From positions 1 through 37,180 of the forward strand of contig JAIPJC010000019.1 of NCBI GenBank assembly GCA_021734345.1: 37,180 nt of DNA, read 5' to 3'. The notes under the pieces were generated by a model. That model did no database searches, had not been told where the DNA came from, and was given only the letters and a program-made list of their open reading frames with translations. Each line of letters starts with the position of its first letter. Position 1 is the stretch's first letter. This document shows positions 1-37,180 of this stretch, piece by piece. The translations under genes were made by a program, and so were the position numbers. Source of the stretch: Kiritimatiellales bacterium (GTDB taxonomy: Bacteria > Verrucomicrobiota > Kiritimatiellia > Kiritimatiellales > Pontiellaceae).

Positions 1-269
1 AAGAAGTCGCGTTGGATCTTATATTGTATGGCCTCGGTGCGAACCACCACCACCGACGGCATCACCTTCTCCACCGCGTCGGCGATCGCGTTGCTGAACT
101 CCCGCGCGGGGTTCCGACCCGTGGTCGGAACCTGTCGAGGCGAAAAGCCATGTTCCGTCACCTTCACGCAGTCCGGTCCGACGCAAGGGCGCTCACGCCA
201 CCAGGCCGAGAACAAAGCGCTCGCGATCATCAAGCCGCAAAACCCAATTACGATCCATTTACGCTTCAT
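1..269 (-). CDS. HtrA/DegP-like serine protease, N-terminal fragment (runs off window)
   Basis: Reading from an ATG at 267-269 leftwards gives 89 codons with no stop before the window edge. The protein starts MKRKWIVIGFCGLMIASALF, a Lys/Arg start followed by one hydrophobic segment (signal peptide or membrane anchor, residues 5-20). After a short linker comes FSNAIADAVEKVMPSVVVV, which matches the entry to the trypsin-like domain of HtrA/Do proteases, where A-x-x-x-x-P-S-V-V is typical. The catalytic His, Asp and Ser lie beyond the window, so activity cannot be judged. It starts four bases after the xseB stop, so it is probably the last visible member of the xseA-xseB transcription unit. HtrA proteins degrade misfolded proteins in the periplasm. 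Family assignment rests on a short segment. Confidence 0.6.
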   Translation of the reverse strand, partial: MKRKWIVIGFCGLMIASALFSAWWRERPCVGPDCVKVTEHGFSPRQVPTTGRNPAREFSNAIADAVEKVMPSVVVVRTEAIQYKIQRDF

Positions 270-273
270 CGCC

Positions 274-513
274 CTACTCCGTATCTTCCGTCTCGAACGG
301 AACCTCCTGCAATACGCCGTCCTTTTTCACCAGCTTTTCAATCTTCTGCTCCACTTCGTTGAGCTTCTTTGAACAGAGATCGACCAGCTTGGAGCCCTCC
401 TCGAAATGCTTGATCATCTCTTCGAGGCTCAGCATGCCGCCCTCCATCTCCCCAACCAGCTCCTCGAGCCGGCCGAGCGACTTTTCAAAATCAGCGCTTT
501 TCTTTTCCGCCAT
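274..513 (-). CDS. xseB: exodeoxyribonuclease VII small subunit
   Basis: 79 residues, the usual XseB size. The protein is a charged helical hairpin: residues 7-26 hold F-E-x-x-L-x-x-L-E-x-L-V-x-x-M-E-x-G, the hallmark of the family, followed by a second long helix rich in Glu, Lys and Leu. XseB binds the long C-terminal helices of XseA in several copies to form exonuclease VII, which degrades single-stranded DNA to oligonucleotides in both directions in repair and recombination. It lies directly downstream of xseA in the same direction, the standard arrangement, and is followed after four bases by a protease gene. The acidic tail (FETEDTE) is not conserved in the family. Confidence 0.95.
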   Translation of the reverse strand: MAEKKSADFEKSLGRLEELVGEMEGGMLSLEEMIKHFEEGSKLVDLCSKKLNEVEQKIEKLVKKDGVLQEVPFETEDTE

Positions 514-537
514 AACTATTCTCCCATGGGGCGTTCT

Positions 538-1803
538 CTACTCTTTTTCAACAACGTTTGAAACCAATTTCCCATCCGCAAGTTGGGTGGTGATCGTTTC
601 GCCGACACCCACGGATTCCGCGCTGCGGACCACCGAGCCGTCCGGCTTGCGCGTCAAACTATAGCCGCGTCCGAGCACCGCCAGCGGATTGAGCATCCGC
701 AATTGCGACTCAAGCCGTTGGAGCGACTGCTTCTCGCGTTCCAGCTTCCGCTCCATCCGGTGCTGCATCACCATGCCCAGCTCGTCGACATGCTGGTGCG
801 CCTGCTGGACGCCCGATTGCAGCAGATGCGCCATCCGCACTTCCAACCCCTGGATGCTTTGGCGGTAGCGGAGCATGAGGGTGGTCGGCTCGCGGAAGAC
901 ATAGCTGTGCGACGCGCGGTTGAGGCGTAGCCGGAAATCCTGCGCCATCGTCTTGAGGTTTTGCCGCAGCCGTCGATCATAGAGTGAAAGCTCGCTTTCG
1001 AAATCGCTCTTTTGCCGCACCGCCAGCTCGGCCGCGGCCGAGGGCGTCGGCGCGCGTACGTCCGCCACAAAGTCGGCAATCGTAAAGTCGATCTCGTGCC
1101 CGACCGCGGAAATCACCGGAATGTCCGAGCGGGCAATCGCGCGCGCAACCACCTCCTCGTTGAAGCACCACAGATCCTCGATGCTGCCGCCGCCGCGCCC
1201 GACAATCATCACGTCGATGTCACCGCGCGTGTTGAGGTAGTCAATCGCCTTGGCAATCCCCTGCTCCGCGCCCGCGCCCTGCACCTTGGCGGGAATCAGC
1301 AAAATTCCAATGTGTGGAAACCGGCGCGTCAGCACGTTGATGATGTCGCGGATTGCCGCGCCCGTCGGCGAAGTCACCACGCCGATCCTGCGCGGCAGCA
1401 CGGGCAATGGCTTCTTGCGCGACGCATCGAACAATCCTTCCGCCGCCAGCTTGGCCTTGAGCTTCTCGAACTGCTTCTGCAGGTTGCCCTTGCCGGCCTC
1501 CTCCATCGCGGAGGCGATCAACTGGTAGCGGCCGCTCGCTTCGTACAGGCTCGGCCGCGCCAGCATCTGTATCTTCAGCCCGTCTTTCGGATTGAACAGC
1601 ACACGGACGTTGTCGTTGCGGAACATCGCGCACGACACGACGGCCTGCTCATCCTTGAGGTTGAAATACCAGTGGCCACTCGAATGGACTGTTACGCGCG
1701 ACAACTCGCCCTCCACCCACACCTCGCCCATGGCGCTTTCCAGCACCATCCGCGCTTTGCGGTTGATCTCGGCGACCGAGTAGACTTTGCGTTCGTTTCC
1801 CAT
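538..1803 (-). CDS. xseA: exodeoxyribonuclease VII large subunit
   Basis: 421 residues, normal XseA length. An N-terminal OB-fold (residues 5-100) begins YSVAEINRKARMVLE and contains WVEGELS, the single-strand DNA-binding module. The catalytic core follows (about 125-320) with PRRIGVVTSPTGAAIRDI, the conserved DVMIVGRGGGSIEDLW and ISAVGHEIDFTIADFVAD-type motifs that hold the acidic active-site residues. The C-terminal third is long coiled helices that bind XseB, then a closing LGRGYSLTRKPDG segment. It forms exonuclease VII with the next gene. The ATG abuts the TAA of the upstream ATPase gene (1804-1806) with no spacer, which suggests translational coupling to that unrelated gene. Confidence 0.97.
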   Translation of the reverse strand: MGNERKVYSVAEINRKARMVLESAMGEVWVEGELSRVTVHSSGHWYFNLKDEQAVVSCAMFRNDNVRVLFNPKDGLKIQMLARPSLYEASGRYQLIASAMEEAGKGNLQKQFEKLKAKLAAEGLFDASRKKPLPVLPRRIGVVTSPTGAAIRDIINVLTRRFPHIGILLIPAKVQGAGAEQGIAKAIDYLNTRGDIDVMIVGRGGGSIEDLWCFNEEVVARAIARSDIPVISAVGHEIDFTIADFVADVRAPTPSAAAELAVRQKSDFESELSLYDRRLRQNLKTMAQDFRLRLNRASHSYVFREPTTLMLRYRQSIQGLEVRMAHLLQSGVQQAHQHVDELGMVMQHRMERKLEREKQSLQRLESQLRMLNPLAVLGRGYSLTRKPDGSVVRSAESVGVGETITTQLADGKLVSNVVEKE

Positions 1804-2988
1804 TTATCCAAACAGAAGTTTTTCGGGTGGTGTTGAGAGGAATTCCTCGAGCGGAATCCCGTTGCCGCCGACGATCATGGCCCGCGACTTTTTGTATTCC
1901 GTTTTGAAGGCTTGGAGGCCGGATATCTTCCCCTGTCGCCCACTCTTGATTTCGAGGGCAACTACATCGTTTCCGGAATGCAGCACGAAGTCGACTTCGG
2001 CCGTTCCCTTGCGCCAGTAGGTCATGCTGACCGGACGGTCGGCCAAGGCATTAAGCAGATACGCCCCAACGGCATTTTCAACTACCCGCCCCCACCAGAC
2101 GGGATCGGAGAGGGTCTGCCCGAAGTCCTTGAGGGACAGCCCATTGATCAGCGCGTTGTTCCATAGGATCAGCTTCGGGCTGCTGCCGCGCTTGCGGATC
2201 TGACCCAAGGAAAAAAGTTCGAGCCCGCTGACGAGATAGGCCTGCCCCAGCACACGCAGGTAATGCGCCAGCGTGGTCGTGTTGCCCGCTTCCTGCAATT
2301 GGCCGAGCATCTTGTTGTAGGAAAAAATTTGGGAGGGAAACGTCGCCGCCAACCCGAACAGGTTGTGCATCAAGGCGGGCTTGGTTATGGGATTCAGCTG
2401 CAGCACGTCCTTGGAAATCACCGTTTCCACCAGGGCGTTGCTTATATACTGCTTCCACTGGAAGTTATCGCTCTTGAAAACATTGCCGCCAGGATAGCCC
2501 CCATAGTAGAGCCAATCGTTGAGCGACCATCCAAAGGCGGCCGCGCATTCGGGATAGTTCCAATGCGTGAAGCGGTTCAGGAAAAACCGCCCGGCCAGGC
2601 TTTCCGTCAAACCCTGCTGGATCAGCAACGCCGAAGAACCGAGGATGAGCAGGCGGATATCCGCCGTGCGCTGATCCCACAGCTTCTTGACCACCTCGCT
2701 CCAGTTGCGCACTTTTTGAATTTCATCAAGGATCAACAGAACGGGCTCCCCAGACCCATTTGCTTTTTGCTCCGCCAGCCGCCACTGGGTTTCAATCCAT
2801 TCAACCTCTACGGGTAAAGAGGAATCGGCGGATGAATAAATGGACTCATGCGGAAACCGCTCCATGATCTGCTTGGCGGCGGTGGTCTTGCCAACTTGCC
2901 TCGGCCCGGTAATCACTTGGAAAACCGGAATATCCCGCATCAATCCAGCGAGGATCGAATCAACCTGCTCTCTTTTGAATACATTCAT
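1804..2988 (-). CDS. AAA-family ATPase with DUF4143/nuclease-like C-terminus
   Basis: 394 residues. A Walker A motif GPRQVGKT lies at residues 28-35 and a Walker B LLILDEIQK with D88-E89. LLILGSSALLIQQG-type sensor sequence and ESLAGRFFLNRFTHWNYPE follow, all typical of the AAA_14/DUF4143 family. Near the C-terminus TAEVDFVL and VVALEIKSGR form a D-x(n)-E-x-K pattern like a PD-(D/E)xK nuclease fold. Members are abundant, often mobile or accessory, and their role is unknown; nuclease action or nucleic-acid sensing is only a guess. The gene is first in the row ATPase-xseA-xseB, its stop touching the xseA start. Its upstream region carries an ACTCAAT/ATTGAGT palindrome that could be an operator. 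Family confident, function unknown. Confidence 0.88.
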   Translation of the reverse strand: MNVFKREQVDSILAGLMRDIPVFQVITGPRQVGKTTAAKQIMERFPHESIYSSADSSLPVEVEWIETQWRLAEQKANGSGEPVLLILDEIQKVRNWSEVVKKLWDQRTADIRLLILGSSALLIQQGLTESLAGRFFLNRFTHWNYPECAAAFGWSLNDWLYYGGYPGGNVFKSDNFQWKQYISNALVETVISKDVLQLNPITKPALMHNLFGLAATFPSQIFSYNKMLGQLQEAGNTTTLAHYLRVLGQAYLVSGLELFSLGQIRKRGSSPKLILWNNALINGLSLKDFGQTLSDPVWWGRVVENAVGAYLLNALADRPVSMTYWRKGTAEVDFVLHSGNDVVALEIKSGRQGKISGLQAFKTEYKKSRAMIVGGNGIPLEEFLSTPPEKLLFG

Positions 2989-3028
2989 CGGAAAGGGTTT
3001 ACATCAAATAAACCGTTCAAGTCAAATT

Positions 3029-3070
3029 ATTACTCAATGATTGAGTAATTTTACGCAGTCATTGAGTATT
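3029..3070. promoter_or_regulatory. palindromic candidate operator upstream of the DUF4143 ATPase gene
   Basis: Positions 3029-3049 form a 21-base palindrome with 10-base arms (ATTACTCAAT / ATTGAGTAAT) around one central base. A further half-site, TCATTGAGTA, lies at 3059-3068. The block sits 41-80 bases upstream of the ATPase start (2988) in an AT-rich gap, where a repressor or autoregulator would bind. No U-tract follows, so a terminator is less likely. Binding partner unknown. Confidence 0.4.
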
Positions 3071-3142
3071 AGCAGGAGGTGCCCCATATAAATCACGATT
3101 CACTCGTCACGTTTCACTCCCCTAAAGCCAAAAGCCTACAGT

Positions 3143-3922
3143 CTAAAGTCTCACCCTAATCCGCTCAATGCTCCGCGCTTTGCCCGTTCCCATATCCACA
3201 TCGACGATGGCGCCTTCGAGGGTCGGATCGTCTTTGGCGACGTCGAACTTGTGAGGAACGCCGGTGAGGAATTTGGCGATGACGGGTTCGACTTCGCGGC
3301 CGAGGACGGAATCCTTCGGGCCGGTCATGCCGAGGTCGGTGATGTAGGCCGTGCCTTTGGGAAAGACGGTTTCGTCGGAGGTTTGGCAGTGGGTGTGCGT
3401 GCCGAACACGGCGGACACGCGGCCGTCGAGGTAGCGCCCCATCGCCATGCGTTCGGACGAGGCTTCGCCGTGCATATCCACAAACACCACCTTCGGCGGG
3501 TTCATCGCCGGGGCCAGTAGCTTGTCGGCCGCTTGGAACGGGCAGTCGTAGTTGGGTTGCATAAAGACGCGGCCGATCAGCTGGATCACCATGATTTCGC
3601 CTTCGGGCGTATCGACCCGCACCCAGCCCTTGCCCGGCGCGCCTTTTGAAAAGTTGGCCGGACGAATGACGCGCGATTCGAGATCGATCCCCTCCACCAT
3701 TTCCTTTGCGTCCCAGGCGTGGTCGCCGAGGGTTACGACATCCGCGCCCGCGTTGAGCAGCGACTGCGCAATCTCCAGCGACGGCCCGCGACCTGCCGCC
3801 GCGTTCTCGCCGTTTGCGATCACGAAATCGATCCGGTCTTCGGCCTTCAGCCTGTTCACCACCTGTAGGAACGCCGCGCGCCCCGGCTTCCCGACAATAT
3901 CACCTACCAATAAAACTCTCAT
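3143..3922 (-). CDS. ymdB: YmdB-family metallophosphoesterase (TIGR00282; 2',3'-cyclic nucleotide phosphodiesterase)
   Basis: 259 residues, the normal length for this family. Metal-binding positions fit YmdB: D8 in LLVGDIVGKPGR, N37 and E39 in ANGENAA, H68, H150 in VDMHGEASSE, and H175/H177 in FGTHTHCQT. One ligand differs: the usual Gly-Asn-His is Gly-Asp-His here (D67), as I recall from some PVC bacteria. YmdB-type enzymes are cytosolic di-iron phosphodiesterases acting on 2',3'-cyclic nucleotides and, in Bacillus, affecting RNA turnover and biofilm formation. ymdB often neighbours xseA or rny; here only the DUF4143 gene separates it from xseA. The TAG stop lies in a short GCCTA/CTTTAG intergenic repeat. 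Family secure, substrate inferred. Confidence 0.9.
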   Translation of the reverse strand: MRVLLVGDIVGKPGRAAFLQVVNRLKAEDRIDFVIANGENAAAGRGPSLEIAQSLLNAGADVVTLGDHAWDAKEMVEGIDLESRVIRPANFSKGAPGKGWVRVDTPEGEIMVIQLIGRVFMQPNYDCPFQAADKLLAPAMNPPKVVFVDMHGEASSERMAMGRYLDGRVSAVFGTHTHCQTSDETVFPKGTAYITDLGMTGPKDSVLGREVEPVIAKFLTGVPHKFDVAKDDPTLEGAIVDVDMGTGKARSIERIRVRL

Positions 3923-3932
3923 GTTGCCTCTT

Positions 3933-3947
3933 TTCCAATAATTGGAA
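3933..3947. repeat. TTCCA-N5-TGGAA palindrome, intergenic copy 1
   Basis: TTCCA-ATAAT-TGGAA lies 11 bases upstream of the ymdB ATG (3922). The arms can extend inward to 7 bases around one central base. Perfect copies of the same 5-5-5 motif occur at 4195-4209, 4332-4346, 11761-11775, 18226-18240 and 19353-19367. Confidence 0.6.
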
Positions 3948-3990
3948 GGGAGTGTACCGAAAAGACCGGCGGTGTCGAGGCATCACCGCG

Positions 3991-6021
3991 TTACTCCCTT
4001 GTGCGCGAATCGAGCAGCTGGGCCTTTTCGACGAGGCGGATGAATTCGGCGCGATAGCCTTCCGCATCCGTGCCCCTGGACTCCCTAGCCTGATCAAGCA
4101 CTGCATTGTAGCCGGCATCACCCTTGTATTCCGAGTTGCGCAGCAGCAGGCCGAATTCGGCGACCGCACCGGCAAACTTGAGGTTATCGGACGTTTCCAA
4201 TGGTTGGAAGTCGGCCGCCTTGATGAATTGGGTGATCAGCTTGCTTTCGTCGCCATCCGGTTGCTTGTAGCGCAGCTTGACGGTCATGAGCTCGTCGCTC
4301 TTGCGCAACTCGGTCGTCTGGTATTTCAGGTTTCCAGCCTCTGGAACTTCTTCGTCCGACCCGACAGGGATGAGTTCGTAGAGCGCGGTGACGGTATGCC
4401 CCGCGCCGAGCTCGCCTGCATCCTTCTTGTCGTCGTCGAAATCCTCCTTGGCGAGCAGACGGTTTTCGTAGCCGATGAGGCGGTAGGCCTTGACCTGCGC
4501 GGGGTTGAACTCGATCTGGATCTTGACGTCCTTGGCGATGGTGACGAGCGTGCCGCCCATTTCGGTGACGAGCACTTTCTTGGCTTCGAGGATGTCGTCG
4601 ATGTAGGCATAGTTGCCGTTCCCCTTGTCGGCCAGCTGCTCCATCTTGGAATCCTTGTAATTGCCGGTTCCAAACCCGAGCACGGTGAGGAAGATGCCCG
4701 TTTCTCGCTTTTCTTCGATTAGGCGGACGAGCGCGCCGTCGGAGCTGGTGCCGACGTTGAAGTCGCCGTCGGTCGCGAGGATGACGCGGTTGTTGCCATC
4801 CTTGATGAAGCCTTGCTGCGCGGCCTTGTAGGCGAGTTCGATGCCCGCGCCGCCGGCAGTGGAGCCACCGGCGCTCAGCCACTCAATCGCTTCGAGGATG
4901 CAAGACTTGTCGGACGTGGGTTCGAGCACCAGCCCGGCGGCACCGGCATAGACCACGATCGACACGCGGTCCTGCGGGCGGAGCTGTTCGACGAGCAAAC
5001 GCATGGCGGACTTGAGCAGCGGAAGCTTGTCGGGCTGGTTCATCGAACCGGATACATCCAGTAGGAAGACCAGGTTGTTCGGCGGCAGGTTTTTCGTTTC
5101 GACTTCCAACCCCTGGAGGCCGACAAGCGCCAATTGGTGCTCCGTATTCCACGGACACGCCGCCAGTTCCATTGAAACCGCGAACGGATCGGCGTTTTTG
5201 GGCTGCGGATAGTCGTACTTAAAATAGTTGACCATCTCCTCGATGCGCACCGCGTCCGGCGGCGGAAGCTGGTTGTCGTTCAGGAAGCGCCGTACATTCG
5301 CATACGCTGCCCGGTCGACATCGATCGAAAACGTAGAGAGCGGGTTATCCAGTGCCAGCTTGAAGGCGTTGTCGACGATCCGGCTGTATTGCTCGGTGTT
5401 GAATTCAGCGGGTGCCTTACTCTTGCTTCCGAAGAATATCACTTCGGGCATACTGAACGAAAGCGAAGTGCTGCCCAAAACAGTTTCTCCTGCAACATTC
5501 GGCATTGAGACGACGGCGGAATCCGCCGTTTTAGCTACCACCTGTCTGCGCAACCTTGGTTTTGATTTTTCGACGGATACTGGAACGTTCAGCTTTTTCA
5601 GCTTCATTTTTGGTCGGTCGACTTCTGGCGCCTCGAAGGACACGGCAATTCCCTTTGCCCGGTCCGCTTTTCCGCTCAACCGCGTTATTACGAGACCGAG
5701 GCTAATGAAGAGGAATACGCCGCACGCCGCAACGGTGACCAGCGCCGCTCGGAGGCGCGGGTTGTACCAATGGTCCGAAATGGTCTTGCGGCGCGCGGAC
5801 GGGCGGTGCGGAATGAAGCGCAACGCGCTGAGTTTCTCCGGCACGGGGGCGGTTGCAAGGGATTCGCCGAGCAGCGCGAGCGTGGCGCGCCGAGCTTCAA
5901 GTTCGGCGCGGCAGGCGTGGCAGCTTGCGAGGTGCGCTTCCAGGGTCTGGACGTCGCGGTCGGCGAGCTCGCCGTGGATGTAGGCCGTAAGTTTCTTTTC
6001 GATGGATGTGCAGTTTTTCAT
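3991..6021 (-). CDS. zinc anti-sigma domain fused to YfbK-like von Willebrand factor A membrane protein
   Basis: 676 residues. Residues 5-45 are a zinc-binding anti-sigma (zf-HC2) domain with H30-x3-C34-x2-C37. A single membrane segment spans about 91-113. The outer part begins with the YfbK-type vWA N-terminal region (LSTFSIDVDRAAYANVRRFL, near 229), then a vWA domain with an intact MIDAS motif DVSGS at 322-326 and TDGD near 418, then a DUF3520-type C-terminus ending near 670. The start codon overlaps the stop of the ECF sigma gene (ATGA). Inference: this is a membrane-anchored anti-sigma factor for that sigma, with the vWA part as an external sensor or metal-dependent adhesion module. Soluble or lipoprotein YfbK relatives lack the anti-sigma part. 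Confidence 0.9.
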   Translation of the reverse strand: MKNCTSIEKKLTAYIHGELADRDVQTLEAHLASCHACRAELEARRATLALLGESLATAPVPEKLSALRFIPHRPSARRKTISDHWYNPRLRAALVTVAACGVFLFISLGLVITRLSGKADRAKGIAVSFEAPEVDRPKMKLKKLNVPVSVEKSKPRLRRQVVAKTADSAVVSMPNVAGETVLGSTSLSFSMPEVIFFGSKSKAPAEFNTEQYSRIVDNAFKLALDNPLSTFSIDVDRAAYANVRRFLNDNQLPPPDAVRIEEMVNYFKYDYPQPKNADPFAVSMELAACPWNTEHQLALVGLQGLEVETKNLPPNNLVFLLDVSGSMNQPDKLPLLKSAMRLLVEQLRPQDRVSIVVYAGAAGLVLEPTSDKSCILEAIEWLSAGGSTAGGAGIELAYKAAQQGFIKDGNNRVILATDGDFNVGTSSDGALVRLIEEKRETGIFLTVLGFGTGNYKDSKMEQLADKGNGNYAYIDDILEAKKVLVTEMGGTLVTIAKDVKIQIEFNPAQVKAYRLIGYENRLLAKEDFDDDKKDAGELGAGHTVTALYELIPVGSDEEVPEAGNLKYQTTELRKSDELMTVKLRYKQPDGDESKLITQFIKAADFQPLETSDNLKFAGAVAEFGLLLRNSEYKGDAGYNAVLDQARESRGTDAEGYRAEFIRLVEKAQLLDSRTRE

Positions 6022-6536
6022 GATACCACCCCCGCCTGGCGCAGGCTTTGGCTTAGCTTCTTGGTTGCGGAATGGATGAGGGTTCCGACATAGCCCTCGG
6101 AGCGTTTGAGCACGGCGGCGATCTCCTTGTAGGACATCTCCTCCTGGAGCCGGAGTACGAGTACCTCGCGTTCTTTCGGTTTGAGGACATTGAGATGCTG
6201 AAGGACAAGCGCATGGCGCTCTTCGCCGGTGGACGGCTCGGGCGCATAGGGTTCGAACTGCGCGGCCTGGCGCAGGTGAAACAGACGCCGGCGCGATTCC
6301 TTGCGGATGTAGTCAATCGCCACGTTGTGCGTGGTGCGGAAGAGCCAACCCTTGAGCTGTACGCCGCGTTCGACGATATCGTCGATATTGCCGTGCAGCC
6401 GGATAAAGGCTTCCTGCACCACGTCCTGCGCAGCATCCTCATTGTTCAATACACGGGTGGCGTATCGCAATAGGGCAGTCTGATACTGTTCCATGGCATC
6501 CTCCATATTCAGGTTTTGCGACTGTTGATCCATCAT
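6018..6536 (-). CDS. RNA polymerase sigma factor, ECF subfamily
   Basis: Region 2 reads YQTALLRYATRVLNNEDAAQ and DVVQEAFIRLH, then LKGWLFRTTHNVAIDYIRKE; region 4 holds LKPKEREVLVLRLQEEMSYK with a helix-turn-helix ending in VGTLIHSATKKL. I place the start at the ATGATG at 6531-6536, 8 bases after AAGGG. An upstream in-frame ATG at 6600-6602 has no ribosome site and adds 22 residues (RWLRRQTYPHERSK) unlike the family. That gives 172 residues, normal for ECF sigmas. Its stop overlaps the start of the zinc anti-sigma/vWA gene by four bases, so the two are co-translated, and that product probably sequesters it. Regulon not visible from the sequence. Confidence 0.93.
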   Translation of the reverse strand: MMDQQSQNLNMEDAMEQYQTALLRYATRVLNNEDAAQDVVQEAFIRLHGNIDDIVERGVQLKGWLFRTTHNVAIDYIRKESRRRLFHLRQAAQFEPYAPEPSTGEERHALVLQHLNVLKPKEREVLVLRLQEEMSYKEIAAVLKRSEGYVGTLIHSATKKLSQSLRQAGVVS

Positions 6537-6655
6537 CTCAATGACCCTTCGTCCTTTGCTTCTTTCATGGGGATACGTCTGCCGACGCAACCATCTTTGC
6601 AAAAAGATCGAAAAAAGTGCGTATTAATTTTTCAGCTATTCACTAGACTGCGCAC

Positions 6656-6847
6656 ATGAACCAACCACGAACATCATGCATCGAACAGGCCCGCGCGGAC
6701 GTACAGGACTGCCTCGTGGTCGGCGCAAAGACCATCAGCGCCGTGGCGGCAACCGCGCTGGCGGGCATGGACTTTAGCTGCATCCAGCAGGTGTACAAAG
6801 AAAGCAGCAAATCGGTATCCACCAAACCGGCATTCGACCAGAGATAG
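6656..6847 (+). pseudogene. decayed partial duplicate of the glpD N-terminus
   Basis: The first 37 codons mirror the start of glpD at 7538: MNQPRTSCIEQARADVQDC against MNELRTACIGKAQAGIQDC, and LAG-containing helices after the FAD-binding strand in both. The dinucleotide motif has lost its glycines (VVGAKTISAV here, VVGAGINGAV in glpD), so it could not bind FAD. Similarity fades after about codon 40 and the frame ends at 6847, giving 63 codons instead of 485. There is no frameshift, so a short peptide could still be made. Best read as a gene remnant from a duplication that now flanks the methyltransferase-like gene. Confidence 0.6.
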
Positions 6848-6851
6848 ATAT

Positions 6852-7541
6852 ATGGGTTTTACACTGGAAAAAGTTGTGCCGTGGGGTCGGTCGTTCGATG
6901 AATATGTTGCCATGTTCACCCTTTCCGAAACCGATCTCGCCGGTCGGATTCTCGGGTGTGGCGATGGCCCGGCAGCATTTAATGCCGTACTCACGAAGCG
7001 AGGCGGGAATGTCGTCTCTTTTGATCCGCTCTATCGGTTCTCACCGCAGGACATCCGCCGCCGCATCATGGAAACCTATCCAGAAGTGATGCGGCAGACG
7101 CGGGCGAACAAGGAAAAATTCATCTGGACGCAGATGAAGACGGTGGAAGAACTTGGGCAAATCCGCATGGCGGCCATGGAGTCCTTTTTAGCCGATTACC
7201 AACATGGGGCGGACCGATATGTAGCCGGGGAATTGCCGCGGCTACCCTTCTCCACGGGGCAGTTCGACTTGGCCGTTTGTTCGCACCTGCTCTTCCTGTA
7301 CAGCGAACAGCTATCGGAGGATTTCCACATCGAATCCATCGAAGAACTGTGCCGCGTGGCCGGTGAAGTGCGCATATTTCCCTTGCTGGAACTGGGATCC
7401 AAACCCTCCCGGCATTTACCGGTTGTTGAAAATAGGCTCAAGGAAGCGGGATATGCCGTCTCCATCACACCTGTTCCGTATGAGTTTCAGCGGGGCGGAA
7501 ACCAGATGATGAGCATTAAACCCAACGAGCCAAGCGAATGA
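6852..7541 (+). CDS. class I SAM-dependent methyltransferase-like protein
   Basis: 229 residues. The segment AGRILGCGDGPAAFNAVL (near residues 30-47) looks like motif I of a Rossmann methyltransferase, followed by GGNVVSFDPLYRFS as the acidic second strand and LPFSTGQFDLAVCSHLLFLY (near 130-150) as motifs II/III. The middle (65-125) is helical and charged and probably covers the substrate site; substrate unknown. No signal peptide. The gene starts 4 bases after the decayed glpD fragment and its stop overlaps the glpD start (ATGA), so the two are translated together. Whether the link to glycerol-phosphate metabolism is functional or an accident of the duplication is unclear. Confidence 0.7.
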   Translation: MGFTLEKVVPWGRSFDEYVAMFTLSETDLAGRILGCGDGPAAFNAVLTKRGGNVVSFDPLYRFSPQDIRRRIMETYPEVMRQTRANKEKFIWTQMKTVEELGQIRMAAMESFLADYQHGADRYVAGELPRLPFSTGQFDLAVCSHLLFLYSEQLSEDFHIESIEELCRVAGEVRIFPLLELGSKPSRHLPVVENRLKEAGYAVSITPVPYEFQRGGNQMMSIKPNEPSE

Positions 7542-8995
7542 ACGAGTTGCGAACCGCCTGCATAGGGAAAGCCCAAGCCGGAATCCAGGACTGCCTAGTG
7601 GTGGGCGCCGGAATCAACGGTGCCGTGGCGGCTGCGGCGCTGGCGGGACGGGGCGCAACAACCACGCTGGTCGACAAGGGCGACTTTGCCTCGTTCACGT
7701 CGCAGGAAAGCTCGAATCTGGCGTGGGGCGGCATCAAGTATCTCGAAACCTACGAGTTCGGACTGGTGTGGCATTTGTGCAAAAGCCGCAACCGGCTGAT
7801 GCGGGCCTACCCCGGCCAAGTGCAGGAGATCCGTTTCTTCACCAGCATCGCCAAGGGTTTCCGCAAGCCGCGCATCCTGGTCTATCTCGGCGCGCTGCTC
7901 TACTGGTTCATGGGCCGCTGCCAAACCAAGCCGCCGCGCCTACTCAGCCTCGCCGCCATCCGCCGCGAGGCGCCGATGGTGAACACCAGGCCGCTCGCCG
8001 GCGGGTTGGAATATTCCGATTGCTACTTCGTGCAGAACGACGCCCGCTTCGTCTTCGGCTTTGTCCGCAAGGCGCTCGATCACGGATGCCACGCCATCAA
8101 CTATATGGAATTGGTCGCCGCCGATTGGCGCGACGGGCTGTGGCACTGCACGCTGAAGGATCAGCTCTCCGGAGAAACCATCGGCATCGTCGCCAAATCG
8201 GTGGTCAACGCCGCCGGCCCGTTTGCCGACAAGGTCAACCGCCAGATGGGGATCGAGAGCACATTCAAGCATGTCTTTTCCAAAGGGACGCACATCATTG
8301 TTCCGCAAATCACGCAGACCCGCCATGTGCTTACGTTCTTCGCCTCCGATGGTCGTCTGTTCTTCATGGTTCCGATGGGCGACCGAACCTGCATCGGCAC
8401 CACCGACACGCGCGTCGACAACGAAACGGTCGAACCGACCGGCGACGATGTCGCGTTCCTGCTTGCCAACGCCAATGCACTACTCAAGCTCGCAAAGCCG
8501 CTTACCCAGGAAGATGTCATCGCCCAGCGCTGCGGCGTCCCCCCGCTGGTCGTTAAAAAAGATGCCGACGTCGGCAACGCCGAGTGGTCGGCGCTCTCGC
8601 GTAAACACGAAATTGATCTGCACCCCGAACGCAAAGTGCTGGGCATCTATGGCGGCAAGCTGACCGACTGCCTCAATGTGGGCGAAGAGGTGGCGGAAAT
8701 CGTTGCGTCATTCGGCATCCCGCTGGTTCACTCGGACCAGTGGTACGGCGAAGCGGTTCCGAAGAAAGCTCCGGATCCGGAGCCGCCAGTTATCGGCGGC
8801 ATCCATAGAAGCGAGCTGCAATACATGGCCGAAAACGAAATGGTGGTGCATCTGGAGGATTTCCTGCGCCGCCGGACCATGCTCGGCCTGACGCTCGGCC
8901 GCGACGCCCTGCGTGCCGATCCCGGCCTACCCGAAGCCGCCCGGATTCTTTTCGGCGAAGATGCGGAAGCCGAGATCGCGCGGTTTTTCGACTAA
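7538..8995 (+). CDS. glpD: FAD-dependent glycerol-3-phosphate dehydrogenase/oxidase
   Basis: 485 residues, close to the usual 500-550. After about 20 residues comes CLVVGAGINGAVAAAALAGR, the FAD-binding GxGxxG, then LVDKGDFASFTSQESSNLAWGG, with the SxxSS/GG region that holds the isoalloxazine in GlpD/GlpA enzymes. NAAGPFADKVNR, DGRLFFMVPMGDRTCIGTTD and IYGGKLTDCLNVGEE are the further conserved blocks; the C-terminal cap domain (about 415-485) is present. The enzyme oxidises sn-glycerol 3-phosphate to DHAP and passes electrons to quinone, peripheral to the inner membrane. Translation is coupled to the methyltransferase-like gene. A degenerate copy of its first 37 codons lies 882 bases upstream. 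Confidence 0.92.
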   Translation: MNELRTACIGKAQAGIQDCLVVGAGINGAVAAAALAGRGATTTLVDKGDFASFTSQESSNLAWGGIKYLETYEFGLVWHLCKSRNRLMRAYPGQVQEIRFFTSIAKGFRKPRILVYLGALLYWFMGRCQTKPPRLLSLAAIRREAPMVNTRPLAGGLEYSDCYFVQNDARFVFGFVRKALDHGCHAINYMELVAADWRDGLWHCTLKDQLSGETIGIVAKSVVNAAGPFADKVNRQMGIESTFKHVFSKGTHIIVPQITQTRHVLTFFASDGRLFFMVPMGDRTCIGTTDTRVDNETVEPTGDDVAFLLANANALLKLAKPLTQEDVIAQRCGVPPLVVKKDADVGNAEWSALSRKHEIDLHPERKVLGIYGGKLTDCLNVGEEVAEIVASFGIPLVHSDQWYGEAVPKKAPDPEPPVIGGIHRSELQYMAENEMVVHLEDFLRRRTMLGLTLGRDALRADPGLPEAARILFGEDAEAEIARFFD

Positions 8996-9009
8996 CCCAA
9001 GAGGGCGGC

Positions 9010-10230
9010 CTATTTCCCGTCCATTCCTGCGGACGATTGGATGCTCCTTGGATAACGCATGGTGAATACCGTTCCGGACTCGGCATTCGAGACAAACGAA
9101 GCCTTGCCATGCAGATATTTCTCGGTAATGAGCTTTATGCTGTAGGTGCCCAATCCTCTTCCGGTTCCTTTGGTGGAAAAGGAGCGGGTGAAAAGCTGCA
9201 TCTGGACCTCGGGCGGCATAACCAGCGCATCGTGGACGGTGAACGCAATGTGATCGCCTTCCGTGCGGCAGTCGAGCGTCACCAGGCCTCCTTCAGGAAC
9301 CGCCTCCAGCGCATTCTTGACCAGGTTAATCAGCACGCGCCGTAGCAGCACCGGGTCGGACTGGAAATCGAACGCCTCGGCGTCCGCATTGATCCGCAGG
9401 AATTTCCCTTTGGCATAGCTGCTGGCATGGAACTGCCGAACAACCCGGGCCAGCAACTCCAGCGAATGCAACGGTTCCGCAGCAACTTCGAGATCGCCAC
9501 TCTCCGCCGCGGAGAGGATCCGTTGCGCATTGATCTCCTCGATCAATTGCTCAACCGTGTCGGAAATCATCCAGGAAAGCTCGTGGACTTCCTCTTCCGG
9601 CAGGCCTTCCTCTACCAGCAAATCCGCCAGCCCTTGCACTCCGCTCGCCGTATTGAGCACGTCGTGGAAAAAAATCCGCTCCAGAGCCTTGCGCCGTTTT
9701 TCATCGCTGATGTCCACCACCGAAAAAACAGTAAAGCCATCGCCGTCCACATCGATCGGCCGCGACCAGACCCGCAGATCCAGCGCATTGTGGTCGCCGC
9801 CTTCGCCAGCGCAAAGCATCCGGCACTCTTGGATATCCAGTGTGCGGAGCTTCTGGCTGTTGAGGATGGAAATCACCGCGCCGCAGGTCTGGCAGAACAC
9901 TGTCGTGCCGCACCCGCCCTCCGTCAAGCCCGAACGGATACAGCCCACGGCCTCGCCGGGACGTTGACCGAGAATATCTTTGTAGAGGCAGCCGAAGGCT
10001 TCGCATTGATTCCTGCCCAGCAGTTCGGCGGCGTTGTCGATGCCAAGGAACCGGGTGAATGCCCGGTTCGCAAAAACAATCTGCCGCTGCGTATTCAACA
10101 CCACGGACATGTTCGGAACCGCATCGAGAAAATCGCGCACAAAAGGCAGTTGCGCCAGTTTTTCATATTGCCTCGATATCTCTTCCGCGGTTGCGCGTTC
10201 GGCTGGTGCAAATGCCGTTTTCATGGTCAT
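9010..10230 (-). CDS. PAS-domain histidine kinase with cysteine-rich PAS insert
   Basis: 406 residues from the ATG at 10230, preceded by GGGG seven bases upstream; a longer frame to 10272 lacks a ribosome site. No membrane segment, so cytosolic. PAS domain at about 35-175 with eight cysteines: C76, C81, C97, C107, C113, C116, C136 and C140, including GGCGTT and FCQTCGAV. The phosphoacceptor region is IFFHDVLNTASGVQG with H189. The ATPase domain shows NLVKNALEA (N box) and GTGRGLGTYSIKLI (G box). No receiver domain or regulator adjoins, so it is an orphan. The cysteines suggest a metal, iron-sulfur or redox sensor; that is inference. It converges on glpD with 14 bases between stops. Confidence 0.85.
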   Translation of the reverse strand: MTMKTAFAPAERATAEEISRQYEKLAQLPFVRDFLDAVPNMSVVLNTQRQIVFANRAFTRFLGIDNAAELLGRNQCEAFGCLYKDILGQRPGEAVGCIRSGLTEGGCGTTVFCQTCGAVISILNSQKLRTLDIQECRMLCAGEGGDHNALDLRVWSRPIDVDGDGFTVFSVVDISDEKRRKALERIFFHDVLNTASGVQGLADLLVEEGLPEEEVHELSWMISDTVEQLIEEINAQRILSAAESGDLEVAAEPLHSLELLARVVRQFHASSYAKGKFLRINADAEAFDFQSDPVLLRRVLINLVKNALEAVPEGGLVTLDCRTEGDHIAFTVHDALVMPPEVQMQLFTRSFSTKGTGRGLGTYSIKLITEKYLHGKASFVSNAESGTVFTMRYPRSIQSSAGMDGK

Positions 10231-10362
10231 ACTCGTTCCCCAATAGGTTGATATGGCATAGTCGTAGCACAACCCTTCAAATCTGGAAACAGCATCATGG
10301 GAATTTCCACCATTCTGGTGGTTTACCGTTGTGTCGGCCCAACTGCGGCGAACCCAGAACGA

Positions 10363-11109
10363 TTAATCAGCCTGCGCGTCGGACGATGGAACGGGCGGTG
10401 CCGGCTTGGCCTTGTGATGGGCGGCGAGCAGGTCGTCGAGATGCAGTCCGGTGAGTTCGGAAAGGGTGTTGAAGAGCTTGTTCATGACAAACAGCATGAC
10501 GACCATGACGGGAATGAGCACGACGACATTGCTGAGACCGGTCATTTTACCGAGTTCGGCCGTGTAGGCTTCGGATCCGGGCGGGCTTTTCAGCACGAAC
10601 TTCGCCAGCGCGTAGCTAAGCCCGGCGGAGAGGAACATGGAGGAGGCAAAGCCCCAGGTGAGACCCACGAGCCGCTTCTCGAATTTCGCCTCGTTGCCCT
10701 TTTCCTTCAGCGCCAAGGTCAGACGTTTGACATCGAACAACGATTCGGTCATCAGGATTTTCTTGATCAGCGGGAACGGCGTCTTGAGGGAGCCAATGAT
10801 TACGAGGCCGAGAATAAGCGGAATGGCGGCTTCCTTTATGGCGACATATTCGGGTGGCAATTTCAGGATCCCAAACACGCCGGTCAGGGTAACACTGACG
10901 ATCCCGATGATGGCCATGAAGTCGGCCTTCCGGTCCTTGATCAGCGTCCGCAGGCCGTGCCCGACCGGAAAAGCCAGCCCGACGACCAGCGCCCAGACCG
11001 GCCCCAGATATTTTTCCTTGCTCAAAAAAGTCAGAATCGCGACGGGAATAACGACATTGATCACAATACTCGTCAGCGGGTTTTCCGGTTTGGTCTTGGT
11101 TTCGCTCAT
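10363..11109 (-). CDS. VC0807-like integral membrane protein
   Basis: 248 residues with about six hydrophobic segments: near residues 12-29, 36-50, 62-82, 88-106, 145-170 and 190-212. ENPLTSIVINVVIPVAILT at the N-terminus and GPVWALVVGLAFPVGHGL are the recognisable conserved blocks of a family named after Vibrio VC0807, found across Proteobacteria and PVC bacteria. Function unknown. IKEAAIPLILGLVIIGSL and the charged loop LKEKGNEAKFEKRLVGLTWG also recur in it. The C-terminal tail is Ala/Pro-rich and cytosolic. It stands alone between the PAS kinase and a tRNA gene, same direction as both. Confidence 0.75.
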   Translation of the reverse strand: MSETKTKPENPLTSIVINVVIPVAILTFLSKEKYLGPVWALVVGLAFPVGHGLRTLIKDRKADFMAIIGIVSVTLTGVFGILKLPPEYVAIKEAAIPLILGLVIIGSLKTPFPLIKKILMTESLFDVKRLTLALKEKGNEAKFEKRLVGLTWGFASSMFLSAGLSYALAKFVLKSPPGSEAYTAELGKMTGLSNVVVLIPVMVVMLFVMNKLFNTLSELTGLHLDDLLAAHHKAKPAPPVPSSDAQAD

Positions 11110-11167
11110 ACATCCTCCGTAAGGGGAACCAGAATACGCCGCGTTGGATTAAAAACAACAGAAGAAG

Positions 11168-11243
11168 TGGAGCCAATGATCGGATTCGAACCGATGACCT
11201 GCTCATTACGAATGAGCTGCTCTACCAGCTGAGCTACATTGGC
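11168..11243 (-). tRNA. tRNA-Thr (anticodon CGU)
   Basis: 76 bases on the minus strand fold as a full cloverleaf: acceptor GCCAATG / CATTGGC, D-arm with AGCTCAGCTGGTAGAGC, anticodon stem GCTCA / TGAGC around the loop TTCGTAA, T-arm with GGTTCGAATCC. The anticodon CGU reads ACG, so threonine. The 3' CCA is encoded. No intron. Confidence 0.95.
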
Positions 11244-11308
11244 GGCTTGAAGGAGGTGAGTGTTTACGAAAAACGGTCGGCAAGGTCAATCGCATTTCGG
11301 CCCCTATT

Positions 11309-12130
11309 TTACAGCGCGGACAGGGCATTCAGGCGCAGGTTGAGATCCTGCCAGAGGGTCTGGGTGGCGAACTCGTCGTATTCGCCATCGCGGTCGGCCA
11401 TGTCCAGCACGGTCACCACGCCGGAACCTTCGATGCGGAACGCTTCCAGCCGGAAGTCGCGCAGAAGCTTGCCGGAAGCGAGCTTGATGTGTCCGCTCTT
11501 GAAGATGGTTTGCACCACTTTGCGGTCGATGAACATGCCCGCCTTGACGCTCAGGTCGGTATCGGAAACATAGGCCAGTTCGTTGTCTTGCTCGTCGTTC
11601 CAGACCACCTTGGCGCGGCGGAGTTGCAGCAGGGTTTTGTCGTTGATCACATAGGTGGGGAACTTCGGCAGCGTGTCGTCGGCCGCCAGCTGCACCGGGT
11701 TGAGGCCGAGCACTGCGCCAAGCTTGCTGCCGAGCCCATGTAGCACGAGCGGCTCCCAGTTTCCAGAGGTTGGAATCCGCTTGAGCTTAACTTCCAATCC
11801 CTGGATATCGAGCCGCTTGACCAGCGGCTTGTCCGTGGAGAGCCATGCGAAGAAATTGAACCTGATCTGCACGTCGGTCATCTGCACGCCGTAGAAATCG
11901 AGCCCTTTCAAATGAAGCCCCAGCAGCGGGGTGGCGGCACAGCTTTCGAGCGCGACGGGCAGGCGGGTGCCGTTGGAAATCTTATCGGCCACCAGGCTAC
12001 GCGTCCCTTCCATGCGGGAAAGCACCTGGATGCCGATATACAGAATAAGGGCGAGCAGGAGACCCGTCAGCACGGACCGCTTCACACGTCCCTTTTTCTT
12101 TTTTTCGGCAGCTGCTTTTTTCCTAGCCAT
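11309..12130 (-). CDS. AsmA-like single-pass envelope protein, unknown function
   Basis: 273 residues from the ATG at 12128-12130, which overlaps the proC stop by eight bases; an upstream in-frame ATG would run into proC. A Lys/Arg-rich start (ARKKAAAEKKKKGRVKR) leads into one membrane segment, about residues 19-37 (SVLTGLLLALILYIGIQVL), and the rest is outside the membrane, mostly beta-strand (LHLKGLDFYGVQMTDVQIRF, RLDIQGLEVKLKRIP). This layout recalls AsmA/DUF748 proteins that span or line the periplasm, but I see no specific family motif. It ends the yggS-proC row. A TTCCA-N5-TGGAA palindrome lies inside at 11761-11775. Confidence 0.55.
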   Translation of the reverse strand: MARKKAAAEKKKKGRVKRSVLTGLLLALILYIGIQVLSRMEGTRSLVADKISNGTRLPVALESCAATPLLGLHLKGLDFYGVQMTDVQIRFNFFAWLSTDKPLVKRLDIQGLEVKLKRIPTSGNWEPLVLHGLGSKLGAVLGLNPVQLAADDTLPKFPTYVINDKTLLQLRRAKVVWNDEQDNELAYVSDTDLSVKAGMFIDRKVVQTIFKSGHIKLASGKLLRDFRLEAFRIEGSGVVTVLDMADRDGEYDEFATQTLWQDLNLRLNALSAL

Positions 12131-12920
12131 GCGCCAGTTCCTTGGAGCGCGCCTGCGCCGCGAGCAACGCGGCAACGATCGAATCCTTTACGCCGCGCCC
12201 TTCCATCGTGTTGATCGCCGCCTCGGTCGTACCGCCCTTGGAGGTGACCTTCTTGCGCAGCACATCGGCGTCCTCGCCGGTTTCCTGCATCAGCTTCGCG
12301 GCGCCGATCACGGTGGCCAGCGCCAGCTCGCGCGAAATCCCTTTGCCCAGCCCCATTTGGTCGGCCGCTTCGAGCATAGCTTCGAGCAGATAGAAGACAT
12401 ACGCCGGACCGCTGCCGCTCAGCGCGGTGACGGCATCGATTTCCTCTTCCTTCACGATCACGGTGACACCTACCGCGCCCATCATTTTTTCTGCAATCCG
12501 CAGATCGGCCTCGGTGGCAAACTCGCCCGCCGCAATGCCCGCCGCACCCTCGCCGACGAGCGACGGCGTATTCGGCATCACCCGCACCACGCGGATCGGC
12601 TTGCCGTTCGCAATCTTCGTCGACGGAATCCCTGCCATGATGCTCACCACCAGCGCATCGGGCTTCAACGCGGCTTCGATCTCCGGCCAAACCGACGGGA
12701 AAACCTGCGGCTTGACCGACAGCACCACGACATCGGCATCCGCAACCGCGACGGAATTACTCGAGGAGATCAGAACCCCGAATCCGGACTCAAAGTGTTC
12801 CAGCCGCTCTTTGGAAATGTCGGTTACGCAGATATCTTCAACTGTAACAACAGTGTTTCCAACAATTCCCGCAACAATGGCCTCGGCCATGTTGCCCGCT
12901 CCAATAAATGTAATTTTCAT
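12123..12920 (-). CDS. proC: pyrroline-5-carboxylate reductase
   Basis: 265 residues, normal length. MKITFIGAGNMAEAIVAGI is the NAD(P)-binding start. VVVLSVKPQVFPSV, VSIMAGIPSTKI, VRVMPNTPSLVGEGAAGIAAG and the C-terminal signature LSGSGPAYVFYLLEAMLEAA plus VTSKGGTTEAAINTME are all diagnostic for ProC. It reduces 1-pyrroline-5-carboxylate to proline with NAD(P)H in the cytosol. It follows yggS (57-base gap) in the same direction, a common conserved pairing, and overlaps the next gene by eight bases. Confidence 0.97.
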   Translation of the reverse strand: MKITFIGAGNMAEAIVAGIVGNTVVTVEDICVTDISKERLEHFESGFGVLISSSNSVAVADADVVVLSVKPQVFPSVWPEIEAALKPDALVVSIMAGIPSTKIANGKPIRVVRVMPNTPSLVGEGAAGIAAGEFATEADLRIAEKMMGAVGVTVIVKEEEIDAVTALSGSGPAYVFYLLEAMLEAADQMGLGKGISRELALATVIGAAKLMQETGEDADVLRKKVTSKGGTTEAAINTMEGRGVKDSIVAALLAAQARSKELAHG

Positions 12921-12977
12921 AGTATCCAGTTTTAGGTGGTTAAGTTTTAAGTATCACTAGTGCCTTATGCCCAATGC

Positions 12978-13652
12978 CTATCTACTCCCAAACAGGTCCG
13001 TTCCGATGCGTACCCAAGTACTGCCCTCTTCGATCGCCACTTCGAGGTCGTGCGACATGCCCATCGAAAGCTCCGGCAGCGGCGTACCGGTTTCGTTTTG
13101 CAGGCGGTCTCGCAGCTTCCGAAGATTGGAAAAATGGATGCGCGTTTTTTCGGGGTCGGGTGAAAAGGGAGGGATCGTCATGAGGCCGTGCACCTCGACC
13201 TTCCGCATCTGGTTGGCGGCGTCGATCACCTCGGCCACCTTGTCGGGGCGCATGCCGAACTTGGCGGCTTCGCCCGCCACGTTGACTTGCAGCAGCACGG
13301 GCAAAGCTACATTGGCCGCGGCGTCCAACGCCTGGAGCAGCTTGAGCGAATCGACGGAGTGGATCATCTGGAACAGGTGGACGGCCGCCTTGGCCTTGTT
13401 GCTCTGCAAGTGCCCGATTAGATGCCACTCCAGCCCGCCGGGACACATCGAAATCTTCGACTGCGCCTCCTGGACCCGGTTTTCGCCAAATAGCCGTAGG
13501 CCGCAGTCGGCCGCTGCGCGGATCGCCTCGGGCGGGTTTGTTTTGGATACGGCCAACAGGCGCACGCCATCACGCGGCCGCCCGGCCTTTTCGCAGGCGG
13601 CGACGATGCGCCGTTCCACGTTTCCCAATCGTTCTGCAAAGGTATCGTTCAT
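12978..13652 (-). CDS. yggS: YggS/PLPBP-family pyridoxal phosphate homeostasis protein
   Basis: 224 residues from the ATG at 13650-13652, matching family length; a further in-frame ATG at 13694 adds 14 unrelated residues. The PLP lysine is K37 in VRLLAVSKTNP. LFGENRVQEAQSKI, LEWHLIGHLQSNKAK, HSVDSLKL, LQVNVAGEAAKFGM, HGLMTIPP, LSMGMSHDLEVAIEEGSTWV and VRIGTDLFG are the family blocks. YggS binds PLP but has no established enzyme activity; it buffers PLP and affects amino-acid metabolism. First gene of yggS-proC-AsmA-like, divergent from the LolA-like gene at 13723 with about 70 bases between, where both promoters must lie. Confidence 0.95.
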   Translation of the reverse strand: MNDTFAERLGNVERRIVAACEKAGRPRDGVRLLAVSKTNPPEAIRAAADCGLRLFGENRVQEAQSKISMCPGGLEWHLIGHLQSNKAKAAVHLFQMIHSVDSLKLLQALDAAANVALPVLLQVNVAGEAAKFGMRPDKVAEVIDAANQMRKVEVHGLMTIPPFSPDPEKTRIHFSNLRKLRDRLQNETGTPLPELSMGMSHDLEVAIEEGSTWVRIGTDLFGSR

Positions 13653-13722
13653 AATCAAAGTGGATGATGGTTGTTTGTCGTTCGGCTTGAACACATACCT
13701 GCAATCCGGTTACGGTTAAAGT

Positions 13723-14484
13723 ATGAAAACTTCAAAACTACTGTTGATTGCCCTCGTCTCCCTTTTGCTGTTGCCGACCGTCCGGGCCGGCGAAATGGTG
13801 GATCGCCTGCTGGCGGAATACGCCAAGATCGAAACCGTCACCTGCCAAATCCGCCGCACCAAAGAGGGGGCGATCGGCAAGATTAAATTCCTGAGCCGGG
13901 TCTATTGGACCAACAAAGGCCAGCTGCATGCAGAGGGCATTTCCCCCGTAAAGCGCCGCACCATCGCCGATGGCAAACGGCTCTGGCAGTACGCCGACGG
14001 CGACCCCAAGGGCTTCTCCCGCCCCATCGGCGAACTTTCGGAACAAATGTCGATTTCCCTACGCATGGTACCTGGCACGCCGATGGATCACTTGCTGCAC
14101 ATGAAGGGCTTGCCGGAAACCGTATTGCCATCCGACGACGCAGCCGACCGGCGCATCGGCATCCAAACCGACACCAACTATGTGGTTCTCTTGCTCGATT
14201 CCAACGACCGGCTCGTGGGCGTGGAGTTCTTCAAAACCGCTGAAATGAAGGAAAAAATCGCAACCTATGTCTATTCGGATCTGACCGAGGTGGTTCCCGG
14301 AACCTGGATACCATTCACCCACCAGATCAGTACAACCGCCGGAGACTCCCTTTTTACCGAAACCGTTAAGGTCGACCGCTACATCGCGAACAAGCCTGTC
14401 GCCGAGTCGCTTTTCATCGCATCTAGTTTCTTCGACAAGGATATTGACTTTGTAGATGATTTCGCAAAAATTTACCCCGAATGA
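13723..14484 (+). CDS. LolA-like exported lipoprotein-carrier family protein
   Basis: 253 residues. A signal peptide (MKTSKLLLIALVSLLLLPTV, cut after VRAG near 23) precedes a repeated beta-strand region: LLAEYAKIETVTCQIRR, RTIADGKRLWQYADGD, KIATYVYSDLTEV and GTWIPFTHQI. This is the half-barrel pattern of LolA/LolB-like and outer-membrane lipoprotein sorting proteins (one helix, then strands with tyrosine and tryptophan facing a lipid cavity). LolA moves lipoproteins across the periplasm; whether this copy does so is inferred. First gene of the plus-strand envelope cluster to 18167. Confidence 0.65.
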   Translation: MKTSKLLLIALVSLLLLPTVRAGEMVDRLLAEYAKIETVTCQIRRTKEGAIGKIKFLSRVYWTNKGQLHAEGISPVKRRTIADGKRLWQYADGDPKGFSRPIGELSEQMSISLRMVPGTPMDHLLHMKGLPETVLPSDDAADRRIGIQTDTNYVVLLLDSNDRLVGVEFFKTAEMKEKIATYVYSDLTEVVPGTWIPFTHQISTTAGDSLFTETVKVDRYIANKPVAESLFIASSFFDKDIDFVDDFAKIYPE

Positions 14485-14533
14485 AATGGGAATTGTTGCG
14501 GGTGGTTCCGCTGGAGCAAAAAGGAGATAGAGT

Positions 14534-14908
14534 ATGAAGAAAGTAATCGCAGGAATGTTAGTTGTGGCTATGGTATTTTGTGCGTTCACACCGGCCCAGG
14601 CTGCTGAAAAAGACAAGGGTGGCGTGAAGGGTTTCCTCGCTGGGTGTTGCTTTGGTCCGCGTTCAGCCGGCGACTACAACACCGACGGCACCGGGAGTCG
14701 GGACTATGTGTCGTGGTTCCTCGTTGGTTGCTGCTTGGGTGAGAGAGCACAGATCGACTTCGCAGGCGGCAAGGACGTCCAATGGCGTGAGTGGACCCCC
14801 TTGATCCCCTATGTGGGCATCATATTCCGTATCTGGAATGGCATTGACGGAGCCAATGGTACCACGCGTGCCGACTTCGCCGCAAAGTATGGATCGACCT
14901 ACTATTAA
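14534..14908 (+). CDS. small exported protein with duplicated GCC motif, unknown function
   Basis: 124 residues, good ribosome site (AAGGAGA, 9 bases before the ATG). Signal peptide MKKVIAGMLVVAMVFCAF with cleavage near AQAA (24). The rest carries two copies of FL-x-GCC-x-G-x-R: FLAGCCFGPR at 34-43 and FLVGCCLGER at 62-71, each hydrophobic before the Cys pair. Then a Trp-rich, membrane-like stretch, LIPYVGIIFRIWNGIDGANG (about 87-106), and a tyrosine-rich end. I recall similar small proteins in Kiritimatiellota but know no function. It lies 13 bases before the YidD-fusion gene, so probably acts with it. The Cys pairs could form disulfides or bind a metal. Confidence 0.6.
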   Translation: MKKVIAGMLVVAMVFCAFTPAQAAEKDKGGVKGFLAGCCFGPRSAGDYNTDGTGSRDYVSWFLVGCCLGERAQIDFAGGKDVQWREWTPLIPYVGIIFRIWNGIDGANGTTRADFAAKYGSTYY

Positions 14909-14921
14909 TCGATTCAAGTTC

Positions 14922-15737
14922 ATGGTGAAAAAGAACATTCCGACGACTCTGTTCGTGGGAATGTTCTTTTTTTCTGCATATAGCTTCGCCGATCGCCTTG
15001 GACTGGCCGAAGACTTGTTCAAAAATGGCGAATGGTCTTTATGCCAACGGGAGTGTCGGCGAGCCCAGCTGGAGCAGACCGAACCAGCCATCCGGTTCCG
15101 GTTGCTCGATGCGATGTCATCCGTCCGAAACGGGATGACACCAGCGGATACCGCTCCGGCTTTTAGATCCATATTGCAGAACTGTGCGGACCGTCAGGTT
15201 GCGGCCATCGCCTCCTACGAACTCGGGCGCCTCCAGTGGCAGCTTGACCAGCCGAAAGACGCCTTTGATTCCTTCGCCACCGCCTTCCTCTCCACCACCA
15301 ACAAAGCACTGTTTCTCCACGCATCCTGCTCGCTCCATCTTCTAATGAAGGAAAAACCGGAGTTGAAAAGCGGATGCGAAGCACTCATCAGCCAAATCAA
15401 TACCTCGCGTGACCAATGGAACGCCGCGCTGTTTTCGCAGTGCGGCAAGCCCGATAGTAAACAGAGCGCTGCAGAGGCACCCGGCTGGTTCATTGGCTTC
15501 TACCGCAACCAGATCAGTCCCGCCATCGGCGCCCGGTGCTCATTGCAGCCCAGCTGCTCGGAATACTTTGTGCAGGCACGGGCAAAGCATGGACCGCTTG
15601 CCGTTCCCATGATCGCTGACCGGCTCTGCCGGGAGCCTGAAGTCAACAACCTCAAACTGAATCCGGTCGTTATGTCGGATGGACAGATCCGCTACCGCGA
15701 CTCCGTTGAAAACCACGACTTCTGGATGAAAAAATGA
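14922..15737 (+). CDS. exported helical-repeat protein with C-terminal YidD domain
   Basis: 271 residues from the ATG at 14922 (13 bases after the previous stop). MVKKNIPTTLFVGMFFFSAY is a signal peptide ending near SFA (23). Residues 24-180 are helical and TPR-like, with AEDLFKNGEWSLCQRECRRA and VAAIASYELGRLQWQLDQPK. Residues 188-240 are a YidD domain: GFYRNQISPAIGARC, QPSCSEYFVQARAKHG and MIADRLCREP match the family signature (FY-x4-SP, P-x-CS-x-Y, RhG). YidD is normally a 70-100-residue protein encoded between rnpA and yidC that helps membrane insertion at the cytosolic face. Here it is exported and fused, so its role must differ or its topology is unusual. ATGA overlap with the next gene. 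Confidence 0.8.
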   Translation: MVKKNIPTTLFVGMFFFSAYSFADRLGLAEDLFKNGEWSLCQRECRRAQLEQTEPAIRFRLLDAMSSVRNGMTPADTAPAFRSILQNCADRQVAAIASYELGRLQWQLDQPKDAFDSFATAFLSTTNKALFLHASCSLHLLMKEKPELKSGCEALISQINTSRDQWNAALFSQCGKPDSKQSAAEAPGWFIGFYRNQISPAIGARCSLQPSCSEYFVQARAKHGPLAVPMIADRLCREPEVNNLKLNPVVMSDGQIRYRDSVENHDFWMKK

Positions 15738-16714
15738 AGAGTCTAGCTTGTTTTTGTTGTAGGTGGGGTCGGCGCCCCCGCCCCCGCCTCGCGAAAAACC
15801 ACCTCAGGGGAACCGGGGTCACCGACCTCGGCTACAACTTTTCGGGAAAAACCCTGCTGCTCCTTTTTACAATGATTGGAGCCTTGCTCGGCACAGCCAT
15901 GGCGGACGATGTGTCCTTCAAACTTGCCAAGGAACTGCTTTCCGAAAACAGCCCCGAACTCGCGGCGGTCGAGTTCCGCCGCTTTTCCATGGAGACGGCC
16001 AAGGAACCGGAACAAGCCGCCGCCTATCTCTACGCCAGCTACGCCTATCTCAAAGCCAAGCAGAACCAATCCGCCGGCGAAATGCTCGACCGCGCCGAGA
16101 GTGCCGACCATGCGGCAACCTACGCCAACGAACACGCGCTATTGAGCGCCGAAAACGCTCGCGAAAAAAGGGACGCCGAGTCCGCTCTCTACTTCTACGA
16201 TTTGCTCTCCTCCGATAACGGCAACACCGATTTCCAAACCTTTGCGCGTCGCCGGGCCGCCGCCATCCAACTCGGCAAAGGCGACATCCTCGCGGCGAGA
16301 ACCCAGCTCGAACAATCGCCGGCCGACGAAACACGCAGCCTCCAAGCCTTGGAAACCTACGCCAACGGCAAGGATAAAAGCCCGGCAGTCGGCGGACTGT
16401 GGGGACTGATTCCCGGCGCGGGTTACTGGTATTCCGGCGAGGTGGCCAACGGCTTCCGCAGCCTGATCCTCAACAGCCTCTTTATCTATGGCATGGTTCA
16501 GACCGCCGACGACGATCAATGGGGCGCGTTTGGCGTTATCTCGTTTTTCGAGATCACCTGGTACAGCGGTAGCATCTACGGCGGCGTCGATGCCGCCCAG
16601 CGCTACAACCGTGATCGCCTCGAAACCACGACCGATGCCATCGAAGGCAGCACCTCCTACCGGCCCGACCCGGAGATCGTTGTCCCGGTCTTTAAACTCA
16701 AGGTTTTGTTCTGA
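15734..16714 (+). CDS. exported TPR protein with C-terminal membrane domain (DUF5683/TM2-like); REP element inside its signal peptide
   Basis: 326 residues. The start overlaps the YidD-fusion stop (ATGA). Residues 8-36 (CCRWGRRPRPRLAKNHL...LGYN) are the translation of a REP palindrome at 15756-15838; only after it does the hydrophobic signal core appear, SGKTLLLLFTMIGALLG (about 37-53), with a cut site near TAMA. The next in-frame ATG (15872) lies inside the hydrophobic core and would leave too short a signal. Residues 60-205 are TPR-like helices (AAAYLYASYAYLKAKQNQSA). The C-terminal domain, LWGLIPGAGYWYSGEVANGF then LILNSLFIYGMVQ and FFEITWYSGSIYGGVDAAQRY, is the PGaGqxYxG membrane module seen in TM2/DUF5683 proteins. 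Confidence 0.75.
   Translation: MKSLACFCCRWGRRPRPRLAKNHLRGTGVTDLGYNFSGKTLLLLFTMIGALLGTAMADDVSFKLAKELLSENSPELAAVEFRRFSMETAKEPEQAAAYLYASYAYLKAKQNQSAGEMLDRAESADHAATYANEHALLSAENAREKRDAESALYFYDLLSSDNGNTDFQTFARRRAAAIQLGKGDILAARTQLEQSPADETRSLQALETYANGKDKSPAVGGLWGLIPGAGYWYSGEVANGFRSLILNSLFIYGMVQTADDDQWGAFGVISFFEITWYSGSIYGGVDAAQRYNRDRLETTTDAIEGSTSYRPDPEIVVPVFKLKVLF
15756..15838 (+). repeat. REP palindrome, type GTTGTAGG, inside a coding sequence
   Basis: GTTGTAG at the left end pairs with CTACAAC at the right. Inside, GGTGGGGTCGGCGCCCCCGCC is a small hairpin, and GGGGTCACCGACCTCGGC on the right is its reverse-facing partner. A second copy of the same type lies at 24576-24656. The element is read in frame as part of the gene at 15734. 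Confidence 0.75.
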
Positions 16715-17538
16715 TGAAGCGTTTTTCCCAATGTAGACGCGGCATCCTGCCGCGTTGCGCGCACCAAGCCCGACGACCGCTCCAACGCAACGCGGCAAGA
16801 TGCCGCGTCTACATTCTCGGCCTTGTACTCTTCCCCTGCATCCTGTTTGCCGGATACCGCTTCCCGATCGGCGAACAGGCCACCTATAAAATCTACTGGG
16901 GGCTCGTATCCTGCGGAACCACCACGATCCGGTGCGATGAAGTCGTTGAAAGAGGACAAAACCTCATCCGCATCCGTGTACGTGCAAAAAGCAACTGGCT
17001 GGTCTCAACGGTCTATCCGGTCGACGACACCGTCGATTGCTTCATCGACCCCGACACCCAGCTTTCCGTCCGGATGGAAAAAAGCACGAGCGAAGGCGAC
17101 TTCATCTGCAGGGATGTCCTGGAATTCGATCGCGCAAACAACACGGCGCAATGGGATAGCCAAAGCCTCAACCTTTCGACCAACTATGCCGTCGAGGCCG
17201 GCACCTGCGATGCCGTTTCGTTCCTCTATGCCTTCCGTCAATACGATTTTGCGGAGGACCAGGCACGCGACTTCAACCTCGCCGTCGATACGGCTCTGCA
17301 CGGCGTCACCATTACCGCCAAGGAAACCGGCGACAAGGCGATCGGCGAAACGGGAAAAGCCCGCTGCCGGAAATTCATCGCCACCCCAAAACGCGACGAC
17401 CTTTTCGTCCGCAAGATTCCCGAGGAAATCTGGATCACTGCGGATGCCCGTAAAATCATGGCGAAAATGGTCGTCAAGATTCCCGTTGGGAAAGTCCGCA
17501 TCGTGCTCGCGGAATACCAACCTCCGCCCGGATTTTAA
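16714..17538 (+). CDS. DUF3108 exported protein; REP element inside its signal peptide
   Basis: 274 residues; ATG overlaps the previous TGA by one base. MKRFSQ is followed by about 28 residues encoded by a REP palindrome (CRRGILPRCAHQARRPLQRN and on to VY), then the hydrophobic core ILGLVLFPCILFA and the mature start GYRFPIGEQATYKIYWG. The latter and VRAKSNWLVSTVYPVDDTVD, PDTQLSVRMEKSTSEGD, and the end LFVRKIPEEIWITADARKIM are the DUF3108 pattern. DUF3108 proteins are periplasmic all-beta proteins in diderms with no fixed function. With four upstream genes it forms a tight row of exported proteins. The element is 84 bases with its flanking pair, so it keeps the frame. Confidence 0.85.
   Translation: MKRFSQCRRGILPRCAHQARRPLQRNAARCRVYILGLVLFPCILFAGYRFPIGEQATYKIYWGLVSCGTTTIRCDEVVERGQNLIRIRVRAKSNWLVSTVYPVDDTVDCFIDPDTQLSVRMEKSTSEGDFICRDVLEFDRANNTAQWDSQSLNLSTNYAVEAGTCDAVSFLYAFRQYDFAEDQARDFNLAVDTALHGVTITAKETGDKAIGETGKARCRKFIATPKRDDLFVRKIPEEIWITADARKIMAKMVVKIPVGKVRIVLAEYQPPPGF
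16731..16814 (+). repeat. REP palindrome, type TGTAGACGCGGCA, inside a coding sequence
   Basis: ATGTAGACGCGGCA at the left end and TGCCGCGTCTACAT at the right are exact inverse repeats. Each arm also holds its own hairpin, GCGGCA-TCC-TGCCGC on the left and GCGGCA-AGA-TGCCGC on the right. Length 84 bases, a multiple of three, read through by the DUF3108 gene. Confidence 0.8.
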
Positions 17539-17633
17539 CTGCGAAATCCTTGGCGATCCGTATTGCCATATACTTTCAGGGGACGTTATGCTCCGGCATC
17601 GTTAGTAAACCTATTAACCCAAGGAGACTAGGT

Positions 17634-18167
17634 ATGAAGAGGATGATGATTGTTGCAGTGGGATGTGTTGTGGTGGCAGGAGCATACGCGGAGAGTAAGT
17701 CGTTTCAGGCCAGTTTGACACCGGACATCGCGATTCACTCCAAGGACACCCATATCAAAGGTGTTGCATTGAGTATTTGGGGTGAAAATCCGCAATCCGC
17801 CTTGGCCATCGGATTCGTCAACGGTTCCTCCGGCGATAGCGTCGGCCTCTCGTGGGGCCTGCTCAACTACGCCGAAAACTACAAGGGAGTACAGTGGGCG
17901 TTTGCAAACTGTGCCACTGGAAAGTTTGTCGGATGGCAGGGTGGTTGCGTCAACTTTGCCGAGGATCTGACCGGACTCCAAACGGGAACCGTCAATCTGG
18001 CCAACAAACTGACCGGCTTGCAGCTCGGAATGGTGAACTATGCAAAAACCGCCGAATCCGGCGTACAGATTGGCCTCGTCAACATCATCGAGAGCAACGG
18101 ATGGTTCGATGGACTTCCAGATGAACTGGCCAAGGGCATGGTCTTCGTAAACTGGCGCTTCGAATAG
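17634..18167 (+). CDS. exported protein with G-L-Q-x-G-x-V-N surface repeats (LA_2272-like)
   Basis: 177 residues from the ATG at 17634, seven bases after AAGGAG; the frame extends upstream to 17550 without a ribosome site. Signal peptide MKRMMIVAVGCVVVAGAYA. The mature part is built from about 20-residue units of the form G-x-Q-x-G-x-V-N-x-A: SALAIGFVNGSSGD, SVGLSWGLLNYAENY, GVQWAFANCATGK, GLQTGTVNLANKLT, GLQLGMVNYAKTAES and GVQIGLVNIIESNG. Such repeats resemble the LA_2272 surface-repeat family of Leptospira and likely form a regular beta structure. Last gene of the envelope cluster; 95 bases separate it from DUF3108 and a strong terminator follows. Confidence 0.7.
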   Translation: MKRMMIVAVGCVVVAGAYAESKSFQASLTPDIAIHSKDTHIKGVALSIWGENPQSALAIGFVNGSSGDSVGLSWGLLNYAENYKGVQWAFANCATGKFVGWQGGCVNFAEDLTGLQTGTVNLANKLTGLQLGMVNYAKTAESGVQIGLVNIIESNGWFDGLPDELAKGMVFVNWRFE

Positions 18168-18183
18168 CCCATTCCCGCTGAAT

Positions 18184-18223
18184 AAAAAAAGCCGCCTCGC
18201 ATATCGTGCCCGGCGGCTTTTTT
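18184..18223. terminator. bidirectional intrinsic terminator
   Basis: AAAAAAGCCGCC (18185-18196) pairs with GGCGGCTTTTTT (18212-18223) around a 15-base loop, with A/T tracts on both sides. It ends the envelope cluster on the plus strand and holA on the minus strand. Confidence 0.85.
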
Positions 18224-18242
18224 ATTTCCAATGAATGGAAAT
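18224..18242. repeat. TTCCA-N5-TGGAA palindrome next to the terminator
   Basis: ATTTCCA-ATGAA-TGGAAAT, 7-base arms around a 5-base centre, directly after the terminator and touching the holA stop codon. Confidence 0.6.
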
Positions 18243-19339
18243 CAGCGTCGCTGCGGCTTGGGGGCGCAGAGCTTGGCGAGCAGGGTTTCGAACATGAGCT
18301 CGTGCGGGATCGAGCCGCCGGATAGCATCCGTTCATGCGTGTCGACCACCAGCTGCTTGCGGGCGGCAAGGCTGAACGCCGAGTAGGGCATCGCCTGGCT
18401 GGCAAACTTGGAGGAACGGAACCAGTGCATCTTGCGCGGATCGTCCGCCATGCCCGCAAAGTAGTCGTCCAGCTCCGGATCATTGCTCCACTGGATGCGG
18501 TTGCCGTTCATGCGGAACCAGCCGGCATCCGAGTATTCCTTGAACCGCAGGAGGTTCTGGAACATGCTTTCGATCTGGATGATCAGCCCAATGGCCGTCT
18601 GCTTCTGGAACAGCAGCTGGCGGAACATGCGGATGGCGTCGCCCAGCCGGCGTTCGGCAACCGCATCGGTGAAGTCCCACGAGATCGCCTCGCCCGAAGC
18701 GGAGGTGATCGCCTTCACGTCGTCGAGGGTCACATGCCGGTCGGCGCCCTTGTAGAGCACCATCTTTTCGACCTCGTTCATGATCTGCCGCGTTTCGAAG
18801 CCGGTCTTCTCAATAAACCCGTCGACGGCCGCGGAATCGATGGAAAACCCTTCGCGCTTGAAGAGCGTCTCCGCGCGTTTGACCGCTAGCGGCCGCGCCT
18901 CGTAGTCGCGCTCCGGAATGTCGTATTCCGTTATATCGCCCGCTTCCTTGACGGCCTTGTAGAAAGCGGAGCGCTTGTCGATGCCGGTTGCCGACATGAC
19001 CAGGAACTGGTCGGCGGCCAATCCGGCCTTGATATCGGACGACAGCTCGGCAAGCAGGCGCTTCACCCGCTCGTTCTTCATGATCACGGCATTGGACAGA
19101 AACGAAATATCGCGGAACCAAACCAGCTTCTTACCGCCAAACAGGCCGACCGTGCGGAACGCCGCGATGCACTGGTCGACCGCCGCCACCGCATCGTCGA
19201 TCTTGGCCGCGTTGCCGTCGATCACCTCCAGCACGAGCGACTGCTCCTCCTTCGGACAAATCGCATCCACCTTCTGCCGGGCGTTGTGCCCCACCAGGTA
19301 TTCATCGTTGCCGCAATAAAAATATACGTTGTCCGCCAT
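18242..19339 (-). CDS. holA: DNA polymerase III subunit delta
   Basis: 365 residues, normal for HolA (about 340). MADNVYFYCGNDEYLVGH is the opening strand plus the D/E-Y-L block. FGGKKLVWFRDISFL, DQFLVMSATGIDKRSAFYK and the helical C-terminal third (LLFQKQTAIGLIIQIESMF, FSLAARKQLVVDTHERMLSG) follow the clamp-loader delta layout: degenerate AAA+ domain I without Walker A, lid domain II, collar domain III. Delta opens the beta sliding clamp during loading. It is divergent from the HIT gene; the 73-base gap between them carries a TTCCA-N5-TGGAA palindrome. The C-terminal PKPQRR tail is short and basic. Confidence 0.92.
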   Translation of the reverse strand: MADNVYFYCGNDEYLVGHNARQKVDAICPKEEQSLVLEVIDGNAAKIDDAVAAVDQCIAAFRTVGLFGGKKLVWFRDISFLSNAVIMKNERVKRLLAELSSDIKAGLAADQFLVMSATGIDKRSAFYKAVKEAGDITEYDIPERDYEARPLAVKRAETLFKREGFSIDSAAVDGFIEKTGFETRQIMNEVEKMVLYKGADRHVTLDDVKAITSASGEAISWDFTDAVAERRLGDAIRMFRQLLFQKQTAIGLIIQIESMFQNLLRFKEYSDAGWFRMNGNRIQWSNDPELDDYFAGMADDPRKMHWFRSSKFASQAMPYSAFSLAARKQLVVDTHERMLSGGSIPHELMFETLLAKLCAPKPQRR

Positions 19340-19352
19340 GCGATTCTTCCTC

Positions 19353-19367
19353 TTCCAATCCGTGGAA
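19353..19367. repeat. TTCCA-N5-TGGAA palindrome between holA and HIT genes
   Basis: TTCCA-ATCCG-TGGAA; with flanking bases the arms are TCTTCCA / TGGAAGA (19351-19369). It lies 14 bases upstream of holA and 46 bases upstream of the HIT gene, where it could act on either promoter. Confidence 0.6.
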
Positions 19368-19412
19368 GATATGATTTAATGCCCGCGTTTGAAACAGAAA
19401 TTGGGGCAAAGC

Positions 19413-19895
19413 ATGAAAAAGACGATCTGGGCGCCGTGGCGCATTGAATATATCCTGGCCGACAAGGCTGGCGGCTGCTTTCTCTGCAAGTTGTTTGCCG
19501 AGGACAACGACCGCGACAACCTGCTGCTCCGGCGCGGCAAAACCTGCGCCGTCGTCATGAACCGCTATCCCTACACCAGCGGGCACCTGATGGTTACGCC
19601 CTACCGCCACCTCGAACACCTCAAGGACATGACGCCCGAAGAGCGGCTCGAAATGACCGATCTCACTATCGAAGCCGTCGAAATCCTGAAGACGGCGCTC
19701 AAACCCGACGGCCTCAACCTCGGCTACAACCTCGGGGCCGCCGCCGGAGCCGGGTTGAAAGACCACATCCACCAGCACATCGTCCCCCGCTGGACAGGCG
19801 ACACCAATTTCATGCCCGTCCTCGCCGGCACCCGCGTCATGCCCCAGGCCCTGCTGGAGCAATACGACGCTCTTTTCCCCCTATTCAATTCATAA
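19413..19895 (+). CDS. HIT-family nucleotide hydrolase/phosphorylase (Ap4A-type)
   Basis: 160 residues from the ATG at 19413; MKKTIWAPWRIEYILADK is the usual start of this HIT branch, while a frame start at 19389 adds eight unlike residues. GCFLCKLF (C22, C25) is the zinc-type Cys pair. TSGHLMVTPYRHLEHLKDMT and the histidine triad H118-x-H120-x-H122 in KDHIHQHIVPRW are intact. Such proteins cleave diadenosine polyphosphates or AMP conjugates in the cytosol. The TAA stop is formed where a degenerate AAACAC repeat begins (19893). Confidence 0.93.
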   Translation: MKKTIWAPWRIEYILADKAGGCFLCKLFAEDNDRDNLLLRRGKTCAVVMNRYPYTSGHLMVTPYRHLEHLKDMTPEERLEMTDLTIEAVEILKTALKPDGLNLGYNLGAAAGAGLKDHIHQHIVPRWTGDTNFMPVLAGTRVMPQALLEQYDALFPLFNS

Positions 19896-19941
19896 ACACA
19901 AAGGCTCGAAGACTCCAGAAAGCCTTCGCGCCCTCGTGTTT
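19894..19941. repeat. degenerate AAACAC...CGAAG inverted repeat
   Basis: Left arm at 19894-19911 (AAACACAAAGGCTCGAAG) and right arm at 19924-19941 match as inverse repeats at 15 of 18 positions. Related arms occur at 21022-21051 and 23819-23880. The left end supplies two bases of the HIT stop codon. Confidence 0.5.
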
Positions 19942-19955
19942 AAAATCCTCTTTGA

Positions 19956-20912
19956 TCAGAAGTGGTGAACCCAACGCAGGTTGATACGCGTTCCTTCGGG
20001 ACGGTTTTGGGCGTAGGATTCCACGTAGGTATTCAGGAAAAGATGGTCTTCCTGGCTCAGGCTCCACAATAGACCGGGACCAATACCAAACACTCGTTCT
20101 TTGCTATTAGCAACCGAGCTTCCATCCATTTCTGTATCTGTAATCTGCTTCAGGTAATATCCGTTGAATCCAATGCGCAGACTTTTCGGAATCACTTCAT
20201 ACGCCATGGCAAAGTTGGCATGGATGGCCTGCCCAGCTTGCATATCATCCGCACCCGGGAAGAAGGCCTTGTTCGGATCATTATTTTTGCTGTTCCACAA
20301 ATAATGAATACGGGTGGAAGCGGTCAGTTTCGGAGTAACAAATAGAGTGCCTGCCCAATAGGGGTTGAAGGAATACGCATTGCTTCCCTGATTCAGCTCG
20401 CGGTTATCGCTGTATTTCCCCGTAGGGAACGTAACCTGCAACTCCACACGATGCATAAAGATCGGGCCTTTCGAACCCATGATCGGATCCCACTGCACAA
20501 ACGGGCCAACTAAAATATCCCCGACTCCGGTTCCGTTGTCCCGAGGGGGCGCAGGAGAGCCAGCATAACTAAAATCCAGAGAGACCACAGGAACGATCAA
20601 ATCCATCCCCCACTTGCCGCCCAGCAAGGCTTGATCCGACATGTAGATCAGTTGGCTCAAGCTGATCCAAGCTTCCAGATCTTCTCCCGCCGCAGGACCC
20701 AGCAAATCTCCGCCGTTATTATTCTTAAACGTGTCCGACTCCCAATATTGCAGGTACTGGGTGTAGTAAAACCCCGGTCCGGCCGGCGGACCACCATCCA
20801 GAAAACTCGTAAAACCCAGATTAACCGCAGGCAGATCATACGCATGGGCCGATACCGCCATGAGTAGCATCCCTATCACCGATCGTGTCATTGTTGCTGG
20901 TCGTACTTGCAT
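19956..20912 (-). CDS. SphA/MetA-type outer-membrane beta-barrel transporter
   Basis: 318 residues from the ATG at 20910-20912, seven bases after AAGGAGG; the open frame continues to 21227 only as a shadow over gloB. Signal peptide [20 protein letters not shown] with cut after AHA (near 24). The start of the mature part, [20 protein letters not shown] then [13 protein letters not shown], and [57 protein letters not shown] and the aromatic final strand INLRWVHHF match the SphA/phenol-degradation MetA-like family. These are outer-membrane channels for hydrophobic or aromatic compounds, expression often inducible. Substrate unknown. Monocistronic. Confidence 0.85.
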
Positions 20913-21048
20913 CCCCTTGCCTCCTTGGTAACGGCCCGTCCAATTACGGGACCAGTAAACAGTATTTAGCTTATAAGGAAGATACCTATCGTCGACAAGT
21001 ATTTTGAGAGCCCAAGAGTCTCTTCTTCGTGCCCTTCGAGCCTTGGTG

Positions 21049-21744
21049 TTAAAAGGAATCCTTCTGCTTCCGCAGTGCGGTGAATTCCTCAACGGTATCG
21101 ACGCGCAGGAACGGGTTGGTTTTCTTCTCTTCGCCGAGCGTGGCGAAGATCGCGGCCGCGGGATCGGACCGGTAGAGTTCGAGCCGCGCCTGCATGTCGG
21201 CATTGCCCGGCTCGACGCCCAGCGCAAACTCCATGCTGGCGACCAGATAGTCGTGCCCTCCGAAGATGCAGGTATCGTCCGGCAACGCGCGGATTTTCAA
21301 AAGACTAGTGAAAAACTGTTCCGCCGTTCCGCCGCGCAAGTGGCCGCACGCACCGTTGATCAGCGTGTCGCCGGCAAACAAAACGCCAAGCGCCGGGAAA
21401 TGGTAGACCTTGTGGACAGCCATGTGCCCCGGTGTTGAAATGGAACGGCAGACGGTTCCAAGTATGGAAAACTCGTGCCCCTCCACGCCTGGGCTCATCG
21501 CTTGCACGCCCAACCGATCCATGATGTCGCGGCACCCGTCGATATGGTCGTGGTGCGTGTGGGTGACCAGGATCCTCTGTAGGCGCAGATCGTTTTCTTC
21601 CAAGGCTTCAAAAACCGGCTGTGCTTCGCCCGCATCGATCAAGACGGCATCGCCAGCGTGGCAAACGAGATACACAAAGTTATCGCGCAGCACCGGCACC
21701 GCCAGCACTTCGTATTCGTTAAACTGGAATCGAGTCGTTTTCAT
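21049..21744 (-). CDS. gloB: hydroxyacylglutathione hydrolase-like metallo-beta-lactamase fold enzyme
   Basis: 231 residues, slightly shorter than GloB (about 250). Metal site H62-x-H64-x-D66-H67 in [10 protein letters not shown], further ligands in [10 protein letters not shown] and [13 protein letters not shown]. The C-terminal region has [20 protein letters not shown] and [10 protein letters not shown], both specific for the glyoxalase II branch. The enzyme hydrolyses S-D-lactoylglutathione to D-lactate in methylglyoxal removal; the true thiol cofactor in this organism is unknown. Its start overlaps the end of the cupin gene by 26 bases. The TAA stop lies on the edge of an AACACC repeat arm. 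Confidence 0.88.
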
Positions 21745-22051
21745 AGAACACGGCCAGCCAAATGGTTTTTTCGGTTTTGGAGGTGGATTCGACGCGGTGG
21801 CGTCGGTGCGCGGGAATCACCAGATGGTCGCCGGGTTTGAGCTCCACTTGCCCGTTCTCGAAGGCGAGCACCGCCGAGCCGGAAACAAGCATCACCCATT
21901 CGTTCTGTTTCTGGTCGTACCAAAACCCTTCCGGCGAGGCATGCCCGTCGGAAACGATCCGTTCGATCCGCACGTTTTTATTTTCTGCCAGCACCGAAAC
22001 CAATTCCGCGGGGAGATCGACGAAAATATTATTGAACAGGCTTTCAACCAT
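21719..22051 (-). CDS. small cupin-domain protein
   Basis: 110 residues: a single cupin barrel. EWVMLVSGSAVLAFENGQVE (motif 1 region, with E then G) and LKPGDHLVIPAHRRHRVEST (motif 2, PGD-x(n)-P-x-H) give a metal site that keeps one Glu and two His-rich positions. No signal peptide, so cytosolic. It overlaps gloB by 26 bases and the two are clearly coupled, hinting at a role in aldehyde or metabolite handling, but no substrate can be named. Confidence 0.8.
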   Translation of the reverse strand: MVESLFNNIFVDLPAELVSVLAENKNVRIERIVSDGHASPEGFWYDQKQNEWVMLVSGSAVLAFENGQVELKPGDHLVIPAHRRHRVESTSKTEKTIWLAVFYENDSIPV

Positions 22052-22073
22052 ATAATTTCCCCTTATCTAAAAA

Positions 22074-22106
22074 GAAAAGGCGCAGCTTGAAAGCTACGCC
22101 TTTCTC
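22074..22106 (-). terminator. intrinsic terminator of the small barrel gene
   Basis: AAAGGCG (22076-22082) pairs with CGCCTTT (22097-22103), extended inside by AGCTT / AAGCT (22084-22088, 22091-22095) with one mismatch on each side. On the minus strand it is followed by TTCTTTTT. It lies 48 bases after the stop at 22151. Confidence 0.8.
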
Positions 22107-22150
22107 TAATTCTTTCTTATGACAAAGCTCATGTGAGCATGAGATCATTT

Positions 22151-22783
22151 TTAGAATGTAACTGCAAGTACCGCCGAGACGGTCGCACCCGAACCAGTGA
22201 ATGTACCGTCGGCGGTCGCGCCACCTCCGAAGTCAAACTCCACATCATTGGCGAACCCTTCATAGCCGACTTCCAGACCAATCTCAACATTCGAGCCTAG
22301 TAAGACGAATGCGCCTCCCTTGATACCGTACATGACATAACCACCACGTCCATCGGTCATTCCAGTGATTTCCTGCTCGGCAACGCCCAAACCCACAAAA
22401 GGGGTAATTTCAAAAATAAGGATATCCCCTGCTTTTGCAGCAACACCGCCCTGAATCATGGCTCCAATTGCCGATAAGTTAACTTCGTCTATCCCATCTT
22501 TCCCTCTGTTTTCCGTAAAAAAAACGCCACCACCCAATACACCTCCAATTGTGGATTCATTGGCTCCCCAAAAACGTTTCACTACCAATATCTCAAGCTG
22601 CCCGCCGCCGTCATCCTCGAGTGATGCCGTTCCAGCCCCATCAACTTCCAACTCTTCAACTCCGGGAGCATTTCCTAGCGAAACACGGATTCCAAAGTCG
22701 CCTTTTTTGGCGACATCCTGTCCAAATGCCGAAACCCCAAACATCATCGCAATAACAATCAACCCCTTGATACAACCCTTCAT
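22151..22783 (-). CDS. small outer-membrane beta-barrel protein, unknown function
   Basis: 210 residues. Signal peptide MKGCIKGLIVIAMMFGVSAF (cut after AFG, near 21). The mature part is glycine-rich alternating strands (GQLEILVVKRFWG, STIGGVLGGGVFF, GDILIFEITPFVGLGVAEQE, VEIGLEVGYEGF) and ends in a terminal strand VSAVLAVTF with final phenylalanine, the BAM recognition signal. Likely an eight-stranded OmpX/OmpA-like barrel; acidic loops. It stands alone with its own terminator and about 200 AT-rich bases upstream, in which I see no clear promoter or structure. Confidence 0.75.
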   Translation of the reverse strand: MKGCIKGLIVIAMMFGVSAFGQDVAKKGDFGIRVSLGNAPGVEELEVDGAGTASLEDDGGGQLEILVVKRFWGANESTIGGVLGGGVFFTENRGKDGIDEVNLSAIGAMIQGGVAAKAGDILIFEITPFVGLGVAEQEITGMTDGRGGYVMYGIKGGAFVLLGSNVEIGLEVGYEGFANDVEFDFGGGATADGTFTGSGATVSAVLAVTF

Positions 22784-22987
22784 GTACGTTCCCCTATTCC
22801 CAGTTTGTCCACTATAGCTCCTTCCTCATACATGGTGTGGCGTCCATGATAAAGGTGCGATTGAATCCTTCAAATCACCGAATAAGTAGAGAACATATTT
22901 TTTATATTCTAACAAGCGTATATATGTATTTTAATCAATATTTATTGATTTGCGTGATCGTGGTTAGACTGCGATGTGCAAAAGAAA

Positions 22988-23782
22988 TTATTGTTCCCCG
23001 AGCAGCAGGCGCAGGACGACGTTGGCCTGCATGTGGGCGGCGATGCCAACGCGCGGCGCCATCAGCCCGCAGCCGGGCGCGGCACCGGTTTCGAGATCGC
23101 CGACGACATAAATCCGTTTGCCCATCTTCCGCACCCCGATCATTTCGCCGGGACCGTAGCCCGCAAGGCCGGAGGCGGCGACAATCGGCTTGTCCTTGAA
23201 CGACTGGAACAGCATCGCCTTTTGGTCGGCGCGGTCGAACGCCTCGACCAGCACATCGGCTTCGGCAAACAGCGTCGGGATATTCTCCGGTGTCAGCCGG
23301 ATGCAATGCGCCGAGTAGTTCACATAGGGATTGATGCGCTTGAGGTTGGTTTCGAGCGCCTCGGCCTTGGTCAGCCCCAACTGGTCGATGAAGTATTGCT
23401 GGCGGTTGAGGTTGCTTGGCTCGACGACATCGAAGTCGGCGAGAATCAGCCGTCCCACCCCGATGCGGGCGAGCGCTACGGCAACGGCGGAACCCAGCCC
23501 ACCAAGACCGGCAATACCGACGGTGGCTTCTTTTATTTTTTCATGCACGCCCGGCGTATGGCGCGCCACCATGAGCGCTTCCAGCTCGGCGGCGGCCGGG
23601 ATCTCGCCGCGTATGATCAGGTTGACGCAATCGCCTTCGGTCAGCGGAAGATCATCCGCCACCGCCGCACCGTTGTAGATCAGCACATCCGCCGCAGGCT
23701 TTTCCCTGGCTCTCAACCGGAACAGCGAGAGGCCCTCTTCAACCTCTACATGGTGCTCATTCAACTTTATTTTCAAATCCAT
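22988..23782 (-). CDS. thiF: ThiF-family E1-like adenylyltransferase with N-terminal ThiS-like domain
   Basis: 264 residues. Residues 1-66 form a ThiS-like ubiquitin fold (LKIKLNEHHVEVEEGLSLFR, ADVLIYNGAAV, LPLTEGDCVNLIIRGEIP) but without a C-terminal Gly-Gly. The E1 domain follows: VGIAGLGGLGSAVAVALAR (GLGGLG at 92-97), LADFDVVEPSNLNRQQYF with Asp116/118 and the Asn-Arg arginine-finger block, then VEAFDRADQKAM and AASGLAGYG. ThiF activates the carrier ThiS with ATP before sulfur transfer in thiamine biosynthesis. Anaerobes often have this fused form. The carrier itself and other thi genes are not in the window; specificity for ThiS is inferred. Confidence 0.85.
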   Translation of the reverse strand: MDLKIKLNEHHVEVEEGLSLFRLRAREKPAADVLIYNGAAVADDLPLTEGDCVNLIIRGEIPAAAELEALMVARHTPGVHEKIKEATVGIAGLGGLGSAVAVALARIGVGRLILADFDVVEPSNLNRQQYFIDQLGLTKAEALETNLKRINPYVNYSAHCIRLTPENIPTLFAEADVLVEAFDRADQKAMLFQSFKDKPIVAASGLAGYGPGEMIGVRKMGKRIYVVGDLETGAAPGCGLMAPRVGIAAHMQANVVLRLLLGEQ

Positions 23783-23818
23783 TCCTCCCGATCAACTCGT
23801 GGCTCAGGCGGGGATAGT

Positions 23819-23880
23819 AACCACGAAGAGACGAAGAGCACGAAGTTTTTCTGCCTTGTGTTCTGCGCATCTTCGTGTTT
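23819..23880. repeat. degenerate AAACAC/CGAAG inverted repeat, second copy
   Basis: Left arm AACCACGAAGAGACGAAG (23819-23836); right arm at 23863-23880 is its approximate inverse (reverse complement AAACACGAAGATGCGCAG). It occupies most of the thiF to DUF502 gap, about 40 bases from the DUF502 start. Confidence 0.45.
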
Positions 23881-23920
23881 GATGCTCCCCGAGTTCGATC
23901 AAGAACAATCAGGAGGAACC

Positions 23921-24562
23921 ATGCTGCAACGGACAAAAACCTTTTTCAGAACAACCCTGCTCGGCGGCGTGATCGTCATCCTCCCCGCCATCATCCTGAT
24001 CTTTGCGTTCAAGTGGCTGTTCGGGGTGGTAGGCAACGCGATCCGCCCGTTGACCACTCTGGTCGTGGACTACCTGCCCCTGCCGGAACGGTACAACGAA
24101 TTCATCGCCACGGTACTCGTGATTTCGGTGATTCTGATGGGCTGCTTTCTGGTCGGCCTGTTCGTCAAAACCCGCATCGGCCGATGGATTTACGACGGTT
24201 TCGAACGCAGCCTGCTAAGCAAGGCACCGGGCTACAAAATGATCAAGGAAACCGTCAACCAGTTTCTCGGCAACAAGACCTCGCCGTTTTCTTCCGTCGC
24301 GCTGGTGCAGCTTTTTGGGAACGAAACCCTGGCCACCGCCTTCATCACCGACCGCCACGCCGACGGCACCGTCACCGTATTCGTCCCCACCGGCCCCAAC
24401 CCCACCTCCGGCTTCATCTACCACGTCGACCAAAAATACGTGCACCCCATCGCGGTTTCCGTAGAAGACGCCATGCGCTCCGTCATCTCCTGCGGCGCAG
24501 GTTCCGGAACCCTGATCAAACGGCTCAAAGACATCCCGGCCGACTCGAAATCCAAGGTCTAG
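23921..24562 (+). CDS. DUF502 membrane protein
   Basis: 213 residues from the ATG at 23921, directly preceded by AGGAGGAACC; the same frame is open far upstream, but that part is a shadow of thiF. Two membrane segments: TLLGGVIVILPAIILIFAFK (about 11-31) and FIATVLVISVILMGCFLVGL (about 63-83). KAPGYKMIKETVNQFLG, VALVQLFGNETLATAFITD, VTVFVPTGPNPTSGFIYHV and VSVEDAMRSVISCGAG are the DUF502 blocks (proline-rich PTGPNPTSG motif). In plants the family (LCV-like/COV1) affects vascular growth; in bacteria function is unknown. A REP region follows its stop. Confidence 0.88.
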   Translation: MLQRTKTFFRTTLLGGVIVILPAIILIFAFKWLFGVVGNAIRPLTTLVVDYLPLPERYNEFIATVLVISVILMGCFLVGLFVKTRIGRWIYDGFERSLLSKAPGYKMIKETVNQFLGNKTSPFSSVALVQLFGNETLATAFITDRHADGTVTVFVPTGPNPTSGFIYHVDQKYVHPIAVSVEDAMRSVISCGAGSGTLIKRLKDIPADSKSKV

Positions 24563-24575
24563 CGCCATCGCCGGT

Positions 24576-24692
24576 GTTGTAGGTGGGGTCGGCGACCCCG
24601 CCCCGCAACGAAAAAGCCCGTCCAACGCATCCGGGGTCGCCGACCCCGGCCACAACCTTCCCGCAACGCGGCTGGACGCGCGCGGCTACAAC
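24576..24692. repeat. REP cluster: GTTGTAGG type pair plus a further arm
   Basis: 24576-24656 is a full pair: GTTGTAGGTGGGGTC-GGC-GACCCCGCC on the left and GGGGTCGCCGACCCC ending GGCCACAAC on the right, like the copy in the gene at 15734. A third arm of another type follows at 24663-24692, ending GCGCGGCTACAAC. The block fills the gap between DUF502 and aconitase. Confidence 0.75.
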
Positions 24693-24693
24693 G

Positions 24694-24720
24694 AAAAAGG
24701 CGGCCCGTTGCCGAGCCGCC
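24694..24720 (-). terminator. intrinsic terminator of acnA
   Basis: GGCGGC (24699-24704) pairs with GCCGCC (24715-24720); on the minus strand the stem is followed by TTTTT. It lies 37 bases after the acnA stop. Confidence 0.65.
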
Positions 24721-24756
24721 TATTGCCTAAGGTCTATAGCCTAAAGCCTCGCGAGG

Positions 24757-27375
<2,619 letters not shown>

Positions 27376-27454
27376 AATACGATCATCCTTTTGTTAAACG
27401 GGAAATGTGCGAAACCTAATGTTTGCGCCGCAGGGTGTCAACGCCGATGCCGAA

Positions 27455-27533
27455 TGTAGACGGAGCTTCCAGCTCCGTTTGGCGGAACCAAAGCGCGTTG
27501 TGCTTCCTGAACGGGGCTGGAAGCTCCGTCTAC
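27455..27533. repeat. REP palindrome, type TGTAGACGGAGCT, at the 3' end of the NAGS gene
   Basis: Left end TGTAGACGGAGCTTCCAGCT and right end GCTGGAAGCTCCGTCTAC are inverse repeats; each arm carries a GGAGCT-TCC-AGCTCC type hairpin. The right end (27530-27533) contains the stop codon of the gene above. Confidence 0.8.
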
Positions 27534-28615
27534 GATGCAAAGTCCTCATCGCGCAGGCAGCAGTATTCGATGATGGCGGAAATGGTGTCGGCGGATACGC
27601 CGCGCCAGAAGATCTGCCATTTGCCGACGGCGTGGTGGCCGTCGGCCTGGTTGTGGTACCACGAGTTGAAGGGGTTTGTGGCACTGGAGCGCCAGAAGAG
27701 GGCATCGTGTTCCCGGCAGACCTCGCGCCATAGCTCCACGGCTATCCCTTCGCCGCGCGCCTCCTGCCCCACCGCGAATTTGGAGAGGTAGGATCCCGCC
27801 GGGTGTCTTTCAAGCAATACGGCGCCGCGATAGTTCTTTTCGATGTAGGCATCGCCGACGTTGTCCAGAAACGCTTCGCTCTTCAGTTTTTTGCCGAAAC
27901 TTGTTTCGAGCAGCTCCACCAACCGGACACGGTCAACACCTTCCAGCCCTTTGAAATGCTGGATTTCGCTTCCTTTGCGGAACAGGGTTCCCGCCCCTTT
28001 GACGGTGAAGATTTCCTTCAACAGATTGATGGGCGAGGTGATGGATAGATGGATGCCCGGCCGTTCTTCGAGCAGCTTTCTCCCCAAGGCCGGAAAGTCG
28101 TATTCCGCCGGTTCCAGCACCAGGGGGTTTTCCTTGTGGGTATAGACATAGGGCAGCAACTTGCCGGAAGCACTTCTCAACCCGCCCGCAGCACGGATGA
28201 GGTGAACGCGCTTGGCTACGTCCGGAAGCAGATGGAGGAGGGCTTCCGGCAGTTCCATCTTTTCGGCCACCAGCACCGGAACCTTTTCGGCATCGCGCGC
28301 CTGTTGGATGAAGGGAAGTACGGAATCGTCCGCGAGGGATTTGAACAAGAAGATCGATTCGGCAGCCAGCGCGGACTGCATCCGGGGAGCCTCCGCCCCG
28401 CACAGCAGTATGGCCGGAAGCAATTCCAGCCGTTGCAGGAAATGGAGGTCGAACGCCAGCATCTCGGCACCCGCTTCGATGGTTCCCAGATCGGGGCATA
28501 GCAGGGCGAAGCATGCGGAATTGTCGGCACGGAACTTGTCGAGGTAGAACTCGTATTCCTCCTGCCGCCCAATGCTGTCGAGAAACAGCCGTATCGTTTT
28601 GCTCAACATAATCAT
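27530..28615 (-). CDS. N-acetylglutamate synthase of the vertebrate/XcNAGS type (AAK-like plus DUF619 NAT domain)
   Basis: 361 residues. The C-terminal third is a DUF619 N-acetyltransferase domain: GSYLSKFAVGQEARGEGIAV (acetyl-CoA loop), LFWRSSATNPFNSWYHNQAD and KWQIFWRG. These blocks are also diagnostic of human NAGS and of bacterial NAGS-kinase proteins. The N-terminal two thirds (SIGRQEEYEFYLDKFRADNS, LHFLQRLELLPAILLCGAEA) resemble the amino-acid kinase fold but lack the full ATP-site glycine loops, so kinase action is unlikely. The predicted reaction is glutamate plus acetyl-CoA to N-acetylglutamate, the first step of arginine synthesis. No arg genes adjoin. The last codon and TAG stop fall in a REP element. 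No clear ribosome site before the first ATG. Confidence 0.8.
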   Translation of the reverse strand: MIMLSKTIRLFLDSIGRQEEYEFYLDKFRADNSACFALLCPDLGTIEAGAEMLAFDLHFLQRLELLPAILLCGAEAPRMQSALAAESIFLFKSLADDSVLPFIQQARDAEKVPVLVAEKMELPEALLHLLPDVAKRVHLIRAAGGLRSASGKLLPYVYTHKENPLVLEPAEYDFPALGRKLLEERPGIHLSITSPINLLKEIFTVKGAGTLFRKGSEIQHFKGLEGVDRVRLVELLETSFGKKLKSEAFLDNVGDAYIEKNYRGAVLLERHPAGSYLSKFAVGQEARGEGIAVELWREVCREHDALFWRSSATNPFNSWYHNQADGHHAVGKWQIFWRGVSADTISAIIEYCCLRDEDFAS

Positions 28616-28694
28616 GGGGGAAATCTACCACCGAATACACGGAACACACGGAAAAAACACTCGGTAAGATTGCGTGTTAAGCCGTGGCGAACAA

Positions 28695-29246
28695 CTACAA
28701 GGCCTCTTTGGTTTCTTTTACGAGCCGCTTGAGCTTGCCGGAGAGGGCGATCTTCTTGACGTGCGACATGCGGTCGACGAGCAGGATGCCGTCGAGGTGG
28801 TCGAGCTCGTGCTGGATGGCGCGAGCGAGCAGCCCCTTGGCGTGGATCTGCCGCGCAGTGCCTTCGAGATCGAGGTATTCGGCATCGACTTCGTACCAGC
28901 GTTCCACGTTGGCGAAGATGTCGGGAAAGCTAAGGCAGCCTTCCGGACCGACCTGCACATCTTCCGTATGGCCGGTGATCTTCGGGTTGATCAATACCAG
29001 CGGCATGGCCACATCCGGATTTTCGCGTACGCCATCCTCGTCCATATCGCTATCCGCCGGGATGTCGACGATAAACATGCGTTCGGTGCGCCCGACCTGC
29101 TCGGCGGCAAGGCCAACGCCGCGTTCCTTGTACATCGTCTCGAACATTTCCTTCGCAAGCGCGCGGATGTCATCGTTGACGATGGCCACTTCCTTGGCCT
29201 TCTGGCGGAGAACCGGGTTTCCGTATGTGCAAATGGGTAGACTCAT
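28695..29246 (-). CDS. def: peptide deformylase
   Basis: 183 residues. All three motifs are present: GVGLAAEQ (43-50, GxGxAAxQ), EGCLS (102-106, metal Cys104) and HELDH (146-150, metal His146 and His150, catalytic Glu147). N-terminal ICTYGNPVLRQKAKEV is standard. It removes the formyl group from nascent N-termini at the ribosome. No fmt or priA neighbour, which is a common partner elsewhere. The gene is isolated in the minus-strand row; 79 bases before the NAGS start upstream and 74 bases to the transporter gene. Confidence 0.95.
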   Translation of the reverse strand: MSLPICTYGNPVLRQKAKEVAIVNDDIRALAKEMFETMYKERGVGLAAEQVGRTERMFIVDIPADSDMDEDGVRENPDVAMPLVLINPKITGHTEDVQVGPEGCLSFPDIFANVERWYEVDAEYLDLEGTARQIHAKGLLARAIQHELDHLDGILLVDRMSHVKKIALSGKLKRLVKETKEAL

Positions 29247-29320
29247 GGTGCTCAGGTTTTCCTTGAGAAGCCCCGTGATGTCAATTGAATTTGGAAGACA
29301 GCGGACATGAATGCCGCTAC

Positions 29321-30787
29321 CTATTCCACCGTCCCGCGCCGCTGCTCCAAGGCATGGCGGGTTGCCGCCGCGCGCTTGGCGGTGATCGGATAGAAAATCA
29401 GCGCAACAATTGCAAAAACCGCGGCCAGGGCCGGTGCGCCGGCCAGGAAAATACGGATTTTCAGGAAGGTTTCCGCAGCCTGGGCACCTCCCAGGTGCGG
29501 ATTAAATCCGGCAAAGGCCAGCGCAAATCCGGCGCTGGAGGCCGCGATGGAAACGACCATCTTTTCCGTCCATGAAAACACCGCGCCGAACATGCCCTCG
29601 CGCCGCTGGCCATGCGTAAATTCATCTTCATCGCAGATATCGGCCATCATGGAGGAGAGCATGATTTTCACGGCGACCCACATCGGCGCGCACAGCAACG
29701 GATCGAGCATCAGGATGGGATCCAATGCGAATTTTCCGAAATGGTAAATGGTGTGGCCGGGCAGGAAGATCCACCATTTGGCAATCGAGCCGCAGACCAT
29801 CAGCGTGTACACGAAGAAAAGAGATCCCTTTTTCCCGAATCGTGTAGCCAGCCAGGTGATCCCGGGAATCGCGATGAATCCGACGATGCCGTACCCGGAG
29901 CTCAAGATGGCTTTTTGAACCAGCCCGGCCGCCACATTGCCATCATTCATGAAATAGATCAGCAGATACTGGTCGATGTTGGATGCCAGTACGCCGGCCA
30001 ATGTATTCAGGATGATCACGCTGACGAGAATCATAAACGGCCGGTTGCTGAACGCGCTCTTGAAGCCGTCGATGATTTTGACTTTTTCCTGCCGCGTCGT
30101 TTGCTTCCGGAAACGTTCTTTGACGATAAATCCGGGGATCGCCCCGCCCATCAGAAGGAGGCTGACTAGAACCGCCATGCCCAGCACGCCCGGCATCGTC
30201 AGGATCCGCGCCCCGTCCACAACGGCGGCCGCACCGATCATGGTGGCTCCCAGCACCGTGGCCAGCGGCAACAGCCAACCGCCCATGATGTCCCCCACTT
30301 TATGGAAGAAGGCAACATAGGCCATTACCCGCGTGCGCTCGTTGTAGTCCGGGGTCATTTCGTAGGTGAGCGCGTTGTAGGGAACCGCAAAAACGGTGTA
30401 GGCCGTGAAGAAGATCAGCTGCATGACCGTGAAATAGATGATTTTCTGCAGATCGCTGAACCCGGCCGGAACCGTCCAGACAAAGGTAAACAGGGTTCCC
30501 ATAATCAGAGCGCCCGTGACCACAAACGGGCGGCGGCGACCGAAACGCGAGTGGCAGTTGTCCGAGATCCGGCCCATAAAGGGATCGGTTACGGCGTCCC
30601 AGATCCGGGGAATCATGATGGCGATTCCCACCAGCTTGGCGTCTACGCCGAGCAGGATGTTGTAGACGGGCAGCGCGAGGAGTCCGATGGAGCAGAAACC
30701 GAAAAAGGAGGATAGCGACCCGATCCCCAACGCGGCCTTTTCCCGAAAGGGAACCCGATCATGCAATGCGGTTTTTTCGGTAGTCAT
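29321..30787 (-). CDS. GPH-family (MelB-like) sugar cation symporter
   Basis: 488 residues with 12 membrane segments. LGIGSLSSFFGFCSIGLLAL opens it, and PRIWDAVTDPFMGRISDNCH with RFGRRRPFV is the GPH/MelB loop 2-3 signature (D-x-x-x-D-P and R-x-G-R-R-x-P). It imports glycosides, pentosides or hexuronides with H+ or Na+ in the inner membrane. Next upstream on the same strand is an arabinofuranosidase-like enzyme (60-base gap), so an arabinose- or xylose-containing substrate is likely, but the exact sugar cannot be read. The three genes 29321-33443 run together, presumably under the AraC regulator at 33577. Confidence 0.88.
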   Translation of the reverse strand: MTTEKTALHDRVPFREKAALGIGSLSSFFGFCSIGLLALPVYNILLGVDAKLVGIAIMIPRIWDAVTDPFMGRISDNCHSRFGRRRPFVVTGALIMGTLFTFVWTVPAGFSDLQKIIYFTVMQLIFFTAYTVFAVPYNALTYEMTPDYNERTRVMAYVAFFHKVGDIMGGWLLPLATVLGATMIGAAAVVDGARILTMPGVLGMAVLVSLLLMGGAIPGFIVKERFRKQTTRQEKVKIIDGFKSAFSNRPFMILVSVIILNTLAGVLASNIDQYLLIYFMNDGNVAAGLVQKAILSSGYGIVGFIAIPGITWLATRFGKKGSLFFVYTLMVCGSIAKWWIFLPGHTIYHFGKFALDPILMLDPLLCAPMWVAVKIMLSSMMADICDEDEFTHGQRREGMFGAVFSWTEKMVVSIAASSAGFALAFAGFNPHLGGAQAAETFLKIRIFLAGAPALAAVFAIVALIFYPITAKRAAATRHALEQRRGTVE

Positions 30788-30847
30788 ACAGCATCCTTTC
30801 CCGCGGCCAACCCGCCGCCCGGTCGCCGGAATCCATCCGGCATGGAT

Positions 30848-32344
30848 TTATTTTTTCAGCATGAGCAGCGTAAACGAATCCTTCGGGGAAACATATTCGA
30901 CCCCGTCCGCCCCCATGCGACAACTGCCCTTGTCCAATGTGTATGCATCGGAATACACATTCGTTGACGACAACACCTGATACTCTGCGGATGTATAAAC
31001 TGTGGCATCCGGCATCCGAATTTTAATGGTACTTTCCGCACCGGTCTTATTGAGAACATACACCAGCACGGTGTCCGATTGCCGAACCGCCAACACAGGG
31101 ATTTTGCTCTGATCGCACGTTGCTTCGACAACGGTGCCGCCCAGCATTCGCGAAAACATGGTGAACGATTCTAGGGCAGGCAGCGGGCCGTGCGGCGGCT
31201 TTTGGTCAATGATGGAGCGGTTGTAGAAAAGATCCGGTTTGTACGTCCCATCCGCGATCTGCTGCAAAACGACATCGCGATCATCGGTCCATACCAACGG
31301 CCACATGCAGGCGGAAAAAAGTCCGCCTTCCGTAAATTGCATCATCATTTCCGCAGAGATCAGTGTGTGCACGAATGCGCTCATCACTTCGCCTTTCGGA
31401 GACGGGCCGGCATTCCACTCGTTGAAGGCCAGCTTGATGCGGGAGAGTCCCAGTTTTTTCGTTAGGTCGTAGAATTCCCGAATGAAGTCCGTATAGGTTT
31501 TCCCCGTGGTCATCCACTGGTTGTCGGTCGTCATCGGAGTGTGCGCCATCCACGTTTCAAATGTGGCGCGCGCCCAGTTCCAGTACCAGTGCATATCGAT
31601 CACATCAATATCCTCCCCGCACAAGGCCAGGAATTTAGGCATCTGATCTGCGTGGATCACGTCGATGGGACTGCAAATGATCTGCACGTTCGGATCTCTG
31701 CTTTTCAACAGTTTTGATACCTTCTTGACTGCATCGGCATAGGTTTGCATATCCATGTGGATATAGGTGGAAGGTTCGCGGTGCCAGGTCTCGTTGTCGA
31801 CGGACCAGTACTTCACCTTATAGCCATGCTTCAGGCAATAGGTGTACCAGCGGTCGATTTCCGCCAAACTGTCGGCCAGGCGATCCAGCACAATGCCGGA
31901 GCTGATGTTGACACCCAGCAACGGTTCGCTGCCGATCCAGTCGCACCACTTCAGATACTCCAGCGTATCCATGTAGTTGCTGTCGTTGATCTGAAGGTCC
32001 TTCTCCGACCACACCTGTCCCTTCAGGCCGTTCGTGTTCCATGCATCCCGGTATCCGCGGATCCCTGGTTGCTCCCAGTGGAACCGGGACGTTTCCTCGC
32101 CGCCCGGATAGCGCAGGAATCCGGCCTTGATCTGCTTCAGATAGCCGGGAATCCGCTTGTCCGCCCAAAGCGTGTCCAGATCATTGTAATAGCTCAGGTT
32201 AACGCCCGTGAGATATCTGCTAACCGGACGAATCGCCCGGCTTGCATCCAGCGTAACCACACACGTCGCATCCGAAGCGGAAACCGCGGCATGCACACCG
32301 GTCACAAAAAGCGACGTAATCCAAAACATTAAAACCCGCATCAT
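30848..32344 (-). CDS. exported GH-A clan glycosidase, alpha-L-arabinofuranosidase-like
   Basis: 498 residues from the ATG at 32344, five bases after AGGAGG; the frame runs on to 32449 but that part overlaps the next gene. Signal peptide MMRVLMFWITSLFVTGVHAA (cut near 20). LTGVNLSYYNDLDTLW and GFLRYPGGEETSRFHWEQPG at the start recall GH51/GH39 enzymes. The catalytic pair is placed as E185 (acid/base, SVDNETW) and E309 (nucleophile, LAFNEWNAG), the clan A N-E and E-W spacing. A beta-sandwich domain follows from about 400. It probably cleaves pentose side chains in the periplasm or outside. GH family is not settled from sequence alone. Confidence 0.75.
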   Translation of the reverse strand: MMRVLMFWITSLFVTGVHAAVSASDATCVVTLDASRAIRPVSRYLTGVNLSYYNDLDTLWADKRIPGYLKQIKAGFLRYPGGEETSRFHWEQPGIRGYRDAWNTNGLKGQVWSEKDLQINDSNYMDTLEYLKWCDWIGSEPLLGVNISSGIVLDRLADSLAEIDRWYTYCLKHGYKVKYWSVDNETWHREPSTYIHMDMQTYADAVKKVSKLLKSRDPNVQIICSPIDVIHADQMPKFLALCGEDIDVIDMHWYWNWARATFETWMAHTPMTTDNQWMTTGKTYTDFIREFYDLTKKLGLSRIKLAFNEWNAGPSPKGEVMSAFVHTLISAEMMMQFTEGGLFSACMWPLVWTDDRDVVLQQIADGTYKPDLFYNRSIIDQKPPHGPLPALESFTMFSRMLGGTVVEATCDQSKIPVLAVRQSDTVLVYVLNKTGAESTIKIRMPDATVYTSAEYQVLSSTNVYSDAYTLDKGSCRMGADGVEYVSPKDSFTLLMLKK

Positions 32345-32360
32345 CCCTGCCTCCTTTTTC

Positions 32361-33443
32361 TTATCGCAACCGGATCGTGTCCAGCATCTCACGTGCAACC
32401 GTCTCAGGTTGAGGGTCCGTAACCCAGATTTGCAATCCTTTACCATCATGATCCTTCAGATAGCGAACCGCCTCTTCCGGCGTCGCATAAATCTGGCAGA
32501 GTTTCCCGGAATCCGTGATCTTTTGAATAACCTCCGGCCAATCGACCGCAGGCGGGACGCCGGCCCCCGGAACCCACTGGATTCCACGAAGGTTTTTCAT
32601 GGCGCACAGCAAATCCAGATGCGCCAACTGCCCTTTCCCATCAAGGTGATAGAACGGATAGTCGATTGCTTCGCAGCAGGCTTCCAGATCGGGAATAACA
32701 AATTCATCGAACATGTGCGGTGCGATCATGTAGGCGAAATCGCTTTGCAGCATGAAGGTGCTGCCGGGTGCCCACGTCGGCCCCCACGAACTGTAGCCGC
32801 GCCCCCCGCCGGCCAGCTCGTGGAACTCCTTGAAACAGCGAAGCCATAGCTTGGTCATTTGTTGACACGCCTGCCCGAGCTTCCCGGGCTCATCCATCGT
32901 ATCCAGCAGCAAGGTGTCGGTCGTGCGCAGTACGGCCAGCAGGTCGAGATTCCCGCCGAAATCGGGATACCCTACACACACTTGTTTTCCCCAGCGGCGT
33001 ATCGCGGCGGCGGCCAGCTCCTTGACATGCCGCCACAACGGATTATTCCCATCATATGCAATCCTCAAATCATCCAGCTCCCGAATTTCGAGCGGGTCGA
33101 ACCAGATGGTTCCGTATTCGATGCTCGCGTTCATCTTCGACAAACCGGCAAACGCCGTCAGCACGCCGGGACCGAAATCGAGCCACCAAAACGGAAACCC
33201 GTCCCCGTACCAGCGGGTGCATTCCAGCTTCCGGGTATACCGATCCACGCACTCCTCCACTGGAAGATCCAACGGAAGATGTCCCGGCATATGCGGAGCA
33301 TCACGCCGCACCGCTTCGCTGCCTTCGGCGTACCCCATCATATAAATCAGCGGCCGATCAAGCTCGCCCGCCCACCACGCGGTATAGTCCCGCTCAATCC
33401 GCTGCCAATCCTGGTTGGTAAATGTAAGGTTTATTTCGCTCAT
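32361..33443 (-). CDS. uroporphyrinogen decarboxylase (URO-D)-like protein
   Basis: 360 residues from the ATG at 33441-33443 (MSEINLTFTNQDWQRIE); a longer frame to 33491 has no ribosome site. WFDPLEIRELDDLRIAYDGN, DTLLLDTMDEPG, MLQSDFAYMIAPHMFDEFVI and YHLDGKGQLAHLDLLCAMKN (with H-x-D-G) fit the URO-D/CmuA-MtaA superfamily as often found in carbohydrate loci of Lentisphaerae and Kiritimatiellota, not true HemE. Its role is unknown: methyl transfer or a sugar-derived acid step are both only guesses. No corrinoid protein adjoins. 16 bases upstream of the glycosidase, it starts the operon. Confidence 0.75.
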   Translation of the reverse strand: MSEINLTFTNQDWQRIERDYTAWWAGELDRPLIYMMGYAEGSEAVRRDAPHMPGHLPLDLPVEECVDRYTRKLECTRWYGDGFPFWWLDFGPGVLTAFAGLSKMNASIEYGTIWFDPLEIRELDDLRIAYDGNNPLWRHVKELAAAAIRRWGKQVCVGYPDFGGNLDLLAVLRTTDTLLLDTMDEPGKLGQACQQMTKLWLRCFKEFHELAGGGRGYSSWGPTWAPGSTFMLQSDFAYMIAPHMFDEFVIPDLEACCEAIDYPFYHLDGKGQLAHLDLLCAMKNLRGIQWVPGAGVPPAVDWPEVIQKITDSGKLCQIYATPEEAVRYLKDHDGKGLQIWVTDPQPETVAREMLDTIRLR

Positions 33444-33504
33444 TGTTGCCCCCGATGTCACTGTCCCCAAGCGTAACTTTTGTTTCCACAAGATACCCTG
33501 ACTA

Positions 33505-33532
33505 TTTATACGTATTAGATATGGACAGACAA
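33505..33532 (-). promoter_or_regulatory. candidate sigma-70-type promoter of the carbohydrate operon
   Basis: On the minus strand TTGTCT (33532-33527) and TATAAA (33510-33505) lie 16 bases apart, putting the start of transcription roughly 55 bases before the URO-D-like ATG. The gap is AT-rich and shared with the AraC gene. No direct proof. Confidence 0.35.
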
Positions 33533-33576
33533 TTCGGTTTGAAACAATGGGATTTATGTTTTATAGGCATGGATAA

Positions 33577-34413
33577 ATGATACTTCAGACAACCAGCTCC
33601 TTCACCCAGGAAATCCATCCTGCAGGACAACCCTTCCCTGCCGATGCGGATGTTTTTTTGACCGCGCTGGCGACATTCCAGAGTCTGGGAAACTTCCGGT
33701 GGGAGCAAGTCGCGGCGATCACCGCCATCCATGTCGTCCTGGAAGGAGAAGGAACCGTCCTCTGCAACGAAACCTCCCACGCGGTCCATCGCGGCGACCT
33801 GTTCGTCTTCCGCAAAGGCGGGCACTACCACTACCATGACCACCCGGGAAAACCGTGGAACTATATCTACATTTTAATTTCAGGAAACCGGCTCGATGAT
33901 CTGCTGGATACCATCGGACTGACCGAGAACCACCCGGTCTTGAACATGTCGGATGTCGACCAGTTCTGGATCAGACTCAACGTGCTGAAACAGGAGTTTG
34001 CAGACGAACATATTGCCGGCATGTCCGCCGTGCGCGCCGGCTGGGAAATACTCGAACTATTAAAAGAGCGATGCGACCGCCACACCCCACCGCAAAAACG
34101 CGATATCGCAGGCACGGCGCGACGGATCATCGAATCCAGTCCACAAACGATTACCAACGTGAACGCGCTGGCCGATGCGTTGCGGGTCAGCCGCGTCACC
34201 CTGTTTAGATGCTTCAAAGAGCAGTACGGGATCTCCATCAAAGAGCATATTGAGCGGATCCGTTTTGAGCGGATTCAAACCCTGCTCAAAGCCTCGTCGC
34301 TCCCCCTCAACGAAATCGCCCGCATGGGCGGCTTTTCCGATCCGCTCTATTTCACCCGCGCCTTCCGCAAACGTTTCGGCATGCCACCCGGCCAGTGGCG
34401 GGCGGAAAACTAA
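33577..34413 (+). CDS. AraC-family transcriptional regulator with cupin sensor
   Basis: 278 residues. N-terminal cupin (about 15-100): VVLEGEGTVLCNETSHAVHR and GDLFVFRKGGHYHYHDHPGK, a sugar-sensing jelly roll. The C-terminal DNA-binding domain (about 170-275) has two helix-turn-helix units: NVNALADALRVSRVTLFRCF and EIARMGGFSDPLYFTRAFRK with the closing FGMPPGQWR. The gene is divergent from the URO-D-like/glycosidase/GPH operon with about 130 bases between starts; activation of that operon by the imported sugar is the natural inference. Its TAA overlaps the mtnA TAG on the other strand (34410-34413), so the two genes converge with no spacer. Confidence 0.9.
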   Translation: MILQTTSSFTQEIHPAGQPFPADADVFLTALATFQSLGNFRWEQVAAITAIHVVLEGEGTVLCNETSHAVHRGDLFVFRKGGHYHYHDHPGKPWNYIYILISGNRLDDLLDTIGLTENHPVLNMSDVDQFWIRLNVLKQEFADEHIAGMSAVRAGWEILELLKERCDRHTPPQKRDIAGTARRIIESSPQTITNVNALADALRVSRVTLFRCFKEQYGISIKEHIERIRFERIQTLLKASSLPLNEIARMGGFSDPLYFTRAFRKRFGMPPGQWRAEN

Positions 34414-35417
34414 TTGAACTTGAACGGCGGGCGGTGCAGCCCTTGCTCGGTGATGATTCCAGCGATCAGCTCGTGCGGCGTGACGTCGAACGCGGGATTA
34501 TAGACGCGCACGCCCTTCGCCGCTCCCACTTCCGCCGGATCGCGCTGCTCGATCGGAATCAGGCTTCCATCCGCCAGCGAAGTGTCGATGGTCGAGGTCG
34601 GCGCGGCGACATGGAATGGGATGCCGTGATGCTTCGCCAGCACGGCCAGCCCGTAGGTGCCGATCTTGTTGGCCGCATCGCCGTTGGCCGCAATGCGGTC
34701 GGAACCAACGATCACGAGATCGATCTTCCCTTCCTTCATCACCTGCGCCGCCATGTTGTCGCAGATCGTCACCACGTCGATGCCGGCCCGTTGCAGCTCC
34801 CACGCGGTCAGGCGCGAGCCTTGCAGCAGCGGACGCGTTTCGTCGGAATAGACCGTGAACGTCCGGCCCTTGGCATGGGCGACATACATCGGCGACAGCG
34901 CCGTACCAAAATCGCCGGTCGCCAGCGCGCCGGCATTGCAGTGGGTCAGGATGCCCGCGCCCTCTTTGATGAGCGATTCCCCGTGCGCGCCGATGGCTTG
35001 GCACATCTGGATATCCTCTTCGAGGATGGCCAGCGCCTCCTGGATAAGCTCGTCGATATTCTTTTTTGTTCGGCAGCGATCCAGCGCCCAAAACAGATTC
35101 ACCGCCGTCGGGCGCGAAGCCGCAAGCTGGTCCGCCAGACGGCTGACTCCCGCCACGAAGTCCGCTCCATCCAAATGCTGTGCGCACGCCGCCAAACCCA
35201 GCGCGGCGGCGCAGCCGATGGCGGGCGCGCCGCGGACGGAGAGGCGCTTGATGGCCGCCACGATTCCATCAATATCATCGAGTTCCAGATAGACCAGCTC
35301 TTGCGGCAACCGGGTTTGGTCGATGATCCGCAGTTTACCGGGTAGCAGCGGGACGTCCGCTTCATATCCTGCGAGCACCTTTCCTTCGGCATTGATCCAA
35401 CGCACGGTTTCCAACAT
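34410..35417 (-). CDS. mtnA: S-methyl-5-thioribose-1-phosphate isomerase
   Basis: 335 residues from the ATG at 35415-35417, six bases after AAAGGAAC; a longer frame to 35504 overlaps the divergent aldolase. LSVRGAPAIGCAAALGLA is the family block. The catalytic residues fall at the reference positions of Bacillus MtnA: C160 (ILTHCNAGALAT) and D240 (VGSDRIAANGDAAN). It converts 5-methylthioribose 1-phosphate to the ribulose form, in methionine salvage or, in related bacteria, 5-deoxyribose-type shunts. None of mtnB/C/D/E is in view. It is divergent from a fuculose-phosphate-type aldolase (69-base gap). Confidence 0.95.
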   Translation of the reverse strand: MLETVRWINAEGKVLAGYEADVPLLPGKLRIIDQTRLPQELVYLELDDIDGIVAAIKRLSVRGAPAIGCAAALGLAACAQHLDGADFVAGVSRLADQLAASRPTAVNLFWALDRCRTKKNIDELIQEALAILEEDIQMCQAIGAHGESLIKEGAGILTHCNAGALATGDFGTALSPMYVAHAKGRTFTVYSDETRPLLQGSRLTAWELQRAGIDVVTICDNMAAQVMKEGKIDLVIVGSDRIAANGDAANKIGTYGLAVLAKHHGIPFHVAAPTSTIDTSLADGSLIPIEQRDPAEVGAAKGVRVYNPAFDVTPHELIAGIITEQGLHRPPFKFN

Positions 35418-35486
35418 AGAGTTGTTCCTTTCTCCCCCAATTCGCGCTATACCATTCCGCAATCGCGATGCGAAGGAAAGGTTGAA

Positions 35487-36119
35487 ATGATTGAGCAAAA
35501 ACAAGCCGTGGCTGACTGCATGAACCGCCTCTATGCGCAGGGGCTCACAACCACTTCCGGCGGCAATATTTCCCTGCGCGTCTCCGACGACCTCATCCTG
35601 CTAACGCCCTCCGCCACCGACAAGGGCAACATGCGCGCCGATCAAATCGCCGAGATCGGCATGGACGGCACCAACCACACGCCGCATCTCAAGCCCAGCG
35701 GCGAAACCTCCATGCATCTGGAAATCTACAAGCGCCGCCCCGACGTACGCGCCATCGTACACGCCCACCCGCCCTTCGCCAGCGTCTTTACCGTGGTGGA
35801 CAAGAAACTCAACGTCCGCCTCATCGCGGAGTCGTATGCCATCATCGGCGAGCCCGCCGTCGCGCCGTATTCGTTGACCGGAACGCGGGAGCTGGCCGAC
35901 AGCGTGGCCGATAGCCTTGCACGCCCCACGGTCTGCGTACTCATGAAAAACCACGGTGTGCTCACCGTCGGCACGGATCTGCTTCAGGCCTTCGACCGCA
36001 TCGAGGTGCTGGAAAACGCGGCCAAGATCAATCTCTTCGCCGCACAGCTGGGCGGGATGAACGAACTGGATGCGGAACAATGCGCCGCGCTTGACGCCTT
36101 GGTGGGCCGCGATGGCTGA
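35487..36119 (+). CDS. class II aldolase, fuculose-1-phosphate type; possible 5-(methylthio)ribulose-1-phosphate aldolase
   Basis: 210 residues. Residue positions coincide with E. coli FucA: catalytic E73 in SGETSMH, zinc ligands H92 and H94 in VHAHPPFAS, and H156 in MKNHGVLT. TTSGGNISLRV near 22 and TPSATDKGNM near 40 bind the phosphate. Such enzymes split a ketose 1-phosphate into DHAP and an aldehyde. Next to mtnA, the best candidate substrate is 5-(methylthio)ribulose 1-phosphate, as in the DHAP shunt; MtnB (dehydratase) belongs to the same superfamily and is the main alternative. Its stop overlaps the start of the B12/radical SAM gene by eight bases. Confidence 0.82.
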   Translation: MIEQKQAVADCMNRLYAQGLTTTSGGNISLRVSDDLILLTPSATDKGNMRADQIAEIGMDGTNHTPHLKPSGETSMHLEIYKRRPDVRAIVHAHPPFASVFTVVDKKLNVRLIAESYAIIGEPAVAPYSLTGTRELADSVADSLARPTVCVLMKNHGVLTVGTDLLQAFDRIEVLENAAKINLFAAQLGGMNELDAEQCAALDALVGRDG

Positions 36120-37180
36120 GATCATCCTCGCCGCGTTCAACGCGCGCTATGCGCACAGCTCCTTCGGCGCGCGCTACCTGCTCGCCAACCTCGGCAAACT
36201 GCAAGAGCAAGCCGAGCTGATGGAGTTCGATTTGCAGGAACAGCCGCGTGTCGCCGCCGAAAAAATCCTCGCCCGCCATCCGCGCATCGTCGGCATCGGC
36301 AGCTACATCTGGAACATTGATCTCGCCACCAAAGTCGCCGCGTTGCTCAAGCTGCTCCGCCCCGACATTCGACTCATTCTCGGCGGACCGGAAATCAGCC
36401 ACGAAACCGAAGCACAGGAAATCGCCCGATACGCCGACCACGTCATCTGCGGCGAAGGCGAGATCGAATTTCCAAAACTGTGCAGGAGCCTGCTGGGGAG
36501 CAGGCGGGACGCCTGCGATACGAACTCTACTGTACCGCAGGCGTCCCGCCTGCCCGACAGCACCGGCTTCACTCCGCATCAAGAGATCCAACAGTCCCGA
36601 CGCAAAAACCTCCCCCACTGGACGCAAGATGGCTGCACCTACTTCGTCACGTTCCGTCTCGCCGACTCCATTGCCCAATCGCGCATCAAGGAATACGAAG
36701 AACTCCGCCGCAAATGGGAGGAACACCACCAGCCGCCCTACACCGACAAGGAGCGCGAACGATTCAACGAACTGTTTTCTGACCGCGTGAACGAATGGCT
36801 TGATGAAGGTTCGGGATCGTGTTGCCTGGCAAATCCGGAGCTCTCGCAAATTGTTGCCGACACCCTCGTTCATTTTGACGGTGAACGTTATGACTTGGAC
36901 GAATGGGTCGTGATGCCGAATCACGTGCATGTGCTGATGCGGCCGCTGGCAGAAAACACGCTCGCGGATATCCTGCATTCTTGGAAGTCGTTTTCGGCCC
37001 ACGAAATCAACAAGGCCACGGGGCAAAAGGGTATCGTGTGGCAGCGGGAAAGCTACGACCACATCGTCCGTGATGCGGATGAATTGATGAGGATTCGGAA
37101 CTATATTCGGCGCAACCCAGAGAAAGCCGGCATACGGGCACACCATGCGGGGAGCAGGCGGGACGCCTGCGATACGACAG
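36112..37180 (+). CDS. B12-binding radical SAM protein (DUF4080 type), N-terminal domain read in frame into a REP-associated tyrosine transposase
   Basis: Open from the ATG at 36112 to the window end, 356 codons without a stop. Residues 1-123 are a cobalamin-binding domain of the B12/radical SAM DUF4080 type: AAFNARYAHSSFGARYLLAN, VGIGSYIWNIDLATKVAALL, RLILGGPEISHETEAQEIA and VICGEGEIEFPKL. At codon 124 onward the frame enters a REP palindrome and then a complete Y1 transposase core: LPHWTQDGCTYFVTFRLADS, the metal-binding H271-x-H273 in MPNHVHVLM, and catalytic Tyr315 in RESYDHIVR. The radical SAM domain would lie past the window. From 36481 to about 36785 there is no in-frame ATG, GTG or TTG. 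The gene overlaps the aldolase by eight bases. Confidence 0.8.
   Translation, partial: MAEIILAAFNARYAHSSFGARYLLANLGKLQEQAELMEFDLQEQPRVAAEKILARHPRIVGIGSYIWNIDLATKVAALLKLLRPDIRLILGGPEISHETEAQEIARYADHVICGEGEIEFPKLCRSLLGSRRDACDTNSTVPQASRLPDSTGFTPHQEIQQSRRKNLPHWTQDGCTYFVTFRLADSIAQSRIKEYEELRRKWEEHHQPPYTDKERERFNELFSDRVNEWLDEGSGSCCLANPELSQIVADTLVHFDGERYDLDEWVVMPNHVHVLMRPLAENTLADILHSWKSFSAHEINKATGQKGIVWQRESYDHIVRDADELMRIRNYIRRNPEKAGIRAHHAGSRRDACDTT
36495..37180 (+). mobile_element. REP/RAYT element (IS200/IS605-related Y1 transposase flanked by REP sequences)
   Basis: Left end: GGGGAGCAGGCGGGACGCCT and nine more bases (36495-36523), then the inverse partner at 36533-36557 (CGCAGGCGTCCCGCCTGCCC). Each arm holds a GCAGGCG-GGA-CGCCTGC hairpin. 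Right end: the same 29 bases repeat at 37149-37177 and continue off the window. The two ends are 654 bases apart (218 codons), so both are read in the same frame. Between them lies a single-strand transposase of the RAYT family with HUH motif and Tyr. RAYTs are thought to copy REP sequences. Right boundary not visible. Confidence 0.85.

Follow-up and report, generated by a model that had tools for sequence, protein, structure and literature searches.

The closest described systems to the locus analyzed here are REPtrons, in which a RAYT (TnpA-REP) gene, encoding an HUH tyrosine transposase related to those of IS200/IS605, is flanked on each side by its cognate REPs. REPs are named as extragenic elements, and RAYTs are regarded as domesticated genes that stand alone, with no explanation of what benefit they bring or why they persist; transposition of the REPtron as a unit does not seem to occur (PMC6006769). 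In-frame intragenic REPs and REP dimers have been described in protein-coding genes, many of them for DNA repair, including those of the verrucomicrobial O. terrae (Di Nocera et al. 2013, PMC3733652), and the same paper cites the Rickettsia palindromic elements (RPE), palindromic inserts that lie in frame within functional genes. In a phage methylase, the ShiLan domain carries an HNH nuclease encoded in another frame and with its own GTG start (PMC11855218). Described REPtrons have a separate RAYT gene, whereas at the locus reported here the whole cassette lies inside a host reading frame.

Results

The window, that is, the whole stretch of DNA analyzed, is the entire contig C19 of exactly 37,180 bp and terminates in the right REP. 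On its forward strand, a frame opening at ATG 36112 is stop-free up to the contig end at 37180 and encodes the N-terminal part of a fused ORF (36112..37180): a B12-binding domain, a REP pair, a RAYT, and the start of the right REP. A sequence-only reading of this DNA had placed these elements in one stop-free ORF, in agreement with the open frame and with a Pfam scan, which returned B12-binding (PF02310, residues 9-122, E = 1e-10), Y1_Tnp (residues 259-334, E = 5e-8), and a weak Radical_SAM_N2 match. The host part is the B12-binding domain (36136..36477, +) of a DUF4080-type B12/radical SAM protein; its structure model is mostly a confident fold, and its Foldseek matches include the B12-radical SAM enzyme TokK. 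The DUF4080 gene is single copy: the 33 genomes that contain a match have one each.

The RAYT, a TnpA-REP-like Y1 HUH transposase domain, occupies 36583..37140 (+). Its HUH motif, N-H-V-H (36919..36930, +), contributes H271 and H273, and its catalytic tyrosine, Y331 (37102..37104, +), lies in YIRRNP; counting from ATG 36112, these three residues do not vary across a 32-row alignment. The structure 4er8 was matched by sequence (E = 8e-5) and was the top Foldseek hit (E = 6e-6). The NCBIfam model REP_Tyr_transpos scored the domain at 74.9 bits (E = 6e-21) against a curation cut-off of 80, and the window RAYT is read as a related but divergent member.

The left REP pair (a REPIN; 36491..36562, +), with the hairpin GCAGGCGGGACGCCTGC..., is translated within GSRRDACDTNSTVPQASRLPDS, and in the structure model it forms a low-confidence linker (residues 132-168). 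Its REP pairs with the arm at 36532-36562 as a hairpin whose DNA fold has a z of -10, none of 200 shuffles being equally stable. The first arm of the right REP pair (37149..37180, +), at which the contig breaks, is in the same reading frame as the left REP, and the computed spacing bears out what had been read from the letters, with 654 bases separating the 29-nt copies at 36495-36523 and 37149-37177. These two copies are 100% identical. The REP repeat occurs at 26 places in the genome at up to three mismatches, compared with none for the control, and several of these places fall inside long open frames that may be genes.

In this draft assembly the window's own gene falls on two contigs, whose overlap contains one mismatch. 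Beyond the end of C19, the fused ORF resumes on contig C78, the end of which carries the same REP in that overlap of 30 bp and includes the right REP pair in full, together with the radical SAM/DUF4080 half. C78 keeps the reading frame of C19, and the frame stays open past 37180 into Radical_SAM and DUF4080, the sole Pfam hits of the C78 part, so that B12-binding, radical SAM (CxxxCxxC), and DUF4080 lie in one frame across the inferred C19-C78 join. The whole B12-RAYT-radical SAM architecture is found on a single contig in the relatives G006, G033, and G014. Among eight relative loci searched for neighboring genes, the window's upstream gene precedes DUF4080 in three, and the Fic gene of C78 follows DUF4080 in one. 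C78 supports the earlier proposal of an insertion in the B12/radical SAM linker with a frame going on into the radical SAM domain, and the in-frame REP-RAYT-REP insertion in that linker is confirmed as real.

The window contig ends in a repeat and many of the relatives are draft assemblies, as would be expected if contigs had been misjoined or were chimeric at repeats; however, the architecture is also seen within long contigs, among them those of G035 (five contigs, two embedded copies), and in named records not marked as metagenome-assembled, for example Pontiellaceae bacterium B12227 and Flavobacterium branchiophilum NBRC 15030. These rule out an assembly artifact as a general explanation, and we give it hardly any credence overall.

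The sequence-only reading had taken the insertion for one oddity, but it is recurrent. A search of 43 genomes from the order gave 65 relatives of the window RAYT, 51 of them within stop-free frames of 446-1198 aa, and among named loci 45 of 80 lie in frames of at least 400 aa, counts that rest on open frames and therefore favor in-frame copies over out-of-frame or antisense insertions. A copy was called embedded if its frame was at least 400 aa, because chance frames of up to ~380 aa occur here (an antisense frame); that threshold counters a chance open frame as the explanation. Among the listed matches to other Y1 proteins of the same genomes, outside this RAYT group, none lay in a frame longer than 497 aa. 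The 111 embedded ORFs form 31 clusters, with 27 hosts named by Pfam or BLAST plus two unnamed ORFs. Hosts within the order include PriA, exonuclease VII (XseA), and a CCA-type tRNA nucleotidyltransferase, each with RAYT in both families of the order; elsewhere they include LeuRS, ValRS, AlaRS, MetH, IspG, and Eco57I-like enzymes, and further hosts are HypF, a FabA-like protein, carbamoyl-phosphate synthase, HsdR, TatD, Fic, and a Lyase_1 protein. PriA is a sole copy, one in each of 36 genomes (one gene being split over two contigs), and the CCA-type enzyme has a distant paralog in most genomes. Those insertion sites that were inspected fall in linkers or loops, whereas the RAYT is at the C-terminal end, and not internal, in TatD, Fic, and the Lyase_1 protein. 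As judged from open frames, living embedded in frame is widespread in this RAYT group and occurs in several bacterial phyla.

After removal of duplicates and of segments shorter than 130 residues, as also for the RAYT tree, 107 of 108 embedded copies retain intact HxH and Tyr residues (both His in all 108, Tyr in 107). Direct or inverted repeats flank the RAYT in 84 of 100 embedded copies (the 111 ORFs of at least 400 aa minus four duplicates and seven with flanks that were too short), compared with none for shuffled and three for swapped right flanks. The spacing of direct repeats is a multiple of three in 48 of 56 copies, and the REP hairpins of the PriA, XseA, and CCA copies looked at are present on both sides and are GTAG- or GTGG-tagged. 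In a dN/dS comparison of 19 genes from four hosts, in which dS is near saturation and the values are therefore rough, the RAYT of six PriA genes gave 0.05-0.10 (nine of 15 pairs with finite dS) against 0.06-0.11 for the helicase, and in CCA the RAYT gave 0.12-0.18 against 0.06-0.09 for the host, i.e., the RAYT is less constrained there. That the copies are neutral passengers, recent and decaying insertions that are in frame by chance and visible because the counts cover open frames only, would accord with their patchy presence and with their sites in linkers or loops. It is opposed by the intact catalytic residues, by the low PriA values at near-saturated synonymous sites, and by the presence of only one internal stop among the 65 copies of the order, and we regard it as very improbable.

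Host and RAYT distances were compared by permutation. For PriA clade 1, co-divergence had an r of 0.87, with seven of 2000 permutations as high; the corresponding numbers were 16 for PriA clade 2, 45 for all PriA, 11 for CCA, 41 for XseA, and 73 for Eco57I. Co-divergence was not significant for DUF4080 (525 of 2000), in which the RAYT is found at two different sites, and because of these two results the DUF4080 group is taken to be mobile. On the RAYT tree the host labels are clustered, with one change each for CCA and XseA and two for PriA. Such clustering, the presence of the same hosts in both families, and the co-divergence and host-like dN/dS of the PriA RAYT would be expected if in some hosts the RAYT were a captured domain, a working part of the enzyme (e.g., a nuclease specific for REPs or hairpins and coupled to PriA or exonuclease VII) kept for its function and not for its own spread; PriA, XseA, TatD, HsdR, and the Eco57I-like enzymes all act on DNA. 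Yet many hosts have no DNA role (MetH, IspG, HypF, FabA-like, LeuRS, and carbamoyl-phosphate synthase), the same PriA linker is occupied by two different RAYT clades, and empty alleles in near relatives show the domain to be dispensable; REPIN-only alleles of host genes also exist. Capture is a minority explanation, to which we assign about one chance in four.

The window bears on whether the RAYT is translated with its host or separately. The in-frame ATG, GTG, or TTG codons nearest to the junction are TTG 36343 and GTG 36787, with none between them and no stop to 37180, which agrees with the earlier observation that no such codon lies in frame from 36481 to about 36785. For the window, which has no usual start, the further claim that the transposase is translated exclusively as a fusion has good support, although a candidate CTG start remains there: AGGAG lies just ahead of the CTG codons 36490/36493. 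As a general statement covering all copies it was dropped, since one or more ATG, GTG, or TTG codons lie within 60 codons upstream in 92 of 104 embedded copies (three of 107 copies with fewer than 61 residues before the core were left out). These upstream codons, the AGGAG of the window, possible starts shared at -34 and -13 by six CCA-type members, and the phage ShiLan nuclease, which has its own start though out of frame (PMC11855218), would fit a nested gene translated mainly alone from an internal, perhaps nonstandard, start, with the open frame merely sparing the host. The window copy and the 12 others lack any such start, however, the PriA copies have no start position common to all (some pairs share one), and an upstream ATG is found within 60 codons in 49 of 104 embedded copies versus 36 of 47 single copies. 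Mainly separate translation is thus unlikely, at roughly one chance in five.

Discussion

Taken together, it is probable that the locus represents an unspliced in-frame REPtron, lodged in a host-protein loop, expressed through the host gene, and in such genes often inherited with the host. The REPtron would have been inserted in frame into the B12-radical SAM loop of a single-copy DUF4080-type enzyme. Because the cassette has neither a stop nor a usual start, its transcription and translation would be those of the host gene, yielding a single long polypeptide: the two halves of the host enzyme would be separated by a folded HUH nuclease domain, predicted to be catalytically intact, that is tethered on each side by a disordered, REP-coded linker. 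We infer that fusion leaves both the host enzyme and the RAYT functional, that the embedded RAYT acts on its own REPs, and that REPIN-only and REP-RAYT-REP alleles interconvert. Where direct repeats flank the RAYT they are mostly in one frame, so that the host frame would survive both deletion of the cassette by recombination between them and its return at a REPIN. By residing in an indispensable gene, the RAYT would acquire a promoter and a start codon and would be shielded from losses that break the frame. More tentatively, and with somewhat less than even confidence, the group may constitute a protein-level mobile element: the REP-RAYT-REP cassette would enter surface loops of indispensable proteins in frame, be expressed only as a permanent unspliced domain, use in-frame REPINs as landing pads, and revert to a REPIN by frame-preserving deletion, an intein-like cycle without splicing in several phyla.

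From their sequence context, these elements appear to exist as additional domains of proteins and not in the spaces between genes. RAYTs as lasting domains in PriA, tRNA synthetases, MetH, and tRNA nucleotidyltransferases suggest a route to persistence, that of being expressed through, and inherited with, a gene that the cell cannot lose. RAYT, REPIN-only, and empty alleles of one gene are natural experiments for REP mobility, and the insertions form a large natural catalog of sites at which enzymes accept a whole extra domain. Such genes could easily be mistaken in annotation for transposases or for broken genes.

A RAYT embedded in a host gene was not found among the titles and abstract openings of the top matches in the literature searched, with most subscription journals, preprints, and supplements outside that search, whereas REP-only in-frame insertions are already known (PMC3733652). 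Those intragenic REPs, like the REPs of the window, are dispersed palindromic repeats read in frame within genes, but they span 20-82 codons and consist of the repeat only, and the section of that paper on transposases describes none inside a host gene. With REPtrons the locus shares the HxH and Tyr residues, REP hairpins on both sides, and the fold match to 4er8; a stand-alone REPtron has its own start and stop, whereas the window cassette has no usual start and no stop through DUF4080. RPEs, as in-frame palindromic inserts in functional genes, resemble the embedded REP-RAYT-REP; they are short and are not known to carry a transposase. The ShiLan domain is likewise an insertion that is stop-free when read with its host and has no detectable splicing domain (PMC11855218), but here the transposase is in the host frame.

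Inteins and homing endonucleases share with the cassette their in-frame position in conserved single-copy genes, recurrent sites, empty alleles, and an internal nuclease domain. The sequence-only reading had suggested an intein-like tolerated insertion, and the lifestyle part of that suggestion stands: the insertion is whole and in frame, with host sequence kept on both sides, recurrent sites, and empty alleles elsewhere. Mere toleration does not sit with the near-universal catalytic triad or with purifying selection in PriA equal to that on the helicase. An intein proper was rejected, as no splicing (Hint) domain was among the Pfam hits of the window ORF or the C78 part; the insert would stay in the mature protein, and its nuclease is a Y1 HUH enzyme that sits in loops and linkers.

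The window's last gene and its probable continuation on a second contig

The source genome G000 is a draft assembly of 3.25 Mb in 176 contigs, and the window is the complete contig C19 (37180 bp). The final gene begins at ATG 36112 and, read as an ORF, stays open up to the contig end. It encodes in order a B12-binding domain, a REP hairpin pair (REPIN), a complete RAYT (a TnpA-REP-like Y1 HUH transposase), and the initial arm of another REP. The sequence-only reading had described the gene in these terms, correctly in every detail that we checked, including its claim that no ATG, GTG, or TTG lies in this frame between 36481 and about 36785: the last usual in-frame start upstream of the transposase is TTG 36343, within the B12 domain, and the next is GTG 36787, downstream of the conserved LPHW and YFVTFRLADS motifs. 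An AGGAG directly upstream of two CTG codons in the RAYT frame (36483-36495) is a weak sequence candidate for nonstandard internal initiation. A weak point is that the NCBIfam RAYT model scored the window protein at 74.9 bits, below its cut-off of 80; the solved TnpA-REP 4er8 matched its RAYT by sequence (E 8e-5) and was the top match by fold (Foldseek). In the AlphaFold model of the ORF (mean pLDDT 76.8, pTM 0.50), the B12 and RAYT domains are mostly confident and the REP-coded linker is predicted to be disordered, with residues 132-168 below pLDDT 50.

A search of the genome found a sole match to DUF4080, the host B12/radical SAM enzyme, on contig C78, which terminates in the same REP as C19; the contig ends share 30 bp with one mismatch. 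In the shared frame, C78 encodes the complete right REP pair, then a radical SAM CxxxCxxC motif, and then DUF4080, and from this overlap we infer that the frame continues past 37180 into the radical SAM domain that had been anticipated there. The identical order of parts is found on one contig in relatives G006, G033, and G014. The window's upstream gene, probably an aldolase by its motif, lies directly before DUF4080 in three of eight relative loci searched (G032, G033, and G035), and the Fic gene that follows DUF4080 on C78 (named by Pfam on the G033 copy) also comes directly after it in one (G033); the remaining loci had no match to either neighbor. The one-base difference between the overlapping REPs (window 37151-37180 and the end of locus L028) may reflect strain variation in a metagenomic population.

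RAYTs are frequently embedded in long reading frames

This genome has two further relatives, both in frame within host genes: one inside PriA (1033 aa ORF) and one in a CCA-adding/poly(A) polymerase-family tRNA nucleotidyltransferase (705 aa ORF). A further open frame of at least 929 aa (G000:C22:28746-30571; L301, L310, and L316) holds three window-family REP copies and is a candidate gene. Matches to the window RAYT (E 1e-20 or better) were detected in 31 of 43 genomes of the order. Among the 65 matches in these 43 genomes, 51 occupy stop-free frames 446-1198 aa long and a further 12 sit in shorter frames (207-289 aa); the other two are the window copy (373 aa, ended by the contig end) and a G018 copy with an internal TAG. 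The latter (L071/L159, at the end of G018:C259), the sole copy of the 65 with an internal stop, may be decaying. At least 114 of 387 genomes drawn from the phylum had a match (E 1e-15 or better), and among the matches listed many RAYT frames span 1000-2175 aa. In named genomes, a set biased because every row of the query alignment is an embedded copy, 45 of the 80 best-matching loci have frames of at least 400 aa, including Verrucomicrobia, Planctomycetota, Bacteroidota, Chloroflexales, Ignavibacteria, Gammaproteobacteria, Gallionellaceae, and Methylomirabilis records.

As a control, the Y1_Tnp family was searched in the same 43 genomes, with RAYT-group membership assigned by comparison with the 65 matches. 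Among the matches listed, all 32 with frames of at least 500 aa belong to this RAYT group and four outside it have frames of 462-497 aa, none longer, a comparison of frame lengths that says nothing on out-of-frame insertions in genes. One of the four is a RAYT of a different group at the C terminus of a kinase (L032, G000:C50, match near C50:19209-19562, 470 aa frame), presumably ThiD-like from its motif; fusion therefore extends beyond one RAYT group.

Host genes and insertion points

With the RAYT masked, 111 long ORFs formed 31 clusters, labeled as 27 named hosts (by Pfam, or by BLAST to a Pfam-named ORF) and two unnamed ORFs (L150 and L229). The named hosts are PriA, XseA, TatD, HsdR, Eco57I-like and MmeI-like methylases, an SNF2 helicase, a DinG-like helicase, LeuRS, ValRS, AlaRS, the CCA-type enzyme, DUF4080, HypF, Fic, mevalonate-diphosphate decarboxylase, Methyltransf_9 (CmoB-like), carbamoyl-phosphate synthase, adenosine deaminase, Nudix, MetH, IspG, ADH/MocA, FabA-like, Lyase_1, and MgsA-containing proteins, and Sua5. 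The RAYT lies at the C-terminal end, not inside, in the TatD, Fic, and Lyase_1 hosts. Alignment of LeuRS with solved 1h3n breaks at 1h3n residue 374 and restarts at 379, with ~214 residues between; that of PriA with 4nl4 breaks at 121 and restarts at 175, placing the PriA insert in the linker after the 3′-binding domain. Neighboring G033 genes encoding DUF4080 and Fic/DOC (L112:932-2695 and 2752-5031) each contain a RAYT in frame; both RAYTs belong to the same subgroup and share 69-75% identity with the window copy. Eco57I-type methylases from Chloroflexales, Bacteroidota, Ignavibacteria, Planctomycetota, and Verrucomicrobia records (L137, L138, L163, L165, L166, L183, L209, L218, L220, L224, and L225) contain a similarly positioned RAYT, which begins between residues 491 and 607 of the frame, either from a single old insertion carried by gene transfer or by repeated entry.

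Occupied, REPIN-only, and empty alleles coexist. At DUF4080 site 1 (the B12/radical SAM linker), a RAYT is present in G000, G006, G033, and G014, and a REP pair without RAYT, by translation, in G001, G004, and G035; among DUF4080 relatives no fully clean site 1 was singled out, and this linker is highly variable. At site 2, a loop in the DUF4080 domain, a RAYT is found in G004, G035, G032, and G008 and a REP pair in G001; the site is empty in G006, G020, G034, C78, and others. In G029, BLAST places a RAYT in the site-2 part of the protein, with the junction outside the pattern's match. In PriA, the linker is clean in five genomes (G008, G010, G021, G023, and G028). It consists of REP-coded residues without a RAYT in G005, G004, and G001, where translation shows three different REP types, and elsewhere it holds RAYTs from two separate clades. 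PriA is single copy in 36/36 genomes with a match (one gene split across two contigs), as is DUF4080 in 33/33; a distant paralog of the CCA-type enzyme is present in most genomes.

Cassette structure, conservation, and descent

The PriA RAYT lies between two REPINs with GTAG-tagged arms (a 120-nt direct repeat, 80% identity), the XseA cassette is similar, and the CCA cassette has a single GTGG-tagged arm on each side. A direct or inverted flanking repeat exceeded threshold in 84 of 100 testable embedded copies, compared with 0 when the right flank was shuffled and 3 when it came from another ORF. Direct-repeat spacing (n = 56) is divisible by three in 48 copies and leaves a remainder of 1 in 3 copies and of 2 in 5.

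The HxH and Tyr residues are all intact in 107/108 embedded copies and 46/48 others. In six PriA clade 1 genes, dN/dS is 0.05-0.10 for the RAYT (9 of 15 pairs with finite dS) and 0.06-0.11 for the helicase part; in four CCA-type genes it is 0.12-0.18 (RAYT) versus 0.06-0.09 (host). RAYT pairs in XseA and DUF4080 are nearly all saturated, leaving a single finite value for XseA (0.05) and one for DUF4080 (0.06). Host distances correlate with RAYT distances in PriA clade 1 (r = 0.87; 7/2000 permutations as high), PriA clade 2 (0.63; 16/2000), and CCA (0.52; 11/2000), and more weakly in XseA (0.42; 41/2000), all PriA (0.24; 45/2000), and Eco57I (0.28; 73/2000); the correlation is not significant for DUF4080 (0.27; 525/2000). 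In a 156-RAYT tree, embedded versus single status requires 20 changes, and 29 labels (27 hosts, unnamed, and single) require 43, with a minimum of 28 and a shuffled mean of 103. We read the tree changes, correlations, and dN/dS together as pointing to a modest number of gene entries and then prolonged vertical inheritance within PriA, CCA, and XseA; RAYTs of the DUF4080 group appear, on these sequence comparisons, to be still moving.

Proposed mechanism and relation to known systems

The most likely RAYT lifestyle is to enter a loop, persist in frame, and serve as a host-protein domain. A REP-RAYT-REP cassette would survive only where inserted in frame, and the RAYT would then be produced via the host promoter and start. 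For many copies, translation from a separate internal start is possible, since 92 of 104 embedded copies have a candidate ATG, GTG, or TTG within 60 codons upstream. As a host-protein domain, a putatively active fused RAYT could act on its REPs from within the host protein. When the REP copies are in one frame, a deletion from one to the other would leave the host gene functional with a REPIN in it, as the existence of REPIN-only alleles suggests; we infer the reverse step, RAYT gain at a REPIN.

In-frame REPs inside genes, including repair genes and one verrucomicrobial genome, are described in PMC3733652, and in-frame REPs within RAYT genes themselves in PMC6006769; a RAYT inside a host gene appears neither in the cited passages of these two papers nor among the literature matches listed. 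The window element is of the same kind as the RAYT/REPtron (a RAYT with flanking REPs) but differs in living inside a host reading frame. The description "intein-like" suits its life style, yet the element itself is no intein.
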